From assembly GCF_027111275.1 (NCBI RefSeq), contig NZ_CP114286.1, positions 1,674,001 through 1,738,000 of the forward strand: a stretch of 64,000 nt of DNA. Reading direction: 5' to 3'. This DNA comes from Flavobacterium luteolum (GTDB lineage: Bacteria; Bacteroidota; Bacteroidia; Flavobacteriales; Flavobacteriaceae). Below the pieces are notes generated by a model, which did no database searches, was not told where the DNA came from, and was given only the letters and a program-made list of their open reading frames with translations. Made by a program: the position numbers and the translations under genes. Positions 1 through 64,000 of this stretch are shown here, piece by piece. Position 1 is the first letter of the stretch. Every line of letters starts with the position of its first letter.

Positions 1-384
1 AGAAATTCCTTCTGGAAGCCTTGCAACGATTCTCTCTGCAAAATCAACCACCATATTTTCGCTTGTTGGCTGATAATCTACCAAAATCACATGATGTCCA
101 CGGTTTTTCAATTCATTGGCCAATTCGATATGCGGTGTAGTCTGATTGAAAACAGTTGCATGATCAAACTGATCGACGATTTCTTCTTTTACAATTTTCT
201 TTAGATCAGAAAAGTCAATCACCATTCCGAACTTTACATTCGATCGGTCTGTAATTGGCGAACCAATAACCGTTACCGATAATTTATAACTGTGTCCGTG
301 AACGTTCTTGCATTTTCCGTCGTAACCGTACAAAGCGTGACCGGTTTCGAAACTAAATTGTTTTGTAATTCTGATATTACTCAT
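1..384 (-). CDS. queD: 6-carboxytetrahydropterin synthase / 6-pyruvoyl-tetrahydropterin synthase family (3' end missing)
   Basis: The gene reads leftward and runs off the window, so the C-terminus is missing. The visible 128 residues begin with a T-fold enzyme signature. His16, His29 and His31 (in the NVHGHSY motif) are the expected zinc ligands, and Cys25 sits at the position of the catalytic cysteine. The family converts dihydroneopterin triphosphate to 6-carboxytetrahydropterin in queuosine synthesis, or to 6-pyruvoyl-tetrahydropterin in biopterin synthesis. In a flavobacterium the QueD role is more likely, but no other queuosine gene is visible to settle it. The ATG at 382-384 places the first beta strand directly at the N-terminus, as is usual for the family. 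The family assignment is secure; the exact substrate is inferred. Confidence 0.88.
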   Translation of the reverse strand, partial: MSNIRITKQFSFETGHALYGYDGKCKNVHGHSYKLSVTVIGSPITDRSNVKFGMVIDFSDLKKIVKEEIVDQFDHATVFNQTTPHIELANELKNRGHHVILVDYQPTSENMVVDFAERIVARLPEGIS

Positions 385-417
385 CGATTTTTAATTTTAA
401 GCTTGCAAATTTACGAA

Positions 418-594
418 TTAATTGCCGTTTTTAGCTCTTTTTTTAGCACGAGTATACATCCACAAAGCAATTCCGCCCAAAACTAGAAACGGAATGAAAG
501 ATCCAATGACAACGCCAATTTGATAACCGCTGTCTGGAGCATCTTTAATTTTCTCTGCAATGTCAACTTTTTGCATTAACGAAATAATAGTCAT
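418..594 (-). CDS. Small single-pass membrane protein, unknown function
   Basis: This is a 58-residue protein if the ATG at 592-594 is used; an in-frame ATG six codons further in is also possible. One hydrophobic segment (about residues 25-46, containing GVVIGSFIPFLVLGGIALW) is followed by a positively charged tail rich in Lys and Arg, which suggests a single-pass inner-membrane protein with a cytoplasmic C-terminus. I recognise no family. It lies between queD and the crotonase gene on the same strand, with 33 bp to queD. Its codon use and its regular charge and TM pattern look real, but so short a reading frame without homology evidence stays provisional. Confidence 0.5.
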   Translation of the reverse strand: MTIISLMQKVDIAEKIKDAPDSGYQIGVVIGSFIPFLVLGGIALWMYTRAKKRAKNGN

Positions 595-684
595 GTTCAA
601 TAATTTATATAGTGGAAATTTGATTTTAAAATATTTTTCAAAGCTATGCTCCTATTTTTCTAAAATCAATGACTTATATCATAC

Positions 685-1449
685 CTATTTTTTAAACTGC
701 AGCAAAGCATTTTTAGTAAAATCAGACAAAACCAATTTACCCGTAATGGCAGCACGTTCAAATAAAAGTGATTCCCATTGTTCTGTTCCTTCCCAAATAA
801 TTTTTTTCATTTGCAATAATGCTTCTGGGTTATACGAACTTAATCTTTTTGCAAAATCATCAATTTTAAGATCCAGACTAAAAGATTCGCAAACCACAGA
901 GAAAAGTCCTTTTTGACTTGCCCATTCTGCCGATTTCCATTCATTTGCTGCCAATGTCATTTCTGTCATCGCAGTTTTACCTACTTTTCTGGAAACAGCT
1001 GGTTCGATAACAAAAGGTCCTATTCCAATTGCTAATTCTGATAATTTCACATCACTTTCAGGCGTAGCAAAAACATAATCACAAGCCGCAATAATACCAA
1101 CGCCACCACCAACTGCTTTTCCCTGGACACGTCCAATAATTAATTTATTACAATTACGCATCGCGTTAAGCAAATGAGCAAATCCCGAAAAGAACTCTGT
1201 ACCCTGTTCTTCATTTTCAACTTGCAAAAGTTCATCAAAAGAAGCGCCAGAACAAAAAGCTCTCACCCCTTCACTTTTCAGAATAATAACTGAAACATTT
1301 TCATCTCTGCTTAGCAAATTAATTTCTGCCGTGAGACGATCTAATAACTGACGCGGGAAAGAATTACTAGCTGGATGCCCAAACTCAATAGTTGCAATTG
1401 TATCCTGAAAAGAAGTTTCTAAACTGCCTTTTATACTTTCTGAACTCAT
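685..1449 (-). CDS. Enoyl-CoA hydratase/isomerase (crotonase) family protein
   Basis: A 254-residue cytoplasmic protein of normal crotonase length. It shows the CoA-binding/oxyanion segment FCSGASFDEL near residue 65 and the glycine-rich segment AVGGGVGIIAACDYVFA near residue 113. In hydratases such as rat ECH this second segment carries one of the two catalytic glutamates (GGGCELA); here that position is Gly. The second glutamate (SELAIGIGP) is kept. One-glutamate crotonases are often isomerases or other CoA-ester enzymes, so simple enoyl-CoA hydratase activity should not be assumed. No other fatty-acid or amino-acid catabolism genes flank it. The start ATG at 1447-1449 fits the family's N-terminus. 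Confidence 0.82.
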   Translation of the reverse strand: MSSESIKGSLETSFQDTIATIEFGHPASNSFPRQLLDRLTAEINLLSRDENVSVIILKSEGVRAFCSGASFDELLQVENEEQGTEFFSGFAHLLNAMRNCNKLIIGRVQGKAVGGGVGIIAACDYVFATPESDVKLSELAIGIGPFVIEPAVSRKVGKTAMTEMTLAANEWKSAEWASQKGLFSVVCESFSLDLKIDDFAKRLSSYNPEALLQMKKIIWEGTEQWESLLFERAAITGKLVLSDFTKNALLQFKK

Positions 1450-1511
1450 AAAAATTACATTTAAAGGTAAAGTTACGCTTTTGAAAATAATTGATACGAA
1501 ACTTCTGGAAA

Positions 1512-1543
1512 TTTGTTTTTTGAGAATTAATTGACTTTATTTG
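1512..1543 (+). promoter_or_regulatory. Candidate promoter of tRNA-Ala
   Basis: TTTG at 1512-1515 lies 20 nt before TTTATTTG at 1536-1543, matching the Bacteroidota TTTG-N19-21-TAnnTTTG pattern at all but one core position of the -7 element. The tRNA begins 11 nt after the element. The match is seen by eye only. Confidence 0.4.
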
Positions 1544-1554
1544 TTAACGCATTT

Positions 1555-1631
1555 GGGGGATTAGCTCATTTGGCTAGAGCGCTACGCTGGCAGCGTAGAG
1601 GCGACCGGTTCGAATCCGGTATTCTCCACCA
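1555..1631 (+). tRNA. tRNA-Ala (anticodon GGC)
   Basis: A full cloverleaf can be drawn: a 7-bp acceptor stem (GGGGGAT with ATTCTCC), D arm GCTC/GAGC, anticodon stem CTACG/CGTAG with loop CTGGCAG giving anticodon GGC, a 5-nt variable loop, and T arm ACCGG-TTCGAAT-CCGGT. The CCA end is encoded (1629-1631). The acceptor stem contains the G3-U70 wobble pair, the classic identity element for alanyl-tRNA synthetase, which agrees with the anticodon reading GCC/GCU codons. It stands alone rather than in an rRNA operon and is followed at once by a terminator hairpin. Confidence 0.96.
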
Positions 1632-1638
1632 TAAACAT

Positions 1639-1672
1639 AAAACCCTTGTAAATCTAGTTTTACAAGGGTTTT
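1639..1672. terminator. Bidirectional terminator between tRNA-Ala and the lipoprotein gene
   Basis: A perfect 14-bp stem (AAAACCCTTGTAAA with its complement) and a short loop, flanked by A and T runs on both sides. It can stop the tRNA transcript on the plus strand and the converging lipoprotein transcript on the minus strand. Confidence 0.8.
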
Positions 1673-1700
1673 ATATTTCTTATATGATTAACAACTACTC

Positions 1701-2717
1701 CTACTCATATTCAAAAACAGTAATATCGGTTGTGTAATTAAATCCAGCAGCATCGTACTTTATTAAATAACCTTCTTCATCATAAAAATATTTCGGAACT
1801 GCTTCAAATTGCACCTGCCATACTCCATTAGATAAAACATTTGAAGAGATTTTTGTTACATGCAGATATTGATTATCCAATCTATAATATGGCTCTTTAT
1901 TATAAACTCCTGCTTTAGTATTATCAAAGGTATAGACTACATAACTTGTCAAAGTCCCAATTTGATCCGCATTAACACTATACCAGCTTTTAATATAACT
2001 TGTATCGTTCGGATAAGTATATTTATAATTCATTTGTAAAACATCATGAATGTAAAAAAAGACATCACTAATCCTATCTTTTTCATCATAGAAATACTTA
2101 TAACTTACAAAACCGTCTTTTTCAATTCGTTTCTCAATCAAGCCTCTATCATTATAAGTGTAACTACTTCCGAATGCGTAAGACGAGATCATTTCATTTA
2201 ACGAACCATTCTCATTATAGGTAAAACTAAAAATTTCAGGTGTATTAGTAAGTCCATTATTTGTATATACTTTATCTGCTTCAATTCTAGTAAGCTGTCC
2301 TAAATTATTGTACTTATAGACAAGTTCATAATCTCTTTCTGTCTTTTTGTTTAAAGCCGTTTCTACAGTGTCATATAAATTTTCTGAAGGCAAATCTTTA
2401 TATGTTGCAGCATCTCTGTCAAGATTATATTGATAAATTTTGCCCATATAATTTTGAGCAAACTTAGTAGATCTGACTAGTCGTTTTCTTGTTTCACTGC
2501 TTTTTGAAGTTTTAGATGAACTAATATTTACAATAGCAGGTTTCATCATTTCTGACTTAGGAAGAACCGGTTTAGGTTTTACAGGATCTACAGGTTTTGG
2601 ATCTACAGGAATTACAACTTCAGGTTCTACAGGCGGTTCATCAGAAGAACAGCTAATCACCGTAAATTGAAATAAAATGGTAAAAGCTAGTAGTAATTTA
2701 AGTAGTTTTTTCGTCAT
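1701..2717 (-). CDS. Secreted lipoprotein with proline-rich linker and YD/RHS-like repeats
   Basis: This 338-residue protein has a type II signal peptide: KK near the N-terminus, a hydrophobic core, and a lipobox ending at Cys23 followed by SSDEP. Acidic residues just after the cysteine are common in surface-exported Bacteroidota lipoproteins. Residues about 26-55 are a P-V-D-P-K-rich linker. The remainder contains several tyrosine-rich units (for example FTYNENGSLNEM, YTYNDRGLIEKR, YFYDEKDRISDV, YFYDEEGYLIKY) resembling YD/RHS wall repeats, here too few to form an RHS cocoon. Function is unknown; such proteins are usually anchored in the outer membrane. It converges on tRNA-Ala and shares its terminator. 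Confidence 0.72.
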   Translation of the reverse strand: MTKKLLKLLLAFTILFQFTVISCSSDEPPVEPEVVIPVDPKPVDPVKPKPVLPKSEMMKPAIVNISSSKTSKSSETRKRLVRSTKFAQNYMGKIYQYNLDRDAATYKDLPSENLYDTVETALNKKTERDYELVYKYNNLGQLTRIEADKVYTNNGLTNTPEIFSFTYNENGSLNEMISSYAFGSSYTYNDRGLIEKRIEKDGFVSYKYFYDEKDRISDVFFYIHDVLQMNYKYTYPNDTSYIKSWYSVNADQIGTLTSYVVYTFDNTKAGVYNKEPYYRLDNQYLHVTKISSNVLSNGVWQVQFEAVPKYFYDEEGYLIKYDAAGFNYTTDITVFEYE

Positions 2718-2810
2718 ATTGATCGATTATTTAGAGCACTAATATACTATTTATCTATTATATCGATTAGACAATTATCTTATTTATATACTCCTACTTT
2801 CAATTTTTAC

Positions 2811-2987
2811 TTATTTCTCATTTGCCGCATCATCTGCGTCAACATCTGCTTTCTCAGCTTTTTTAAAATCGTTGTTTAGCAATTTTTCCAATTTCTTTTT
2901 TTCTCGCTGATTTTTTCTGATTGTTAGTACAACAAGAATAATTACCAATATTACTACAACTGCTATTATGTTCCAATTGATATCCAT
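2811..2987 (-). CDS. Small membrane protein with charged C-terminal tail
   Basis: The preferred start is the ATG at 2985-2987 (MDINWNII), giving 58 residues: one TM helix (about residues 6-23, VVVILVIILVVL) then a tail rich in Lys, Glu and Asp (QREKKKLEKLLNNDF and DADDAANE). An upstream in-frame ATG at 3030-3032 would add 15 mostly hydrophobic residues and is less natural. No family is recognised. It lies between the lipoprotein gene and a divergently transcribed pair of membrane-protein genes. A cytoplasmic tail of this kind could bind a partner, but nothing shows which. Confidence 0.55.
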   Translation of the reverse strand: MDINWNIIAVVVILVIILVVLTIRKNQREKKKLEKLLNNDFKKAEKADVDADDAANEK

Positions 2988-3184
2988 AATTAAAATTTTA
3001 ATTAAAAGTAAATAATTAAAAATATCTTTCATGTTATCAAACAGTTAAGTGTTTTATTTTTTAATAAATCTTATTCTGACACAACTAAATCTTTTGAAAG
3101 ATATTTCTTTAAAATTGTTTCTTATTTTTGTAGACCTTAAAATATTCTAAAAAGAATACTGATAATAATTGCAAGTCTTTCAAA

Positions 3185-3628
3185 ATGAATCAAACCGTAA
3201 AACATAAAATATTCTCGTTCATAAAGAAACCTCTTATAATTGCAATTATACTTTTCGTCTTTACTTTAGTTGAGATCTATTGGGCAATGGGCAGTTTTTC
3301 TAACAAACCATCAAGTGCCTGTTTAGATTGTTCTTTTTTTGACGATGCTTATTTAATGACTTTGTTTTCTACCGTTTTCTTATCAATCGTTTTTTTGCCT
3401 TTTTCTTTAATTAAAAACAGCTATCTAAAAGTTATATTTCAATTACTATTGTTAATCTTAATATGGTTTTTCTGTAATTATATCATTTTTGTAGATCGCG
3501 AATCTGCATGGAGTACATATCTTTTTAAAGAAGAAATAATGTATACAATTACATTTTCGTTTTTTCCTATTTTGATTTTATCTATCGTTACAATAGTTGC
3601 TTTAAACTTTATCTTAAGAAAACTATGA
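3185..3628 (+). CDS. Four-TM membrane protein, unknown function
   Basis: A 147-residue protein with about four predicted TM segments (near residues 15-33, 58-78, 84-104 and 120-143). A short loop between the first two holds the CxxC-like pair ACLDC. I recognise no family. Its stop overlaps the next gene's start (ATGA), so the two are almost certainly co-transcribed and perhaps translationally coupled. A TATTTTTG element at 3123-3130 resembles a Bacteroidota -7 box, but its -33 partner is poorly spaced. The reading frame is convincing from the overlap and TM pattern; function is open. Confidence 0.65.
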   Translation: MNQTVKHKIFSFIKKPLIIAIILFVFTLVEIYWAMGSFSNKPSSACLDCSFFDDAYLMTLFSTVFLSIVFLPFSLIKNSYLKVIFQLLLLILIWFFCNYIIFVDRESAWSTYLFKEEIMYTITFSFFPILILSIVTIVALNFILRKL

Positions 3629-4215
3629 GTCCGAACAAAAAAATACTTTTACTTATCTATTTCATTATCTGTGCACTTTTTGTGCTGGACTGCCTTTTAT
3701 ATTACTTTAAAGAAATTAGTCTTCGTGGTTATTATAGCGATGTAGTTTTATCTTGGCTCTGGCTGATAAGCAATTTTGTAATAATTATTGTTTTTTGGAA
3801 AAAACTCTTGGCAAAACTTCTTTTGGCAGCAATAACAATAACATTTGCAATTAGCATTATGGCCATGATGATGCCTTTTTTCGCCTTATTGCTTTCAAGT
3901 ACATCTTTAGGTTTGTACCTAAATAAAGATTTGAATAAAAATTACAGAGCACAAATTGTGGGTTACAGTGCGATGGGGCATCCATGGCTGGAAATAATTG
4001 AAAAGAAAGGAATATTAGAAAAAAGGATTTTTAAATGTACCGACTATCAAATAATGGACGACAATCTGAATATCAAAATCAGCACAGCAAAAGATATATT
4101 TTTTAGAAATGAAACCGATAGTACACTGACTTTGACTCTTTTTTATGGCGGACCAAACAAAACCATTACTTTCGATAAAAAGACTGGAAATATCACTGGA
4201 ATAAAAAACAACTAA
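3625..4215 (+). CDS. Membrane protein with C-terminal soluble domain, unknown function
   Basis: This 196-residue product starts within the stop of the previous gene (4-nt overlap). The first 100 or so residues hold three or four TM helices; the last 90 are soluble and beta-rich (YRAQIVGYSAMGHPWLEII, LTLTLFYGGPNKTITFDKK). A small TM domain plus a beta-rich tail could suggest an envelope role, but I cannot name a family. It sits 27 bp before a secreted NTF2-like gene on the same strand, so the three may form one operon. Confidence 0.65.
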   Translation: MSPNKKILLLIYFIICALFVLDCLLYYFKEISLRGYYSDVVLSWLWLISNFVIIIVFWKKLLAKLLLAAITITFAISIMAMMMPFFALLLSSTSLGLYLNKDLNKNYRAQIVGYSAMGHPWLEIIEKKGILEKRIFKCTDYQIMDDNLNIKISTAKDIFFRNETDSTLTLTLFYGGPNKTITFDKKTGNITGIKNN

Positions 4216-4242
4216 TTTTATACTCACTTAAAAACTACCTAT

Positions 4243-4674
4243 ATGCGTCACTTCAAATTTCTTCTTCTTGCATTCTTACTTATGCTTTCTTTTAAAGGCA
4301 TTTGTCAAGACAAAATTTCACAACAAGTGCTCGAACGTTTAAAGGCACAGCAAACTAGTTGGAACAATGGCGATCTTGAAGGTTACCTTGATTTTTATGC
4401 TCCCGTAGATTCGGTTCGTATGATTTACAGCGGTGGTGTGGTATATGGAAAAAACAATATTGCAGATTTCTTTAAAAAATATTGGCCAAAAGAAAGAATG
4501 GGAAAATTGATTATGACCGATTTTGTTGTTGAACCACTTTCGAAAAAAGATGCTTTTGTGAGCGCAAAATTTAGCGTAGAAGCTCCAAATGGCAAAAATA
4601 GTTCTGGCAACTTTTCGGGAATAATGCGAAAGATAAATGGCGTTTGGTATTTGTATGTTGATCATTCGGGATAA
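4243..4674 (+). CDS. Secreted NTF2-like (DUF4440/SnoaL-like) protein
   Basis: A 143-residue protein with a clear signal peptide (about residues 1-21, ending GICQ). The mature part has the order expected for an NTF2-like cone fold: an N-terminal helix with SWNNGDLEGYLDFY, then a YSGGVVYGKNNIADFFKKYW segment, then strands ending with RKINGVWYLYVDHSG. DUF4440-type proteins include enzymes and ligand-binding proteins, so no reaction can be given. It follows the two membrane-protein genes on the same strand. Confidence 0.75.
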   Translation: MRHFKFLLLAFLLMLSFKGICQDKISQQVLERLKAQQTSWNNGDLEGYLDFYAPVDSVRMIYSGGVVYGKNNIADFFKKYWPKERMGKLIMTDFVVEPLSKKDAFVSAKFSVEAPNGKNSSGNFSGIMRKINGVWYLYVDHSG

Positions 4675-4774
4675 TTGTCGGATCTAAACTATTATTTAAT
4701 CCTTTTACCTTAACGTATTTTACAGAAACGAATCTGTTTTTTACTCAAAAACAATTTTGTAAATGATTTTTAAA

Positions 4775-4782
4775 TACCTTTG
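4775..4782 (+). promoter_or_regulatory. -7 promoter element abutting the XRE gene start
   Basis: TACCTTTG matches TAnnTTTG exactly and ends 5 nt before the ATG. Transcription would start at or next to the start codon, implying a leaderless mRNA. The other XRE paralog (ATG at 41864) has the same arrangement. Confidence 0.5.
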
Positions 4783-4787
4783 ATGTT

Positions 4788-5183
4788 ATGAGCACAGCAA
4801 CAAAACCAAATCATATAGGGCGAAAAATAAGCCGCATTCGTGAACTTCGTGATATGAAGCAAGAAGCTTTGGCACAAGCTTTAGGAACAAACCAACAAGC
4901 TATTTCTGCTATAGAAAATAGTGAAACAATCGATGACGCAAAACTTGCCGAAATAGCAAAAGCTCTCGGTGTAACTCCAGAAGCTATAAAGAGTTTTTCG
5001 GAAGAAAATGTGTTTAATTATTTTAATACATTTACAGATAGTCATGGAAACTTTGGAAATTTTGCTAGTGGGGCAATTTGCAATTTCAATCCTCTTGATA
5101 AAGTAGTTGAACTTTATGAGCGTTTAGTTCAGGCTGAAAAAGACAAAGTTGAATATTTGGAGAAATTAATGAAAGAGAAATAA
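4788..5183 (+). CDS. XRE-family helix-turn-helix regulator (paralog 1)
   Basis: This 131-residue protein has an N-terminal Cro/C1-type HTH (about residues 11-65: IGRKISRIRELRDMKQEALAQ, then NQQAISAIEN as recognition helix). A variable middle (about 78-98) leads to a conserved FNPLDK motif and a Lys/Glu-rich helix that probably forms a coiled coil. The gene at 41864-42268 encodes a close paralog differing mainly in the middle segment. No phage genes are nearby, so it need not be a prophage repressor. The start is firm: the HTH begins before the next Met. A -7 box ends 5 nt upstream and a strong terminator follows, so the unit is monocistronic. Confidence 0.85.
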   Translation: MSTATKPNHIGRKISRIRELRDMKQEALAQALGTNQQAISAIENSETIDDAKLAEIAKALGVTPEAIKSFSEENVFNYFNTFTDSHGNFGNFASGAICNFNPLDKVVELYERLVQAEKDKVEYLEKLMKEK

Positions 5184-5204
5184 GTCTTTCAATTTATTAT
5201 AACG

Positions 5205-5240
5205 AAAAAGCCATTTCTGGAAAACAGAAGTGGCTTTTTT
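5205..5240 (+). terminator. Rho-independent terminator of XRE gene 1
   Basis: A 15-bp stem (AAAAAGCCATTTCTG with a near-perfect complement, one G-T pair), a 5-nt loop and a terminal T run, 22 bp after the stop codon. Confidence 0.85.
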
Positions 5241-5394
5241 GTTTATTTATATTATGCCTTATTATGCCATAAATAAAACTTTTGGGGTGCGAATTCTGTG
5301 TTTATGCATTCAATATTTGCATTTGAAATCATTATGATCTAGTATAACTCGTCGGACTAAAAATTCATCAAACACAACTACAAAAGAGAAAAAT

Positions 5395-5847
5395 ATGCCT
5401 CAATCATTATACAAAGTATATGTGCATCTAGTGTTTAGCACAAAAAAACGTTATCCGTTTATTGACGACGATATAAAAGAAAAATTATGGGCTTACCTCG
5501 GAGGAATTTGCAAAGGGCTAGAATGCAATCCCATTCAAGTAGGAGGATATAATGACCATGTTCATATTCTATGCTTATTATCTAAAAAAATTACACAAAT
5601 GAAATTGGTTGAAGAAGTAAAAAAACAATCATCAAAATGGGTAAAAACAGTAGATTCGCGTTATGCAAATTTTTACTGGCAGGACGGGTATGGCATTTTT
5701 TCTGTTAATCCTTCTCAATTGGATATCGTTATAAAGTACATTAAAAACCAAGAAGAACATCATAGAAAAAAGACATTCAAAAAAGAACTTTTAGCTTTTC
5801 TAAACAAATATAATGTTGAATATGACGAACGTTATCTTTGGGATTAG
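5395..5847 (+). CDS. IS200/IS605-like Y1 transposase (RAYT type)
   Basis: This 150-residue protein is a single-domain HUH nuclease. The HUH motif is His55-Val-His57 (NDHVHIL), and the catalytic tyrosine lies in the YxxxQ motif Tyr115-Gln119 (KYIKNQEEHH). Length and motifs match the Y1_Tnp family, which cuts single-stranded DNA at hairpins. There is no TnpB or IscB gene and no obvious inverted ends. The next 150 bp contain hairpins with a common TTTCA loop, as expected if this is a REP-associated tyrosine transposase acting on dispersed hairpins rather than a self-mobile IS. Coding looks intact. Substrate specificity is inferred from context only. Confidence 0.85.
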   Translation: MPQSLYKVYVHLVFSTKKRYPFIDDDIKEKLWAYLGGICKGLECNPIQVGGYNDHVHILCLLSKKITQMKLVEEVKKQSSKWVKTVDSRYANFYWQDGYGIFSVNPSQLDIVIKYIKNQEEHHRKKTFKKELLAFLNKYNVEYDERYLWD

Positions 5848-5853
5848 GCTTTC

Positions 5854-5991
5854 GCCCTTTCAGGGCTGGGTTAACTGCGTTCATTCACATTCACATTTAT
5901 ATTCATATTCATATTCATAGCATAGCGCGTTGCGCTATGCTAGTGGTTGCGCTCTTTCAGAGCTTTTTTTAGTATAGGCTGAAAGCCTATA
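5854..5991 (+). repeat. REP-like hairpins with a conserved TTTCA loop downstream of the transposase
   Basis: Three short hairpins follow the transposase gene: GCCC-TTTCA-GGGC at 5854-5866, GCTC-TTTCA-GAGC at 5952-5964, and on the opposite strand TATAGGC-TTTCA-GCCTATA at 5973-5991. Stem sequences differ but stay complementary, while the pentaloop is constant. This is the layout expected for substrates of a RAYT/Y1 nuclease. The first begins 6 bp after the stop codon. Confidence 0.65.
5881..5942 (+). repeat. ATTCAT/ATTCAC short tandem repeat and adjacent palindrome
   Basis: About 40 bp of ATTCAC then ATTCAT hexamers (5881-5919) run directly into a 10-bp-stem palindrome, AGCATAGCGC-GTT-GCGCTATGCT (5920-5942). 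Both lie inside the hairpin region downstream of the transposase. The hexamer tract is the kind that changes length by slippage. Confidence 0.6.
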
Positions 5992-6060
5992 AGCATCAAG
6001 ATAGTGCAACGCATTATACAGCACTAGAGGATTAGAGGCACTATAGGATATATAGCTAGC

Positions 6061-7035
6061 CTATCTCAACAAAAACCCCATTCTTATCGACCCATAAAAA
6101 TATCCAGAATTAGTATCAATTCCTGGATCTTTCAATTCTCTTCCGCGGTAAAGGAAAGAATAAGATATGTTGAAGTTGTTATGTCGGTATTTTAAACCCG
6201 CTTCTGCGTTGAAACGAAGTGGTTCCAAATCGAAAGTAATCGGACTTGTATCGTTAAACATGCTTCCTTCAATTGTGGCATCGTAAAACTGATAGTTGAC
6301 ACTTGGAGCCGCGTAGAAATAAAATTCTCTAATGTCTGGTTGAGCTTGTGCACTTACAGAAGCATTAAACATATTAGAATCGTAAATTGGAAGGAGTTTT
6401 TTAAATCCAAATCTTGCCATAAATCCTGTTGAAACTCCAGAAAAAATAGTTCCAAGATTTCCTTCTGACTGCCAATAAAGATCTACAAAATCATTATGTT
6501 TTGAAGGAAACATTTTTTTAGAGTAGATAGCATGCGCCTGAACACCGAAAGCATTATGCAACTGGTTTTCCCAACCGTAAACTTTCTTATAGCCTATAAT
6601 TTCATGAAAACCAACCTGAGTTTCTTCTCCCAAAGCATTTGGCCCCATAAAACCCAATTGAAAATCAGTTTTTAAAACCGATTCGCTTTGATAAAAAAAA
6701 CTTTTTCCCGCTTCTGCAAAAAGATAAGCTGTAAAAGGACGGTCATTTACTGTAACTGCTTCTTTGTTTAAAAATCGAGGATTGTAAATATATTGCCCAA
6801 TACGAAACTCTGTAATTTTTTTATTGATTTTTGGATTATCGTTTTTTGATAAAAACCTGTAAAAAAGTTCCAAACCATTGGTGTAATACATATCATATTT
6901 AGACGATGTGTATAAATCGTTATCAGATATAAAACCAATTTCTGTTGTTTTTCCTTGTCCAAAAGTTAACGTTACAGTCAAAATCAGAAAAGCAAAAAGC
7001 AGTTTTTTACTTTTTCTTTTCTTCTTTTCCATCAT
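6061..7035 (-). CDS. Lipid A deacylase LpxR-like outer membrane protein (DUF2219)
   Basis: The likely start is ATG 7033-7035 (or the next codon), which puts a lysine-rich N-region and signal peptide (KKLLFAFLILTVTLTFGQG) at the front; the mature protein is about 300 residues. It shows the LpxR family pattern: SDNDLYTSSKYDMYYTNG near the N-terminus with the Asn-Asp pair, NDRPFTAYLFAEAGKSFF in the middle, and FHEIIGYKKVYGWENQL with a conserved His. LpxR is an outer-membrane beta-barrel that removes the 3'-acyloxyacyl group of lipid A. The final residue group (MGFLLR) fits an outer-membrane barrel C-terminus. It overlaps the end of mtgA by about 29 bp, so the two are co-transcribed. Catalytic equivalence is inferred. 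Confidence 0.78.
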   Translation of the reverse strand: MMEKKKRKSKKLLFAFLILTVTLTFGQGKTTEIGFISDNDLYTSSKYDMYYTNGLELFYRFLSKNDNPKINKKITEFRIGQYIYNPRFLNKEAVTVNDRPFTAYLFAEAGKSFFYQSESVLKTDFQLGFMGPNALGEETQVGFHEIIGYKKVYGWENQLHNAFGVQAHAIYSKKMFPSKHNDFVDLYWQSEGNLGTIFSGVSTGFMARFGFKKLLPIYDSNMFNASVSAQAQPDIREFYFYAAPSVNYQFYDATIEGSMFNDTSPITFDLEPLRFNAEAGLKYRHNNFNISYSFLYRGRELKDPGIDTNSGYFYGSIRMGFLLR

Positions 7036-7798
7036 AATTGATTTTTCCAACGTAACGCATTTCGCGTACAATTCGTTCTTTTCTTCTATTAATATAACTT
7101 GAAGAGCCTGTCGCTTTAAATTTTCTCGGATTTGGTAATATTGCCGCAATTCCCGCCGCTTGCATTGGAGTTAAACTTGAAGCATCTCGACGATACCAAT
7201 GTTCGGTTGCGGCATAAGCACCGTAAACTCCATCTCCCATTTCGATACTGTTTAAGTAAACTTCCATGATACGTTCTTTCCCCCAGATAATTTCAATTAA
7301 AACGGTAAAATACGCTTCAAGTCCTTTACGGAAATAGCTTTTTCCCTGCCACAAAAAGACATTTTTGGCTGTTTGCTGCGAGATTGTACTTCCGCCACGA
7401 ATTCTACGTCCGCGTTCGTTACTTTTATATGCTTTCTGAAGTGCTTTAAAATCGAAACCATTATGCGTCAGGAAAGTTCCGTCTTCGCTTGCAATAACGG
7501 CTTTTTGTAAATTCATTGAAATTTTATCAATCGGTTCCCAATCGTGATCAAAATAAACTTCTTTTCCTGCCATTTTATTTTCGATGGCGCGAATAAGCAT
7601 TAAAGGTGTAAATGGCACAGGAACATATTTAAAAAAGATAACCGACCCGATAGAAATTCCGAAAAACCACAAAGCGGCTTTAATAAAAAACCATTTTATT
7701 TTTTCTCCAAAAGAACGATTCGATTTTTTTGAAGACGAAGTCTTCGGTTTTGGTTTGTTTGTAGTTGATTTTGGTGCTGTTTTTTTGGTAGTTGCCAT
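7007..7798 (-). CDS. mtgA: Monofunctional biosynthetic peptidoglycan transglycosylase
   Basis: A 263-residue glycosyltransferase family 51 enzyme without a transpeptidase domain. After a long Lys/Ser/Thr-rich cytoplasmic head (residues 1-32) there is one TM helix (about 36-57). GT51 motifs follow in order: VIASEDGTF with catalytic Glu105, RRIRGGSTISQQTAKNVFLW, KERIMEVYLNSIEMGDGVYGA, and LTPMQAAGIAAILPNP. It polymerises lipid II into glycan strands at the membrane. Its start overlaps the upstream oxidoreductase stop (TAATG) and its end overlaps the LpxR-like gene. The extended basic N-terminus is longer than in E. coli MtgA. Confidence 0.93.
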   Translation of the reverse strand: MATTKKTAPKSTTNKPKPKTSSSKKSNRSFGEKIKWFFIKAALWFFGISIGSVIFFKYVPVPFTPLMLIRAIENKMAGKEVYFDHDWEPIDKISMNLQKAVIASEDGTFLTHNGFDFKALQKAYKSNERGRRIRGGSTISQQTAKNVFLWQGKSYFRKGLEAYFTVLIEIIWGKERIMEVYLNSIEMGDGVYGAYAATEHWYRRDASSLTPMQAAGIAAILPNPRKFKATGSSSYINRRKERIVREMRYVGKINYDGKEEKKK

Positions 7799-8910
7799 TA
7801 TATTAAATCTGCTAATTCTGTTCCTATTAAACTGCCTATCGCCACTCCCATTCCGCCTAAACGCACTCCACAGAACACATTTTCAGAAAGCTGAGTTACG
7901 ACAGGATTCTTACTATTTCCGATTCCCATAATGCCGCTCCATCGGTGCGCAATTTGAAAATCCTGATTTGGTAAAATTACATTTTTCAGTAAATCTTCCA
8001 ATCTATTTTGAATAATTTTCGTCTGCCCAAATTCGGTTGTTGTTTCTCCTTCAAAATCAAGATTTCTCCCTCCCCCTAATAAAATTCGATCGCCAATGTT
8101 TCTGAAATAATAGTAACCGCGGTCTAAATGAAACGTTCCTTTAATATCTAAATTGTGAATTGGTTCTGTAATTAAAACCTGAGCTCTAGCAGGTTTCACT
8201 GCCCCATTTGTCAAAGAACCCGCAAAGCCATTAGTCGCGAAAAGTAATTTTTGGGTTTTAAAACTAAAATCGCTTAAAACTACTTCAACATGATTTCCAG
8301 CATCTAGATATGACGTTACAGTTTGCTGATTTAAGATTAAAATATCTGCCAAAATTGCTTGTTTCAACAATTCCTGCATCATATTTCCAGTATCAATCTG
8401 TGCTTCAAACGGATTAAAAATTAAATAATCCTGAATATTTTGAAATCCAAATCGGTCTACTTCTTTAGAAAAAACATCGGCTTTGAAAAGCGGTTTCAAA
8501 ACTTCATTGATAAACGGCATTTTAGAAATACATTCATTAAATCCAAATTCATCTTCTTTTAAAAACAATTCATATCCGCCATGCGGTTTAAAATCAATTG
8601 CCGTATCCCCTAATCTTTTTCGAAGTAATTGCAATCCTTTCCAACGTTTTTCGATAAGTGACACAACATCTTCTTCTGAATGTGTTTTTAAGTCATCCAT
8701 AATTTCAGACAGACTCCCGAAACAGGCAAAACCAGCATTTTTTGTACTGGCTCCTTGCGGAAGCATTCCACGCTCGAGAACCAGAATTTTTGCATCAGGA
8801 AATCTTTCGCGTAAGCGTAATGCAGTATGCAGGCCAACAATTCCGCTGCCCACAATGGTATAATCTACATTCGTAAACCAGTTTTTAAGTTCCCAATAGC
8901 TTAGTTCCAT
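7798..8910 (-). CDS. FAD-dependent oxidoreductase, DAO (D-amino-acid/glycine oxidase-like) family
   Basis: A 370-residue cytoplasmic flavoprotein. The dinucleotide-binding fold is at residues about 17-47 (YTIVGSGIVGLHTALRLRERF), with a further acidic end to strand two (ILVLERG). The second FAD/substrate region appears as FATNGFAGSL, and the C-terminal closing motif reads RWSGIMGIG and GMGVAIGSLIGTELADL. This matches the DAO superfamily, which oxidises amino acids or amines, but the substrate cannot be told. It is the first gene of a three-gene minus-strand unit with mtgA and the LpxR-like gene (1-nt overlap with mtgA). Confidence 0.85.
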   Translation of the reverse strand: MELSYWELKNWFTNVDYTIVGSGIVGLHTALRLRERFPDAKILVLERGMLPQGASTKNAGFACFGSLSEIMDDLKTHSEEDVVSLIEKRWKGLQLLRKRLGDTAIDFKPHGGYELFLKEDEFGFNECISKMPFINEVLKPLFKADVFSKEVDRFGFQNIQDYLIFNPFEAQIDTGNMMQELLKQAILADILILNQQTVTSYLDAGNHVEVVLSDFSFKTQKLLFATNGFAGSLTNGAVKPARAQVLITEPIHNLDIKGTFHLDRGYYYFRNIGDRILLGGGRNLDFEGETTTEFGQTKIIQNRLEDLLKNVILPNQDFQIAHRWSGIMGIGNSKNPVVTQLSENVFCGVRLGGMGVAIGSLIGTELADLI

Positions 8911-9105
8911 CTTTTAGAGTTTTTATAAAAATAATGATTTTTTTGAACCATATAAGTAATTAAAGTTCATTTAAAATCTTTATCAAGTTGAGCGGAGTCG
9001 GAGCCTTTTTAACCTAAACTTTAACAAAATTTGGGATTTGGAATTTAACAACTTGGAATTTAAATGTTGTATTTTTAGCACCACAAAAAATAGAATAATT
9101 TGATT

Positions 9106-11007
9106 ATGAAAAAACTAGTATTAACAACCTTAATAATGATGAGTTTAAATGCTATCGGACAGAATGTTATGTCTCCGGAATTGTTATGGAAATTAGGAAG
9201 AGTGACACCTCTTGGCATTTCTAAAGATGCGAAAAATGTCGTTTTTAAAGTTTCAACGCCTTCTGTGGCCGATAACAAGTCGACTTCTAAAATCTACACG
9301 ATTCCTGTAACTGGAGGAACTGCAACCGAAATTAAAGATACAAAAGACATTTTGGCTGATAAAAACATTTCGCCTGACGGAAAATTTATCGTTTACAATG
9401 ACGAAGTAAAACTGGAAAGTGTTTTAGGTAAAGATTTTTACCCAAGCCTAACAAAATCTGATGCTCAAATTTATGATGGATTAGATTACCGTCATTGGGA
9501 CACTTGGAACGAAGGAAAATTTAATCACGTTTTTTATAAAGAAAACAAAGACGGAGCAAAAGGAATCGACATATTGAAAGGAGAAACTTTCGATTCTCCA
9601 CAAAAACCTTTTGGAGGTGACGAAGATTATATCTGGTCGCCAGACAGCAAAAGCATTTTTTACGTTTGCAAGAAAAAAGCAGGAACTGCTTATGCAATTT
9701 CTACCAACACAGATATTTATGAGTACAATTTAGAAACTCAAAAAACTACTAATAAAACCGAAGGTAATTTAGGTTACGATACAGCGCCACAATTTTCTCC
9801 GACAGGAAATTTAACTTGGCTACAAATGAAACGTGACGGTTACGAGTCGGACAAAAATGATATTATTGTTGAGTTTAAAGGAATGAAACAAAACTTAACG
9901 GCAAACTGGGACGGAACTGTAGATAATTTTATCTGGAGTAAAGACGGAAGGACTGTATTTTTTGTGGCTCCAATTGACGGAACAAAACAACTTTTCTCTG
10001 TTAATTTTCCTGGTTTAACTAAAATCGCCATCAATGTTCGTCAATTGACAAATGGAGATTTTGATGTAAATGATTTAATTGGTTTCTCTGGAGATGATAT
10101 TATTGTTACAAGAACAGACATGAATCATGCTGGTGAAATTTATTCTTTCAATTTGAAGAAAAATACTTGGAAACAATTATCAAATGTAAATACAGATACT
10201 TATAAAACTTTAGCTTTAAGTAAAACTGAAAAACGTTACGTTACAACAACTGACGGTAAAAAAATGTTGGTTTGGGTAATTCTTCCTCCAAATTTTGATG
10301 CTTCTAAAAAATATCCAACTTTATTATTCTGCCAAGGTGGACCTCAAAGTGCATTGACGCAATCATATTCTTTCCGTTGGAATTTCTCTTTGATGGCTGC
10401 AAAAGGTTATGTAGTTGTGGCTCCAAACCGTCGCGGAATGCCAGGACATGGAGTTGAGTGGAATGAGCAAATCAGTAAAGATTGGGGCGGACAAGTTATG
10501 GACGATTACCTTTCTGCAATTGATGATGTTGCAAAAGAAAGTTATGTTGACAAAAGCCGTTTAGGTTGCGTTGGTGCTAGTTACGGTGGATATTCTGTAT
10601 TTTATTTAGCTGGAATTCACAAAAACCGTTTCAAAACTTTTATCGCTCATGATGGAGTTTTCAATACCGTTTCTATGTTAGGAACTACTGAAGAGGTGTT
10701 CTTTAACAACTGGGATTTTGGCGGACCTTACTGGGAAAAAGATAATGCGGTAGCGCAAAAAGCATATACTACTTTCAACCCTGCAACTTTGGTTCAGAAC
10801 TGGAATAAGCCAATTTTGATTTTCCAAGGAGGAAAAGATTTCCGTGTGCCAATCGGACAAGGACAAGAAGCTTTCCAAGCAGCTCAATTAAGAGGAATCA
10901 AAAGTAGATTTGTGTATTTCCCAGACGAAAATCACTGGGTTTTAAAACCACAAAATGCTCAGGTTTGGCAAGGTGAATTTTTCAAATGGTTAGACGAAAC
11001 TTTGTAA
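9106..11007 (+). CDS. S9 family peptidase (prolyl oligopeptidase/acylaminoacyl-peptidase type), secreted
   Basis: Starting at ATG 9106, this 633-residue protein has a signal peptide (MKKLVLTTLIMMSLNAIGQ). A beta-propeller region spans about 30-370 with WD40-like repeats (WSPDSKSIFYV, FSPTGNLTW, WSKDGRTVFFV). The C-terminal alpha/beta-hydrolase domain has the nucleophile elbow GASYGGYS, an Asp in GGKDFRVPIGQGQE and the catalytic His in DENHWVLKP. These residues form the S9 triad. It probably trims oligopeptides in the periplasm. An upstream in-frame TTG (9100) is not needed. A terminator follows the stop, so it is likely monocistronic. Confidence 0.9.
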   Translation: MKKLVLTTLIMMSLNAIGQNVMSPELLWKLGRVTPLGISKDAKNVVFKVSTPSVADNKSTSKIYTIPVTGGTATEIKDTKDILADKNISPDGKFIVYNDEVKLESVLGKDFYPSLTKSDAQIYDGLDYRHWDTWNEGKFNHVFYKENKDGAKGIDILKGETFDSPQKPFGGDEDYIWSPDSKSIFYVCKKKAGTAYAISTNTDIYEYNLETQKTTNKTEGNLGYDTAPQFSPTGNLTWLQMKRDGYESDKNDIIVEFKGMKQNLTANWDGTVDNFIWSKDGRTVFFVAPIDGTKQLFSVNFPGLTKIAINVRQLTNGDFDVNDLIGFSGDDIIVTRTDMNHAGEIYSFNLKKNTWKQLSNVNTDTYKTLALSKTEKRYVTTTDGKKMLVWVILPPNFDASKKYPTLLFCQGGPQSALTQSYSFRWNFSLMAAKGYVVVAPNRRGMPGHGVEWNEQISKDWGGQVMDDYLSAIDDVAKESYVDKSRLGCVGASYGGYSVFYLAGIHKNRFKTFIAHDGVFNTVSMLGTTEEVFFNNWDFGGPYWEKDNAVAQKAYTTFNPATLVQNWNKPILIFQGGKDFRVPIGQGQEAFQAAQLRGIKSRFVYFPDENHWVLKPQNAQVWQGEFFKWLDETL

Positions 11008-11026
11008 CCTATAAAAACAATATTTT

Positions 11027-11060
11027 ACAGCCGTAGATTTATATAATCTACGGCTGTTTT
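11027..11060 (+). terminator. Terminator of the S9 peptidase gene
   Basis: A perfect 13-bp stem (ACAGCCGTAGATT and complement), 5-nt loop and a T run, about 20 bp after the stop codon. Confidence 0.85.
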
Positions 11061-11181
11061 TGTTTCCACACCTTACAATTATGTAACATATTGAGTAGAT
11101 TTACTTTTCTTAAAACAGATTTTTTTAGATAAATTGCAATGTTTTAATAATTCCGAATTTCCCAAATCTTTCAGCAAACAT

Positions 11182-13623
11182 ATGGAGACCAAAAAAAGTT
11201 ACACCGCAATCAAAGTTTTATTCAGCTATGTTGCATTATTGGCTTTGGTTGTAACGGTGGGATGGTTTCTCTATTCTGAAAATGTTGTTTACAACAAACT
11301 GGAAGATAAGATTGCTTTAGAAAAAACCAAAATTCTTAGAGTTAGTAAATTATATTCGAATGTATATAAAACTGAAAGTTTAGCCAGACAGACGATTCAG
11401 AATAATTCGGAAAAAGATTTCAAGAACTATTTAATCGAAACCGATTCACTTCGCAAACGTATCGATACTTTAAAACAAATTGTTACCACAGAGTATCAAA
11501 AAACACTTTTGGATAGTGTTACTTATTTCTTGGCCGAAAAGACCGAAAACATTAAGCAATTAAGAGAAATAAAGAACAAAGCAGACGACGAAACTTCTGT
11601 AAATAGTGCGATTGATGAAATCACAAAAATGGAGTTTAACCTTAGAAAATTGGAACTTCAGGATTTTACCAAGAACCCAAATCAATTAGGAAGTTATCAG
11701 CGAAGTGTTTTACAGCGTTATGTCGATTATTTAAATTCGAACATTCCAGATGACAGCACCAATACGCTGAGCAAAAAAGCTTCAGATTCTATTTTAGCCA
11801 ATTCTAAAAAGCTTTTGAGTTCTGTAAAACTAAAAGCCGAAAAGAAAAAAGAATCTTTGAATTTTGAAGAAAACAAATTGCTTCAAAATGAAATCGCAAT
11901 TTCGGATCAGCTTAGAAAAATACTTCGCATTATTGAGCGAGAGATCATTATCAATTCGATAAAAAACAATTCATTAAAAGAAAAATCATTAAAAAGAGTC
12001 AACGAAATTGTAACGGCTTCGGCTGTTATTGGTTTATTATTGACTGTGTTTTTCTCTATTCTAATTGTCAGCGATTATTCAAAATCTCAATTGTATAAGA
12101 AACAGCTGGAAATCGCGAACTTCAAAACCAAAAATCTGCTCAAAAGCCGCGAACAATTAATTTCAACCGTAAGTCACGATTTAAAAACGCCTTTGAGCAC
12201 TATTGTTGGTTATTCTGAACTTTTAGGCAATTCAGATGTCAATACCAAACAATCTTATTTCGTTAAAAACATTAAAAATTCGTCTGAATATATTACGCAG
12301 CTCGTTCAGGATTTATTAGATTTTTCGCAGATCGAAGCTGGAAAAATTTCTATAGAAAAAGTTCCATTTTCACTGCCTGAAATTATTGAAGATGTTGCCC
12401 GAAATATTCAAACCGTTTACAAACAAAAGGACATTGATCTTATTATAAATGTAGACGATCAGTTTCAGAAACGAATTGTTGGAGATCCTTTTCGCTTAAA
12501 GCAAATCTTAACTAACATTATTGGAAACGCTTATAAATTTACCGAAGAAGGTCATATTCGAATTGCCGCTTACGCGAATGACGATCAATTTTTTACAATT
12601 TCGATTCAAGATACTGGAATTGGGATTGAAAAAGCCAATCAGAAATTGGTTTTTGAAGAATTCGCACAGGCAAATGAAGGCATTGAGAAGAAATATGGCG
12701 GAACCGGCTTGGGATTATCAATCTGTCAAAAGATTATTTCTATTTTGGGTGGAAGTTTAAGTTTGGAAAGTATTTTTGGAAAAGGAAGCACCTTTATTAT
12801 TCAGCTGCCGTTATTATTTGATAGCAGCCAAGAGAATATTGCTTTAAATGAAATCAGAAATAAACCGTCAAAAAATACCAAAAAACAAACTTTTATTGTT
12901 GTTGATGACGACATCAATCTGTTGAATTTAACGAGCGGAGTTTTAAAACAAGAACAGCATCAGGTATTTTCGTTTACTAATCCAGCAAAAGCTTTAGAAA
13001 CGATTCAGAGAACGCCAATTGATTTTATTATTACTGATATTCAGATGCCGGAAATTGACGGGTTTCAATTTTTAGAGAAACTCCGTGAACTTCCAGAAAC
13101 TGTCTTTAAAAATCAGCCTGTAATTGCACTTACTGGAAGAACAGATTTGGATCTTTCTGTATATAAAAATGCTGGTTTTACTACGGTTATAAAGAAACCT
13201 TATTCTCCTAAAATTTTACTGGAAACCATTCAGCATATTTTAGATCATGAAGAAGTTCCTGTGGCTGAAAATTCGGAAAACACAAATAAAAACACTTCTC
13301 AAATCTATTCTTTAGAAACATTGAAAGACTTTTTGGGACAAGATGAGTCGGCCTTAAAAGAAGTTTTAAAATCTTTTATAGATACTACTATAGAAAATAT
13401 CGAGCTTTTAAAAACTGCGGTTCAAGAGCAAAATCATGATGAAATAAAATCTATTGCGCACCGAATTGCACCAATGTTCAAACAAATTCAGTCGAACGAA
13501 ATTGGTGAACTTTTAAAGGATCTGGAAAAAGAAGATTTAAACACAATTGATCTAAAAGCTACATTTTCAGATTTAGAAGGAAAAATAAAAATTCTTTTTA
13601 CGGAATTGAAGCAAGAGATTTAA
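11182..13623 (+). CDS. Hybrid sensor histidine kinase with receiver and Hpt domains
   Basis: From ATG 11182 the protein is 813 residues; an upstream TTG at 11134 would add a poor N-terminus. Order of domains: TM1 (about 12-32), a helical, probably periplasmic sensor region (about 33-275), TM2 (about 276-297), HisKA with phospho-His332 (STVSHDLKTPLS), HATPase_c with N box (QILTNIIGNAYKF), G1 (DTGIGIE) and G2 (GTGLGLSI), a receiver with phospho-Asp619 (TDIQMPEIDG), and a C-terminal Hpt with His760 (SIAHRIAPMF). All phosphorelay residues are present, so phosphate can pass His-Asp-His to an external regulator. The NtrC-type regulator gene converging 27 bp away is the natural candidate. The signal is unknown. 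Confidence 0.9.
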   Translation: METKKSYTAIKVLFSYVALLALVVTVGWFLYSENVVYNKLEDKIALEKTKILRVSKLYSNVYKTESLARQTIQNNSEKDFKNYLIETDSLRKRIDTLKQIVTTEYQKTLLDSVTYFLAEKTENIKQLREIKNKADDETSVNSAIDEITKMEFNLRKLELQDFTKNPNQLGSYQRSVLQRYVDYLNSNIPDDSTNTLSKKASDSILANSKKLLSSVKLKAEKKKESLNFEENKLLQNEIAISDQLRKILRIIEREIIINSIKNNSLKEKSLKRVNEIVTASAVIGLLLTVFFSILIVSDYSKSQLYKKQLEIANFKTKNLLKSREQLISTVSHDLKTPLSTIVGYSELLGNSDVNTKQSYFVKNIKNSSEYITQLVQDLLDFSQIEAGKISIEKVPFSLPEIIEDVARNIQTVYKQKDIDLIINVDDQFQKRIVGDPFRLKQILTNIIGNAYKFTEEGHIRIAAYANDDQFFTISIQDTGIGIEKANQKLVFEEFAQANEGIEKKYGGTGLGLSICQKIISILGGSLSLESIFGKGSTFIIQLPLLFDSSQENIALNEIRNKPSKNTKKQTFIVVDDDINLLNLTSGVLKQEQHQVFSFTNPAKALETIQRTPIDFIITDIQMPEIDGFQFLEKLRELPETVFKNQPVIALTGRTDLDLSVYKNAGFTTVIKKPYSPKILLETIQHILDHEEVPVAENSENTNKNTSQIYSLETLKDFLGQDESALKEVLKSFIDTTIENIELLKTAVQEQNHDEIKSIAHRIAPMFKQIQSNEIGELLKDLEKEDLNTIDLKATFSDLEGKIKILFTELKQEI

Positions 13624-13650
13624 AATGCTACTTTTTAGAAAAGTACTTTT

Positions 13651-15009
13651 TTATTCAATATTATACTGCTTCAATTTATTGTAAAGTGTTTTTCTGGTAA
13701 TTTTAAGAAGTTTTGCCGCTTCAGATTTATTATTCTGTGTTTTTGATAACGCATGAATAATGGTTTCTTTTTCATTTTCAGACAATGAAAAAACTTCGTT
13801 TGAAGCAGGCTGTTTTTGAATTTGGAAAAATTCTGCCGGCAGCACATCACTTTCTATAAAATCACCACGAGTTAAAAGAGTAGCACGTTTTACGCAATTT
13901 TGCAATTCACGCAAATTCCCTGGCCAGCTGTAATTTTGAAAAATAGAAACTACTTCTGGAGAAAATCCTATAACATCTTTATCTAATTGCTGATTCGCTT
14001 TTTCTAGGAAATAATCGGCAAAAACCATTAAATCTTCACCGCGATCTTTTAAAGAAGGAGACTGAATCGAAAACTCATTGATTCTATGGTATAAATCTTC
14101 TCTAAAATCGCCGTTTTTTACTGCCTCGCGTAAATCTTCATTCGTTGCCGTAATAATACGTATATCGACGTTTATTTCTTTATTGCTTCCAACAGGTTTG
14201 ATTTTTCTTTCTTGAAGCGCTCTCAATAATTGAATTTGGTTTTCGTACGAAAGATTTCCAATTTCGTCCAAAAATAAAGTTCCGCCATTAGCCGCTTCAA
14301 AATATCCTTTTTTATCGTTTATTGCTCCAGTAAAAGATCCTTTTAAGTGACCAAAAAATTCACTCGCCGCCAATTCTTTCGGAATTGCCCCGCAATCTAC
14401 TGCAATAAAATTGTTGTCTTTTCTTCTACTCTGCTGATGAATGCTTTTGGCTATAATTTCTTTTCCTGTACCACTTTCACCAATAATTAAAACAGACATA
14501 TCGGTTGGACTTACCAATTGAATATGATCTAAAAGTTTTTTTGAAGCAACAGAAATTCCTTTTACAAATTCGTTCTCAGCTGTTGTGGTCTTTTTAACCG
14601 TTTTTTTCTTTTTTTCTGGAGTTTCCGATTGTTCTTCGACTTCGGCTTTTGGAGCTTGCAGCGCATTGGTGATAACCAAAAGAACCTCGTCTGGATTGAA
14701 GGGTTTAGAGATATAATCTGCCGCTCCATTTTTAATGGCTTTAACAGCAGTATTTACATCAGAGTATCCAGTCATTAAAATAACCGGAATATGCGGGTGA
14801 GAATTTTTAAATTCAGACATAAGTCCGATACCATCAGAATCAGGTAGGCGAAGATCTGTCAAAATCAAATCAAAAGATTCGTTTTTAACTGCTTCACGTG
14901 CTTCTGCTGCAGAGAAAGCTATCGTTACATCGTACGCTTTTTTGATCAGAAATTTTTCTAATAATTTACAAAACGCAATATCATCTTCTATTACTAATAT
15001 CTTCGGCAT
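13651..15009 (-). CDS. Sigma-54-dependent response regulator, NtrC/AtoC type
   Basis: A 452-residue regulator with an N-terminal receiver (acid pocket Asp9-Asp10, phospho-Asp52 in LILTDLRLPD, conserved Lys in KPF). A basic linker (about 125-147) leads to an AAA+ domain (Walker A GESGTGKE, GSFTGA as the sigma-54 contact loop, Walker B GGTLFLDEIG) and ends in a Fis-type HTH (SEAAKLLKITRKTLYNKLKQ). The GAFTGA loop has Ser in place of the first Ala, a tolerated variation. It should activate sigma-54 promoters when phosphorylated. It converges with the hybrid kinase gene and lies just downstream of the five-gene PepSY-like array, with a terminator between. Pairing with the kinase is inferred from position. 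Confidence 0.93.
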   Translation of the reverse strand: MPKILVIEDDIAFCKLLEKFLIKKAYDVTIAFSAAEAREAVKNESFDLILTDLRLPDSDGIGLMSEFKNSHPHIPVILMTGYSDVNTAVKAIKNGAADYISKPFNPDEVLLVITNALQAPKAEVEEQSETPEKKKKTVKKTTTAENEFVKGISVASKKLLDHIQLVSPTDMSVLIIGESGTGKEIIAKSIHQQSRRKDNNFIAVDCGAIPKELAASEFFGHLKGSFTGAINDKKGYFEAANGGTLFLDEIGNLSYENQIQLLRALQERKIKPVGSNKEINVDIRIITATNEDLREAVKNGDFREDLYHRINEFSIQSPSLKDRGEDLMVFADYFLEKANQQLDKDVIGFSPEVVSIFQNYSWPGNLRELQNCVKRATLLTRGDFIESDVLPAEFFQIQKQPASNEVFSLSENEKETIIHALSKTQNNKSEAAKLLKITRKTLYNKLKQYNIE

Positions 15010-15084
15010 CTGCTCTTAGGGACTTTTTGCTAAAATAATATTATTAAACTTGTTATTTCATAAAATTATGTAAAATATGTAAAA

Positions 15085-15115
15085 AAAAAGAGATTGCACG
15101 ACGCAATCTCTTTTT
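15085..15115 (-). terminator. Intergenic hairpin terminator in the 15010-15145 gap
   Basis: A perfect 13-bp stem (AAAAAGAGATTGC and complement) with loop ACGAC and T runs in both directions. It closes the PepSY-like array transcript on the minus strand and insulates the response regulator gene. Confidence 0.85.
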
Positions 15116-15145
15116 CACCAAAAACATAAATCTAAATTCACCTAA

Positions 15146-15442
15146 TTATATTTTCAACCAGTTACCATTGACATCTGAGTATACAGTAGCCTTTTGGTCT
15201 CCAACTGATATTTCGAGTTTATACTCTTTTTTTTCATTTACAAATGCTTTATCCAGTTTTGCTCCCGGATAAGCAGTCTGCAAGGCTGTTTTCACAGCTG
15301 CAGGTACAGCATCTGCAGTAACTTCTGTGTATTCTGATTGAATAGCCACAGTTGCATTAGTATTTTGAGAAACAGGCAATACATTTGCATGAATTGACAT
15401 GGTTCCTAAAGCAACTACTGCCGATAAGATTAACTTTTTCAT
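15146..15442 (-). CDS. PepSY-like secreted protein, array member 1 (most downstream)
   Basis: A 98-residue protein with a signal peptide (MKKLILSAVVALGTMSIHA) and one PepSY-like/DUF2874-type unit: VPAAVKTALQTAYPGAKLDKA, then NEKKEYKLEISVGDQKATVY and a closing D-NGNWLKI. The family adopts small alpha/beta folds in the periplasm; some members inhibit enzymes or bind metals or peptides, none shown here. It is the last of five tandem paralogs on the minus strand, 15 bp after the next. Confidence 0.8.
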   Translation of the reverse strand: MKKLILSAVVALGTMSIHANVLPVSQNTNATVAIQSEYTEVTADAVPAAVKTALQTAYPGAKLDKAFVNEKKEYKLEISVGDQKATVYSDVNGNWLKI

Positions 15443-15457
15443 AATGCTGATTTTTAA

Positions 15458-15751
15458 TTATTTCTTGATGATGTTACCAGAAGCATCTGTAAAAATGGTA
15501 TACTTCTTTTCTCCACTTGAAATTTCAAGTTTATACTCGTTTTTGTCGTTTTTATAAGCTTTTTCTAGCTTAGTATTTGGAAACGATTTTTCAACTGTAG
15601 ACTTCACAGCTGCCGGAATTTGGTCTGCTGCTACTTCAGTAAATGCATCTTGAAAAATTGCTGATTGAGTAATTGAGATTGCTGGAAGAACTGCAGCATT
15701 TACTGAAAGGCTTCCTAAAACAATCGCTGCTGATAAAACTAACTTTTTCAT
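15458..15751 (-). CDS. PepSY-like secreted protein, array member 2
   Basis: A 97-residue paralog with signal peptide (MKKLVLSAAIVLGSLSVNA) and the same PepSY-like core: IPAAVKSTVEKSFPNTKLEKA, then NDKNEYKLEISSGEKKYTIF and DASGNIIKK. Closest in its signal peptide and ending to members 1 and 3. The distance to member 3 is 17 bp. Charge pattern in the mature part (many Lys and Glu) is kept across the array, but the N-terminal 20 mature residues differ, which suggests distinct partners or relaxed selection there. Confidence 0.8.
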   Translation of the reverse strand: MKKLVLSAAIVLGSLSVNAAVLPAISITQSAIFQDAFTEVAADQIPAAVKSTVEKSFPNTKLEKAYKNDKNEYKLEISSGEKKYTIFTDASGNIIKK

Positions 15752-15768
15752 AATATTGTGGTTTTAAA

Positions 15769-16059
15769 TTATTTTTTAAGAATGTTACCAGAAGCATCTG
15801 TATAAACGATCGATTTTTCGCCTCGAACGGTTATCTCAATTTTGTACTCCTTTTTATCATTTACCCATGCTTTTTCAAGCACTACACCAGGATAAGCTTC
15901 ATCTAAGCCTTTCTTCACAGCTGCGGGAACTCCGTCTACTTCTTTATATCCATCCTGATCATTAACTGTCTGTACCATTGGGTTAGTTACAGCAGTGGTT
16001 TCTGCATGCATCGACAAACTGCCTAAGACAATTGCTGCCGATAAGATTAACTTTTTCAT
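15769..16059 (-). CDS. PepSY-like secreted protein, array member 3
   Basis: A 96-residue paralog with signal peptide (MKKLILSAAIVLGSLSMHA). The core reads VPAAVKKGLDEAYPGVVLEKAW, NDKKEYKIEITVRGEKSIVY, DASGNILKK. It lacks two residues present in the other copies just before the VPAAVK helix (DGVP in place of xxxxxP). No catalytic or metal-binding residues stand out; cysteines are absent in the mature part, as in all five members. Confidence 0.8.
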   Translation of the reverse strand: MKKLILSAAIVLGSLSMHAETTAVTNPMVQTVNDQDGYKEVDGVPAAVKKGLDEAYPGVVLEKAWVNDKKEYKIEITVRGEKSIVYTDASGNILKK

Positions 16060-16085
16060 AGTTATAGTTTAAGGGTTAGACTTAA

Positions 16086-16382
16086 TTATTTTTTAATCCA
16101 AGTTCCGTCTGCGTTAGCAAAAAGATTACCTGTTTTATCTCCAACAGTTACTTCAAGCTTGTATTCAGATTTTGTGTTTTTAAATGCTTTAGAAAGCACA
16201 GCATCTGGATATGCTTTTTTCAAAGCGTCTGTGACAGCTGTTGGAAGTTCTTCCAATTTAATTTCTGTATAATCATCTTGGATAGAGATTGTTTTTACGA
16301 TTGTATTTGAAATTGGAGAAGTTGAAGCAAATGATGTTAAACCTCCCAAAACGATTGCGGCTGATAAAAATAAATTTTTCAT
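16086..16382 (-). CDS. PepSY-like secreted protein, array member 4
   Basis: A 98-residue paralog nearly identical in layout to member 5: signal peptide MKNLFLSAAIVLGGLTSFA, core LPTAVTDALKKAYPDAVLSKA, ending GNLFANADGTWIKK. Members 4 and 5 share most residues and are clearly the youngest duplication. The gap to member 5 is 75 bp, wider than the other gaps, so a promoter could lie there. Confidence 0.8.
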   Translation of the reverse strand: MKNLFLSAAIVLGGLTSFASTSPISNTIVKTISIQDDYTEIKLEELPTAVTDALKKAYPDAVLSKAFKNTKSEYKLEVTVGDKTGNLFANADGTWIKK

Positions 16383-16457
16383 GATAGTTCTTTTTTAATA
16401 TAGTTAATTTGATCTTCGTATTCTTGATCCGGATTTTCACAAAATCTAAGATTTAGA

Positions 16458-16754
16458 TTATTGTTTGATCCAAGTTCCGTCTGCATTTGCGAAAAGATTT
16501 CCAACTTTGTCGCCAACCGTTACATCAAGTTTATATTGTGCTTTTTCGTTTTTATATGCTTTAGTAATCACTGCTTCTGGATATGCTTTTTTCAAAGATT
16601 CTGTAATAGCAGCAGGTAATTCTTCTAATTTGATTTCAGTGTATTCGTCTTCGATAGAAATCGTTTTTACAATAGTATTTGTTACTTGTGTAGTTGAAGC
16701 GAATGAAGTTAAACTTCCTAAAACAATTGCGGCTGATAAAAATAAATTTTTCAT
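16458..16754 (-). CDS. PepSY-like secreted protein, array member 5 (first in the transcript)
   Basis: A 98-residue paralog at the 5' end of the array: signal peptide MKNLFLSAAIVLGSLTSFA, core LPAAITESLKKAYPEAVITKA, ending GNLFANADGTWIKQ. A 357-bp gene-free interval upstream should contain the main promoter of the array, but I could not find a well-spaced TTG/TAnnTTTG pair there, which leaves room for a different sigma factor. Confidence 0.8.
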   Translation of the reverse strand: MKNLFLSAAIVLGSLTSFASTTQVTNTIVKTISIEDEYTEIKLEELPAAITESLKKAYPEAVITKAYKNEKAQYKLDVTVGDKVGNLFANADGTWIKQ

Positions 16755-17111
16755 AACGTATATATTTTAATTAATAGTTGTTTACGCTTTAAGTAATGAA
16801 ATTATTATGCCGTAAAAGAAAAGAGCTATGCCAAAGACCATAAAATACTGTTTTTAAAGACTTTACATCAAATATACCAAAAAAAAAAATACTGTGAAAG
16901 GTGTGTAAAAGAGAAAATAAGTGTGTAATAAGTAAACACTTAAAGTGTAACCTTTAGAAAAATTTCAATAAATCAAATTCCAAATCACAAAGCTTACAGT
17001 GAAGTTTTAAGCTCCTACTTTAAAGTTTAGGTTTCCAATATTGGAATTTAAATATTGTAATTAATAAAGATTTATAAAAGAAAAAGGCTTCCAAATTTGG
17101 AAGCCTTTTAA
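16755..17111. other. Gene-free interval upstream of the PepSY-like array
   Basis: No plausible reading frame. It ends with the accC terminator (17082-17109). A TATATTTG element (minus strand, 16869-16876) lacks a -33 partner. A TTGGCA at 16829-16834 (minus strand) resembles a sigma-54 -24 half-site but has no GC-containing -12 half at the right distance. The stretch from about 16970 to 17060 has short repeats of TTGGAATTTAAAT that occur elsewhere in the window (about 9040-9060). Confidence 0.5.
17082..17109 (-). terminator. Terminator of the fabH-accB-accC transcript
   Basis: A perfect 28-bp palindrome (AAAAGGCTTCCAAA and complement) flanked by A/T runs, directly after the accC stop on the minus strand. 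Confidence 0.85.
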
Positions 17112-18458
17112 TTATTCTGGACTATTCATTTTAAATGTATCCATAAATGCAGTTGTATAATCTCCTGCAATATATTTTGGATCATCCATTAATTGTCTGT
17201 GGAAAGGGATTGTAGTTTTCACACCTTCGATTACGAATTCATCCAAAGCTCTGCGCATTTTGCTGATAGCTTCTTCACGAGATTGTGCAGTTGTAATTAA
17301 CTTAGCAATCATCGAATCGTAGTTTGGCGGAATACTATATCCTGAGTAAACGTGAGTATCTAAACGAACTCCGTGTCCTCCTGGCATATGAAGCGTAGTA
17401 ATTTTTCCTGGTGAAGGGCGAAAATCGTTATAAGGATCTTCAGCATTAATACGAACTTCAATAGCATGTAATTGTGGCAAGTAGTTTTTTCCTGAAATTG
17501 GAATTCCAGCAGCAACCATAATCTGCTCACGGATCAAATCATAATCAATAACTTGTTCTGTAATTGGGTGCTCTACTTGAATACGAGTATTCATTTCCAT
17601 GAAATAGAAATTTCTGTGTTTATCAACCAAAAACTCTACAGTTCCAGCTCCTTCGTATTTAATGAATTCAGCAGCCTTTACAGCAGCCTCTCCCATTTTT
17701 GCACGAAGTTCGTCTGTCATGAAAGGTGAAGGTGTTTCTTCCGTCAATTTTTGGTGACGACGCTGTACCGAACAGTCTCTTTCAGAAAGGTGACATGCTT
17801 TTCCGTAAGAATCTCCAACAACCTGAATTTCGATATGACGTGGCTCTTCAATAAGTTTCTCCATGTACATTCCGTCGTTTCCAAATGCTGCAGCAGCTTC
17901 TTGACGCGCACTTTCCCAAGCTTTTTGAAGCTCTTCTTCTTTCCAGATAGCACGCATTCCTTTTCCACCACCACCAGCAGTAGCTTTCATCATAACTGGA
18001 TAACCAATTTCTTTAGCTACTTTTTGCGCATGTTCGTAAGATTCTAATAATCCGTCTGAACCTGGTACACAAGGCACTCCTGCTGCTTTCATTGTAGCTT
18101 TTGCAGAAGCTTTATCTCCCATACGGTCGATCATTTCTGGAGCAGCACCGATAAATTTAATTCCATGCTCTTGACAGATTTTAGAGAATTTAGCATTCTC
18201 AGAAAGAAATCCATAACCTGGATGAATTGCATCTGCATTTGTAATTTCTGCAGCTGCAATAATATTTGACATTTTCAAATACGATAAGTTACTCGGAGGA
18301 GGACCTATACAAACCGCTTCGTCGGCAAATTTAACATGCAAACTTTCTGCATCGGCTGTAGAGTAAACTGCAACAGTTTTGATTCCCATTTCCTTACATG
18401 TACGAATTACACGTAGTGCAATTTCTCCTCTATTCGCAATTAATATTTTTTTAAACAT
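17112..18458 (-). CDS. accC: Acetyl-CoA carboxylase, biotin carboxylase subunit
   Basis: A 448-residue subunit, the normal length. It carboxylates the biotin on AccB using ATP and bicarbonate, the first half-reaction of malonyl-CoA formation. Visible marks: N-terminal [23 protein letters not shown]-grasp glycine loop [25 protein letters not shown], the metal/ATP segment [15 protein letters not shown], and EVRINAEDP with C-terminal [11 protein letters not shown]. It lies 108 bp downstream of accB and ends the transcript at a strong terminator. AccA and AccD are not in the window. Confidence 0.97.
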
Positions 18459-18566
18459 CTTATTTTAATTAGATAATTAGACAATTTGATAATTAGATAA
18501 TTTTAGATGATTAACAAAACTTTTTTCGAACCATTCTAAAATCTAAAATCTAAAATCTAAATTTAT

Positions 18567-19052
18567 TTATGATGGATCTACTAAGAATAAAGGTTGATCA
18601 AATTCTACTGGAGACATATCGTCAACTAGAATTTTTACAATTTTACCAGAAACTTCAGATTCGATTTCGTTGAATAATTTCATTGCTTCAATTACGCAAA
18701 GAACATCACCTTTAGATACAGTGCTTCCAACTTCTGTGAAAACAGGTTTGTCTGGAGATGGTTTTCTATAGAATGTTCCAATGATTGGAGATTTTATAGT
18801 AATATATTTAGAATCGTTAGCAGCTGGTGCTTCTGGAGTTACACTTACAACTGTTGGAGCTGTAACTTGTGGAACTGCCGCTTGAGGTAAAGCTGCCTGA
18901 GCAGGTAATTGCTGTACGTAAGTTGCTTCAGTTACATTTGTTTCTAAAGTTGTTCTGATCGTGATTTTTACATCATCCATTTCTAACTTCACTTCTGCAA
19001 CGCCCGAATTTGCAACAAATTTGATTAGGTTTTGAATTTCTTTTAAATCCAT
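18567..19052 (-). CDS. accB: Acetyl-CoA carboxylase biotin carboxyl carrier protein
   Basis: A 161-residue BCCP. The N-terminal helical part (1-50) is followed by an Ala/Pro/Val/Thr-rich flexible linker (about 45-82) and the biotinyl domain (about 83-161) with the biotin-accepting lysine 125 in [10 protein letters not shown]. The domain also has the usual [15 protein letters not shown] start, which includes the protruding thumb. It carries biotin between AccC and the carboxyltransferase. The gene sits 23 bp after fabH and before accC, all on the minus strand. Confidence 0.97.
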
Positions 19053-19075
19053 AATGATTCGTTTTTAGTTTTAAT

Positions 19076-20074
19076 TTATTTTTTATCGTAAGCCCATTTT
19101 AAATAGATAGATCCCCAAGTGAATCCACCACCAAAAGCGGCAAAGATAATATTATCTCCTTTTTTAAGCTTATCTTCAAAATCAGCTAATACTAATGGCA
19201 AAGTTCCAGAAGTAGTATTACCGTATCTTTCGATATTTACCAGCACTTTAGACTCGTCTAATTCCAGTCTTCCTGCAGTAGCATCGATAATACGTTTGTT
19301 AGCTTGGTGCGGCACTAACCAGTCAACATCTTGATTTGTCAAATTATTTCTTTGTAAAATCAATTCGCTGGCATCAGCCATATTAGTTACAGCATATTTG
19401 AAAACAGTTTTACCGTCTTGCATAATATTGTGCTGTCTGTTTTTAATAGTTTCTTCTGAAGGCGGAATCAAAGAACCTCCTGCTGGAATTTTAAGAAAAT
19501 CACGTCCTACACCATCACTTCTCAAATACTCATCCTGCAATCCTAAACCTTCATAATTTGGTTCGAAAAGAACTGCACCAGCTCCATCTCCAAAAATAAT
19601 ACAAGTTGCTCTATCAGTATAATCTACAATAGATGACATTTTATCGGCACCAATTAAAAGTACTTTTTTGTAACGTCCTGACTGAACATACGCTGCAGCC
19701 GTTGACATTCCGTATAAGAAACTTGAACACGCAGCCTGCAAATCGTATGAAAATGCATTTGTTGCTCCAATTTCTGTAGCAACATAAACCCCCGTAGAAG
19801 CCACCATCATATCTGGCGTTGCAGTTGCCATTATAATCATATCAATCTCAAGCGGATCAATATTTGCTTTTGCAATCAAATCCTTTGCTGCTTGTATCGC
19901 AAGGTACGATGTACCTTTATCAGCATCTTTAAGAATTCTTCTTTCTTTAATTCCTGTTCGAGCGGTAATCCACTCATCATTGGTATCAACCATTGTTTCT
20001 AATACTTGGTTCGAAAGAACGAAGTCAGGAACATAAGCTCCAACAGCGGTAATTGCGGCTGTGATTGTATTCAT
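19076..20074 (-). CDS. fabH: 3-oxoacyl-[acyl-carrier-protein] synthase III
   Basis: A 332-residue condensing enzyme that starts fatty acid synthesis by joining acyl-CoA to malonyl-ACP. The triad is visible: Cys116 in DLQAACSSFLYG, His in WLVPHQANKRI, and Asn in RYGNTTSGTLPL. The N-terminal ITARTGIKERR is typical of FabH. Flavobacteria make branched fatty acids, so branched-chain primers are likely, but sequence alone does not prove this. It begins the fabH-accB-accC unit, downstream of rpmF and its terminator. Confidence 0.95.
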   Translation of the reverse strand: MNTITAAITAVGAYVPDFVLSNQVLETMVDTNDEWITARTGIKERRILKDADKGTSYLAIQAAKDLIAKANIDPLEIDMIIMATATPDMMVASTGVYVATEIGATNAFSYDLQAACSSFLYGMSTAAAYVQSGRYKKVLLIGADKMSSIVDYTDRATCIIFGDGAGAVLFEPNYEGLGLQDEYLRSDGVGRDFLKIPAGGSLIPPSEETIKNRQHNIMQDGKTVFKYAVTNMADASELILQRNNLTNQDVDWLVPHQANKRIIDATAGRLELDESKVLVNIERYGNTTSGTLPLVLADFEDKLKKGDNIIFAAFGGGFTWGSIYLKWAYDKK

Positions 20075-20205
20075 TATATTCTATTATTTTCCTTTCAAAT
20101 TATTGATAATTTGAAAAATTTTTAAAAGACTTGAAAATTACAAAAAAAAACGTCACGAATTTGTCTATATTTTCCTAAAAATCGAAAATTATAACCAACA
20201 AAAAA

Positions 20206-20226
20206 AACTCTCACTATGTGAGAGTT
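20206..20226 (-). terminator. Terminator downstream of rpmF
   Basis: Stem AACTCTCAC/GTGAGAGTT with a 3-nt loop. Read on the minus strand it ends in a run of eight T. It separates the DUF177-rpmF unit from fabH. Confidence 0.8.
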
Positions 20227-20249
20227 CTAGTATAATTTACAAAAACGTA

Positions 20250-20444
20250 TTAAGCAACCGCTTCAGATTTATCGATAACAACTTGCCCTCTGTAGTACAT
20301 TTTACCTTCATGCCAGTAAGCTCTGTGGTATAAATGCGCCTCACCTGTAATAGGACATGTAGCGATTTGAGCTACAGTAGCTTTGTAATGTGTTCTTCTC
20401 TTATCTCTTCTTGTTTTCGAGGTCTTTCTCTTAGGATGTGCCAT
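20250..20444 (-). CDS. rpmF: 50S ribosomal protein L32
   Basis: A 64-residue basic protein starting [19 protein letters not shown], the hallmark of L32. The short form keeps a single Cys ([12 protein letters not shown]), so the zinc-binding four-cysteine version is not present. It lies 9 bp after the DUF177 gene, an arrangement kept in many bacteria (yceD-rpmF-plsX/fabH). Confidence 0.97.
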
Positions 20445-20453
20445 TTTACTATA

Positions 20454-20996
20454 TTATTTATCCGTTAATAGTTTCTTTAATTTTTCCCAACGCGGGTCAA
20501 TATCTTCTTCTTTGTTACTCTCTTCCTTTTGTTCTTTTACACTTAATTCATTCAGTTTTGTCAAAGCTTCTGTTTGTAGACTTCCATCTTTAACACCTGG
20601 ATGAATTCTCTTCTGCGGAACAGAAAGCGCGATCATTTCATAAATATATTGTGCAATATCTACTTCATGTTCACCATGTGGTAAAATCAACAACTCTTCA
20701 TTATCATCATTAAATTCTTCTCCAAAGCGAACAATTAATTTCATTTTCCCTTTTATAGGTAAATCAAAATCTTCGCCTGTCAGATCACAAGGCACGTTTA
20801 CCGTTCCTTTGTGTTTGAATTCTAACTCTAACATATTACTTTTCTTATCGAAAAGTAAATTGACTTTAATATCTGAACTTTGAAACTCGTCGTACTCAAA
20901 GTTCTTAAAGAACGTGTTATTTATTTGATACTCAAAATGGTGTTTTCCTAGTTTTAATCCTATGAAAGGAATTAAAAATTCTTTTGTTTTGCTCAT
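20454..20996 (-). CDS. DUF177 (YceD-family) protein
   Basis: A 180-residue cytoplasmic protein upstream of rpmF. Two conserved parts of the family are visible: CDLTGEDFDLPIKGKM near residue 80 (family CxR/CxxxL-type segment) and DIAQYIYEMIALSVPQKRIHPG near residue 127, followed by an acidic C-terminus ending DPRWEKLKKLLTDK. In plants and bacteria YceD proteins take part in 23S rRNA processing or assembly together with L32. The role here is inferred from family and position. Confidence 0.9.
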   Translation of the reverse strand: MSKTKEFLIPFIGLKLGKHHFEYQINNTFFKNFEYDEFQSSDIKVNLLFDKKSNMLELEFKHKGTVNVPCDLTGEDFDLPIKGKMKLIVRFGEEFNDDNEELLILPHGEHEVDIAQYIYEMIALSVPQKRIHPGVKDGSLQTEALTKLNELSVKEQKEESNKEEDIDPRWEKLKKLLTDK

Positions 20997-21101
20997 TTCA
21001 ACATCAATTTGATCAATCCGATTCTAAAACTAGATATCCGAATTGGGGTGCAAAGATATAAAATTATTATAAAACTAATAATCTTATTCACCTTTTTTTG
21101 T

Positions 21102-22151
21102 TTATAACTGTTTTTCTTTTATTTTAAGAGGTTTTTGGCTAATCTCCTCATACTGATTACGCGAGCGAAAAATATCAATTGCAAGATAGACTGCTTCTTT
21201 AAATGAATTGTAATCTGCCATATCTTTTCCTGCTATATCATAAGCTGTGCCATGGTCTGGAGAAGTTCTAACCTTATTTAAACCTGCTGTATAATTAACT
21301 CCTTTTCCAAAAGACAAGGTTTTAAACGGAATTAATCCTTGATCATGATACATTGCTACAACAGCATCATATTTTTCATAATGACCGCTACCAAAGAAGC
21401 CATCTGCTGGAAATGGACCAAAAGCCATTGTCCCAGAATCAAATATTTTCTTCAATGTTGGTTTTAAAACCAAATCGTCTTCTTTTCCAATCACGCCGCC
21501 ATCACCAGCATGCGGATTCAATCCTAAAACTGCAATTTTTGGCTTCACTATACTAAAATCCTGAACTAAAGACTTTCTAATAGTTTCAATTTTTTTAGTA
21601 ATTAATTCTTCCGTTAAATGAGAAGCGACTTCGTTTAACGGCACATGATCTGTAATTAAACCTACTCGTAAATTATCTTGAACCATCATCATAAGCGCAT
21701 CGCCTTCTAATTCTTGATTCAAATAATCGGTATGGCCTGGAAATTTAAAATCTTCAGACTGTATGTTATATTTATTAATAGGAGCTGTAACCAGAACATC
21801 TATTTCGCCATCTTTCAAAGCTTTTGTTGCCGCCACAAAAGATTTTATTGCATACTCGCCTATTTTAGGATCATTTACTCCAAAATTTATATCAACTCCT
21901 TCTCTCCAAAGATTTAGAACATTCACTTTACCCGGAATGATTTGATCTAATTTATCAACTCCATGAAATTGAATTGTCGATGTAAAACTTTTTCTAACAA
22001 AAGATAGAATTTTAGCATTTGCAAAAATAACCGGCGTACACAATTCCAACATACGAGAATCTTCGAATGTTTTCAGTATAACTTCGCTTCCAATACCGTT
22101 TAAATCTCCAACTGAAATTCCAACAATTATATTTTCTGCTTTTTTATTCAT
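21102..22151 (-). CDS. pdxA: 4-hydroxythreonine-4-phosphate dehydrogenase
   Basis: This 349-residue enzyme oxidises 4-phosphohydroxy-L-threonine in pyridoxal phosphate synthesis. Family marks: N-terminal ISVGDLNGIGSEVIL, metal-binding His in FPGHTDYL, RVGLITDHVPLNEV, GLNPHAGDGG, and YHDQGLIPFKTLSFGKGVNYTAG. It lies upstream of the DUF177-rpmF pair on the same strand (105 bp gap), and is divergent from riboflavin synthase (57 bp gap), so two cofactor genes share one promoter region. Confidence 0.95.
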   Translation of the reverse strand: MNKKAENIIVGISVGDLNGIGSEVILKTFEDSRMLELCTPVIFANAKILSFVRKSFTSTIQFHGVDKLDQIIPGKVNVLNLWREGVDINFGVNDPKIGEYAIKSFVAATKALKDGEIDVLVTAPINKYNIQSEDFKFPGHTDYLNQELEGDALMMMVQDNLRVGLITDHVPLNEVASHLTEELITKKIETIRKSLVQDFSIVKPKIAVLGLNPHAGDGGVIGKEDDLVLKPTLKKIFDSGTMAFGPFPADGFFGSGHYEKYDAVVAMYHDQGLIPFKTLSFGKGVNYTAGLNKVRTSPDHGTAYDIAGKDMADYNSFKEAVYLAIDIFRSRNQYEEISQKPLKIKEKQL

Positions 22152-22208
22152 GAGCTCAGTTTATTTATTACTAATTTTGATGTGCAAATTTAGTAAAATA
22201 AAACCACA

Positions 22209-22799
22209 ATGTTCACAGGAATTATAGAAACACTCGGCAAGGTTCACGAAATCAGAAAAGATCAAAACAATCTTCACATAACAGTTGACTCATCCATAAC
22301 ACACGAATTAAAAATAGACCAAAGTGTTTCGCACAACGGAATATGCCTTACAGTTGTAGCCATTAAAGACTCTCTTTATACCGTAACTGCAATTGACGAA
22401 ACAATTTTAAAAACCAATATCGGCGATTGGAAAACTGGCGATATTGTAAATCTTGAAAGAGGAATGAAACTTGGCGACCGCTTAGATGGCCATATAGTAC
22501 AAGGACACGTAGACCAAACTGGAACCTGCATAAAAATCGAAGAAGCAAACGGAAGTTGGAATTATACTTTTGAGTATGATAAAAACCAAAACAACATCAC
22601 AATCGAAAAAGGTTCAATCACAGTAAATGGTGTTAGTCTTACGGTTGTTAATTCTAAGACTAATGAATTTAGCGTTTCAATTATTCCGTATACTTACGAA
22701 CACACTAATTTCAAAGATTTCAAAGTTGGAACAAAAATCAACCTTGAGTTTGATGTAGTAGGAAAATATATTTCTAGACTTTATTCGATAAACAAATAA
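22209..22799 (+). CDS. ribE: Riboflavin synthase, alpha subunit
   Basis: A 196-residue enzyme that dismutates two 6,7-dimethyl-8-ribityllumazine molecules to riboflavin. It starts with MFTGIIETLG, and the two lumazine-binding beta-barrel halves are visible: first half with SVSHNGICLTVV and GDIVNLERGMKLGDRLDGHIVQGHVDQTG, second half with SITVNGVSLTVV and KINLEFDVVGKY. The length is normal. A TAATTTTG -7-like element at 22172-22179 precedes it. A bidirectional terminator follows. Confidence 0.95.
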   Translation: MFTGIIETLGKVHEIRKDQNNLHITVDSSITHELKIDQSVSHNGICLTVVAIKDSLYTVTAIDETILKTNIGDWKTGDIVNLERGMKLGDRLDGHIVQGHVDQTGTCIKIEEANGSWNYTFEYDKNQNNITIEKGSITVNGVSLTVVNSKTNEFSVSIIPYTYEHTNFKDFKVGTKINLEFDVVGKYISRLYSINK

Positions 22800-22820
22800 C
22801 ATTCTAGATTTTCAATAAAA

Positions 22821-22849
22821 AAAAGCTTCAATATTAAATTGAAGCTTTT
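22821..22849. terminator. Bidirectional terminator between ribE and the PID-CTERM-like gene
   Basis: A 12-bp perfect stem (AAAAGCTTCAAT and complement) with 5-nt loop and T runs on both strands. It contains the stop codon of the minus-strand gene. Confidence 0.85.
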
Positions 22850-23109
22850 TTTGTTTGATTTTTATGTATCGCTATTGCTCCTAAAGCTACACCGCTGGCA
22901 AGGAGAAAACTAATATTTTGATCTATCGGGAAATCAGGAGGTTGTCCACCGCAAGGAGGTTCATCACAACCGGGATCGTCTTCCATTTCATCTAAACCAG
23001 AGTTACCTGGAACTGGAGTTTCATTACTATTACCACCTTGTGAAAGGGCTACAGAAACATTTAACAACAATAAGGCAATTACTAAAAATGGGGCTTTTAG
23101 ATTTTTCAT
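22834..23109 (-). CDS. Small secreted protein with PID-CTERM-like sorting tail
   Basis: From ATG 23107-23109 this is a 91-residue protein: signal peptide (MKNLKAPFLVIALLLLNVSVALSQ), a short Gly/Pro/Asn/Asp-rich middle holding two cysteines (DDPGCDEPPCGG), then PPDFPIDQNISFLLASGVALG, a TM helix and a basic tail (HKNQTKKASI). The PID motif followed by a TM helix and lysines matches a C-terminal sorting signal seen in many small Flavobacteriia proteins. Its processing enzyme and function are unknown. An upstream TTG-type start would only add eight residues before the signal peptide. Confidence 0.7.
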   Translation of the reverse strand: MKNLKAPFLVIALLLLNVSVALSQGGNSNETPVPGNSGLDEMEDDPGCDEPPCGGQPPDFPIDQNISFLLASGVALGAIAIHKNQTKKASI

Positions 23110-23577
23110 AAATTCAAGCTCTTGCAAAAGCAAGTCTGTATAGTTATTGACAAATATTCTTCAATAGAAATTTCTTACGAATGCTTTTCTATCTCCAAAA
23201 TCTGAAACAAAAGTATAAGTTTTTTGCAGAAAAGCAACTTTTAAAACAAAAAAGGGAAAAACAAATTTTAACATTTTTTTTCCAAAATTCTGCCAACCCT
23301 TTTCTGGAAACATTCTAGAAAAGAAAATCCTCTTTCTGCCACTATTTACAAGACAAACAAGCTTATAAGAATTTCCTGATTTAGAAAAAAAATCATTTTT
23401 CATCTTATCTGCAAAAAAATCTATATTGAGAATTTACATCAAAAATAGAGCTTGAATTCAATTCTAATTATATTCAAGAGAATGTTCATGAATTAATATA
23501 TTTGTAAAATTTAATTCCATTAATTAAGAAAATTCAAAACCACAAATCCAGATCCATTTCAACCTCAAAAGAATCAA
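23110..23577. other. Gene-free interval upstream of the DNA methylase
   Basis: 468 bp of very AT-rich DNA. An 80-codon frame on the minus strand (23161-23403) has an irregular composition and no family signs, and I do not call it a gene. A TATATTTG element at 23497-23504 may be the -7 box of the methylase promoter (73 bp before its ATG), without a clear -33 partner. Around 23301-23323 there is an imperfect TTTTCTGGAA/CTAGAAAA palindrome that could be an operator. Confidence 0.4.
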
Positions 23578-24564
23578 ATGAAAAACAAATATACAGTCGG
23601 AAGTTTATATGCAGGTGTAGGCGGAATTTGTTTAGGATTTGAAAATGCCGGATTTAAACTAGAATGGGCTAATGAATTTGACAAAAAAGCTTGCATTACT
23701 TATAGGAACAATTTTGAACACACTCTTATTGAAGGCGATGTAATGCAACTCGATGTAAAAGAGCTTAATAAAATTGACATTCTTACCGCAGGATTTCCGT
23801 GCCAACCTTTTTCTCTTGCTGGCCATAGAAAAGGCTTTAATGATAGCAGAGGAAATCATTTCTTTAAAATATTAGATTTTATTGATGAAATGAGACCAAA
23901 AGTGGTATTTCTTGAAAATGTCAAAAACCTAAAAGGACATGACAAAGGAAACACCATGAAAGTGATTCAGCGCGAAATCAAAAAACGTAATTATACTTTT
24001 GACAGCGCAATCCTGAACACCAAAAATTTTGGAAACATTCCGCACAATCGGGAACGTATTTTTATGGTTGCGTTTGATAAAGATTTCGTCAAAAAAGGTT
24101 TTAAATTCAATTTCCCCGAAAAAGAAGAATTAACCCAAAAGGTTACCGATTTAATCATAAAAGAAAAAGTCGATAAGAAATTCTATTATACTGAAGATAA
24201 ATATATGTACAACATGCTAAAAGAAGCTGTTGTAAGAGAAGATAGAATTTATCAGTTCAGGAGACAATATGTACGAGAAAACAAAAAAGAAGTATGCCCT
24301 ACCCTAACTGCCAATATGGGAACTGGTGGCCATAATGTTCCAATCATTACAACAGAATTTGGTTTTAGAAAACTAACTCCAAGAGAATGTTTCCGTTTTC
24401 AAGGTTTTCCAGACAGTTACAAATTGCCAAAAATCTCCAATTCCAGTCTTTACAAGCAGGCAGGAAATTCGGTAAGCATGCCTGTTATTGAGAGACTTGC
24501 TTCAGAAATATTCAAATGCATTGAAAAAATAGAAGCCAAACAACTAAAAGCAGCAAGAGTTTAA
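23578..24564 (+). CDS. DNA (cytosine-5-)-methyltransferase
   Basis: A 328-residue C5 methylase with motifs in standard order: I (LYAGVGGICLGFENAGF, SAM binding), II (NEFDKKA), IV (GFPCQPFSLAGH with catalytic Cys75), VI (FLENVKNL, Glu113), VIII (QFRRQYVREN), a compact target-recognition region, IX (RECFRFQGFPD) and X (YKQAGNSVSMPV). The recognition sequence cannot be read from the protein. It overlaps the convergent vsr gene by 4 bp. No restriction endonuclease is adjacent, so it looks like an orphan or the remnant of a restriction-modification system. Confidence 0.95.
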   Translation: MKNKYTVGSLYAGVGGICLGFENAGFKLEWANEFDKKACITYRNNFEHTLIEGDVMQLDVKELNKIDILTAGFPCQPFSLAGHRKGFNDSRGNHFFKILDFIDEMRPKVVFLENVKNLKGHDKGNTMKVIQREIKKRNYTFDSAILNTKNFGNIPHNRERIFMVAFDKDFVKKGFKFNFPEKEELTQKVTDLIIKEKVDKKFYYTEDKYMYNMLKEAVVREDRIYQFRRQYVRENKKEVCPTLTANMGTGGHNVPIITTEFGFRKLTPRECFRFQGFPDSYKLPKISNSSLYKQAGNSVSMPVIERLASEIFKCIEKIEAKQLKAARV

Positions 24565-24980
24565 ATACTCAAAAGCATTATTGTTCCTTCAATTCTCGCG
24601 AGACAAACTTCTAGGTTTTTCTCAATATCCTTACTCCAAAACCTAAGAACGGTCCAATTTCTATCAATTAAAAAAGAGTTGACTTCTTTGTCCCGCTGTA
24701 TATTTCTCTCAATTTTCGGAATCCAGTATTCTCGATTCGATTTAATTCTCAATTGCTGCGTTTCCCAATCTTTACCATGAAAAAATTCGCTGTCAACAAA
24801 AATGGCAATTTTATATTTGGCAAAAGTAAGATCGGGTCTTCCAAATATCTTTTTGTTGTTTTTTCGATACCTGTAGCCCAATTTCCATAAAGCTTTAGCA
24901 AGCCTTACTTCGCCTTTTGTTGCAGTGCTTTTTATTGCCTGCATAGTTTTACTCCGCTGTTCGGGAGTTAATCTATCCAT
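24561..24980 (-). CDS. vsr: Very short patch repair (Vsr) endonuclease
   Basis: A 139-residue endonuclease of the Vsr family, which nicks at T:G mismatches made when 5-methylcytosine deaminates. It shows the N-terminal MDRLTPEQRSKTMQAIKS, catalytic Asp50 in FGRPDLTF, and AIFVDSEFFHGKDWE with His68. E. coli Vsr has a Cys/His zinc site around this His (DGCFWHxC-type); here those cysteines are replaced (DSEFFHGKD), so the structural zinc site is probably absent, as in one branch of the family. It is convergent with the methylase gene, its functional partner, with 4-bp overlap. Confidence 0.9.
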   Translation of the reverse strand: MDRLTPEQRSKTMQAIKSTATKGEVRLAKALWKLGYRYRKNNKKIFGRPDLTFAKYKIAIFVDSEFFHGKDWETQQLRIKSNREYWIPKIERNIQRDKEVNSFLIDRNWTVLRFWSKDIEKNLEVCLARIEGTIMLLSI

Positions 24981-25095
24981 CTGAAGATTAAATTTGTTTT
25001 GGATGGATAAAGTTAAGGGATTTTAGAAAAAGAAAAGTTTAATTTTTGATGCGGAAAATTTCAATTTTCACATTTGCAAAGCGTCAAAAAACAAA

Positions 25096-25123
25096 AAAGC
25101 CTTTACATTTCTGTAAAGGCTTT
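25096..25123 (-). terminator. Terminator downstream of the CAU tRNA
   Basis: A 12-bp stem (AAAGCCTTTACA and complement) with a 4-nt loop, followed on the minus strand by a T run. It lies 16 bp after the tRNA. Confidence 0.8.
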
Positions 25124-25138
25124 GTGTTTCTAAAAGAG

Positions 25139-25212
25139 TGGTCCCACCTGGGCTCGAACCAGGGACCACCTGATTATGAGTCAGGTGCTCTAACCAGCTG
25201 AGCTATAGGACC
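25139..25212 (-). tRNA. tRNA with CAU anticodon, probably tRNA-Ile2
   Basis: A 74-nt cloverleaf: acceptor GGTCCTA/TGGGACC with A73, D arm GCTC/GAGC, anticodon stem CCTGA/TCAGG with loop CTCATAA, T arm CCTGG-TTCGAGC-CCAGG. CCA is not encoded, unlike the tRNA-Ala above. CAU could be elongator Met or the lysidine-modified Ile2. The acceptor stem has consecutive C4-G69 and C5-G68 pairs, which are features TilS uses to tell Ile2 from Met in E. coli, so Ile2 is favoured but not proved. Confidence 0.85.
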
Positions 25213-25224
25213 GGTTTAGAGGAT

Positions 25225-25257
25225 GCAATATTACTACTATTTTTCATTCACTCCAAA
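25225..25257 (-). promoter_or_regulatory. Candidate promoter of the CAU tRNA
   Basis: On the minus strand, TTTG (25254-25257) lies 21 nt before TAATATTG (25225-25232), one mismatch from TAnnTTTG, and the tRNA starts 12 nt later. Spacing resembles the tRNA-Ala promoter. Confidence 0.35.
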
Positions 25258-25358
25258 TATTTTAAGACATCATTTTAATTTAATTTTAAAACTTTTCTCG
25301 AATTTCAAAAACGAAATTGATTTTCAACATCTTATTCAAAAATTAAAATGGCATTTTT

Positions 25359-25763
25359 TTATTTAATTTCTTGGCAAAGCTCTACCAAAACTCCATTTGT
25401 GTTCTTTGGATGTAGAAAAACGACCAATTTATTATCGGCTCCTTTCTTCGGAACTTCATTAATCAAGACAAAACCTTCATTTTTTAAACGCGATATTTCA
25501 GCTTCGATATCATCAACATCAAAAGCGATGTGATGAATACCCTCTCCTTTTTTCTCTAGAAACTTTGCAATTGGACTTTCTGGATTTGTTGCCACCAAAA
25601 GTTCTATTTTATTATTTCCGGTCTGAAAGAAAGAAGTTAATACACCTTCGCTTTCTACAGCTTCCATTTTATACGACGGAACACCAAGCATTTTTTCGAA
25701 CAAAACATTAGCATCCTCCATATTTTTTACTGCAATTCCGATATGTTCTATTTTGTTTACCAT
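25359..25763 (-). CDS. mce: Methylmalonyl-CoA epimerase
   Basis: Starting at ATG 25761-25763 the enzyme is 134 residues, normal for the family (a longer frame upstream is not needed). It is a VOC-fold protein with metal ligands visible as His7 (IEHIGIAV), Gln in SFFQTGNNKIEL, His in GIHHIAFDV, and Glu in GVLVELCQ. It interconverts (R)- and (S)-methylmalonyl-CoA, linking propionyl-CoA metabolism to succinyl-CoA. The mutase genes are not in this window. It sits 10 bp after a large TPR-like gene. Confidence 0.92.
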   Translation of the reverse strand: MVNKIEHIGIAVKNMEDANVLFEKMLGVPSYKMEAVESEGVLTSFFQTGNNKIELLVATNPESPIAKFLEKKGEGIHHIAFDVDDIEAEISRLKNEGFVLINEVPKKGADNKLVVFLHPKNTNGVLVELCQEIK

Positions 25764-25773
25764 TGTTTCAAAT

Positions 25774-28134
25774 TTATTGGTTCGTGTATGTTCTAAAATA
25801 ACCACATTCTGCAATAACATCCTGATAATATTTGGTATCAGAATAGTCTTTTCTTAAAGCTTTAAATGAGTTCCAAGCAATAAAATTAACTTTATCATCT
25901 TGAATTTCCCAATAGCTGTTTATGTTATTGTATTTTTTATTGTAATAATCATTTCTTTCGCATTTTGAAATCAGATACAAACATTTTGCTTTTTGTTCTT
26001 TGTTCGAAGCAGCTTCAAATGCTTTTTGGTAATACATTTTAGAAACCGAATTATTTGTAATCATTTCTTTCATCGAATCTCTAAATGAATATGGACTTGA
26101 ACCATAACCCACAATACTCATTTCATAAAAAGTTCTTCCGTTTCCAAAATGAGAAATATTATAAAAAGCATTTCCTAGCAAAAGACTGTTCGTGTAAACA
26201 TCTTCTTTTTGAGCCAATTTATCCTGCATTTCTTTTATGGTAGTTAAGAAATCCATGAAAGTATATTTTCTCTTTTGATACGCTGCATGTTCGCAATCGT
26301 GACAATCTTTAATATTTCCGTTAAACGGATTTCCTAAGAATTTATAATATTGAACTGAATCTGTTTGTTTCATGAATTCAATCGCTTCTGGAATTTTGTT
26401 TTTGAAAGTCGCCTGAACCGCCTGAAAGTTATTAATATCCTTCAACTTTAAACTATAAACTCCTGCACCAATTTTCTCAATTTCAGATTTATTAGATTTT
26501 TCTAAAAAGCCTTTTATTGCCAGCAGATTTTTTTCATTGTCATAATAAGCATTTCCGTCGTTCCAATAACTATAGCGGGATTCTCCATAAATCTCTGCCA
26601 TAACCAAATTGCCTTTTTCTTTATACAAATGCGACAAATAGCTTCTGCTCCATGAAGAAGCATTTTGATAACGAAATGTGTCTCCTTTATAATTTTTAGG
26701 AAGTTCAGTGTACAGCCAATTCAAATCAGCTAGAATGGTTTTCTCATTTTTATCTGTCAGTTTATCGATCTTGCTTAAATTATTCACAAAACGCAATAAA
26801 CGAAGTTGCATTCCTGCCAATTCTGTTTTTGGAAGTGTTTTTTCAGCTTTGCTGTAATTTTTATCCGCATTTGCATAATCGCCTTTTAGCGTTTGAAGAT
26901 ATCCAATGGCAATATCCCATAAATATGGTTTTTCTGTATTTCCTGTAGCAGAAATTTTTGCTATCAAATCAACAGCGCTATTGTCTACTTTTGCTTTGTT
27001 TTCTGCTTTATTTTCGGCAACAGTCTGCGGTTTTGGTTTCTGATTTTCTCCTTGCCCGTCTACCTGGAACGAATTATTTATTTTTTGTTCTAGCGAATTA
27101 ACCAATCTTGTCCCTAAATAATTTAGATGTTCGCTTTTTGGATCTAATTCGTAGATTTTTTCAATCGCCTGTTTTTCGTCTTTGTAATATCCATGAATCG
27201 CCCAAAGCGCCGCTTTTTCTTTGTTGTTTTTCGCCATTGCCAAAGCTTTAGTCCAATCTGACTCGTTTTTTGGCTTAAAACTATAAGCTGTAACTACTCT
27301 TAATTCTGGACATTTATCAAAAACCTGAGCGTATAAATAGTTAGAAGTTGCATATTTTTTCTGCTTATAATTAATTCCAGCAACATACGCCAAAGCACGA
27401 TAATATAAAGTGTTCTTTGTAACAGAACTTTCGGTTTTATTAAAAAAGTCAATTGCTTTTTGTTTATCATTACTGTAAAAACGAGCTTTCATGGTCAAGA
27501 ACCAATATCTGTTTTTCAAAAAAGGATCAGACAAAGTATTGTACACATTTTCTATCGACTGAATCATTTTGGCATCATTGAAGGTTTTTGCCACGACAGG
27601 ATCATAACTCCAATAATCATCACCAATTGAAACCGTTTCTATTTTTTGAGCCAAATACAGAAATTCTACAAAGTTTTTTACTTTCCCATCTTTCAGATTC
27701 AGCTTTTTGCCCCATTTTTGCGTGCTTTTATTTTCTTTTTTCGTTTTATAATAAACATGCAAACCTTCAATTTCTTCTTTATTTTTGATGGTATTTTTGT
27801 CATCAGAATAATATCTAGGCTTTTCGTCACCAATCAAAAAATAATTGACTGTTGTTGTGTCGACTTTTCCTTTTAAATAATCTGCCCAATCTGATTTTAT
27901 ATTTTTATTAAAACGAGAATTGTGTTGGGTATCAAAACCAATTCCGTAGAAAATTCCGCCCGACAAAAACAAAGGCGAATACGATTTGTCAGCAAAAGTT
28001 TCTGGAGTAAAATTTGAATTATAGGCACCAAAATAATCCCAATCTCCATCTGCGCAGGCGTATATAATTCCGAATGCAGAAAGCAAAACGGCACTAGAAG
28101 CAAGAAATAATCTGCTTAAAAGTATTTTTCTCAT
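25774..28134 (-). CDS. Large secreted TPR-like protein, unknown function
   Basis: This 786-residue protein has an N-terminal export signal and a possible lipobox at Cys27 (FGIIYACADGD). Most of the sequence is alpha-helical repeats of TPR type (for example RALAYVAGINYKQKKYATSNYLYAQVF, split here by family-like spacing; and GDYANADKNYSKAEKTLP), with a low-complexity Glu/Asn/Lys/Pro stretch near 360-385. A CxxC pair (DCHDCEHA) lies near residue 610 and could bind metal or form a disulfide. No enzyme signature is seen. Its start overlaps the end of the next lipoprotein gene by 41 bp, so the two are co-expressed and may form one outer-membrane assembly. Confidence 0.75.
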   Translation of the reverse strand: MRKILLSRLFLASSAVLLSAFGIIYACADGDWDYFGAYNSNFTPETFADKSYSPLFLSGGIFYGIGFDTQHNSRFNKNIKSDWADYLKGKVDTTTVNYFLIGDEKPRYYSDDKNTIKNKEEIEGLHVYYKTKKENKSTQKWGKKLNLKDGKVKNFVEFLYLAQKIETVSIGDDYWSYDPVVAKTFNDAKMIQSIENVYNTLSDPFLKNRYWFLTMKARFYSNDKQKAIDFFNKTESSVTKNTLYYRALAYVAGINYKQKKYATSNYLYAQVFDKCPELRVVTAYSFKPKNESDWTKALAMAKNNKEKAALWAIHGYYKDEKQAIEKIYELDPKSEHLNYLGTRLVNSLEQKINNSFQVDGQGENQKPKPQTVAENKAENKAKVDNSAVDLIAKISATGNTEKPYLWDIAIGYLQTLKGDYANADKNYSKAEKTLPKTELAGMQLRLLRFVNNLSKIDKLTDKNEKTILADLNWLYTELPKNYKGDTFRYQNASSWSRSYLSHLYKEKGNLVMAEIYGESRYSYWNDGNAYYDNEKNLLAIKGFLEKSNKSEIEKIGAGVYSLKLKDINNFQAVQATFKNKIPEAIEFMKQTDSVQYYKFLGNPFNGNIKDCHDCEHAAYQKRKYTFMDFLTTIKEMQDKLAQKEDVYTNSLLLGNAFYNISHFGNGRTFYEMSIVGYGSSPYSFRDSMKEMITNNSVSKMYYQKAFEAASNKEQKAKCLYLISKCERNDYYNKKYNNINSYWEIQDDKVNFIAWNSFKALRKDYSDTKYYQDVIAECGYFRTYTNQ

Positions 28135-29098
28135 AATTGTTTAAATTGAATTCGTCTAAATCGTAAAATATAATTTCATTTGGCTTTTCGACAAGATGAT
28201 CTTGCAAATCTTCTGCCATTTCTTTTAAATCCTCTGGTTTTATTTCTTCTATTTTCAAAAGATCATTTTCTTCATAAAAAACGCCATTTTTATAATTGGA
28301 ATGTTTTACCCTAAAAAAAATCGGACTTGTTTTTTCAAAATTGGAATCTTTTTCTAATGATTCACTGCTCATTTTAGAGCGCAGTCCAATCACTTTATTA
28401 TTTCTAATATGAACTCCCCAAGAATAAATTGGAAAAGCAAAATCGAGATGCAGCGGATATCTTTTTAAACTTTTAAGATATCGCTCTGCCACTTTTTGAT
28501 CGTAAATAGAATTTAGAGAATCGGGCGCAATCGATCCCATGTTATAATACATCAAAACTCCAGAATCGACATTTGGGATTTTTGTTTTTTTGAAGTATTT
28601 CACCTGATGCAATCGAATAGTAGCTGAAAGCTTCTTTTTCGAAAGTTCTTTAAAAACCTCAATAAATTTTAAATAATTGTCTTTGCTTTTTAAAGTCCAA
28701 TCGCAGTCAATTTGAATTTCCTGACACGTAATTTCGTTTTTAGAATTAATCTGTTCTATAAAATCAAAAGTTTTCTGAGCTAGATTCTCCACATCAAGAT
28801 TGGGTTGCAGCATCACTTTGTTTTGAATGAAAACTACTGGAACAATTGTATAGTTTTTTGGGTTTTCTTCAAATCGAATAGGACTTATGGGAATGGGCAA
28901 ATTTGATTCTGGATGAAGTCCAATGTCAAAATACCTTACATACAGCTTTTGAACACCATTCTCATTCAAAACCTCTTTTTCTGTTTTTGAAAATTTGAAC
29001 AACGTTTTCCAGTAATAAAAAGAGATTACAGGTTTTTCATTTTTAGTGCATGATAACATTAAAAAGAGAAACAAAACTGGAAAAATTCGCTTGAACAA
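28094..29098 (-). CDS. Lipoprotein with possible TIM-barrel (DUF3142-like) fold
   Basis: A 334-residue lipoprotein with lipobox LMLSC at Cys17. The start appears to be TTG (29096-29098): an in-frame stop lies three codons upstream and the next ATG would remove most of the signal peptide. The segment ITCQEIQIDCDWTLKSKDNYLKFI followed later by LHLDFAFPIYSWG recalls glycoside-hydrolase-like barrels of the DUF3142 type, with acidic residues at strand ends, but this is a weak match. Overlap with the TPR-like gene (41 bp) suggests joint function, perhaps in polymer handling at the surface. Confidence 0.7.
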   Translation of the reverse strand: MFKRIFPVLFLFLMLSCTKNEKPVISFYYWKTLFKFSKTEKEVLNENGVQKLYVRYFDIGLHPESNLPIPISPIRFEENPKNYTIVPVVFIQNKVMLQPNLDVENLAQKTFDFIEQINSKNEITCQEIQIDCDWTLKSKDNYLKFIEVFKELSKKKLSATIRLHQVKYFKKTKIPNVDSGVLMYYNMGSIAPDSLNSIYDQKVAERYLKSLKRYPLHLDFAFPIYSWGVHIRNNKVIGLRSKMSSESLEKDSNFEKTSPIFFRVKHSNYKNGVFYEENDLLKIEEIKPEDLKEMAEDLQDHLVEKPNEIIFYDLDEFNLNNYEKNTFKQIISCF

Positions 29099-29271
29099 AA
29101 CTTAGAAAATTATATTTTACCCCAAAAGTAAGAAATTATATCATTTTAAAATGTTTGAAACACCAAAACTTTAGAAGATTCGCAAAAGTTCCAAATCCTA
29201 ATAAATGGCTAAAAAATTTCGATTAAAGCAAATATAATCGTTATTTTGTGCAATCAAATTGAAAAACCGTT

Positions 29272-30960
29272 ATGTTGAAAAACACTCTAAAATATATTGC
29301 ATTTATAGTTTTAATATCAATGATAAGCTGCGCAAAAAGAGGCAGTATTACCGGCGGTTTAAAAGATACGCTACCTCCTGTTTTAACATCTAGCTTTCCA
29401 AAAAATTTCAGCACCAATTTTAAAGAAAGTACAATCACTTTAAATTTTGACGAATATGTCAAACTTAAAAACACCAACAAGCAGCTGATTATTTCTCCGC
29501 CTTTAAAAAATGAGCCATTAATTACACCTATGAGTGTCAGCAAATTTATAAAGATTGAACTTCGAGATACTTTGCTGCCAAACACAACTTACAGTTTAAA
29601 TTTTGGGCAAGCTATTCAGGATAATAACGAAGGAAATGCTTTAAATCAGTTCAAATATATTTTTTCAACAGGATCGCATATTGATTCGCTTAAATTGAAT
29701 GGAAGAATTAAAGATTCTTACGGAAAATATGTTGACAATTTTGTTTCTGTGATGCTATACGAAGTAAATGATAAATTCAAAGATTCTACCATTTACAAAG
29801 ATTTTCCACGCTATATTACCAATACTTTAGATAGTATGCGAACTTTTCAGTTTGAAAATTTAAAGGAAGGAAAATATCTTTTGGTTGCTTTAAAAGACAA
29901 AGGATCAAATAACAAATTTAACCCGAAAGACGATAAAATTGGTTTTCTAAAAAATTATATCACAGTTCCTTCAGATACGGTTTACGAATTAGAATTATTT
30001 AAAGAAACACTTCCACTAAAAACATTCAAACCTATTCAGGCTTCTGGAAACCGTCTGTATCTTCCGTATGAAGGAAAACAGGATTTTAAGAAATCACAAC
30101 CAAAAATTACCCTAAAAAACGGCAATGAAGTTCTGGAAACTATAGTAACCCAATTCCCTAAAAAGGATTCGTTGCAAGTTTGGTACAAACCTGTAAAAGC
30201 CGATTCGCTATCAATGGAAGTTGAGAAAGGAGATTACAAAAAGAGATTTTCTTTTAAAATTAAAGCCTTAAAAAAAGACACTTTAAATATTAAAGCAGTG
30301 CAAAATGGTCAGCTTAATTTTAGAGACCGTTTTACATTGGAAACTGAAACTCCATTGGTAAAATTTGATAAATCTAAAATCAAATTGGTTAACAAAGATT
30401 CTGTTGCAGTTCCTTACACGACAGAATACGACGTATTTGACCAAAAGCTTTATTTTGATTTCAAAAAAGAACCTCTAGACAAATACAGTTTTACTTTCTT
30501 GCCAGGCGCTTTGACCGATTTTTACGAAAAAACAAACGATACTTTATCGTACAAACTCAGCACTAAAGAATATGCCGATTACGGAAATATCATTTTGAAT
30601 CTGAAAAATGTAAAACGTTTCCCTATAATTGTCGAATTGACCAATAAAAAAGGAGATGTTGTTTTAGCCGAAGGATATTCTGAAGGCGCAACTACTTTAG
30701 AGTTCAATTTGTTGCAGCCTGACATGTTTACGGTTCGTATTATTTATGATGACAATAAAAATAAAGTGTACGACACTGGAAACTTCTTAGAAAAGAGATA
30801 TGCCGAAGAAGTATTTTACAATCAGGAAGAATTTGATGTCCGTGCCAATTGGGACAGGAACGAAACCATCGACTTAAGCATTCCGTTTAATCCTGAGGTC
30901 GAGAAAAAACAAGACGATAAAAAGAAAAAAGAAGCAGAAAAGAAACGGAAAGCTTTTTAA
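29272..30960 (+). CDS. Ig-like domain lipoprotein
   Basis: A 562-residue lipoprotein with lipobox ISMISC (Cys20) followed by AKRGSITGG. Residues about 32-135 form a bacterial Ig-like domain (LPPVLTSSFPKNFST, ITLNFDEYVKL, LPNTTYSLNFGQAIQD, FKYIFSTG). The rest is beta-rich, and the end is highly basic and acidic (KKQDDKKKKEAEKKRKAF). Proteins of this kind are common outer-membrane lipoproteins in Bacteroidota without a fixed role. It ends in a 4-bp overlap with the convergent nitrilase gene. Confidence 0.82.
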   Translation: MLKNTLKYIAFIVLISMISCAKRGSITGGLKDTLPPVLTSSFPKNFSTNFKESTITLNFDEYVKLKNTNKQLIISPPLKNEPLITPMSVSKFIKIELRDTLLPNTTYSLNFGQAIQDNNEGNALNQFKYIFSTGSHIDSLKLNGRIKDSYGKYVDNFVSVMLYEVNDKFKDSTIYKDFPRYITNTLDSMRTFQFENLKEGKYLLVALKDKGSNNKFNPKDDKIGFLKNYITVPSDTVYELELFKETLPLKTFKPIQASGNRLYLPYEGKQDFKKSQPKITLKNGNEVLETIVTQFPKKDSLQVWYKPVKADSLSMEVEKGDYKKRFSFKIKALKKDTLNIKAVQNGQLNFRDRFTLETETPLVKFDKSKIKLVNKDSVAVPYTTEYDVFDQKLYFDFKKEPLDKYSFTFLPGALTDFYEKTNDTLSYKLSTKEYADYGNIILNLKNVKRFPIIVELTNKKGDVVLAEGYSEGATTLEFNLLQPDMFTVRIIYDDNKNKVYDTGNFLEKRYAEEVFYNQEEFDVRANWDRNETIDLSIPFNPEVEKKQDDKKKKEAEKKRKAF

Positions 30961-31724
30961 AGTTTGATTTCGAACTGATCTTTATCGCTTAGAAAATCTA
31001 ATTTTTTACGCGTTTCATACATGGTGTTTTTGTCTAATTCTACGACAAAAACACCATTTTTTTCTTGCGGTTCTAAAATATAATTCCCTAAGAAATCTAT
31101 TGCTTGCGAATGTCCAATATGTTCAAAATGGTGAGCATCTTTCCCTATTCTATTTACTCCAATTACGTACGAAAGATTTTCGATAGCACGTGCTTTTAGC
31201 AAAGCATCCCAAGCATTGGTACGCACTTTTGGCCAATTGGCGACATATAAAATCAGATCGTAATTTTCTGTATTGCGCACAAAAACCGGAAATCTCAAAT
31301 CGTAACAAACCTGCAGACATATTTTCCAATCCAGATAGTCTACAATAACTTTTTGATTTCCGCGTGTATACACTTTGTCCTCACCTGCCAGAGAGAATGA
31401 ATGACGTTTATCGTAATACTGGATTTCGCCTGACGGAAAAACAAAAATCATACGATTGTAATATTCTCCATTCTCCGCGATGACAACACTTCCAGTAATT
31501 GCAGCCTTTTTTTGTCTTGCTTTCAATTTCATCCAACCAATAGTTTCGCCCTGCATCGTTTCTGCAACTTCAGAAGCATTCATTGTAAATCCGGTCGAAA
31601 ACATTTCTGGAAGCACAATCAAATTTACTTCCGAATCGATTTCATTGATTTTTGAATCGAAGTTTTCTCGGTTTTTACTGGCATCTTGCCAAAAAAGATC
31701 AGTTTGGATTAAAGCAATTTTCAT
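30957..31724 (-). CDS. Nitrilase-superfamily amidohydrolase (omega-amidase YafV/Nit2-like)
   Basis: A 255-residue cytoplasmic enzyme with the nitrilase triad: Glu in VLPEMFSTGF, Lys in YDKRHSFSLA, and Cys in LQVCYDLRFPVF. It resembles YafV, which hydrolyses 2-oxoglutaramate and 2-oxosuccinamate (metabolite repair after transamination). Motif RHSFSLAGE and the WPKVRTNAWDALLKARAIEN region support this branch over carbamoylases. Substrate is inferred. A DeoR-type regulator gene lies 38 bp upstream on the same strand. Confidence 0.88.
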   Translation of the reverse strand: MKIALIQTDLFWQDASKNRENFDSKINEIDSEVNLIVLPEMFSTGFTMNASEVAETMQGETIGWMKLKARQKKAAITGSVVIAENGEYYNRMIFVFPSGEIQYYDKRHSFSLAGEDKVYTRGNQKVIVDYLDWKICLQVCYDLRFPVFVRNTENYDLILYVANWPKVRTNAWDALLKARAIENLSYVIGVNRIGKDAHHFEHIGHSQAIDFLGNYILEPQEKNGVFVVELDKNTMYETRKKLDFLSDKDQFEIKL

Positions 31725-31762
31725 CTTGTTTTATGGATAAGTAGAAAAAACAGGTTTTGAAA

Positions 31763-32539
31763 TTAAATCACAGTCAAGTCAGGAAAATTCTCTTTATATA
31801 ATTTTAGTTTTGCATGAGTTGGCTCTTCTTCAGTTATAACATAATTTATCTCAGACAAACTAGCTATTTTCATTTTAAGAACTGTATTTAGCTTTTCTGT
31901 GATGGTTAAAACCGCTGTTTTTTTAGAAGCCTGAATCATTGCTTTCTTAACCTGGACAGTTTCCCAGTCAGAATCAGAATAACCGCCATCTATATCTAAA
32001 GCATTTGTTCCTAGAACCAGAAGATCTGCTTTTATGTTAGCCAATTGATGAAAAGCCTCTCCGCTCACACACATCTGACTATAAGAAGAAATGCTTCCGC
32101 CAATCATAATGGTTTTAATATTTGGTTTATCTAAAAGCTGTACAGCTGTTAACGCAGTGATCGTAAAAACAGTCAGATTAAGATCGTTTGGAATTAATCG
32201 AATGAATTCGCGAATGGTTGTTCCGCCATCCACAATTAAAACCATTCCGTCATGCAGAAGATCTACTGCTTTTTGTGCAATAACTTGTTTTGCTTCTACT
32301 GCATAAGTTTGGTTCGATGACGAATAGTGATATCCTTTGGTCATCGCACCACCTTTTACTTTGATTAAAAGTGAATCGGCATCAAGCTCGTTAATGTCTC
32401 GTCGAACAGTATCTTCAGAAACACCAAGTTTAGCCGAAAGAGTTTCAAAACTTACACGAGTGTGCAGGTTAATCTCTTTTAAAATATGATTTTTACGTTC
32501 TTCTTTACTGTAATTTAAAACTTCATTTTCCGTGCTCAT
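31763..32539 (-). CDS. DeoR/GlpR-family transcriptional regulator
   Basis: From ATG 32537-32539 the protein is 258 residues (an upstream extension lacks the family's N-terminus). The DeoR HTH is at about 14-70 (ILKEINLHTRVSFETLSAKLG, SEDTVRRDINELD, LIKVKGGA). The C-terminal DeoR sensor domain shows VDGGTTIREFIRLIP and MIGGSISSYSQMCVSG, which bind sugar phosphates in relatives. GlpR-type regulators usually repress nearby sugar or polyol genes, but none is adjacent; only the nitrilase follows, 38 bp away, and may be a target. Confidence 0.9.
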   Translation of the reverse strand: MSTENEVLNYSKEERKNHILKEINLHTRVSFETLSAKLGVSEDTVRRDINELDADSLLIKVKGGAMTKGYHYSSSNQTYAVEAKQVIAQKAVDLLHDGMVLIVDGGTTIREFIRLIPNDLNLTVFTITALTAVQLLDKPNIKTIMIGGSISSYSQMCVSGEAFHQLANIKADLLVLGTNALDIDGGYSDSDWETVQVKKAMIQASKKTAVLTITEKLNTVLKMKIASLSEINYVITEEEPTHAKLKLYKENFPDLTVI

Positions 32540-32757
32540 GCCTATTATTTTTTTTCTAATTACAAAAATAAACATTTCATTAAACAATTCATCGAAACAA
32601 AAAATCAAATTAGCGCATTAGATCACTTTAAAACAAAACAGAATCCGTTTGCATCAAAAACTTAAAATCACCTGTTTTAAGCTCTTTTTTAAGACAAATT
32701 GAAGCCTTTTACAGATTTGAACAGATTTATAAATAAATCACACTGTTTCAGAAAACA

Positions 32758-32789
32758 AAAAACGCTTCCGTCGTAACGGAAGCGTTTTT
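32758..32789 (-). terminator. Terminator downstream of sdhB
   Basis: A 14-bp perfect stem (AAAAACGCTTCCGT and complement) with a 4-nt loop and T run, 22 bp after the sdhB stop on the minus strand. The rest of the 32540-32811 gap holds no visible gene; it is the promoter region of the DeoR gene. Confidence 0.85.
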
Positions 32790-32811
32790 CTAAAATATAC
32801 TAAATTGTGTA

Positions 32812-33558
32812 TTATCCTTTTAAGCTTGCTGCTAAATACTCACGGTTCATACGTGCGATATTTTCAAGCGAAATTCCTTTTGGACATTCGATTTCGCAAG
32901 CTCCTGTATTAGTACAGTTACCAAAACCTTCTAAATCCATTTGGTGAACCATGTGTAAAACACGATCCGTTGCTTCAACTTTACCTTGTGGCAATAATGC
33001 ATATTGAGAAACTTTTGCAGAAACGAATAACATTGCTGAAGAGTTTTTACAAGTTGCAACACAAGCTCCACAACCAATACAAGCAGCAGCGTCGAATGAC
33101 TTATCTGCATCGTCTTTGTTAACTGGAATAGTATTCGCATCAATTGTATTTCCTGAAGTATTTACAGAGATAAATCCTCCTGCGTGCTGAATTCTATCAA
33201 AAGAACTTCTGTCAACCACTAAATCTTTAATTACCGGGAAAGCTTTTGCTCTAAATGGCTCGATAAAAATCGTATCACCATCTTTAAACATACGCATGTG
33301 CAACTGACAAGTTGTAACTCCTCTGTCTGGTCCGTGTGCTTCTCCGTTAATGAATAAAGAACACATTCCGCAGATTCCCTCACGACAATCGTGGTCAAAT
33401 GCAACTGGTTCTTCTCCTTTGTTGATTAAACCTTCGTTAAGAACGTCTAACATTTCAAGGAAAGACATGTCCGGCTCGATTCCATCGATAGGATATTCTA
33501 CAATCCCTCCTTTATCTTGAGCGTTTTTTTGACGCCATATTTTTAATGTAAGTTTCAT
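32812..33558 (-). CDS. sdhB: Succinate dehydrogenase/fumarate reductase iron-sulfur subunit
   Basis: A 248-residue subunit carrying three iron-sulfur clusters. The N-terminal ferredoxin domain has the 2Fe-2S cysteines ([18 protein letters not shown] and later TCQLHM). The C-terminal domain has 4Fe-4S and 3Fe-4S cysteines ([13 protein letters not shown] and [15 protein letters not shown]). It passes electrons from SdhA to the membrane quinone pool. It is the last gene of sdhC-sdhA-sdhB; the 95-bp gap to sdhA holds short AAGTCGAAAGTC repeats. Confidence 0.96.
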
Positions 33559-33653
33559 ACCTTTTTCGTTTGAAAGTCATAAAGTCGAAAGTCGAAAGTC
33601 GCTTGGCACATTTTGCCTTTTGACTTTAAGACTTTGGGCTTTCGACCAAATTC

Positions 33654-35654
33654 TTATTTATAACTTCTTTGAACTAATTTAATGTTTTCGTAATTAAGAG
33701 GTTCTTTGTGTAATACCGCGTCACTTGGTTTTCCTTTGTATTCCCAAGCTGCAACGTATGCAAAGTTTTCGTCATCACGAAGTGCTTCTCCTTCTTCTGT
33801 TTGGTATTCTTCACGGAAGTGACCTCCACAAGATTCGTTACGGTGTAAAGCATCTTTCGCGAACAATTCTCCTAATTCTAAGAAATCGGCAACACGAGTT
33901 GCTTTTTCTAATTCCTGATTAAATTCGTAAGCACCTCCAGGAACTTTTACATCTTTATAAAACTCTTCACGTAAAGCGGCAATTTCTTCGATAGCTTCAG
34001 TTAAACCTTTAGCATTACGAGCCATACCGACTTTATTCCACATAATTTTTCCAAGTTTTTTATGGAAATAATCTACAGAATGTTTACCGTTATTATTGAT
34101 AAACTTATTGATTTGATCTACAACCGCTTTTTCAGCTTCAACGAATTCTGGTAAGTCTGTAGAAATTTCTCCCATTTTAATATCTGGAGCTAAATAATCT
34201 CCAATAGTATAAGGAAGTACGAAATATCCATCAGCTAAACCTTGCATCAAAGCAGAAGCACCAAGTCTGTTTGCTCCGTGATCAGAGAAGTTAGATTCTC
34301 CAATTGAGAAACAACCAGGAATTGTAGTCATTAAGTTATAATCAACCCAAGTTCCACCCATTGTGTAGTGAACCGCTGGGTAAATCATCATTGGTGTTGT
34401 ATAAGGATCTTCGTCAACGATTTTGTAATACATTTGGAATAAGTTCCCGTATTTACTTTTCACGATTGCAGCTCCTAATTTAGTTACCAAAGCAGCATCT
34501 TTATCATCTAGACCTTTTACATAAGCATCTTCAGTTCCGTAGCGTTTAATTGCTGCTGCGAAATCTAAGTAAACTGCTTCTCCAGTTTTGTTAACTCCAA
34601 AACCAGCGTCACATCTTTCTTTAGCTGCACGAGACGCAACGTCACGAGGTACTAAGTTACCAAATGCTGGATATCTTCTTTCTAAGAAATAATCTCTTTG
34701 ATCTTCAGATAAATCAGTTGCTTTTTTCTTTCCTTCACGAATTGCTTTTGCATCCTCAAGGTTTTTAGGAACCCAGATACGACCGTCATTACGTAAAGAC
34801 TCAGACATCAAAGTCAGTTTTGACTGGTGATCTCCTGAAACCGGAATACATGTTGGGTGAATTTGCGTGTAGCAAGGATTTGCGAAAAACGCTCCTTTTT
34901 TATGAATTTTCCAAGCTGCTGTTGCATTACTTCCCATAGCATTTGTTGAAAGGAAAAATACGTTTCCGTATCCTCCAGAACCAACTACTACAGCGTGAGC
35001 AGAATGTCTTTCTATTTTTCCTGTAATCAAGTCACGAGCGATAATACCTCTCGCTTTTCCGTTCACGATTACAATGTCAAGCATTTCGTGACGGTTGTAC
35101 ATTTTAATTTTTCCACGACCAATCTGACGGTTCATTGCAGAATAAGCTCCTAACAATAATTGCTGTCCAGTTTGTCCTTGAGCATAAAATGTACGAGAAA
35201 CCAAAGTTCCTCCAAAAGAACGGTTATCTAAAAGTCCACCATATTCACGAGCCAATGGCACCCCTTGAGCCACACATTGGTCAATAATATTACCTGAAAC
35301 CTCAGCTAAACGATAAACGTTTGCCTCACGAGCACGGTAATCACCACCTTTTACAGTATCGTAAAACAATCTGTAAATAGAGTCACCGTCACCTTTATAG
35401 TTTTTTGCTGCGTTGATACCTCCTTGTGCAGCGATAGAGTGCGCACGACGTGGAGAATCTTGGAAACAGAATGCTTTTACGTTATATCCTAACTCAGCCA
35501 AAGTAGCCGCAGCCGAACCTCCAGCTAAACCAGTACCAACTACAATAATATCTAAATTACGTTTGTTAGCAGGGTTTACTAAATTAATATGATCTTTATA
35601 ATTTGTCCATTTGTCCGCTATAGGACCATTTGGAATTTTTGAATCTAATGCCAT
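33654..35654 (-). CDS. sdhA: Succinate dehydrogenase/fumarate reductase flavoprotein subunit
   Basis: A 666-residue FAD subunit. The dinucleotide fold is at about 34-60 ([21 protein letters not shown]). The covalent FAD site is recognised by [10 protein letters not shown] with its preceding RRAH. Catalytic residues lie in HPTCIP and the Arg of [10 protein letters not shown]; further FAD contact in [15 protein letters not shown]. The length above 600 and the three-gene layout with a single five-helix cytochrome match the type B (menaquinone) enzymes of Bacteroidota. It oxidises succinate or reduces fumarate at the inner membrane. Confidence 0.96.
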
Positions 35655-35665
35655 TATAATTGATA

Positions 35666-36331
35666 TTAATTATTGAAATGATGAAATAAAGCGATAATTA
35701 CAAAAAGCGCTGGAACTACAACTGCGAACCAGTAACCTACTTTTGATAAAAATCTTGAGTATTTGTTGTGCATCCCTACAGATTGAAGAGAAGATGCAAA
35801 CCCGTGCCATAAGTGGAATCCTAAAAGGATAAAAGACACACAGTACAATGCTGTACGGATTGGGTCGTGAAATTTGTGAACCAACTCACCATAATACCTT
35901 GTAGCATCTGGCGCTGTACCCGCAATATACTTGTAGGTAACTTCAGGAAACCAGAAATCATAAAAATGCAATCCTAAGAAAGCTAAAATAACCAATCCAG
36001 AAATAATCATATTTCTAGAACTCCAAGAAGCATTCGCAGCTCCGTTGTATTTAGCGTAAGCGATTGGTCGTGCTGCGCTGTTTTGAGCCGTAAGAATAAA
36101 TCCCATTACGAAGTGGAAAATTACTCCAATTGCCAAAATTGGCTGCATTACGTACTGAATCAGCGGATTGTATCCCATAAAGTGAGAAGCTTCATTGAAA
36201 ACGTCTTCACTAATAATAGAAATAAAATTTAAGGAAACATGCAGCGCTAAAAACGTGATTAAGAATATTCCCGAAAGAGCCATAGCTACTTTCTTTAAGA
36301 TGGAAGCATTCAATAGTGCAGATTGTGCCAT
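35666..36331 (-). CDS. sdhC: Succinate dehydrogenase cytochrome b subunit
   Basis: This 221-residue membrane anchor has five TM helices and histidines suited to binding two hemes ([42 protein letters not shown]). This type B subunit (SdhC/FrdC, TIGR02046-like) links SdhAB to menaquinone. It is the first gene of the operon; a well-spaced promoter lies 33 bp upstream. Only 11 bp separate it from sdhA. Confidence 0.93.
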
Positions 36332-36363
36332 AAGTGTTAAGTAGTTTGTTTTAAAAAATTACA

Positions 36364-36394
36364 CAAAAATAATTCAATTACAAAAGAACTACAA
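36364..36394 (-). promoter_or_regulatory. Candidate promoter of sdhCAB
   Basis: On the minus strand TTG (36392-36394) lies 20 nt before TATTTTTG (36364-36371), an exact TAnnTTTG match. The start codon of sdhC follows 32 nt after the box. Confidence 0.5.
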
Positions 36395-36637
36395 CCATTT
36401 CGCTCTTATTTATAATGATTTTAAAATAGCACGATTCTACGTATTTTTACGTACAATAATAAAGCTGCTAAAAAATAATTCACTATGTAAATTTCAAAAT
36501 ACTGCTTTTTAAGCTATCGCAGGGAAATTCTATTCTAAGTAGATTACCAAAAATTTATCATATTGATATTTTATTCAAACTTTTGATTTATTTTCTTCAA
36601 AAGTGCTCGTTGACAGAAATTTTATCTAAGTAAAAAA

Positions 36638-36667
36638 TTGTCATTCCGCAACATAGTTTTACCTTTA
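36638..36667 (+). promoter_or_regulatory. Candidate promoter of the HMG-CoA synthase gene
   Basis: TTG (36638-36640) lies 19 nt before TACCTTTA (36660-36667), one base from TAnnTTTG; the ATG is 19 nt further. Apart from this and the sdh promoter, the 355-bp gap 36332-36686 shows no gene or repeat. Confidence 0.4.
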
Positions 36668-36686
36668 GCGGCTCAAAAAATTAAGA

Positions 36687-38048
36687 ATGAAAACAGGAAT
36701 TGATGCTATATCCTTCGATGTAGCAAACATACATTTACCCATAAAAACTTTGGCAATCGCCAGAAATATTGAACCAGAAAAATTAGAAAAAGGTCTTGGA
36801 TTACTAAAAATGACTTTTCCAGACGTTTATCAGGATGCAGTTGTTTTTGGAGCAAATGCTTTAACCAAGCTTATCATTGACAATAAAATAGACTTAAAAG
36901 AAATAAGCCGAATCTATGTGGGTACCGAAAGCGGTATTGACAGCTCAAAACCAATCGCTTCCTATTTAATTAGTTTAATGGAGCAAAAATTTGGTGAAGA
37001 TTCATTAGCGGAATGCGATGTTGTAGATTTCACTTTTGCCTGTATTGGTGGAGTTGATGCGATGCAAAACTGTCTAGATTTTGTAAAACTGAATCCGACT
37101 AAAAAAGCAATTGTAGTTACTTCTGATTTTGCAAAATACGATTTAAATTCAGGAGGAGAATACACTCAAGGAGCCGGAGCTGTTGCCATGTTAATTGCTG
37201 CAAACCCAAAAATCATTGCTTTTGATGACAATTGGGCAACGAGTACAAAAGGTGTTTTCGACTTCTTTAAACCATACAGAACTATTTCTAAAGAGGAAAT
37301 TACCAAAAACACAAACAACGATTCTTGGTTTGATAATTTAGAAGCCGAAATCGAAATTCATAAAGACCAGCCTGTTTTTGACGGTCAATATTCCAACCAA
37401 TGTTACATGGATCGTACGCGAAATGCGTATTTTTCATTCAAAAAATTAAAAAACACTACCGAAACTTTATATAACACTTGGCACAGTATCGTAATGCACT
37501 TGCCATATTCTTTTCAAGGAAGAAGAATGTTATCTGAAATATACGCTTTAGACAGTTCCGAAAAAATTATTGCTGATGATATTGCTCCTGCAGATTATCA
37601 GACAAAAATTAAAGAAGTGGCAAAATCTGAAGATTACAGAAGTTTTGTAACCGAGAAATTACAACCTGCTGAATTGGCTTCTTCTTTAATAGGAAACCTT
37701 TATACTGGTTCTATTTTCATGGGATTGTTATCTACTCTTGCTCATTTTTATAATACGAATAAAGAAGTAGCTGGAACTAAATTCGGTTTCTTAGCTTACG
37801 GAAGCGGATCAAAATCGAAAGTTTTTGAAGGAACGATTCAGCCAGAATGGAAATCGGCTTTAGAAAACGTAAAACTTTTTGAAAACTTAGCCGAAAGCGT
37901 AGAAATTGATTTCAACACTTACGAAAGTCTTCATAAAAAAGAACAAAAACAAAGTGTAAGAACTCCGAAAAACGAATGGGTTTTAGATAGAATTGAAAAA
38001 GAGATTCCTGTTTTAATTGGGGCGAGATATTATAAATGGGTGGATTAA
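36687..38048 (+). CDS. Hydroxymethylglutaryl-CoA synthase
   Basis: A 453-residue thiolase-fold enzyme that condenses acetyl-CoA with acetoacetyl-CoA for the mevalonate pathway, the route used by Flavobacteriia for isoprenoids. The catalytic residues are Glu81 (VGTESGIDSSKP), Cys119 (DFTFACIGGVDAM) and a His in IVMHLPYSFQGRRM. YSNQCYMDRTRNAYFSF and GLLSTLAHFY with FLAYGSGSKSKVFEG also match. It is slightly longer than staphylococcal MvaS (about 390). A hairpin terminator follows the stop. Confidence 0.93.
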   Translation: MKTGIDAISFDVANIHLPIKTLAIARNIEPEKLEKGLGLLKMTFPDVYQDAVVFGANALTKLIIDNKIDLKEISRIYVGTESGIDSSKPIASYLISLMEQKFGEDSLAECDVVDFTFACIGGVDAMQNCLDFVKLNPTKKAIVVTSDFAKYDLNSGGEYTQGAGAVAMLIAANPKIIAFDDNWATSTKGVFDFFKPYRTISKEEITKNTNNDSWFDNLEAEIEIHKDQPVFDGQYSNQCYMDRTRNAYFSFKKLKNTTETLYNTWHSIVMHLPYSFQGRRMLSEIYALDSSEKIIADDIAPADYQTKIKEVAKSEDYRSFVTEKLQPAELASSLIGNLYTGSIFMGLLSTLAHFYNTNKEVAGTKFGFLAYGSGSKSKVFEGTIQPEWKSALENVKLFENLAESVEIDFNTYESLHKKEQKQSVRTPKNEWVLDRIEKEIPVLIGARYYKWVD

Positions 38049-38075
38049 ATTTCAAATTTTGAAATCCCAAATTCC

Positions 38076-38102
38076 AAAACCGAAGCTTGATGTTTCGGTT
38101 TT
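38076..38102 (+). terminator. Terminator of the HMG-CoA synthase gene
   Basis: AAAACCGAA pairs with TTTCGGTTTT across an 8-nt loop, followed by a long T run, about 30 bp after the stop. Confidence 0.75.
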
Positions 38103-38120
38103 TTTTATGTTTTTTTTAAA

Positions 38121-38244
38121 TTTAACCGCAAAGTTCGCAAAGGATTACGCAAAGTTCGCAAAGCTTTTCATGAATACAAAGCTTTGCGAACTTCGCGTTT
38201 ATTTTAGATATCGCAAAAAAACCATTGTGCCCTTTGCGGTTAAA
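38121..38244. repeat. CGCAAAG-type long hairpin repeat, copy A
   Basis: Outer arms TTTAACCGCAAAG (38121-38133) and their perfect complement (38232-38244) enclose a second inverted repeat (GCAAAGTTCGCAAAGCTT against AAGCTTTGCGAACTTCGC). The unit could fold into a 124-nt two-part hairpin. Related units lie at 40992-41125 and 42535-42632. Any open frame through it is an artefact of the repeat. Confidence 0.75.
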
Positions 38245-38254
38245 TAAAAGATAA

Positions 38255-38437
38255 TCAATCCTTCTTATGCTGTTCAGTATAATTTTGATTTCCTTTAATT
38301 CTAGTATCTTCCGTATGCATTCCGTTTGCCATTCCTAACATAAAGGCTGTAATTACGATTATAAATTTCCTTTTTATCCAATGAAGAAGTGGTCGCTTAG
38401 ATTGCCCCAAGCGAGAATTTTTATTTTGTTTATACAT
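38255..38437 (-). CDS. Small hypothetical protein with one hydrophobic segment
   Basis: A 60-residue frame from an ATG at 38435-38437: basic N-terminus (MYKQNKNSRLGQSKRPLLHW), a hydrophobic stretch (FIIVITAFMLGMANGM, about 26-40), and a polar tail. The layout could be a membrane-inserted peptide. No family is recognised, and it lies between a repeat and another poorly known gene, so it may be spurious. It shares strand with the following frame (38497-38868), 59 bp away. Confidence 0.35.
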   Translation of the reverse strand: MYKQNKNSRLGQSKRPLLHWIKRKFIIVITAFMLGMANGMHTEDTRIKGNQNYTEQHKKD

Positions 38438-38496
38438 TTTAAAAATGATAAATGATTAGACATTATTGTATCATCTATGCTAAGAAATAGATCTTC

Positions 38497-38868
38497 TTAA
38501 GCGTTGTATAAACTTTTACCGAAGTATTTTGAAGTGATTATTTCATTTATAAAAATAGATTGTTTTATAAATGAAGTTAGATTTTGATGAAGCAGATTTT
38601 GAATTTTTAGCAGTTTCTTAATTTGAAAAGTAAAAACAGTTTCAGTTTTTAGAAAATTCAAAACAATTGAAAATCTTGTTTCGTTCCAAGAAACAGCTTG
38701 TCCGAATTTATATAAACGAGAACTTTTAAGCTCTATTTCTTTTCTTAAAACTACAAACGAAGACTGATAATATTCTGCCGATTTAGATTGAGAATATAAA
38801 GTACCATCGCCCACAATCACGACAAAAGTCAGAAAGAGTGCGATTAAGTATTTTATATGTTTTTTCAA
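38497..38868 (-). CDS. Small exported hypothetical protein
   Basis: The frame runs up to an ATG at 38952, but the residues before 38868 are unlike an export signal. A TTG at 38866-38868 gives MKKHIKYLIALFLTFVVIVGDGTLYSQ, a normal signal peptide, and I prefer it (123 residues). The mature part is helical and rich in Lys, Phe and Ile (VLRKEIELKSSRLYKFGQAVSW, IKKLLKIQNLLHQNL). No family is recognised. A long inverted repeat begins about 95 bp upstream. Confidence 0.5.
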   Translation of the reverse strand: MKKHIKYLIALFLTFVVIVGDGTLYSQSKSAEYYQSSFVVLRKEIELKSSRLYKFGQAVSWNETRFSIVLNFLKTETVFTFQIKKLLKIQNLLHQNLTSFIKQSIFINEIITSKYFGKSLYNA

Positions 38869-38962
38869 TCTTTTATGTTTTAGATTATAGAACGAAAATA
38901 CGAATTTCAAATAAAAAAACTGAAGTAAATGCTTCCGTTTTTCTATTTTCACATCAAGGAGT

Positions 38963-39064
38963 TGTCATCCTGAGCGAAGTCGAAGGACACGCAAGTAACT
39001 CCGCAACAATAATCCAATCTTTGTCGAGCAACTAACGTGTCCTTCGACTTCGCTCAGGATGACA
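38963..39064. repeat. Long-arm inverted repeat with conserved core, copy 1
   Basis: Arms of 29 bp (38963-38991 and 39036-39064) are perfect complements (left arm begins TGTCATCCTGAGCGAAGTCG). The 44-bp core reads ACTCCGCAACAAT...CCAATCTTTGTCGAGC. Copies 2 and 3 keep the core but have different arms. Confidence 0.85.
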
Positions 39065-39094
39065 TACTTTGTATTTAAAAACCTTTGTCAAAGT

Positions 39095-39649
39095 TTAAAA
39101 CTTTGACAAAGGTCGTGGCACGTAAAGCAATAAACCCAATCCTATAACAAAAACGAGACAACTCAAAAACATACAAACGCCATTTTTCAAAACAAAAAAC
39201 GAAAATCCAACAGCAACCGACCCCACAATTACCATTAAAGATTTTACAGTTTCTGTTTTTATAAAAGCAAATGCATGCAAAGCCAAACCAAGAAAAAGCA
39301 AAGACGGACCAACAGCCACAAATGGATAAAAAATCAATGGAGAATTACTAATTTGCTGACTTAATCCATCTTTTGCGATTTCGTTATTTCCGTAACTCGA
39401 CATGATAAAATCGATTGTACAAAGTCCAATATGGGCAATAACGCCTAAAGTTGTCAGTACAGAAGCAACTTTATTGATTTTCGTTTTTGGAAATGCGTCA
39501 TTAAATGATAATAAAAAACAAGCTCCAATTAAATTGAACCAATGCGCAAAATCTATCGACGTATTGAAACTCGGAAAAATGTTAGAAAATAATAAATAGC
39601 TAGCTAAGAAAAATAGCAATCCGATCGTGCAGAAATGTTTTGTTTTCAT
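39095..39649 (-). CDS. Six-TM-like membrane protein, unknown function
   Basis: From ATG 39647-39649 the protein has 184 residues and about six hydrophobic segments, starting MKTKHFCTIGLLFFLASYLLF. A hydrophilic loop (SSYGNNEIAKDGLSQQISN) lies after the third. No family is recognised. Such small polytopic proteins next to LytTR regulators are common in Flavobacterium. It lies 101 bp downstream of the LytTR gene on the same strand and may be its target or partner. Confidence 0.65.
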   Translation of the reverse strand: MKTKHFCTIGLLFFLASYLLFSNIFPSFNTSIDFAHWFNLIGACFLLSFNDAFPKTKINKVASVLTTLGVIAHIGLCTIDFIMSSYGNNEIAKDGLSQQISNSPLIFYPFVAVGPSLLFLGLALHAFAFIKTETVKSLMVIVGSVAVGFSFFVLKNGVCMFLSCLVFVIGLGLLLYVPRPLSKF

Positions 39650-39750
39650 AATTTGTTTTAAAAATTGATGAAGCAAAACTAGAATGAAAATTTGCCTAAA
39701 ATCCCTATTTTATTGACTTAGGTACGAAATGCATTGTTTTAGGTACAAAA

Positions 39751-40491
39751 TTACAATGCCAACAAAACATCTTTATAATTTCTGGAAACTGGAAGTTCTA
39801 TTTGCGTCAAAATAATTGTGGTCGGATTTCTCCAGGATTTAAAGTGCGACGGATTTATTAAATGCGAACGATGAATTTGCACTAAAAAATCGAAATCGTC
39901 CTGAACTTTTTTGAGCGAAGATCGAATAAGTTTTGAATGAAGTTTATCATTTTCGAGAAAAAAAATTTCCACATAATTCTGTGCATTCGAAATACAAACT
40001 AAATCGGTTTTTTTAATTTTTAAAACATCTAATCTGTTTTCTCCTTTAAATAGCAAAACATCGTCCGTTATCGGAATTAGTTTGATTAAATATCTTCTTG
40101 CGAGAATAATCACAGGAGTTACAATTAGAGCGACTTTTATAAATATTGTCGAAAAGAATTCTAAAAAACTATATCCGCCATTTAAAATTGGGCTTTTATA
40201 AAAAGTAAAAACACCAATTAAGTAGAGCAAATGAAACAGAAAAATGACTGTTATTTCTAAACCGATATTCCATTTTCCTATTCTTTCATAAAAGCTTTTT
40301 TGGATAAAAGCTAAAAGACCATAACACAAAAATGCCATAACACTAAAACCAAAACTAATTAAAAACCACGCTCTGAAATTTATAGTTCCATCATCAAATG
40401 GCTTTATGATGAAAGCAAAAACAAAAAGCCATAACCCAATCAGTAAACCGACTAGAAGATTATGTTTTATAGAAATGTTCAGCTGTTTCAC
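39751..40491 (-). CDS. Membrane-bound LytTR-domain transcriptional regulator
   Basis: A 246-residue protein with four TM helices (about residues 11-30, 42-65, 78-97, 108-130) and a C-terminal LytTR DNA-binding domain (about 140-246: DVLKIKKTDLVCISNAQNYVEI, IRSSLKKVQDDFDFLVQIHRSHLIN, LPVSRNYKDVLLAL). There is no receiver domain; the membrane part presumably senses the signal. The start codon appears to be GTG (40489-40491). It probably regulates itself or the neighbouring small membrane-protein gene. Confidence 0.85.
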   Translation of the reverse strand: MKQLNISIKHNLLVGLLIGLWLFVFAFIIKPFDDGTINFRAWFLISFGFSVMAFLCYGLLAFIQKSFYERIGKWNIGLEITVIFLFHLLYLIGVFTFYKSPILNGGYSFLEFFSTIFIKVALIVTPVIILARRYLIKLIPITDDVLLFKGENRLDVLKIKKTDLVCISNAQNYVEIFFLENDKLHSKLIRSSLKKVQDDFDFLVQIHRSHLINPSHFKSWRNPTTIILTQIELPVSRNYKDVLLAL

Positions 40492-40505
40492 TTTTCGATT
40501 TGATT

Positions 40506-40955
40506 TTAAAGTTTCATTTCCATAATAGGCATAAACCGATTTTTTATTGACGTTTCGAATTCACCAATTTTTATAAATCCCATTTTTGAATAAAATTCCT
40601 CGGCGTTGGGTTCTGAATCGAGAATTATTCTTTCTATTTTCTCTTCTTTTATTCGGTTTAAAAAATCGAGAATTAAATATTTTCCAAATCCTTTTCCAAT
40701 ATGTTCAGGCAAGATAAATAAATTATCGAGTTCAATTACTTTTTCATCTTTGAAAACATAAGAATAATATCCTACAATAAAACCATTGTCTACCAATTTG
40801 AAAACGTTATTATCTTTAATATAATCTTGAGAAATGGTTAAATTTTTATCCCATTTTTGAATTTGTTCTGCAGAATACCCCCAATAAGCTTTTGACTTTT
40901 TGGTTATTGTTGTGAGGATTTCGTCGTCGGTTATGTTGGCTTTTTGAATTATCAT
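40506..40955 (-). CDS. GNAT-family N-acetyltransferase (1)
   Basis: A 149-residue GNAT protein. The acetyl-CoA loop is EHIGKGFGKYLILDFL (about 85-100), preceded by the strand VIELDNLFILP and followed by IERIILDSEPNAEEFYSKMGF, the typical C-terminal pattern of the family. Substrate unknown. It lies 14 bp upstream of the LytTR gene on the same strand. Confidence 0.87.
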   Translation of the reverse strand: MIIQKANITDDEILTTITKKSKAYWGYSAEQIQKWDKNLTISQDYIKDNNVFKLVDNGFIVGYYSYVFKDEKVIELDNLFILPEHIGKGFGKYLILDFLNRIKEEKIERIILDSEPNAEEFYSKMGFIKIGEFETSIKNRFMPIMEMKL

Positions 40956-40991
40956 GGGTTTTAAAAATAAGTTTTTTTGTCAGCTTTGAAA

Positions 40992-41125
40992 TTTAACCGC
41001 AAAGCACGCAAAGTTTTCTATTTAAGTTATCTAAATAAACGCAAAGTTCGCAAAGCTGTAAACGCAAAACTTTGCTCCCGATAGCTATCGGCATTGTGTA
41101 AACCTTTGTGGCCTTTGCGGTTAAA
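40992..41125. repeat. CGCAAAG-type long hairpin repeat, copy B
   Basis: Outer arms TTTAACCGCAAAG (40992-41004) and complement (41113-41125), the same 13-bp arms as copy A. The interior includes GCAAAGTTCGCAAAGCTG and a nearly perfect CCCGATAGCTATCGG palindrome (41077-41091). It fills most of the gap between two GNAT genes. Confidence 0.75.
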
Positions 41126-41133
41126 AAACCTAT

Positions 41134-41571
41134 TTACTTATAAATCGTAAACTTATTATGACTCAAAGTAAAACCTAAATTCTCATAAATTGCGACATTT
41201 TCTACTCGCTTTTTATTCGTCGTCACTTCGATACTTTTCAAATTATTTTTCTCAGCAAAATTCAAAATCTCATTTATTAATACTCTTCCAACGCCTTGAC
41301 CACGGTATTTTTGATGAATAAAAAACTCCTGAATTTCGCCAACTAAACCGCAATGATGAAGCAAATTTTGGGTGTGAAAGCTAATAAAACCTAAACCTTC
41401 ACTTTCGTTTTCGGCAATTAGATAAAGATTTTTTGGGTTTGAAATATTTTCATTGAATATCATTTCGAAAACTTCAAAATCTAAGACTTCATTTTCGAGT
41501 TCGCAGATTGCTTTGTAGACGAAGTCTAGGTCTTGATTTTGTATTTTTCTTGTTTTAATTTTTAGTTTCAT
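41134..41571 (-). CDS. GNAT-family N-acetyltransferase (2)
   Basis: A 145-residue GNAT protein with the acetyl-CoA loop HQKYRGQGVGRVLINEIL (about 89-106), the preceding strand GEIQEFFI, and the C-terminal IEVTTNKKRVENVAIYENLGF. Closest in appearance to acetyltransferases acting on small molecules or proteins; the substrate cannot be told. Not a recent duplicate of the other GNAT gene, since the sequences differ widely outside the motif. Confidence 0.87.
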   Translation of the reverse strand: MKLKIKTRKIQNQDLDFVYKAICELENEVLDFEVFEMIFNENISNPKNLYLIAENESEGLGFISFHTQNLLHHCGLVGEIQEFFIHQKYRGQGVGRVLINEILNFAEKNNLKSIEVTTNKKRVENVAIYENLGFTLSHNKFTIYK

Positions 41572-41621
41572 CTTCTAATGCCATTATTAAGATTCTAAGT
41601 TACTAAGATTTTCAACAATCT

Positions 41622-41723
41622 TGTCATTTCGACGAAGGAGAAATCTTCGTAAGGAGCTCGAGAAAGATTGGCGATTTTGATTGCGGAGCTACTTGTGGAG
41701 ATTTCTCCTTCGTCGAAATAACA
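41622..41723. repeat. Long-arm inverted repeat with conserved core, copy 2 (inverted)
   Basis: Arms of 25 bp (41622-41646, beginning TGTCATTTCGACGAAGGAG, and 41699-41723) match at 24 of 25 positions. The core, read on the minus strand, is AGCTCCGCAATCAAAATCGC then CAATCTTTCTCGAG, the same as in copies 1 and 3. The rest of the 292-bp gap 41572-41863 is AT-rich with the XRE promoter at its end. Confidence 0.85.
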
Positions 41724-41851
41724 AAAACGATGTAAACACTATATTTCAAAATCAATACTAGTCAGAAAAATTGTATTTTTACTCCACAAAAAAGAACTTG
41801 CAACTGCAAACTTGTTTTCTGCATAAACCAAAAATGTAAAAGAATTTTAAA

Positions 41852-41859
41852 TATCTTTG
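41852..41859 (+). promoter_or_regulatory. -7 promoter element abutting XRE gene 2
   Basis: TATCTTTG (exact TAnnTTTG) ends 4 nt before the ATG, matching the placement at the first XRE paralog and implying a leaderless transcript. Confidence 0.5.
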
Positions 41860-41863
41860 AATC

Positions 41864-42268
41864 ATGAGCACAGCAATAAAACCAAAACATATCGGCAGAA
41901 ACATTAGCCGAATTAGAGAACTGAGAGATATGAAGCAGGAAGCACTTGCTATTGCGCTTGGTGTTAGTCAGCAATCTATTTCTAATCTTGAAGGAAGTGA
42001 AAACGTTGATGACGAAAAACTAAGCAGAGTTGCAGAAGCTTTGGGAGTACCAGCAGAAGTAATTAAGAATTTCTCCGAAGAAGCTGTTTTTAATATTATC
42101 GGAAACACCGCAGAAAATAGTTCTTCAGTTGTTAGTTTCGGATGTACTTTTAATCCGTTGGACAAACTTCTTGAAACTTTTGAAGAAAATAAAAAGCTTT
42201 ACCAGCAGTTAATTCAAGCTGAAAAAGAGAAAGTCGCTCTTTTGGAAAAGTTACTTGATAAGAAATAG
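41864..42268 (+). CDS. XRE-family helix-turn-helix regulator (paralog 2)
   Basis: A 134-residue paralog of the gene at 4788-5183. The N-terminal HTH (IGRNISRIRELRDMKQEALAI, SQQSISNLEG) and the C-terminal FNPLDK plus Lys/Glu helix (YQQLIQAEKEKVALLEKLL) are strongly conserved, while residues about 80-100 differ. The shared, conserved helix may form dimers or mixed dimers of the two proteins. It has its own abutting -7 box and terminator. It is flanked on both sides by long-arm inverted repeats (copies 2 and 3). Confidence 0.85.
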   Translation: MSTAIKPKHIGRNISRIRELRDMKQEALAIALGVSQQSISNLEGSENVDDEKLSRVAEALGVPAEVIKNFSEEAVFNIIGNTAENSSSVVSFGCTFNPLDKLLETFEENKKLYQQLIQAEKEKVALLEKLLDKK

Positions 42269-42290
42269 AAATTTATTTTTATAAAAGAAA

Positions 42291-42325
42291 AAAACCGAAG
42301 CTTTGAAATTGAAGGCTTCGGTTTT
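42291..42325 (+). terminator. Terminator of XRE gene 2
   Basis: AAAACCGAAGC pairs with GCTTCGGTTTT over a 13-nt loop, followed by a T run, about 22 bp after the stop. Confidence 0.8.
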
Positions 42326-42340
42326 TTTATGCTCATAGTT

Positions 42341-42442
42341 TTGTCATTCTGAGGAACGAAGAATCACACTAGAAATTCCACAATCAAAATCGCCAATCTT
42401 TATCGAGTTCCGAGTGTGATTCTTCGTTCCTCAGAATGACAA
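42341..42442. repeat. Long-arm inverted repeat with conserved core, copy 3
   Basis: Arms of 30 bp (42341-42370, beginning TTGTCATTCTGAGGAACGAA, and 42413-42442) are perfect complements. The 42-bp core reads TTCCACAATCAAAATCGCC then AATCTTTATCGAGTTCC, the same core as copies 1 and 2. Confidence 0.85.
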
Positions 42443-42461
42443 ACTTTTTGTTTATCAATCT

Positions 42462-42504
42462 TTGTAGAGCTACTTGCGATCCTTCGACTCCGCTCAGGAA
42501 GACA
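42462..42504 (-). repeat. Truncated copy of the long-arm repeat (one arm and part of core)
   Basis: Read on the minus strand it starts TCTTCCTGAGCGGAGTCGAA and continues into GCAAGTAGCTCTACAAAGATTG, matching one arm and part of the core of copy 1 with several changes. The other arm is absent. It shows that copies decay or arise incomplete. Confidence 0.65.
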
Positions 42505-42534
42505 AAACAGAACTTAAACTTTGTGTTCTTTGCA

Positions 42535-42632
42535 ACAAAAAACTTTGCGACTTCGCGTCTTTGCGAGCAAAAATCTCCTGCGCACTTTGCGTATCCCGAT
42601 AGCTATCGGGATTGCGTTCTTTGCGGTTAAAT
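42535..42632. repeat. CGCAAAG-type repeat, copy C (degenerate) with CCCGATAGCTATCGGG palindrome
   Basis: The right arm CTTTGCGGTTAAAT (about 42619-42632) is kept; the left is decayed to TTGCAACAAAAAACTTTGCG. A perfect 16-bp palindrome, CCCGATAGCTATCGGG, lies at 42595-42610, as in copy B. With the preceding repeats it fills the 477-bp gap 42269-42745, which has no gene. Confidence 0.65.
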
Positions 42633-42745
42633 AAACTCCAAAAAATTAGAACCAAAACAAATAAGAAAACTTTAATAAATCTGCTATACGCCACTAATTC
42701 AAAAATCATTAATTTTGAAATTCGAAGTTCAAAAACGAAATAATT

Positions 42746-44038
42746 ATGAAATATCATCAAATAAACAGCGCTCTTTTTGTAAAAAACCGCAGAAAGTTCA
42801 TGGCTGAAATGAAACCTAACTCTGTTGCAGTATTCAACTCAAATGACATTTACCCAGTTAGTGCCGACAGTACTTTGCCGTTTGCACAACACCGTGATAT
42901 TTTTTACCTGAGCGGTGTAGATCAGGAAGAAAGTGTTTTGCTTTTGTTTCCAGATGCGCCTTATGAGCACCAAAGAGAAATGCTTTTCTTGAGAGAAACC
43001 AACGAACATATTGCAGTTTGGGAAGGTGAAAAATTGACTAAAGAACGTGCATTTCAGGTTTCTGGAATTAGAACCGTTTATTGGTTACAGGATTTTCATA
43101 AAGTTTTGAACGAAATGATGACGTATGCCGATACGATGTACATTAACACCAACGAACATTACCGTGCAACTGTTGAGACAGAAACTCGCGAAGCTCGTTT
43201 TGTAAAATGGTGGAAAGAGCGTTACCCAGCGCATAATGTTGCAAAAAGTAACCCAATTTTACAAAGATTGCGTTCTATAAAAGAAAGCGAAGAAATCGAT
43301 TTGATTCAGCATGCTTGTGATATTACAGAAAAAGGTTTCCGCAGATTATTAGGATTCGTGAAACCAAATGTTACGGAATATGAAATTGAAGCTGAATTGG
43401 CTCATGAATTCATACGTAACCGTTCTAAAGGTTTTGCTTATACACCAATTATTGCTTCTGGAAACAATGCAAATGTTTTACATTATATTGAAAACAACCA
43501 GCAATGTAAAGAAGGTGATTTGATTTTGCTTGATGTTGCGGCAGAATATGCTAATTATTCTAGCGATATGTCTAGAACAATTCCAGTTTCTGGGCGTTTT
43601 ACAGATCGTCAGAAAGCAGTTTACAACGCTGTTTTGAAAGTAAAAACCGAGGCAACAAAAATGCTTACGCCAGGAACACTTTGGAAACAATATCATGTTG
43701 AAGTTGGTAAAATTATGACTTCAGAATTATTAGGTTTAGGTTTATTGGATAAAGCCGATGTTCAGAACGAAAATCCAGAATGGCCTGCTTACAAAAAATA
43801 TTTCATGCACGGAACTTCTCACCACATGGGACTTGACACGCACGATTACGGATTGCTTCACGAACCAATGAAAGCAAATATGGTTTTCACAGTTGAGCCA
43901 GGAATCTACATTCCAGCAGAAAAATTCGGAATTCGTTTAGAAGATAATGTTGTGGTTCAGGAAAAAGGAGAGCCTTTTAACTTAATGAGAAATATTCCTC
44001 TTGAAGCAGACGAAATAGAAACGTTGATGAATGAATAA
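42746..44038 (+). CDS. pepP: Aminopeptidase P family Xaa-Pro aminopeptidase
   Basis: A 430-residue metalloprotease that removes N-terminal residues preceding proline. The N-terminal creatinase-like domain (1-165) starts MKYHQINSALFVKNRRKFM. The pita-bread domain has the five metal ligands in order: Asp in LLDVAAEYANYSSDMSR (two), His in GTSHHMGLDTHD, Glu in FTVEPGIYI, and Glu in IRLEDNVVV. No signal peptide, so cytoplasmic. It slightly overlaps or abuts the following hydrolase gene. Confidence 0.94.
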   Translation: MKYHQINSALFVKNRRKFMAEMKPNSVAVFNSNDIYPVSADSTLPFAQHRDIFYLSGVDQEESVLLLFPDAPYEHQREMLFLRETNEHIAVWEGEKLTKERAFQVSGIRTVYWLQDFHKVLNEMMTYADTMYINTNEHYRATVETETREARFVKWWKERYPAHNVAKSNPILQRLRSIKESEEIDLIQHACDITEKGFRRLLGFVKPNVTEYEIEAELAHEFIRNRSKGFAYTPIIASGNNANVLHYIENNQQCKEGDLILLDVAAEYANYSSDMSRTIPVSGRFTDRQKAVYNAVLKVKTEATKMLTPGTLWKQYHVEVGKIMTSELLGLGLLDKADVQNENPEWPAYKKYFMHGTSHHMGLDTHDYGLLHEPMKANMVFTVEPGIYIPAEKFGIRLEDNVVVQEKGEPFNLMRNIPLEADEIETLMNE

Positions 44039-44045
44039 TTTCTTG

Positions 44046-44945
44046 ATGAAAAAGATTTTTCTTTTTGGTTTATTATTAATTGCAACAAATATTTTTGCTC
44101 AAACTGAAGGTTTTGCCGTAAATACTGATGGAAGTAAAACCTATTACAAAACATTCGGAAAAGGCGAACCGCTTTTAATTATAAACGGCGGACCTGGAAT
44201 GAACAGTAATGGTTTTGAAGATATGGCGAAAGTTCTGGGTCAAAGCCAGCAAACGATTATTTACGACCAAAGAGGAACCGGAAAATCGAAACTTTCAAAA
44301 TTAGACACTACGACTATTTCGATGCGTTTAATGGCAGATGATATCGAATCGTTGAGAAAACATCTTAAAATTAAAAAATGGAATATTCTCGGGCATTCTT
44401 TTGGTGGAATGTTAGGTTCTTATTACGCGACAATTTATCCGAATAACATCAATAAACTGGTTTTATCGTCATCTGGCGGTGTTGATTTATCTTTATTGAA
44501 AGGCCCAAATTTGATTGAATCGAATCTTTCTCAAATCGAAAAAGATTCTATGAATTATTGGAACGACAAAATAGAAAAAGGCGATACGTCTCACAAAGCT
44601 AGACTTGGACGTGGTCGCGCAATGGCTCCGGCTTATGTTTACGATCAGAAATTTATTCCGATTATTGCTGAAAGATTGACACAGGGAAATTCGACAATTA
44701 ATGGTTTGTTATGGTCGGATATGCAGAAAATGAATTTTGACTGTAAAGCTAAACTGAAAGATTTCAAAAATCCCGTTTTAATCATTCAAGGAAAAGAGGA
44801 TATTATCAGTAATGAAATTGGAGAATTGGCAAAGCAGACTTTTCCTAATTCAAAATTGATTTTATTAGAACATTCTAAACATTATGGATGGCTTGATGCC
44901 AGAGAAAAGTATTTCTCGGATATTAATTCCTTTTTAAAATCATAA
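44046..44945 (+). CDS. Secreted alpha/beta hydrolase (proline iminopeptidase-like)
   Basis: Starting at ATG 44046 (7 bp after pepP) the protein has 299 residues and a signal peptide (MKKIFLFGLLLIATNIFAQ); an ATG at 44031 would add five residues and overlap pepP by 8 bp. The hydrolase domain shows the oxyanion region NGGPGMNSNGF, YDQRGTGKS, nucleophile GHSFGGMLG, Asp in QGKEDIIS, and His in EHSKHYGW. GGPG and DQRGTGKS are typical of proline iminopeptidases (S33). The link with pepP suggests joint handling of proline peptides. Confidence 0.87.
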   Translation: MKKIFLFGLLLIATNIFAQTEGFAVNTDGSKTYYKTFGKGEPLLIINGGPGMNSNGFEDMAKVLGQSQQTIIYDQRGTGKSKLSKLDTTTISMRLMADDIESLRKHLKIKKWNILGHSFGGMLGSYYATIYPNNINKLVLSSSGGVDLSLLKGPNLIESNLSQIEKDSMNYWNDKIEKGDTSHKARLGRGRAMAPAYVYDQKFIPIIAERLTQGNSTINGLLWSDMQKMNFDCKAKLKDFKNPVLIIQGKEDIISNEIGELAKQTFPNSKLILLEHSKHYGWLDAREKYFSDINSFLKS

Positions 44946-44953
44946 AAATTTAA

Positions 44954-44983
44954 AAAAAGCTGTCTCAAAAGGACAGCTTTTTT
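44954..44983 (+). terminator. Terminator of the pepP-hydrolase unit
   Basis: AAAAAGCTGTC pairs with GGACAGCTTTTTT through a small loop, 8 bp after the stop. Its left arm also belongs to the larger inverted repeat ending at 45256. Confidence 0.8.
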
Positions 44984-45256
44984 GCTGGACGAAATATTTA
45001 TAAAATTTATTCTATTTGCAAAAAACCCAGAGGAGTGAAACATTTATAAAATTATTCCATCAGCAGACCCCAGCGGGGTAAAATATTTATAGAATTTCAA
45101 TAAGACAAATAAAAAAGCTCCGGAGGAGCGACATTTTTTTGTGTAATTTAATATATGTCGCTCCTCCGGAGCTTTATATTGTAAAAAACATTCTTAGCTA
45201 TAAATATTTCGCTTCTCCGAAGCTTACAAAAAAGGAGCTATCTTTTTGAGACAGCT
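44958..45256. repeat. 299-bp interval bounded by 13-bp inverted repeats and filled with a CTCCGGAGGAGCGA motif in both orientations
   Basis: AGCTGTCTCAAAA (44958-44970) recurs as its exact complement at 45244-45256. Between them lie, in direct orientation, units at about 44984, 45030, 45070 and 45117 (for example CAGAGGAGTGAAACATTTATA, split: CAGAGGAGTGAAAC plus ATTTATAAAATT; CAGCGGGGTAAAATATTTAT; CTCCGGAGGAGCGACA) and two inverted copies (45157-45173 TGTCGCTCCTCCGGAGC; 45198-45225). No gene lies in this 338-bp gap. Confidence 0.75.
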
Positions 45257-45263
45257 CCTTTTT
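45229..45263 (-). terminator. Terminator of the ferritin gene
   Basis: AAAAAGGAGCT pairs with AGCTCCTTTTT over a 13-nt loop; on the minus strand a T run follows. It begins 21 bp after the ferritin stop codon. Confidence 0.75.
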
Positions 45264-45283
45264 AAATTATATAAATCGTTTAT

Positions 45284-45802
45284 TTATCCGATTTTTGAAA
45301 TCTGAACATCCAATTGGAATTTGCCATCAGCTTCATTTCCGTTGATTAGGTCAAAAAGCTCTAAAGCTCTTCTTGCGTTTTTCTCTTCTTCTCTTTGTTC
45401 AGCTACATACCACATCATAAAATCTTCTGTAGCATAATCATTTTCAGCTCTACATTTTGCAATCACTTTATTGATTGCCTGAGTAACTGCAATTTCGTTT
45501 TGCAAAGCAATTTCGAATACTTCTCTAAAAGAAGCAAATTCTTGCTGCACCTCTGGAACAGATGGCGTAACTGCAATCCCTCCCATATCTGTAATGAATT
45601 TGAAAATTTTTAGAAAATGCTCTCTTTCTTCTTCAGCTTGCTTGTACAAGTAAGATGCTGTATTAGCATATCCGTTTCTATCTAACCATGCTGCCATAGC
45701 TAGATATTTGTTAGAAGCATCACTTTCTAATTTTGCCTGTAAATTCAATATATTTTCTACACCTTCAGTTAATGAAGTACGTGTTCTTAGTAAATCTTTC
45801 AT
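45284..45802 (-). CDS. Ferritin
   Basis: A 172-residue non-heme ferritin that stores iron as a 24-subunit shell. Ferroxidase ligands are visible on the four-helix bundle: Glu in QAKLESDASNKYLAMAAWL, ExxH in AEEEREHFLKIF, and Glu in FEIALQNEIAVTQ with Gln/Glu in VAEQREEEKNARR. The length and sequence match FtnA-type ferritins rather than bacterioferritin (no heme-binding Met is evident) or Dps. Confidence 0.93.
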   Translation of the reverse strand: MKDLLRTRTSLTEGVENILNLQAKLESDASNKYLAMAAWLDRNGYANTASYLYKQAEEEREHFLKIFKFITDMGGIAVTPSVPEVQQEFASFREVFEIALQNEIAVTQAINKVIAKCRAENDYATEDFMMWYVAEQREEEKNARRALELFDLINGNEADGKFQLDVQISKIG

Positions 45803-45891
45803 AACCTTTAATTTTTATACGTGTAAAATTACAAAAATTAAAGGAAGCATCTGTAACTGCTTGAAAATTTGGATTTAATCTAAGTAAGAAT

Positions 45892-46248
45892 CTAAATAAG
45901 CTCAACATTCGCTACACTGCAAAGCATAGAATGCAATGTAAGAGTAAATTTTGTTCCGTTTAATAAATCTCTTAACTGCACTATTTCGCAGATAGTAAGA
46001 TTTCTAGAGAAATTTCTTTTGGTAGTTTCAATCAGCTGCGCATCTGACTGGTCAGACAAGTCATAAAGCATGTTAAGAATGTCAACGCTATTAACCTTTC
46101 TTTGAAAAATCAAAAAATCCTGAATTTTATAACTTGACACTGTATCAACAAAATTGATAATTATACTATTGGTCAAATCACATTGATAACTGTATCCTTT
46201 TTCGGTTTCAAATAATACTTTGGTGGTCAAATCACTAACTAATGCCAT
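45892..46248 (-). CDS. Cytoplasmic protein of unknown function
   Basis: From ATG 46246-46248 the protein has 118 residues (an upstream extension would add a hydrophobic head with no support). It begins MALVSDLTTKVLFETEKGYSYQCDLTNSIIINFVD and continues with helical segments (FLIFQRKVNSVDILNMLYDL) and ends LTLHSMLCSVANVELI. No signal peptide, TM or known motif. It lies between ferritin and a divergent AIM24-type gene. I do not recognise a family; Flavobacterium genomes often carry short proteins of this size. Confidence 0.6.
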   Translation of the reverse strand: MALVSDLTTKVLFETEKGYSYQCDLTNSIIINFVDTVSSYKIQDFLIFQRKVNSVDILNMLYDLSDQSDAQLIETTKRNFSRNLTICEIVQLRDLLNGTKFTLTLHSMLCSVANVELI

Positions 46249-46427
46249 TCTGATAAAATATAATAACGGTGCAAAAATATAGAATTTAAAGTAATTAAAC
46301 ACATAATTAAGACTAATTTAAAATAACAAAAACTGTTAATGTTCTTAAAAACAGTTGAAGTACGCAAAAAAGTGTAACATTTTAAAGGATCAAGAGTCTA
46401 ATTTTAAAAACAAATAACTAAGAAATC

Positions 46428-47231
46428 ATGCAAGCACACGAAATAGATTATCAGATTTTTGGGGAAGAAATGCAATATGTCGAAATAGAACTAGACCCGC
46501 AGGAAATTGTAATTGCCGAAGCTGGCAGTTTTATGATGATGGAAAACAATATCCAGATGGAAACCATATTTGGAGATGGTTCTCAGCAACAAGGTTCTGG
46601 TTTATTTGGCAAACTTTTAAATGCAGGAAAAAGAGTTCTTACTGGCGAAAGTTTATTTATGACGGCATTTTTAAACCAAGGCAATACTAAAAGCAAAGTT
46701 TCATTTGCATCGCCTTATCCTGGAAAAATCCTTCCGATTGATTTAACAGAATTTCAAGGCAAATTTATCTGTCAAAAAAGTTCTTTTTTATGTGCTGCCA
46801 AAGGCGTTTCTGTCGGAATAGAATTCTCGCAGAAATTAGGACGCGGTTTATTTGGCGGTGAAGGTTTTATCATGCAGAAAATTGAAGGAGACGGAATTGC
46901 ATTTGTACATTCTGGCGGAACAATGGCCAAAAAAGTTTTGGGTCATGGCGAAGTTCTAAAAGTAGATACAGGTTGTATTATTGGTTTTACCAAAGATGTC
47001 GATTATGATATTGAATTTATTGGCGGCATCAAGAATTCTATTTTTGGTGGCGAAGGATTATTTTATGCCACATTAAAAGGTCCAGGAACGGTTTACATAC
47101 AATCGCTGCCGTTCTCTAGATTAGCCGATCGTATTATTGCATCGGCACCAAGATCAGGCGGAAACAGCCGTGAAGAAGGAAGTCTTCTTGGCGGATTAGG
47201 AAATCTTTTGGATGGTGATAATAGATTTTAA
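46428..47231 (+). CDS. AIM24/TIGR00266-family protein
   Basis: A 267-residue protein of the AIM24 (TIGR00266) family, with a beta-prism fold related to the TRAP attenuator protein. Family features: IVIAEAGSFMMMENNIQMET, GESLFMTAFLNQG, ISTAPY-like FASPYPGKILPIDL, FLCAAKGVSVGIEF, LKVDTGCIIGFTKDVDYDIE, and GGEGLFYATLKGPGTVYIQSL. It is cytoplasmic with a glycine-rich end. In yeast the homolog is mitochondrial; the bacterial role is unknown. A stem-loop follows the stop directly. Confidence 0.9.
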   Translation: MQAHEIDYQIFGEEMQYVEIELDPQEIVIAEAGSFMMMENNIQMETIFGDGSQQQGSGLFGKLLNAGKRVLTGESLFMTAFLNQGNTKSKVSFASPYPGKILPIDLTEFQGKFICQKSSFLCAAKGVSVGIEFSQKLGRGLFGGEGFIMQKIEGDGIAFVHSGGTMAKKVLGHGEVLKVDTGCIIGFTKDVDYDIEFIGGIKNSIFGGEGLFYATLKGPGTVYIQSLPFSRLADRIIASAPRSGGNSREEGSLLGGLGNLLDGDNRF

Positions 47232-47269
47232 TATAGAATGGCTTTCAGAAACGAAAGCCATTCTATATT
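47230..47269 (+). terminator. Long stem-loop after the AIM24 gene
   Basis: A 17-bp perfect stem (AATATAGAATGGCTTTC and complement) with loop AGAAAC, beginning at the stop codon. There is no strong T run after it on the plus strand, so it may act as an mRNA-stabilising or weak terminator structure. Confidence 0.6.
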
Positions 47270-47280
47270 ATAAAAAAGAA

Positions 47281-47302
47281 GGGCAGCTCTTTCGAACTGC
47301 CC
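47281..47302 (-). terminator. Terminator of susD
   Basis: On the minus strand GGGCAG pairs with CTGCCC, then a T-rich run (TTCTTTTTT). It lies 22 bp after the susD stop. Confidence 0.7.
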
Positions 47303-47324
47303 CAAACACCTAACCAAAAGTGCT

Positions 47325-49181
47325 CTAATAACCGTTATTGCCAAATTCTTTGGAATTTGAAATTGCATCCAAAAATGATCTCGGAATTGGTCTAACTGTA
47401 TGTTTACCGTCAACAAAATTTGTTCCCGCAATTGGGTTTGTCTGATCTAAATAGGTTTTAGTCAATTTTCCTGTACGTTTTAAATCAATCCATCTTGTAT
47501 GTTCGCCAGATAATTCTCTTGCTCTTTCTTTCAAAATAAAATCGATATTCATCTGCCCGCTTGATACTAACATTTCATTTTCTCTAGAAGTTAAAGCAGC
47601 TCTTTTTCTCAAAGCATTTACGTATGTTAAAGCTTTTGTTTGATCACTGTTTAAGATAGCTGCTTCTGCGGCAATCAAATACACTTCTCCCAAACGAATA
47701 ATGGGAATATCACCTAGCCAATACTGATTGCTTTGACAATATAACGCTGCAGAGAATTTTCGCATAGCCGGAAACATATTAATAAGATTCGGGTCATTTG
47801 GATACATTGCTGGATCTTTGTATTTATTGGTTCCAGGCTCAAAAATATCGCTAGGATCAACAACAAGCATTGGCATTTTGCTCTTAACAACAGGATCAAT
47901 ATTCCAATTTGGAGTAAAAACAGCCAAACCTTCATCATTATTCATATTAATTTGTTCTTCAATTTTTTGAGAATAAAAATTAACTGATGGTACTGCCTGA
48001 GCCAAGGTATTTTTAATTGTATAACCTACCACAGAAGGATCTTTTTTATAGGTAGTCGCCATTGTCTGTGTAATTGGCTTATTGGCTGCAGCGTAAAATT
48101 TATAGGTGAATGTTTCTGCAAAACGAGTATCTGCTGGCGATTCTACTGGAGAAAAAACCTCTATCAATAAATATTTACTAGGTTTTAGCATACGGCTATT
48201 GGCTCTTCCGTATAAAATACTGGTTGCTCCAGCTCCCCACTCGGCACCTCTAGTTGCTAAATCTGGCAAATAATACTGTCTTGTTCTTCCTCTGTTGAAA
48301 CCTTCTGGATTTAAACCTCCGGGATCAATTCCTTGTGTAAATAAAAATTCTGTGTTTTTCTTATTATTATTGCCATCCCACAATTTGCTAAATCCTGATT
48401 TAGTATTATCACTTAAATACAGAGCTGTATTGTATTTTGCTGCGTTATTGATTAATTCTTCTGCAGTTTGCAAAGCTAGTTTAGCATAATCTGAAACCTC
48501 TCCTAATCTTGTTCTCTGCAGATACACTTTTGCCAATAAACCATAAGCTGCCTTTTTAGCCGCACGTCCTTGTAGAGTTTGCTGTAATGGAAGATTGGCA
48601 CAGGCAAATTTTAAATCCTCAATAATTAAATCGTAAAACTCTTTTTCAGAACTGCGAACTGGTGCATTATCTGCTCCTTCAATAATTGACGATTGTGTTC
48701 TTAAAACTACACCGCCAAATTGTTCTACTAGTATGAAATTACTAAAAGCTCTTAAAAAATAAGCTTCGGCCAATTTGGCATTCAGTTCCTCTGTAGAAGA
48801 ATATCCTTTAACATTTTTTGAATAATAAATAGCTGTGTTGCAAAGATTTATTGTCGTATAAGCTGTACCCCAAATTACTTTAATGTTTCCGTCATCTGGA
48901 TTTAACTGACTGGTGTATTGCGCATAACCAATTCCGCTAGTGCTTACATTTTCCCAAGAATCTGTTCCAGCTTCTGTGGGCGCAATATAATCTACTTTTC
49001 CGTGAAGGAAATACAAATTTTCATAACAGCTATTGATTAATCCTTCAAATCCTGGTCTTTCACTGTAGGATTTATCTAGAGAAACCGTGGTAAGGTTTTT
49101 TTCGTCTAAACTGCATGATTGCAAACCAACCATAAAAGACATGAAGACAATTACCGATTTTAAGTTTATATATTTTTTCAT
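47325..49181 (-). CDS. RagB/SusD-family nutrient-binding outer membrane lipoprotein
   Basis: A 618-residue SusD-type lipoprotein with lipobox VGLQSC (Cys23) followed by SLDEK. TPR-like helices span the first half (LAEAYFLRAFSNFILVEQFGGV is the conserved SusD motif, here within about 125-147). The C-terminal half includes IIRLGEVYLIAAEAAI, ALTYVNALRKRAALT and FILKERARELSGEHTRWIDLKRTGKL, all standard in the family. It binds the substrate above the SusC channel. Without glycoside hydrolases or proteases nearby the ligand is not known. Confidence 0.95.
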   Translation of the reverse strand: MKKYINLKSVIVFMSFMVGLQSCSLDEKNLTTVSLDKSYSERPGFEGLINSCYENLYFLHGKVDYIAPTEAGTDSWENVSTSGIGYAQYTSQLNPDDGNIKVIWGTAYTTINLCNTAIYYSKNVKGYSSTEELNAKLAEAYFLRAFSNFILVEQFGGVVLRTQSSIIEGADNAPVRSSEKEFYDLIIEDLKFACANLPLQQTLQGRAAKKAAYGLLAKVYLQRTRLGEVSDYAKLALQTAEELINNAAKYNTALYLSDNTKSGFSKLWDGNNNKKNTEFLFTQGIDPGGLNPEGFNRGRTRQYYLPDLATRGAEWGAGATSILYGRANSRMLKPSKYLLIEVFSPVESPADTRFAETFTYKFYAAANKPITQTMATTYKKDPSVVGYTIKNTLAQAVPSVNFYSQKIEEQINMNNDEGLAVFTPNWNIDPVVKSKMPMLVVDPSDIFEPGTNKYKDPAMYPNDPNLINMFPAMRKFSAALYCQSNQYWLGDIPIIRLGEVYLIAAEAAILNSDQTKALTYVNALRKRAALTSRENEMLVSSGQMNIDFILKERARELSGEHTRWIDLKRTGKLTKTYLDQTNPIAGTNFVDGKHTVRPIPRSFLDAISNSKEFGNNGY

Positions 49182-49185
49182 GATA

Positions 49186-52100
49186 TTATAATGATAAATT
49201 GAGACCGAAAATAACTTGTTTAAACAATGGGAATGAATCTGATCCTCCGCTTTCTGGATCTACATCTTTCAATAAATGGCTACGACTAAAAACAAAAGGA
49301 TTATAAGATGTTATATAGAGTCTCATATTTTTCAGACCTGTTTTTTTAAGAAAATCTTCGGGCATAGAATATCCAAGTGTAATATTTTTGATTTTGATAT
49401 AAGATGCATCTACAAGCTCTAATGCCGATTGAAATTGCGTATTAAAACTACCGCCTGGTCTAGGAAAATCGTTTGTCGGATTATCTTTTGTCCAGTAGCT
49501 ATAGGTTTCTGGCTGCGCTTCTTTATTCCAGTATCCAAGTACCTGAGCGCGCATCATACCGCCTTGTCTTCCGTTTACAAATACGGTAAAATCAAAATTC
49601 TTATACTTGAATGTATTTTGGAAACCAAAGAAATAATCTGGAACATTATTGCCAACAATCATTCTATCTTTTGTAGAATAAACATGCACTCCAATATCTG
49701 ATACTCCGTTAGCATCAACTTGTGGTACTGTCTGCAGTTTTATATCTCCAGGCTTAGCACCATACAAAGCAGCTTCTGTCTCTTGTCCTAATTGCCAGAT
49801 TCCTATTTTTTTATAATCATAAAATACTCCTCCTGATGCTGGCGTTTGTCCGATAAAAAGTCCTTCAGAAATTAGTTCATTCACTGTTAAATTCCCCAAA
49901 TCAATATTGGTCAGTTTTTCTTGAGCATGTGTATATGTGAATGTCGTATTCCATTTGAAATTTTCAGTATCAATATTTTTAGTATTTATCGAAAGTTCAA
50001 AACCTCTGTTTTCAGAAGTTGCAATATTAGAAGTTTTCTTATACGGCGTTTTAGCATCGTAACCCCCTGAACTGGTTGGCAGACGGCGATCCCATAAAAT
50101 ACCATCTGTATTCGTCCAATAATATTCGGCTACCAAATCAATTCTATTTTGCAAAACAGAAACATCTAAACCTAAGTTTGTATTTGTAGAACGCTCCCAA
50201 GTTAAATCCGGATTTGAAATATGCTCAGTAGGCACATACATAGGCAAAGCTGTTCCGCCGCCAAGAGAAAGATTGCTTGTTTTGGTTGCTGTTCGCGTTA
50301 AACTCGAATATGGATCAATATTTGCCGATCCAGAAACGCCATAACCTAATCTCAGTTTTAAATTATTCAGCCATGAACTCGTTCCTTGCATAAAACTTTC
50401 ATCACTAATACGCCAAGCTAAAGATGCAGATGGGAAAGATGCCCATTTGTTACCTTCTGCCAAAGGAGAAACTCCGTCCCAGCGATTGGTTAACTGAAAC
50501 AAATATTTTCCTTTAAAACTATAATTAAAACGTCCGGCAAATGACATTCTGTTAAACTGACTGTAAGTATTCATTCTTGTAGTTAGATTTTTTACAGCGC
50601 CCATATTATAGAACTGAAAGTCATCGTAATCAATTCCATTACCGCCTAAATAGGCTCCTTCAGATCTGTTATCTGCCCAAGAAGTAATTCCTGTCAAACC
50701 AAAATCATGATCTTTACCAAGCTTAAAATTATAGTTCAGGATATTTTCCCAAATATAGCTATAGGCTAACTCATTATTATAAGTGGCTTCACTTGCAGTT
50801 CTACCTTCTGCTAATAAATTGTATGAATTTTTATTTTGAAAAGTCCCTGCTCTGCTTGCTGAAAATCGAGTTCCTAAATTAGATCTTAACTTAAAATTTT
50901 TAGCAAATTCAAACTCCAAATAAGGGTTAAACTGTACATTATAACTTAACGATTCATTAGCAAATGCCCCTGGATAATTATTAGCCAGAATACTAATGTT
51001 GTTAGGATCTCCTTCTATCGGATAAAGATTTACAACGCCATTTTCATCAAAAGGCACTCCTAAAGGATAAACGCTATACGCCTTATTAATTCTACTGTTG
51101 GTTGTGCTGTTTTTACGATAGTTTAAAATCAGCTGAAAACCTGTTTTAAATTTATCGCTGAATTTAAGATCAACTCCTCCTCTAGAATTAAAACTGTTTA
51201 CCTTATCGTTTTGATAGATTCCTTCTTCACCTACATATCCTAAAGAAAAATAGCCCTGTACTTTTTCAGATCCACCTCTCATAAAAAGATTATGGTTTTG
51301 CTGTGTTCCTACCTGCAAAGTTTTATCGATCCAGTTTACATACTGTCCTTTTTCGATCGCAGCTACGGCAGATGCGTTTAAACCTAAATCGGTTAGACTT
51401 GTAGCCTCATAACCATTGTCTAAATAAAATCGGTCGCGTTTGTAATTTAGCCATTTGTCTCCCGTAAGTGGAGCAGGAAAAGAAGAGAAACCATTTAATC
51501 CGAAATAAGTATTGAAGTCAATTTGCGTTTTTCCTGCTTTTGCCTTTTTAGTAGTAACAATAATAACACCGTTGGCTCCCGAAGAACCATAAATTGCAGT
51601 TGATGAAGCATCTTTTAAAACATCAATACTTTCAATATCATTTGGATTCAAATTATCGATGCTTGAAGGAATTCCATCAATAATATATAACGGATCCTGG
51701 CTAGCTGTCAAAGATCGGTTTCCTCTTAACAAAACTTTTGGCGAAGTTCCTGCTTGTCCAGATCCGCGTTGAATATCCAAACCAGAAACTCGTCCTTGAA
51801 GCGCTTCCATTGGACTTAAAACTGGACTCAAAACAATATCTGTTGATTTTACTGTTGCTACGGCTCCTGTCAAATCTTTTTTCTTCACAGCTCCGTAACC
51901 CACAATTACCACTTCATTTAGTGCCGAATTTTGCTCATTTAAAATCACATTCAAAGACTTGCTTTGACCAACCGTTACTTCTTTATTTTCAAATCCGATA
52001 AAAGAAAAAACGAGAACACTATTTGTTCCATTTACTCGAATGGTAAACTTTCCGTCTAAGTCGGTTTGTACTCCATTATTAGTTCCCTTTTCAATAACAT

Positions 52101-52572
52101 TTGCTCCTGGTACCGGCATATTTTTAGAATCGGCCACAACTCCTGTAATTTCAATACCTTGCTCCATTACAACCTTTGGTGCTGTACTCTTTTGCAGAAG
52201 ATGTACTTGCTGTTTTTTCTTTACCAAAATAATCTGGCGATCATTTATGCTATAAGAAATATCGGTTCCTTTAAATACCTCTTCCAGTATTTCGTTAATT
52301 CCTGTTTTCTTTACATTAACTGTCACTTTTCTGTTTAAGTCAATTATACTGCTTTCAAAAAGAAATCTGTATTCTGAGATAGACTCTACTTTATTAAACA
52401 GTTTCTCGACTGGAGCATTCTTTATGTTTAATGTCAACTTTGTATTTTGTGAATAGACACTTGCTTGAATTCTCATCAAAGAAAGCATCAGTAATAATGT
52501 GGTTAATTTCATTCTTAGACTAATTTTAGGCAAATAAGGACTAAGCCAATTCCTCTTAATTATTTTTTTCAT
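49186..52572 (-). CDS. SusC/RagA-family TonB-dependent outer membrane transporter with STN signalling domain
   Basis: A 1128-residue receptor. Domains in order: signal peptide (1-41), STN domain (about 45-115, LTLNIKNAPVEKLFNKVESISEYRFLF begins it), carboxypeptidase-regulatory-like domain (about 140-222), plug (about 225-345, LRGNRSLTASQDPLYIIDGIPS) and a 22-strand barrel ending FPLFKQVIFGLNLSL. The SusC marks EVVIVGYGAVKKKDLTGAV and plug SSTAIYGSSGANGVIIVTTK are present. The STN domain is the part that contacts FecR-type anti-sigma factors. The upstream fecR and sigma genes therefore make a cell-surface signalling set. It lies 4 bp before susD. Confidence 0.95.
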   Translation of the reverse strand: MKKIIKRNWLSPYLPKISLRMKLTTLLLMLSLMRIQASVYSQNTKLTLNIKNAPVEKLFNKVESISEYRFLFESSIIDLNRKVTVNVKKTGINEILEEVFKGTDISYSINDRQIILVKKKQQVHLLQKSTAPKVVMEQGIEITGVVADSKNMPVPGANVIEKGTNNGVQTDLDGKFTIRVNGTNSVLVFSFIGFENKEVTVGQSKSLNVILNEQNSALNEVVIVGYGAVKKKDLTGAVATVKSTDIVLSPVLSPMEALQGRVSGLDIQRGSGQAGTSPKVLLRGNRSLTASQDPLYIIDGIPSSIDNLNPNDIESIDVLKDASSTAIYGSSGANGVIIVTTKKAKAGKTQIDFNTYFGLNGFSSFPAPLTGDKWLNYKRDRFYLDNGYEATSLTDLGLNASAVAAIEKGQYVNWIDKTLQVGTQQNHNLFMRGGSEKVQGYFSLGYVGEEGIYQNDKVNSFNSRGGVDLKFSDKFKTGFQLILNYRKNSTTNSRINKAYSVYPLGVPFDENGVVNLYPIEGDPNNISILANNYPGAFANESLSYNVQFNPYLEFEFAKNFKLRSNLGTRFSASRAGTFQNKNSYNLLAEGRTASEATYNNELAYSYIWENILNYNFKLGKDHDFGLTGITSWADNRSEGAYLGGNGIDYDDFQFYNMGAVKNLTTRMNTYSQFNRMSFAGRFNYSFKGKYLFQLTNRWDGVSPLAEGNKWASFPSASLAWRISDESFMQGTSSWLNNLKLRLGYGVSGSANIDPYSSLTRTATKTSNLSLGGGTALPMYVPTEHISNPDLTWERSTNTNLGLDVSVLQNRIDLVAEYYWTNTDGILWDRRLPTSSGGYDAKTPYKKTSNIATSENRGFELSINTKNIDTENFKWNTTFTYTHAQEKLTNIDLGNLTVNELISEGLFIGQTPASGGVFYDYKKIGIWQLGQETEAALYGAKPGDIKLQTVPQVDANGVSDIGVHVYSTKDRMIVGNNVPDYFFGFQNTFKYKNFDFTVFVNGRQGGMMRAQVLGYWNKEAQPETYSYWTKDNPTNDFPRPGGSFNTQFQSALELVDASYIKIKNITLGYSMPEDFLKKTGLKNMRLYITSYNPFVFSRSHLLKDVDPESGGSDSFPLFKQVIFGLNLSL

Positions 52573-52730
52573 AATTTTGGATTGATTTTAAATGATTTAA
52601 TTTCGATACGTCGTTTGAAACACTTAAATCGGGAAATATTGGTAGTATTTTCCGATTTTACTTTTTTGTATTTCTTAAAAAATTACATCCTCTTCATAAT
52701 TTGTTTTCTTTTTGGTTGGTTAATAAATAG

Positions 52731-53867
52731 TTAGTTTATTTTTATAAGCTTTCCTTCTTTCTTATAAGTAAAGCCTTGAATTTTACTCATTGTTTCTAAT
52801 ACCTTTTCTATACTTTCGATATTCTTATTAAAACTGGCATTAAATTTTTTATCTAAAATATCCGTTCTATTATTCTCAATTGTAACGTTGTAAGTACGTT
52901 CTAACTTTACTATGATATCCTTAAAAGCTGTTTTTCTAAAAACTATTTCCCCGTTTATCCATTCTGTGTAAAAACGAGTATCGACTTTCTCCACAGCTAT
53001 CTCCGCTTTTTCATCACTCCAAGATCCTTTTTCGCCAGGTACCAGTATTGTGTTACTTTTTGCATTATGAGAATCAGCTAAATTAACCGAACCTTCAACC
53101 AATACTGTATTAATATCTTTATCTTCTTTGTATGAACTCACATTAAATTTTGTTCCTAAAACTTTTACATTAACTCCTCTTGTTTTCACAATAAATGGAT
53201 GCGCTTTGTCTTTTGCAACATCAAAAAAAGCTTCTCCATCCAGAACAACTTCTCTATTATGTCCTTTTATAAACTGAACTGGATATTTCAAAGAAGAACC
53301 AGCGTTCATATTTATCGACGTTCCATCTGACAACTCTATTTTAAAGGTTTTACCATAAGGAATTTTTATTTCATTATAAACCAATTTATTAATTGATTTA
53401 GCCGAACGATAATTGATTTCATTCTCTTTTTGAGAAGCAACCACTTCTCCATTTTTCTTAATGATCTGCTGTTCTCCATTAGGATTTAAAACCTGAATAT
53501 CTCCATTTTCTAAAACCAGCTGAACGGCATCTGAAGGGATAGTGTTTTTTTGCTTATCATTTTTATATTGAAAAACATAAACTAAACCTATCAGACAAAT
53601 GAAAACTGCGGCATATTGAAAAATTTTTCTCCAATCAATTACAAATATCTTTTTATCAACATCTAATTTTTCCTTTAATTCTTCCCAACTTTTATCTGTA
53701 TCTATCGATTCTGCATACATTAATGCTTCCTCTAGTAAACCATTACTTTGAAGATTTTCTATCAACTCCCGTTCTTCAGGAGATAAAGATGCTATTTTAG
53801 AAGCATCATACTTTCCTTCAGACTTTATTTGTCTTAGGACATTAATCAATTTTGGATTTAAAGTCAT
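52731..53867 (-). CDS. FecR-family anti-sigma factor
   Basis: A 378-residue regulator: cytoplasmic N-terminal anti-sigma part (1-83), TM helix (about 84-102, KIFQYAAVFICLIGLVYVF), then periplasmic FecR domain (about 170-270, TFKIELSDGTSINMNAGSSLKYPVQF and RGVNVKVLGTKFNVSSY) and a C-terminal DUF4974-type domain (about 305-378). It holds the ECF sigma factor until the SusC receptor signals. It lies 158 bp upstream of susC on the same strand and is divergent from the sigma gene, sharing a 164-bp promoter region. Confidence 0.93.
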   Translation of the reverse strand: MTLNPKLINVLRQIKSEGKYDASKIASLSPEERELIENLQSNGLLEEALMYAESIDTDKSWEELKEKLDVDKKIFVIDWRKIFQYAAVFICLIGLVYVFQYKNDKQKNTIPSDAVQLVLENGDIQVLNPNGEQQIIKKNGEVVASQKENEINYRSAKSINKLVYNEIKIPYGKTFKIELSDGTSINMNAGSSLKYPVQFIKGHNREVVLDGEAFFDVAKDKAHPFIVKTRGVNVKVLGTKFNVSSYKEDKDINTVLVEGSVNLADSHNAKSNTILVPGEKGSWSDEKAEIAVEKVDTRFYTEWINGEIVFRKTAFKDIIVKLERTYNVTIENNRTDILDKKFNASFNKNIESIEKVLETMSKIQGFTYKKEGKLIKIN

Positions 53868-54031
53868 TGTTTTTTATATAGTGGTTTTTATCATGTTAGA
53901 GAAAAAGATTTTTAGGGTGACAACAAATCAATATTTTTTGATTTTTTTTACACATTATTAAAAATAAATAACTTTTTATTTTACATTTGGCATTATGTAA
54001 TCCATTACAAACAAATAAATGACATTTGGAG

Positions 54032-54574
54032 ATGCCGAATTATAAAGATTTTAAAACATTTGAAGCCTTATACAAAGACCATTTTATCTTTTTTTCATTG
54101 GTTTCGTTTAACATTGTAAAGGATAAAGATGCAGCAAAAGACATTGTTCAGGATTTTTTTACCTATCTCTGGGAAAAAGAGGAGACTCTTAATTTCACTA
54201 TTTCATTTAAAGCCTATGGGACAAAAGCTATAAAAAATTTAAGCCTGCAATATTTAGAAAAGAACAAAACAATTAGCCTGCAAAACACCAAAATAGCAAC
54301 ACCGAAATCTGAAGAGCCAACAGCATTTGAAAATATAGAAGAGGACAAGAAACCAAAAATTCAAACCCTAATTGACAAGATTCCACAATCTAGAAGAGAA
54401 ATTTTCATATCGCATGTTGTTGAGGGATTAAGCTATCAGGAAATTGCAGAAGACAACAACATTTCAGTAAATACTGTAAAAACGCAAATGAAAAGAGCTT
54501 ATGCCTCTTTAAGAGAATCCCAGAATATCTCTCAGTTAAAATTTATTCTGTATTTCATATGGCTAATAAAATAG
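54032..54574 (+). CDS. ECF-type RNA polymerase sigma factor (Bacteroidota FecI-like)
   Basis: From ATG 54032 (MPNYKDFKTFEALY) the protein has 180 residues; a TTG six bases earlier would add two. Sigma region 2 covers about 10-75 (FSLVSFNIVKDKDAAKDIVQDFFTYLWEKEE) and region 4 about 110-165 (KIPQSRREIFISHVVEGLSYQEIAEDNNISVNTVKTQMKRAYASL). It is co-located with fecR and susCD, whose expression it should drive, but transcribed away from them. A TACATTTG box at 53982-53989 (exact TAnnTTTG) could be its own promoter. Confidence 0.93.
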   Translation: MPNYKDFKTFEALYKDHFIFFSLVSFNIVKDKDAAKDIVQDFFTYLWEKEETLNFTISFKAYGTKAIKNLSLQYLEKNKTISLQNTKIATPKSEEPTAFENIEEDKKPKIQTLIDKIPQSRREIFISHVVEGLSYQEIAEDNNISVNTVKTQMKRAYASLRESQNISQLKFILYFIWLIK

Positions 54575-54602
54575 CGTATTTTTGCTATTTAAAATTTCCA
54601 TT

Positions 54603-55379
54603 TTGAGTTATACTTTATACAAAAACACAAAAATATCTTTTTCTGACACTGGAAAAGGAAACGCAATTATCTTACTTCATGGCTTTCTGGAAAACAAAAA
54701 AATGTGGAAAGATTATGTTGATTTTTTCTCAGAAAAATATCGTGTGGTCACAATCGATCTATTAGGTCACGGCGAATCTGAACCATTAGGTTATGTTCAC
54801 GAAATGGAAGATAATGCAAATGCAGTAAACGAAGTCTTAGAACACTTAAAAATTGAAAAAGCAACAATTCTTGGACATTCAATGGGTGGTTATGTTGGTT
54901 TGGCTTTCGCCGAATTGTATCCGCAGAAAATCCAAAAATTAGTTTTATTAAATTCAACTTCAAAAGAAGACAGTGCCGAAAAAAAACTAAACAGAACTCG
55001 TGCAATTAAAGCCGTAAAACAAAACTATGTGAGCTTTGTGAGCTTAGCAATAGCAAATTTATTCAGCGAAAATAATAGGACACGACTGGCTGAAGAAATC
55101 GAAAAAGTAAAAACAGAAGCCTTAAAAACTCCTTTACAAGGAATTATAGCCTCTCAAGAAGGAATGAAGATTAGAAAAGACAGAGAGTGGCTTTTAAAAG
55201 AAAACCGTTTTCCAGTTTTATTAATTTTAGGAAAAAAAGATCCTGTCTTGAACTACGAAGAAAGTCTTTTGCAAATTGAAGACACAACTGCAGAATTAGT
55301 TTCTTTTGAGGATGGACATATGAGTCAGATTGAAAACAAAACAGAATTAAAAACAGTACTACAACATTTCTTTGAATAA
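54603..55379 (+). CDS. Cytoplasmic alpha/beta hydrolase
   Basis: The start is probably TTG at 54603-54605, giving MSYTLYKNTKISF (258 residues); no ATG precedes the conserved part. Motifs: LLHGFLENKKMW (oxyanion), DLLGHGESEP, nucleophile GHSMGGYVGLA, Asp in LGKKDPVLNYEE and His in FEDGHMSQIE. It resembles esterase/peroxidase-type hydrolases of about 260 residues with no signal peptide. Only 28 bp separate it from the sigma gene's stop, but a TATTTTTG box at 54577-54584 could let it be expressed alone. Confidence 0.85.
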   Translation: MSYTLYKNTKISFSDTGKGNAIILLHGFLENKKMWKDYVDFFSEKYRVVTIDLLGHGESEPLGYVHEMEDNANAVNEVLEHLKIEKATILGHSMGGYVGLAFAELYPQKIQKLVLLNSTSKEDSAEKKLNRTRAIKAVKQNYVSFVSLAIANLFSENNRTRLAEEIEKVKTEALKTPLQGIIASQEGMKIRKDREWLLKENRFPVLLILGKKDPVLNYEESLLQIEDTTAELVSFEDGHMSQIENKTELKTVLQHFFE

Positions 55380-55462
55380 AAACTAAGTATAAAAATCGAA
55401 AAAGGCCATTTCTAACCTAGGGTTGAAACAGCCTTTTTCTCATTCTTGGGGGCAAAATATCG

Positions 55463-55837
55463 TTATAACTTTGAAGTAATATCTTTTTTGTATTTAGATA
55501 AAGTCGCTCTTGTTAAACCAAGATTTGCTTTAGTCGAATCTACCGCTAAGTAGATAAAGTATCTTCCGTCTTCAGAAACATCAATAATATGAATCTGATC
55601 GGTAAGGGTAATTAAAATATCATTAATTTTTTGATCTAATCCTAAAGCTTTAATGGCATTTAATTTAGCTTTTACTACTTCTAAATTATAAGCCGAAGCC
55701 AATTCTGGATCAAAATCCGATTTTACGGTCAACGAACAGTAAGACATTCCTGTTTCTACTTCTGTAACAGAAACAGCAATAAATCCGTTAATATTCTCTT
55801 TTAAATCGTTTTGAAAATTTTGTAAAAAATCTGACAT
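55463..55837 (-). CDS. Roadblock/LC7-like protein A
   Basis: A 124-residue cytoplasmic protein with features of the roadblock/LC7 fold: an N-terminal helix (MSDFLQNFQNDLKENIN), strand GFIAVSVTEVETGMSYCSL, a helix with VVKAKLNAIKALGLDQKINDILIT, strand QIHIIDVSEDGRYFIYLAV and a C-terminal helix LTRATLSKYKKDI. Such proteins control small GTPases (for example MglB on MglA) or form scaffolds. No GTPase gene is adjacent. It lies 26 bp after a second, similar-sized protein on the same strand. Confidence 0.7.
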   Translation of the reverse strand: MSDFLQNFQNDLKENINGFIAVSVTEVETGMSYCSLTVKSDFDPELASAYNLEVVKAKLNAIKALGLDQKINDILITLTDQIHIIDVSEDGRYFIYLAVDSTKANLGLTRATLSKYKKDITSKL

Positions 55838-55863
55838 GTTTATTAAAATATTTGGTTTTTAAA

Positions 55864-56184
55864 TTAGTTGTTAAAAATAGAATCCATTCTTCTCAGCAAT
55901 AATCCCATTTTACTTAAATCTTTAGAAAGCAACGCAATACAATTATCATCTTGATTTTTGCTTGCCACGACAATTCCGTCGTTATTCTTGATCATTACTT
56001 GTTTAAGATCTCCATTATTAACGTCTTCCGACATTTCAAGGCACATCTTTAAAATCATTCCGATCATTGCAGCAACGTTACCGTCGTATTCTAAATTAAC
56101 AGACTCGTTTAAAATTCCATCAATATTAAAACTTAGCCCAGACTCTGCGCCAGTCTCTTCTACTAGTGTTTGCAAATCAATCAT
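55864..56184 (-). CDS. Roadblock/LC7-like protein B
   Basis: A 106-residue protein with the same order of elements as its neighbour: LQTLVEETGAESGLSFNIDG, helix NVAAMIGMILKMCLEM, strand LKQVMIKNNDGIVVAS, then NCIALLSKDLSKMGLLLRRM. The sequence is diverged from protein A, so a hetero-oligomer is possible. A TATCTTTG box at 56214-56221 on the minus strand matches a -7 element. It leads the pair. Confidence 0.68.
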   Translation of the reverse strand: MIDLQTLVEETGAESGLSFNIDGILNESVNLEYDGNVAAMIGMILKMCLEMSEDVNNGDLKQVMIKNNDGIVVASKNQDDNCIALLSKDLSKMGLLLRRMDSIFNN

Positions 56185-56423
56185 ATTCTTTTATTGTCAT
56201 GTTTTTGGAGCGTCAAAGATATTTTAATATTGGTAATTGTGCGATAAACACTTGTTAAAAAAAGTTGCTGTATAACGTATTGAGTCACTTTTATTTATCA
56301 CTTAATCAAACCTGTTTTTTTGCAAAAAAAATGCAAAAAAAATTAACATTAAAATCAAATAACATCAAAAACATAACATTTTACTTTATAAAATTCATTT
56401 CTAAAATTAACATTTGCAGATTG

Positions 56424-56455
56424 TTGCATTTGGCAAAAGTTTTTCTATAGCTTTG
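56424..56455 (+). promoter_or_regulatory. Promoter of the 47-codon gene
   Basis: TTG (56424-56426) lies 21 nt before TAGCTTTG (56448-56455), an exact TAnnTTTG. The ATG is 17 nt after the box. Confidence 0.55.
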
Positions 56456-56472
56456 CAAAAAAATTTATAAAA

Positions 56473-56616
56473 ATGAAAACTGTTGACGAATTACGCTTTG
56501 ACTTAAATGTAAAACTAGAAAGGTTTAGAAGATTTCGTATTGAAAACGGACATATTAACAATACAACTTCTGAAGAAAAATCTAAAAAAGGTTTTTTCAA
56601 AAAAATATTCAGCTAA
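56473..56616 (+). CDS. 47-residue basic cytoplasmic protein, unknown function
   Basis: ATG at 56473 begins MKTVDELRFDLNVKLERFRR, followed by FRIENGHINNTTSEEK and ending SKKGFFKKIFS. The first half is an amphipathic helix, the end is basic and aromatic (GFFKKIFS). No signal or TM. It has a well-placed promoter 17 nt upstream and a strong terminator 14 nt after the stop, which is good evidence for a real gene despite its length. No family is recognised. An overlapping longer frame at 56540-56773 runs through the terminator and is rejected. Confidence 0.65.
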   Translation: MKTVDELRFDLNVKLERFRRFRIENGHINNTTSEEKSKKGFFKKIFS

Positions 56617-56630
56617 AAAACTGATAAATA

Positions 56631-56657
56631 AAAAGGACTCGTTAAACGAGTCCTTTT
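56631..56657 (+). terminator. Terminator of the 47-codon gene
   Basis: AAAAGGACTCG pairs with CGAGTCCTTTT across a short loop, ending in a T run, 14 nt after the stop. It can also serve the AddB-like gene on the opposite strand. Confidence 0.85.
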
Positions 56658-56704
56658 TATTTATTGACTATCTGCAGTTAAATTTAATTTACAAGAAAGC
56701 TGAA

Positions 56705-59467
56705 TTATACTCTCTCCTCAAAAGGGATATTACTGTCAAAAATTTCACTGAGCAAATTGGCAATTTCTTCTAAGTAAGAACTCAATATCTCGGGCGTTAC
56801 TACAATATTTAAATCTTTTTCTTCTTTAAAACCAAAAGGTAAAAAACCAGATTTTAAGTTTTTGAATGAAATAATACCAACTTCAATTGGAAGTCCGCCT
56901 GCTTCTCTTTCAAACATATAGGCATACGCTAAAACTTGAATTATTTTATCATTTTTAAGCTCTTGAGTCAATCCGCTCCATGTTTTCAAGATAACATTAG
57001 CTTTCTCAACTTTTCCTGTCTTATAATCAATAATTCTAATTCTTCCGTCTCGGCGTTCAATACGATCGACATTTCCTTTAATCAAAACAGGAAATGGCAG
57101 TTTCGGATGAACAAACTCGCGCTCAAAAGTTTGTTCTAATGCAATAATCTGAATTGCTTCATTATTCTTTATAAACTCTAATTCCATTTTCAAAAAATTA
57201 GAAACGTTTCGTTTTGCTACTTCAAAAGCCAGAAGATTTCGTCCTTTTTTGATTTCTCCTTCCTTGTAAACTAGTTTAAATTGCTTTAAAACTTCGTCAT
57301 CCAATAATTTGAAACAATTGAGAAGATCCGTCTCCGAAATAAATTTCCCTATAAAAGGTTCGTATAGCGCTTTTAAAGTTTCATGAATAATCGTCCCCAA
57401 AGTATTCAAGGCTATATTTTCTTCAACCTCTTCCACTTCACGAATTCTTAATATTTTTTGAAAATAAAACTCAATCGGATTTCTAATATAACTAGTCAAT
57501 GCAGACGGCGAAAAGCCATTAACGGCAATTTCTTTCAACCGTTCCATTACCAAATCAGATTTAGGAACAGAGATTGGTTCGTATGCTGTATTTGGCAATT
57601 CTGGATTATAGATATCAAAAGTAAGATTATGACGTGATTTTTTTTCAACTTCTAACTGCGTAATAAAACGGCTTCTTTCACCAGCATCCAATCCGTCATT
57701 TTCTGTATTATAAATCAAATAAATATTTTTTGCTCTTTGAAGCAAATGATAAAAGTGATACGTATAAATCGCATCTTTTTCTTTAAATGTTGGAAGTCCC
57801 AACTCTCTTTTAACATCATAGGGAATAAATGAATTCTGAGATTTTCCAGCAGGAAATTTCCCTTCGTTCATAGAAGTTATAATCACCGTTTCAAAATCTA
57901 AAACACGACTCTCTAAAACTCCCATAATCTGCAAACCCCTTAACGGTTCACCCTCAAAAGACACTTCTGCCAAATCTATAATTTGCTTATAAATTGAATG
58001 CAGTGTATCAATATTATCAATATGATGATGTTTTGAATAATAATTTATTAGCTTATTAATTACCTTAAAAACGCCATAAACAAAAGTTTTGGCAATTTTT
58101 TCTTCTTCATTATCATTACTAAAATGTTCCTTTATCACAATTAGTAAAGCCGAAATATTCTTTAAAACTGCAATAGATCCACTCTCCCATTTTTCAAATA
58201 ATAAATTAAAAAAATTCGAAGGTTCCGGATGAAGTTCCAGAATTTTATGATGCGTAATAAACGTATAATTATTCTCTTTAATAATTCTTACCAACCTTTG
58301 TGCATTTGCATAAGGCTCAACCAAAGGATGCGTTAAAATATCAAGAACATCTTTATAGTAAAAAACATAACTTCCGCCTTTTCTGGAAAGTGCATTGGTA
58401 TGCATTTTAAATAATTTAGCAACAAAAATCTGCGAAGGATTATTCTTTCCCGAATATCCCATTGTAATATTTAGCGCTCCAACTGAAGCAGGAAGCGAAT
58501 ACAAAACCGGAACTAATAAGTTTTCCTCGCCAAGCACAACTGCAACTTTATCTAAAGCAGCATCAGGATTTTGATCGATTAAATTTTCAATTATACTGCC
58601 AGCCAATTTAGCTTGTCCAATTGTTTTAGGAGTTCCAATAACCTGAATGTTTTTTGGCTCTGAAAAATCATCAACGATCCACTCAAAAACATTTGACTTA
58701 TAATGTTTCCAGCTTTCTTTAAAACGCCTTAAAAAGAGCCCCGCATCGTGATACGGATCATTTAGAAATGACTGATCTGCATCCCAATAAATTTTTGCTT
58801 GATCTAGCGCCAATAAATGTTGCACAATTTTTTCTTCAGCAGCATTCAAAGCATTGAATCCAGCAAAAATAAAAGTGCGATTTCCGATTGTATTTGAAAA
58901 ATGATTCAGGTTATTTACCGCTTCTCGATAAATCAGCCCTTGATATCCAATCGATTTGAACAGTAAATGATTATATAAAGACTCATAATAAATCGGGAGT
59001 AATTTCCAGAAATCAATATAATTCTCTAAAAGCTTTGTTTTTTGATCCACTTCAAGCCCCCATCTTTTTATATCTTCAATATCTTTTAGATAAGATAATA
59101 CATGTGAAGGATCTAAAAGATATCGGTCAATTTCATTAAAATCCTGCAAAAGGGTTTTAGCCCAATTTGCAAACAACTCAAATGACTGCTGGTTATTTTT
59201 TTCTGTAATGGATAAATATACCTCATAGAATTCGAACAAAAGCTCGATCGAATCAATAGAACGAATTGACGCGACATCTTGAACAAAATCTTCTATACTA
59301 GTAATCTGTGGCGCAATTATAGTTTTTGAAGTTGCATTTTTAAGCGCTTCAATCAAGAAAACTTTTGCCCTTTTATTAGGAAGAATTATAGTTATTTCTG
59401 AAAGTTCCCCTACATAATCCTGAATTACGATAGAGGCAATTTTTTGAAGAAAAGAATCATTTACCAT
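56705..59467 (-). CDS. AddB-like PD-(D/E)XK nuclease/helicase-like protein
   Basis: From ATG 59465-59467 (MVNDSFLQK) this is a 920-residue protein. The N-terminal two-thirds resemble an inactive superfamily 1 helicase domain as in AddB (ITIILPNKRAKVFLIEAL, VAVVLGEENLLVPVLYSLPAS, GLQIMGVLESRVLDFETVII and SMNEGKFP). The C-terminal nuclease has VDRIERRDGRIRIIDYKTG and QVLAYAYMF. With AddA it would resect double-strand breaks for RecA. No iron-sulfur cysteines are obvious. It is separated from the AddA-like gene (62373 on) by ompA and kbl, all on the same strand. Confidence 0.82.
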   Translation of the reverse strand: MVNDSFLQKIASIVIQDYVGELSEITIILPNKRAKVFLIEALKNATSKTIIAPQITSIEDFVQDVASIRSIDSIELLFEFYEVYLSITEKNNQQSFELFANWAKTLLQDFNEIDRYLLDPSHVLSYLKDIEDIKRWGLEVDQKTKLLENYIDFWKLLPIYYESLYNHLLFKSIGYQGLIYREAVNNLNHFSNTIGNRTFIFAGFNALNAAEEKIVQHLLALDQAKIYWDADQSFLNDPYHDAGLFLRRFKESWKHYKSNVFEWIVDDFSEPKNIQVIGTPKTIGQAKLAGSIIENLIDQNPDAALDKVAVVLGEENLLVPVLYSLPASVGALNITMGYSGKNNPSQIFVAKLFKMHTNALSRKGGSYVFYYKDVLDILTHPLVEPYANAQRLVRIIKENNYTFITHHKILELHPEPSNFFNLLFEKWESGSIAVLKNISALLIVIKEHFSNDNEEEKIAKTFVYGVFKVINKLINYYSKHHHIDNIDTLHSIYKQIIDLAEVSFEGEPLRGLQIMGVLESRVLDFETVIITSMNEGKFPAGKSQNSFIPYDVKRELGLPTFKEKDAIYTYHFYHLLQRAKNIYLIYNTENDGLDAGERSRFITQLEVEKKSRHNLTFDIYNPELPNTAYEPISVPKSDLVMERLKEIAVNGFSPSALTSYIRNPIEFYFQKILRIREVEEVEENIALNTLGTIIHETLKALYEPFIGKFISETDLLNCFKLLDDEVLKQFKLVYKEGEIKKGRNLLAFEVAKRNVSNFLKMELEFIKNNEAIQIIALEQTFEREFVHPKLPFPVLIKGNVDRIERRDGRIRIIDYKTGKVEKANVILKTWSGLTQELKNDKIIQVLAYAYMFEREAGGLPIEVGIISFKNLKSGFLPFGFKEEKDLNIVVTPEILSSYLEEIANLLSEIFDSNIPFEERV

Positions 59468-59480
59468 AGTATAAAAATAA

Positions 59481-59509
59481 AAAAAGCCATTCAATTAAGA
59501 ATGGCTTTT
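59481..59509 (-). terminator. Terminator of ompA
   Basis: AAAAAGCCATTC pairs with GAATGGCTTTT over a 6-nt loop, followed on the minus strand by T's, 22 bp after the ompA stop. Confidence 0.8.
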
Positions 59510-59531
59510 CCTTTTTATTTAGAAACTAAAA

Positions 59532-60983
59532 TTATAGTTTTCCTTGGTATTTAGAACCAATGTGTCTAATTTCAGTTCTTCTGTTTTGTGCTTTACCTGC
59601 AGCAGTTTTGTTACTTGCAACTGGTTTAGAAGATCCAAATCCTTTAGCTTCTAAGTTTTCTGGATTAACACCTCTTTCGATTAAAGCATTTTTCACAGCG
59701 TCAGCTCTTTCTTGAGAAAGTTTATCGTTGATTTTAGCAGAACCTGTACTATCTGTGTGTCCTTCGATAGAGAATTTCGCGTTTGGATAGTTTTTAAGGA
59801 TTTCTTTAATTGCATCTAATCTAGCTGGAGTTTCTTTGTCACCAGTTTTGAAAGTAGCTTTTCCTGAGTTGAAGTAGATTGCTCTAGCTTGAACTTTAAG
59901 ATCTTCTAAAGCCTCAGAAGTTACTTCTGGACATCCTCTGTTACTAGCAGGACCTGCAACTGTAGGACAGTCGTCATCTTTGTCAGCAACACCATCTTTA
60001 TCAGCATCTAAGAATGGGCAACCACCATTTTCTTTAGGACCAGCAACTGTAGGACATTTATCGTCTTTATCAGCGATTCCGTCACCGTCAGTATCAGGAC
60101 AACCTTTTAAAGCAGCTAAACCAGCAACATCTGGACAAGCGTCATCTTTATCAGCGATTCCGTCTCCGTCAGTATCAGGACATCCGTTTAATGCAGCTAA
60201 ACCAAATACATCTGGACAAGCGTCAGAAGCATCAACGATTCCGTCACCGTCAGTATCAGGACATCCGTTGAATTGTTTTAAACCAGCAACATCTGGACAA
60301 GCATCATCTTTATCGTAGATTCCGTCTCCGTCAGTATCTTTACCTCCGAATTTGAAAACTAAACCAGCTGTGTGTTGAAAAACAGATCTGTCATAAGTTT
60401 TATCTTCATTAGCAGCAACAGCCCATTTGTACTTTGTAGCTAACTCTAAACCAATAGCATCTGTAAACCAGAATGTGATACCAGCACCTGGGTTAACAGT
60501 TCCAAAACTGTTATCTCCGAAGAAAGTATAACCTCCACCAACAGATAACGAAGGATCAACCACTTTAGATTTGATTAATTCTTGGAAGCTGTATTTGATA
60601 GTAGCATCAATTCCATAATACATTAAATCCCCAGGATTAGTTACTACGTTACCTCTACCATCATGAGCAGGATTACTTGGATCAAAAGTAACAAATTTAT
60701 CAATTTTGTTCACAGAACCTTGTAAACCAACTGAGAAACCATGACCAACATATCTATTTACTCCAATGTAAGATAGAGAAGGAAGAATATTCCAGTTGTC
60801 TTTTACAGCGAATGGTTGAGAGAAGTGCTGATCGAAAAATCCACTTCCTGAACCTGAACTTGTTCTAGTATCCACAGCATTAACCCCGAAAGAGATCGCC
60901 CATGGATTGTTACTGTCTTGCGCGTGAGAACTTAAACCCATCGCCATCAATACAGCAACTAAAAGTTTGTTAAGATGTTTCAT
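59532..60983 (-). CDS. OmpA-family outer membrane protein with thrombospondin type 3 repeats
   Basis: A 483-residue protein: signal peptide (1-21), an eight-strand barrel domain (about 25-220), then five calcium-binding TSP3 repeats of the [19 protein letters not shown] kind (about 222-345), and a C-terminal OmpA domain (about 365-475) with [29 protein letters not shown] and NRRTEIRH for peptidoglycan binding. It links outer membrane and cell wall. A well-matched promoter lies 38 bp upstream and a terminator follows, so it is likely a strongly expressed single gene. Confidence 0.94.
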
Positions 60984-61020
60984 ACTTAATTTTTTTAATT
61001 ACAATTTAGTTAATTACAAG

Positions 61021-61050
61021 CAAAAGTAACACCAAATTTTTTAAATACAA
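61021..61050 (-). promoter_or_regulatory. Promoter of ompA
   Basis: On the minus strand TTG (61048-61050, within TTTTG) lies 19 nt before TACTTTTG (61021-61028), an exact TAnnTTTG match. The start codon follows 37 nt after the box. Confidence 0.6.
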
Positions 61051-61096
61051 AATGAAATGTTAAAAAAAACCTACAAAAATTTAACGGAAGTGGTAA

Positions 61097-62290
61097 TTAT
61101 ATAACTTTTAACATTTTACCGACAACTGTAAAGGCATATATAGCTTTATCCAAGTGCTCTTTTTCATGGGCCGCAGATAGCTGTACACGTATTCTCGCTT
61201 TGTCTTTTGGAACCACAGGAAAGAAAAACCCAATAACGTAAATTCCCTGTTTCAAAAGTTCGTTAGCCATTGTCTGAGATAATTTTGCATCATACAGCAT
61301 AACAGGAACAATTGCAGAATCTCCATCAATAATATCAAAACCTGCTTTTTTCATACCGTCTTTAAAGTAGTTGGTATTCCACTCTAATTTATCACGAAGC
61401 GTTGTATCTTTTTCTAATAATTCAAATACTTTAATTGAAGCCCCAACAATTGCTGGTGCCAACGAATTTGAAAACAAATAAGGCCTTGATCTTTGGCGCA
61501 ACAATTCGATTATTTCTTTTTTCGCAGTAGTATATCCACCCATGGCTCCACCTAAAGCTTTTCCAAGAGTTCCTGTAATGATATCCACTCTTCCCATTAC
61601 TCCTTTTGCTTCAAGAGTTCCTTTTCCAGTCGCTCCGATAAAACCAGCCGCATGACACTCGTCTACCATTACCATCGCATCATATTTATCAGCCAAGTCA
61701 CAAATTTTATCTAATGGTGCAACTAATCCATCCATGGAGAAAACCCCATCAGTTACAATCAATTTAAAACGAGCTCCTGCTTCATTTGCTTTTATCAACT
61801 GCTGCTCTAGATCTTCCATATTATTATTTTCATAACGATATCGAGCCGCTTTACACAAACGTACCCCATCAATAATAGAAGCGTGATTTAAACTGTCTGA
61901 AATAATTGCATCATTTTCACCTAACAAAGGCTCAAACACACCTCCATTAGCATCAAATGCAGCCGCATACAAAATAGTATCTTCCGTGCCATAAAAATCA
62001 GCAATCTTTTTCTCTAATGTTTTATGAATATCTTGTGTTCCGCAGATAAAACGTACAGACGACATTCCAAAACCATGTGTATCCATTGCGTCTTTAGCCG
62101 CTTGGACCACTTCTGGATGCGAAGAAAGTCCTAAATAATTATTCGCACAAAAGTTCAACACTGTCTCTCCTGTCGAAATTGTGATTTCAGCGCCTTGAGG
62201 AGAAGTAATAATTCTCTCTTTTTTGAAAATTCCATTTTCTTCAATCGTCTGCAATTCTTTCTGCAGATGTTCTTTTATTTTACCGTACAT
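61097..62290 (-). CDS. kbl: Glycine C-acetyltransferase (2-amino-3-ketobutyrate CoA ligase)
   Basis: A 397-residue PLP enzyme of the alpha-oxoamine synthase family. Marks: [72 protein letters not shown], and PLP-lysine in [17 protein letters not shown]. It splits 2-amino-3-oxobutyrate (from threonine) into glycine and acetyl-CoA, or runs backward. The length and FICGTQD match Kbl rather than BioF or serine palmitoyltransferase. The threonine dehydrogenase partner is not present here. Confidence 0.93.
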
Positions 62291-62372
62291 TTTTTATTTA
62301 TTTAAAACGTTAAAAATTAACAACTTAACCAAAATTAAGCTTCGTTTTTTCTTTAACATCTGATTAATTTTT

Positions 62373-64000
62373 TCACAAATTTACTACTTCAATTTCTTCG
62401 CCAATATACACAAGAGCCTTTTTTAACACCTTGTACCCCAAATCTTCAATTGCATCCTGATAGTCTTGAATTTGCTGCTGATACTTAGCATTAGATACCC
62501 CTGTTTTATAATCCAGCAGATAAGCTTCTTTACTATCTAAAAACACAACACGATCAGGCTTTAAAATTCTCCCTTCTTTCTGAACAATCGTTTGCTCATT
62601 TAACACAGTATGATTTCCATCAAAACACACACTGAGTTCCGAATGATTTACAATTTCTTTCAAGGTCTGCAGCACTTTATCAACTTGATCATAAGTTATC
62701 AAACCGTTTTCAAGTGATTTTGCAACCGCCAAATCAATATCTGATTTATCTCTAACAAAAGCCAAAATTTCATGCACTATATTTCCATACGAAATCGCTT
62801 CTTGTTGATGCGTTCCCCACATTAAAGCTTCGCGTTGTGCGATTTTGATATTTTTAGGATTCAAAACCTCTCTCACAATCGGAATCGATTTAACCATATC
62901 GACTGTTTTGGAAGATTTTGACAGTCTAGTCTTATTTCCAAACTCGTAATTCAATTTTTCCTCATCATAAACTCCTGCATTAATCAAAAATTTAATAAAA
63001 AAGGAAGCCATATTATTTGGATACTCACCATCAGTTTTAGCTCTCAACGATTGAGAAATAACATACAATTGCTCTTCGGCGCGAGTCAGAGCAACATAAA
63101 GTACATTTATATTATCTAAAAGCTCTTCTTGCTTTTTTAAATTGAAAACTGCCGATGCACTTTCTCCAAAACCTTCAACTGCACTGCTATTATCAACCAA
63201 TGCTTTTGGAATCCCTAAATCTATTTCCTCAGTATCAAGCCACAATTTATCTTTTGGTTTTCGATTATAATCTTCATCTGCAAATGGCATAATTACAACT
63301 GGAAATTCCAAGCCTTTTGATTTATGAATGGTCATGATTCGAACAGCATTATTCCCTTCTGGAGACGGAATACTAAATTTCTCCGCATTCTTATCCCAGA
63401 AGATTAAAAAATCTGCAACTCCAGCTTGATTTCTAATATCTCTTTCTAAAACAATATCCAGAAAAAACTGCACATAGGCATTTCCTTCTGACGGAAGAAT
63501 AAATTTAGAAATAATAATTTCAACTGCTTCATACAAAGATTTTTTTCGAACATCTTCAAAAGAAAAAGAAACATCAAACGTTAAAAGCCATTCTTCAAAA
63601 TCTTTTTCAAATCTATGATTCATTCCCATTGCAATAAAATCATGGATAGGCATAGACAAATCTTTGGTTGAAGCTAAGAAATGTAAAAAGTTAGCTTTTG
63701 ACTCTAAATCTGAGCTATTATTTAAATATCTAAGAAGATGAATTATAAGACGAACTTCCGACGCATTTTGAATCATCAAAGTTTCAGAAGACAGCAGAGG
63801 AATTCCCTGTTCTGTCAAATAGTTTGCAACTGCAATTCCCTGATCTCTTTTTCTGGTCAGAATTACTATATCTTTATATTCAAAACCTTGCTTAACAACT
63901 TCTTGAATCATATTTAAAGTAGCTAAAACATACAAATCCGATTTCTCCACCACATCGTCTTCATCTGCAAAGTCATTTTTATCAATAATCGGAAGAAAGG
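62373..64000 (-). CDS. AddA/RecB-like UvrD-family helicase-nuclease (5' part missing)
   Basis: The frame is open to the right edge, so the N-terminal helicase with Walker A lies outside. Visible residues include helicase motifs V and VI (VRIMTIHKSKGLEFPVVIMPF, NVLYVALTRAEEQLYVIS) and a C-terminal PD-(D/E)XK nuclease (KPDRVVFLDSKEAYLLDYKTGV, QIQDYQDAI). This order fits AddA. It presumably works with the AddB-like protein encoded downstream at 56705-59467. Only about 540 residues are seen. Confidence 0.88.
   Translation of the reverse strand, partial: FLPIIDKNDFADEDDVVEKSDLYVLATLNMIQEVVKQGFEYKDIVILTRKRDQGIAVANYLTEQGIPLLSSETLMIQNASEVRLIIHLLRYLNNSSDLESKANFLHFLASTKDLSMPIHDFIAMGMNHRFEKDFEEWLLTFDVSFSFEDVRKKSLYEAVEIIISKFILPSEGNAYVQFFLDIVLERDIRNQAGVADFLIFWDKNAEKFSIPSPEGNNAVRIMTIHKSKGLEFPVVIMPFADEDYNRKPKDKLWLDTEEIDLGIPKALVDNSSAVEGFGESASAVFNLKKQEELLDNINVLYVALTRAEEQLYVISQSLRAKTDGEYPNNMASFFIKFLINAGVYDEEKLNYEFGNKTRLSKSSKTVDMVKSIPIVREVLNPKNIKIAQREALMWGTHQQEAISYGNIVHEILAFVRDKSDIDLAVAKSLENGLITYDQVDKVLQTLKEIVNHSELSVCFDGNHTVLNEQTIVQKEGRILKPDRVVFLDSKEAYLLDYKTGVSNAKYQQQIQDYQDAIEDLGYKVLKKALVYIGEEIEVVNL

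Follow-up and report, generated by a model that had tools for sequence, protein, structure and literature searches.

Three repeat units in a 64,000-nucleotide stretch of the Flavobacterium luteolum genome (hereafter the window) raise the question of why both arms of a unit match each other while the core between them is kept. The analysis offers an answer. At a rough probability of 0.6, the units are inverted TGTC-tagged REP-like doublets around a Flavobacterium-type spacer, mostly intergenic, which are re-matched and flipped by template switching.

Units in the window

Direct reading confirmed the three units with inverted arms placed by a first-pass annotation at 38963-39064, 41622-41723 and 42341-42442; the truncated fourth copy that it described is also present (Table 1). 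Its single arm is on the minus strand and is of class CCT, with loop GAGCGGAGTCGA. The core had been described as kept across units. It is conserved, but it is not identical: the motif CTCCGCAATCAAAATCGC is exact in U2 only (on the reverse strand), U3 differs from it at 2 bases, and U1 is 2 bases shorter with more differences. Folded as single-stranded DNA, U1, U2 and U3 reach -39.9, -29.4 and -34.0 kcal/mol (z = -12.5, -7.7 and -11.5), and for each of them 0 of 200 shuffles were equally stable. The computed folding energies of single arms alone were no better than those of shuffles. The three full units within 3.6 kb are a local cluster. It had been claimed that all units lie within this distance, beside small regulators; this is true of the window only, and genome-wide the family is dispersed over 5.36 Mb.

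Table 1. Repeat units and Y1 transposase gene in the window
Feature	Position	Strand	Remarks
U1 left arm	38963..38991	+	Class CCT, loop GAGCGAAGTCGA; 29 bp, perfect; direct reading
U1 core	38992..39035	+	44 nt; direct reading
U1 right arm	39036..39064	-	Inverted copy of U1 left arm
U2 arm	41622..41646	+	Class TTC, loop GACGAAGGA; 25 bp
U2 core	41647..41698	-	52 nt; orientation opposite to U1 and U3
U2 other arm	41699..41723	-	One mismatch
U3 left arm	42341..42370	+	Class TCT, loop GAGGAACGA; 30 bp, perfect
U3 core	42371..42412	+	42 nt; direct reading
U3 right arm	42413..42442	-	
U4 half-unit	42456..42505	+	Limits approximate; right half-core CAATCTTTGTAGAG..., then one arm
Y1 transposase gene	5395..5847	+	IS200-like, RAYT-type; outside the units; tested as partner

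Distribution of the family

The core and arms recur genome-wide, so the reading of the units as one repeat family stands. A pattern search of the F. luteolum genome gave 150 arm matches (0 with the reversed pattern as control), and the stretches examined contain at least 80 distinct full units; this copy number is a lower bound, as the covariance search of this genome scored 150 of 3110 candidates. The covariance search of the genus which had been suggested gave matches to the model in 34 of 61 genomes. The same arms are also present in other Bacteroidota, in Cyanobacteria and in Chloroflexota; in other Bacteroidota they surround unrelated cores. Nearly all of the units positioned in F. luteolum (53/55) lie between two reading frames, and convergent gaps are enriched (16/53 units, against 61/450 background gaps). 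Arm pairs 300-3000 bp apart, which were looked at as possible ends of an autonomous element, occur in loci L162 and above. A literature search with the arm strings gave, among the matches listed, only apparent chance hits (primers and similar, judged by title). The Cardinium MITE (PMC9769881) was considered and set aside; according to the available part of that source it is a different element, derived from IS982.

The arm as a module

The arm can be written as TGTC-AT-NNN-GA-(C GAA G or G GAA C)-GA-N'N'N'-AT-C. Compensation within the arm was found in 98/100 triplets and 100/100 closing pairs (100 of the 150 matches in F. luteolum), and in 103 of 114 arms elsewhere (80 of 119 stretches, from several phyla). 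A set of 30 arms, in which the search pattern fixes most columns and the test concerns the three triplet pairs and the closing pair only, had 95.0% paired cells, compared with 77.1% when shuffled and 20-50% when slid. Wobble pairs are scarce in the compensated triplets (5/90 cells). Because compensation is seen inside each arm, and also in single arms of other phyla, the arm is a REP-like module. The first-pass annotation had proposed selection on arm pairing; the compensated changes fall inside each arm, and pairing between arms is only part of the story.

Arms fall into classes and match within a unit, as had been noted. Among the matches listed, 62 of 100 F. luteolum arms are paired head-to-head (31 pairs, 65-78 bp apart), and in 26 of these 31 pairs the arms are identical; 10,000 permutations gave a mean of 7.8 and a maximum of 16. 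Core identity is 0.743 within an arm class and 0.648 between classes, and the nearest-neighbour core shares the arm class in 38 of 82 cases, against 17.7 expected. Since the same arms occur in other phyla, and around unrelated cores in other Bacteroidota, the units are inverted REP doublets around a Flavobacterium-type core, near the CGTC/TGTC REPs and REPINs. Arms of several classes serve as precise insertion sites of an insertion sequence (IS) with a 324-aa transposase; proteins can therefore address the arms.

Orthologous sites

Orthologous sites were compared among F. luteolum and three further genomes (G206, G201 and G305). Fourteen loci have an inverted core between flanks that are conserved; core inversion had not been foreseen by the earlier annotation and is the commonest clear event with the core kept. 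Core identity is at least 0.90 at ten of these loci and 0.83-0.88 at the remaining four; random pairs of units of the same class reach 0.82 in 19.8% of cases and at least 0.90 in 3.6%. The clearest case is L110_3922 against G305, where 38/38 trimmed core bases and the arms are identical. Five of the flipped loci lie at about 4143921, 4444480, 2096114, 4574480 and 1297155 in the F. luteolum genome. The inverted share is 3/18 between F. luteolum and G206, at 94% identical flanks, and about one third at 90-91%; the comparison with G206 left out 47 of 80 F. luteolum units, for which the stretches examined did not cover both flanks. Other inverted repeats, used as a control, gave 0 inverted and 16 same (37 mapped). 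Against these, the G206 comparison alone (3/18) is not significant (Fisher 0.23), and 8/30 versus 0/16, counted before G305 was added, is marginal (Fisher 0.04). Inversions may stem from assembly error, although the assemblies of two of these genomes consist of a single contig each.

Both arms had been expected to change together while the core is kept. This is clear at one locus, L048 against G305, where each arm carries the same T, and likely, though less clear, at three more (L110_10303 when compared with G201, and two flipped units of G305, L457 and L461). A process altering both arms alike does therefore occur, but arm differences in shared units are mostly in one arm only, which means that re-matching of the arms cannot be fast. 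One-arm changes and replacement of a whole unit in place are both more frequent than two-arm changes. Ten of the 14 sites classed as OTHER between F. luteolum and G206 bear a different or partly different unit, and between genomes whose flanks are about 94% identical, some units are missing or have been replaced. As to the window units, the G206 orthologue of U1 carries the same arms, U2 is lacking in the counterpart region of G206, and the U4 site in relatives has a similar half-core with other arms behind it. L050 (F. luteolum against G201) was rejected as a two-arm switch, as tandem units are present there and the match is apparently to the neighbouring unit; it is still counted among the 5 SAME sites of that pair. 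Empty sites are few, and are under-counted since the stretches of G206, G201 and G305 were mostly picked for carrying units; their borders are not clean and a target duplication is not readable.

Origin of arm matching and core inversion

Template switching between inverted repeats yields homogenised arms and inverted spacers, according to the part of PMC8604942 available. Both features are present here: spacer inversion at the 14 loci and homogenised arms at a few. By analogy, polymerase template switching at inverted repeats is the likeliest origin of both. The 25-30 bp arms would fold into a hairpin while the DNA is replicated, and now and then the polymerase would switch template from one arm to the other; such a switch may overwrite one arm with a copy of its partner and reverse the spacer. 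The arms of a unit would then be alike for two reasons: units are copied with their arms already matched, and template switching re-matches them afterwards, with the core kept in either direction. Template switching alone explains neither the uniformity of the arms across phyla nor the replacement of units at a fixed site; for these, recognition of the hairpin by a putative protein is the likeliest source.

A dedicated enzyme, either a single-strand Y1/HUH transposase or a site-specific recombinase, might recognise the arm hairpin and flip, exchange and spread the units; RAYTs are thought to act on REPINs in a comparable way. This is unlikely, though it has the most to recommend it among the alternatives: the arm module is uniform across phyla, whole units are replaced at the same site, and the IS targets arms of several classes precisely. 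Y1_Tnp is moreover present in 28/33 unit-bearing and 12/27 unit-free genomes. The correlation between Y1_Tnp and units across these 60 genomes, which the first-pass annotation had suggested checking, does exist (Spearman 0.46), but it is largely shared with genome size, after which it falls to 0.22. The annotation had named the Y1 gene of the window (PF01797 match at 5407-5751; NCBIfam transpos_IS200) as a possible partner. This RAYT link is not supported, although the raw correlation is positive: a search of the 3.3-kb loci that hold the two full-length local Y1 genes gave no arm, and Y1_Tnp had no match in five genomes which have 11-65 model rows and a completeness of at least 99%. The inverted share, from 3/18 to about one third, would also be too slow for typical invertible switches. 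Slightly less probable still is a putative enzyme common to Bacteroidota, Cyanobacteria and Chloroflexota, which would read the single-stranded TTGTC-AT-NNN hairpin, flip cores, exchange entire units at fixed positions in the chromosome and match arms. If it existed, the units of a genome would be a programmed, exchangeable set, not passive repeats.

It is improbable that the units are transcribed 3'-end hairpins selected as RNA (terminators or stabilisers), with selection keeping the pairing and flips being neutral. The intergenic position, the excess at convergent gaps and the strong folding all suit such a role; however, the wobble pairs are few, and units are missing or replaced between genomes with closely similar flanks. 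The structured RNA proposed earlier was not borne out by Rfam, which at gathering scores matched two tRNAs and no other family in the whole window, and none of the units. An ordinary MITE family, whose few old sub-families would be the arm classes and whose inversions would be chance replacements by other copies, is equally doubtful. Cores do partly track arm class, and replacement in place by other units is common, but random pairs of the same class rarely (3.6%) match the 0.90-1.00 identity of the inverted cores. Arms also recur across phyla with other cores, and the middle is kept while the ends vary.

If template switching is at work, the 80 or more dispersed units may be natural sites at which to test a known type of slip in DNA copying. 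Each genome would offer tens of replicate hairpins in which inverted spacers and matched arms could be dated and counted, and small-scale template switching in bacteria would become measurable by genome comparison. The units are also a concrete CGTC/TGTC REP family in which to seek the mover, and an IS which uses the arm as an address gives a further handle on these REPs.

Comparison with known repeats

The closest relatives appear to be the CGTC-tagged REPs (Di Nocera et al. 2013, PMC3733652). The available part of that paper describes a tag CGTC, often changed to TGTC, and a complementary AT which starts the stem; these REPs are mostly head-to-head dimers, are intergenic between unidirectional and convergent genes, are found in five phyla including Bacteroidetes, and apparently lack a dedicated transposase. 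The window units and the aligned F. luteolum units likewise have an unpaired terminal TGTC (in the pattern-based arm sets, GTC is demanded by the pattern itself). The complementary AT at stem positions 1 and 2 is near-invariant in a 24-unit alignment not selected by AT, and head-to-head dimers predominate among the matches listed. The published stems are 8-9 bp, with loops of 4-5 and a tail which is mostly CCA, whereas these arms have 5 bp + GA/GA + 1 bp, in most a 3-nt GNA loop, and a tail C. As stem, loop and tail differ, the units were not assigned to any of the four published families. The long conserved core and its inversion also set them apart; neither was seen described in the accessible text of that paper.

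REPINs (Bertels and Rainey 2011, PMC3116915) are similarly two inverted REPs and a spacer which form one long hairpin, dispersed intergenically. In REPINs, as far as the accessible part of the source goes, the spacer is less conserved than the REPs, and these lie close to specific RAYTs; here it is the core that is conserved, the arms come in exchangeable classes, the tag is not GTAG, and neither of the two full-length Y1 genes has such arms in its locus, as a cognate RAYT would. The bacterial MITEs ERIC, NEMIS and RUP (as outlined in the same part of PMC3733652) are also about 100 bp long, with long inverted repeats, mostly intergenic and in many copies. In contrast to these, a parent IS was not found for the present units, and it is their middle that is kept, whereas the class of the ends varies.

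A segment between inverted repeats in both orientations is also a feature of invertons (PMC11892184) and of small chloroplast inversions (PMC2903610), judging from the portions of these sources available. Invertons are described there as invertible switches which make populations heterogeneous; the segment here is about 50 bp, appears to flip slowly and has no known recombinase. Arm homogenisation and spacer inversion are shared with template-switched inverted repeats (PMC8604942, PMC8794818). In the available parts of those papers the repeats are individual loci, located in yeast genes or RNA hairpins, whereas here they form a dispersed bacterial family with tens of replicate loci.

Composition and spread of the repeat family

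The three full units and the half-unit described in the first-pass annotation can be read directly in the sequence at the positions it gave (table of features). They are part of a dispersed family in F. luteolum, whose genome is a single contig of 5.36 Mb. U2 as a BLASTN query gave 91 rows in this genome and a covariance model at least 146 (150 of 3110 candidates scored); both counts often include one palindromic unit twice, once per strand. Distinct full units number 80 in the stretches examined (L numbers; a suffix gives the position of the unit), and 79 have the Flavobacterium-type core. The covariance-model search that the annotation had called for found matches in 34 of the 61 genomes of the genus, and matches per genome increase with genome size (Spearman 0.70, n = 60). 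The same arms and core are also found in named Flavobacterium contigs.

Main-class arms read TGTC-AT-NNN-GA-x-GNA-x'-GA-N'N'N'-AT-C, in which NNN pairs with N'N'N' and x with x'; triplet and loop define the class. The loop is longer in the U1 and U4 arms (GAGCGAAGTCGA, GAGCGGAGTCGA), and further loop lengths exist. The pattern GTCATNNNGASGRASGANNNAT has 150 matches in the genome; its reversed control has none. In 100 of the 150, the triplets are complementary in 98 and the closing pair in all (C-G in 60, G-C in 40). Paired cells amount to 95.0% in 30 distinct arms, against 77.1% in shuffled and 20-50% in slid arms. Unusual stability in DNA is known for both tandem GA pairs and GNA loops. Nearest-neighbour folding energies of four lone arms were weak and not better than those of shuffles.

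A scan of 84,980 species (one genome each) with the G-GAA-C loop pattern gave at least 119 stretches with such an arm. In 80 of these, 103 of 114 arms are complementary; the taxa are Flavobacterium, Pedobacter, Mucilaginibacter, Spirosoma, Hymenobacter, Prevotella and Chitinophagaceae, together with cyanobacteria (mostly Calothrix-type) and Chloroflexota. Spirosoma, Mucilaginibacter, Ferruginibacter and others have arm doublets around unrelated cores, which makes the core the part specific to a lineage.

Features of the repeat family and of neighbouring elements
Feature	Genome	Position
Full units U1, U2, U3	F. luteolum, window	38963-39064, 41622-41723, 42341-42442
Half-unit U4	F. luteolum, window	~42456-42505
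Three tandem units, 147-bp spacing	F. luteolum	985901-986293 (L076 4902, 5049, 5196)
Inverted core, identity >=0.90	F. luteolum	L093_5048, L073_4981, L039_1503, L077_5056, L110_3922, L097_6417, L044_1503, L015_1456
Inverted core, identity >=0.90	G206; G201	L359_5553; L412_4825
Inverted core, identity 0.83-0.88	F. luteolum; G206; G305	L105_5016; L344_7400; L461_8018, L457_9669
Long-loop variant, ~27 extra bases (TGCTTCGCC...CTCGAGTC), in one arm, absent from orthologue		L091 18487, L110 4799, L144 17386
Tight doublet of CCT/GAGCGAAGTCGA-type arms, different short core, common to G206		L051 127
Other dispersed inverted repeats, same intergenic regions, e.g. GCCACGAATTACACAAATT		L142 1588, L143 14809, L146 11538, L074 2633, L095 3529
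IS copies		L341:11075-12049 (-), L342, L348, L367
Single IS ends	F. luteolum	L007, L023, L080, L095
Single IS end		L117
GCTCC..GGAGC repeat with GTCGC	F. luteolum, window	45114-45175
Hairpins beside Y1 gene		L031 ~1200-1500, after 1947

Core inversion at orthologous sites

Both flanks of each unit were mapped to stretches of three relatives (genomes G206, G305 and G201), and the trimmed core was compared in both directions. Over all pairs, the core is inverted at 14 distinct loci, at ten of them with an identity of at least 0.90 in at least one direction. The remaining four could be other units, because an identity of 0.82 is reached by 19.8% of random pairs from one class (0.90 by 3.6%). The clearest inversion is L110_3922 against G305: the flanks align up to the arms, the arms are identical, and the trimmed core is identical at 38/38 positions in inverted orientation. 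At L039 the F. luteolum core is inverted relative to both G206 and G201, which places the flip on its own lineage; against G305 it is inverted at 0.81, under the cut-off used. At L077, F. luteolum and G206 agree and G201 is inverted.

Unit cores at orthologous sites (units of the first genome mapped onto the second)
Comparison	Mean flank identity (%)	Sites	Same	Inverted	Empty	Other	Other sites with full unit of different or partly different sequence
F. luteolum, G206	94.3	33	15	3	1	14	10/14
F. luteolum, G305	91.1	26	8	4	4	10	5/10
G305, F. luteolum		26	10	6	1	9	
F. luteolum, G201	89.9	27	5 (one doubtful)	4		18	12/18
G206, G201	90.2	24	9	3		12	
G201, G206		16	8	4		4	
G206, G305		7	4	0			
G201, G305		8	1	0			

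Inverted cores make up 3/18 of same plus inverted sites in the closest pair and from 3/12 to 4/9 in the others, all small numbers. On these counts core inversion is not a fast switch; its rate is estimated at a few flips of each unit for one substitution per site. Among 64 other inverted repeats taken from the F. luteolum stretches, 37 could be placed on G206, with 16 same, 21 other and 0 inverted; this absence of inversion is only suggestive. Three of the four empty sites in G305 are one tandem array. The flanks of all three L076 units lead to near-empty gaps in G305, where copy number or layout differs.

Arm matching and arm change

The two arms of a unit usually match. In 31 head-to-head pairs from F. 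luteolum the triplet is the same in 30 and the whole class in 26 (permutation mean 7.8, maximum 16; 10,000 permutations); a laxer arm caller gave identical classes in 57/80 units. In a wider set of 122 units, taken from all loci examined for this comparison and having a Flavobacterium-type core, classes are identical in 82 (permutation mean 19.0, maximum 33; 5,000 permutations). Core identity is 0.743 within an arm class and 0.648 between classes, and the nearest-neighbour core is of the same class in 38/82 units (17.7 expected). Cores thus partly track arm class, so the classes are in part sub-families. The cores of L042 and L019 are 88% alike, with different arms on both sides.

It had been proposed that both arms change together while the core is kept. 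Orthologous sites bear this out at L048, with the same inserted T in both arms against G305 and a core identity of 0.95. Three two-arm changes are less clear: L110_10303 against G201 (the common loop of the G201 arms is in neither F. luteolum arm; core 0.86), and the weaker flipped units L457 and L461 of G305. Most changes are one-armed, contrary to the proposal. These include class swaps with the core kept at L107_5088 and in the right arm of L093 (four bases, making two compensated pairs), ~27 extra bases at L091_18487 and L110_4799, and single substitutions. Same-unit pairs between F. luteolum and G206 differ at 16/589 arm and 32/748 core positions. Where both arms are of another class, the core usually comes from a different unit as well (L110_3922, L098, L109 and L049 against G206). 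The full units of differing sequence at the tabulated other sites are likewise in-place replacements.

Proposed template switching and candidate proteins

Template switching between inverted repeats reportedly homogenises arms and inverts spacers (PMC8604942), and reportedly creates and maintains hairpins (PMC8794818). Polymerase template switching between the arms of a unit would both homogenise the arms and invert the core; it is preferred here because both outcomes are seen in the units. It does not explain in-place unit replacement or the uniformity of the arm across phyla. The latter points to a protein that recognises the arm. Arms of several classes can indeed be addressed by a protein, as shown by an IS that encodes a 324-aa protein with integrase-core (rve) domains. 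This IS sits within arms at GTC^ATNNN^GA and is bordered by a duplication of the five bases ATNNN. In G206 it has five delimited copies (four measured at 1041 bp), in arms of classes TTC, TCC and CCT. Nine of the 11 end-pattern matches listed adjoin an arm; the two orthologous matches in L083 and L415 have no adjoining arm.

A RAYT had been suggested as the partner of the units. Presence does correlate: Y1 (RAYT-type) genes occur in 28/33 unit-bearing and 12/27 unit-free genomes (Fisher 0.002), with a Spearman coefficient of 0.46, or 0.22 after genome size. The partnership itself is not supported: Y1 genes are missing from five genomes that have 11-65 model rows, and the loci of the two full-length local Y1 genes have other hairpins and no arms. 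The GCTCC..GGAGC repeat in the window is similar to the hairpins next to the Y1 gene of L031 and would be a likelier partner of that gene than the units.

Comparison with known systems

Neither this family nor core inversion in REP doublets was recognised in the literature covered, which was mostly non-subscription, judged by titles and the opening lines of abstracts, and concerned Flavobacterium/Bacteroidetes REPs, REPIN/BIME inversion or conversion, invertons, hairpin inversions, REP-targeting IS and template switching; such a search does not prove absence. NCBIfam classes the Y1 proteins as IS200-like, and one of them also matches a REP transposase below threshold; by motif only, they resemble subclass 1.2 of PMC6006769. 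A simple reading-frame caller placed 53 of 55 F. luteolum units between two reading frames; of the other two, one is at the edge of its locus and one inside a frame. Divergent gaps hold 4/53 units, against 58/450 background gaps. Convergent gaps hold 16/53, against 61/450 (Fisher 0.004), and this excess agrees with the placement reported for REPs (PMC3733652).
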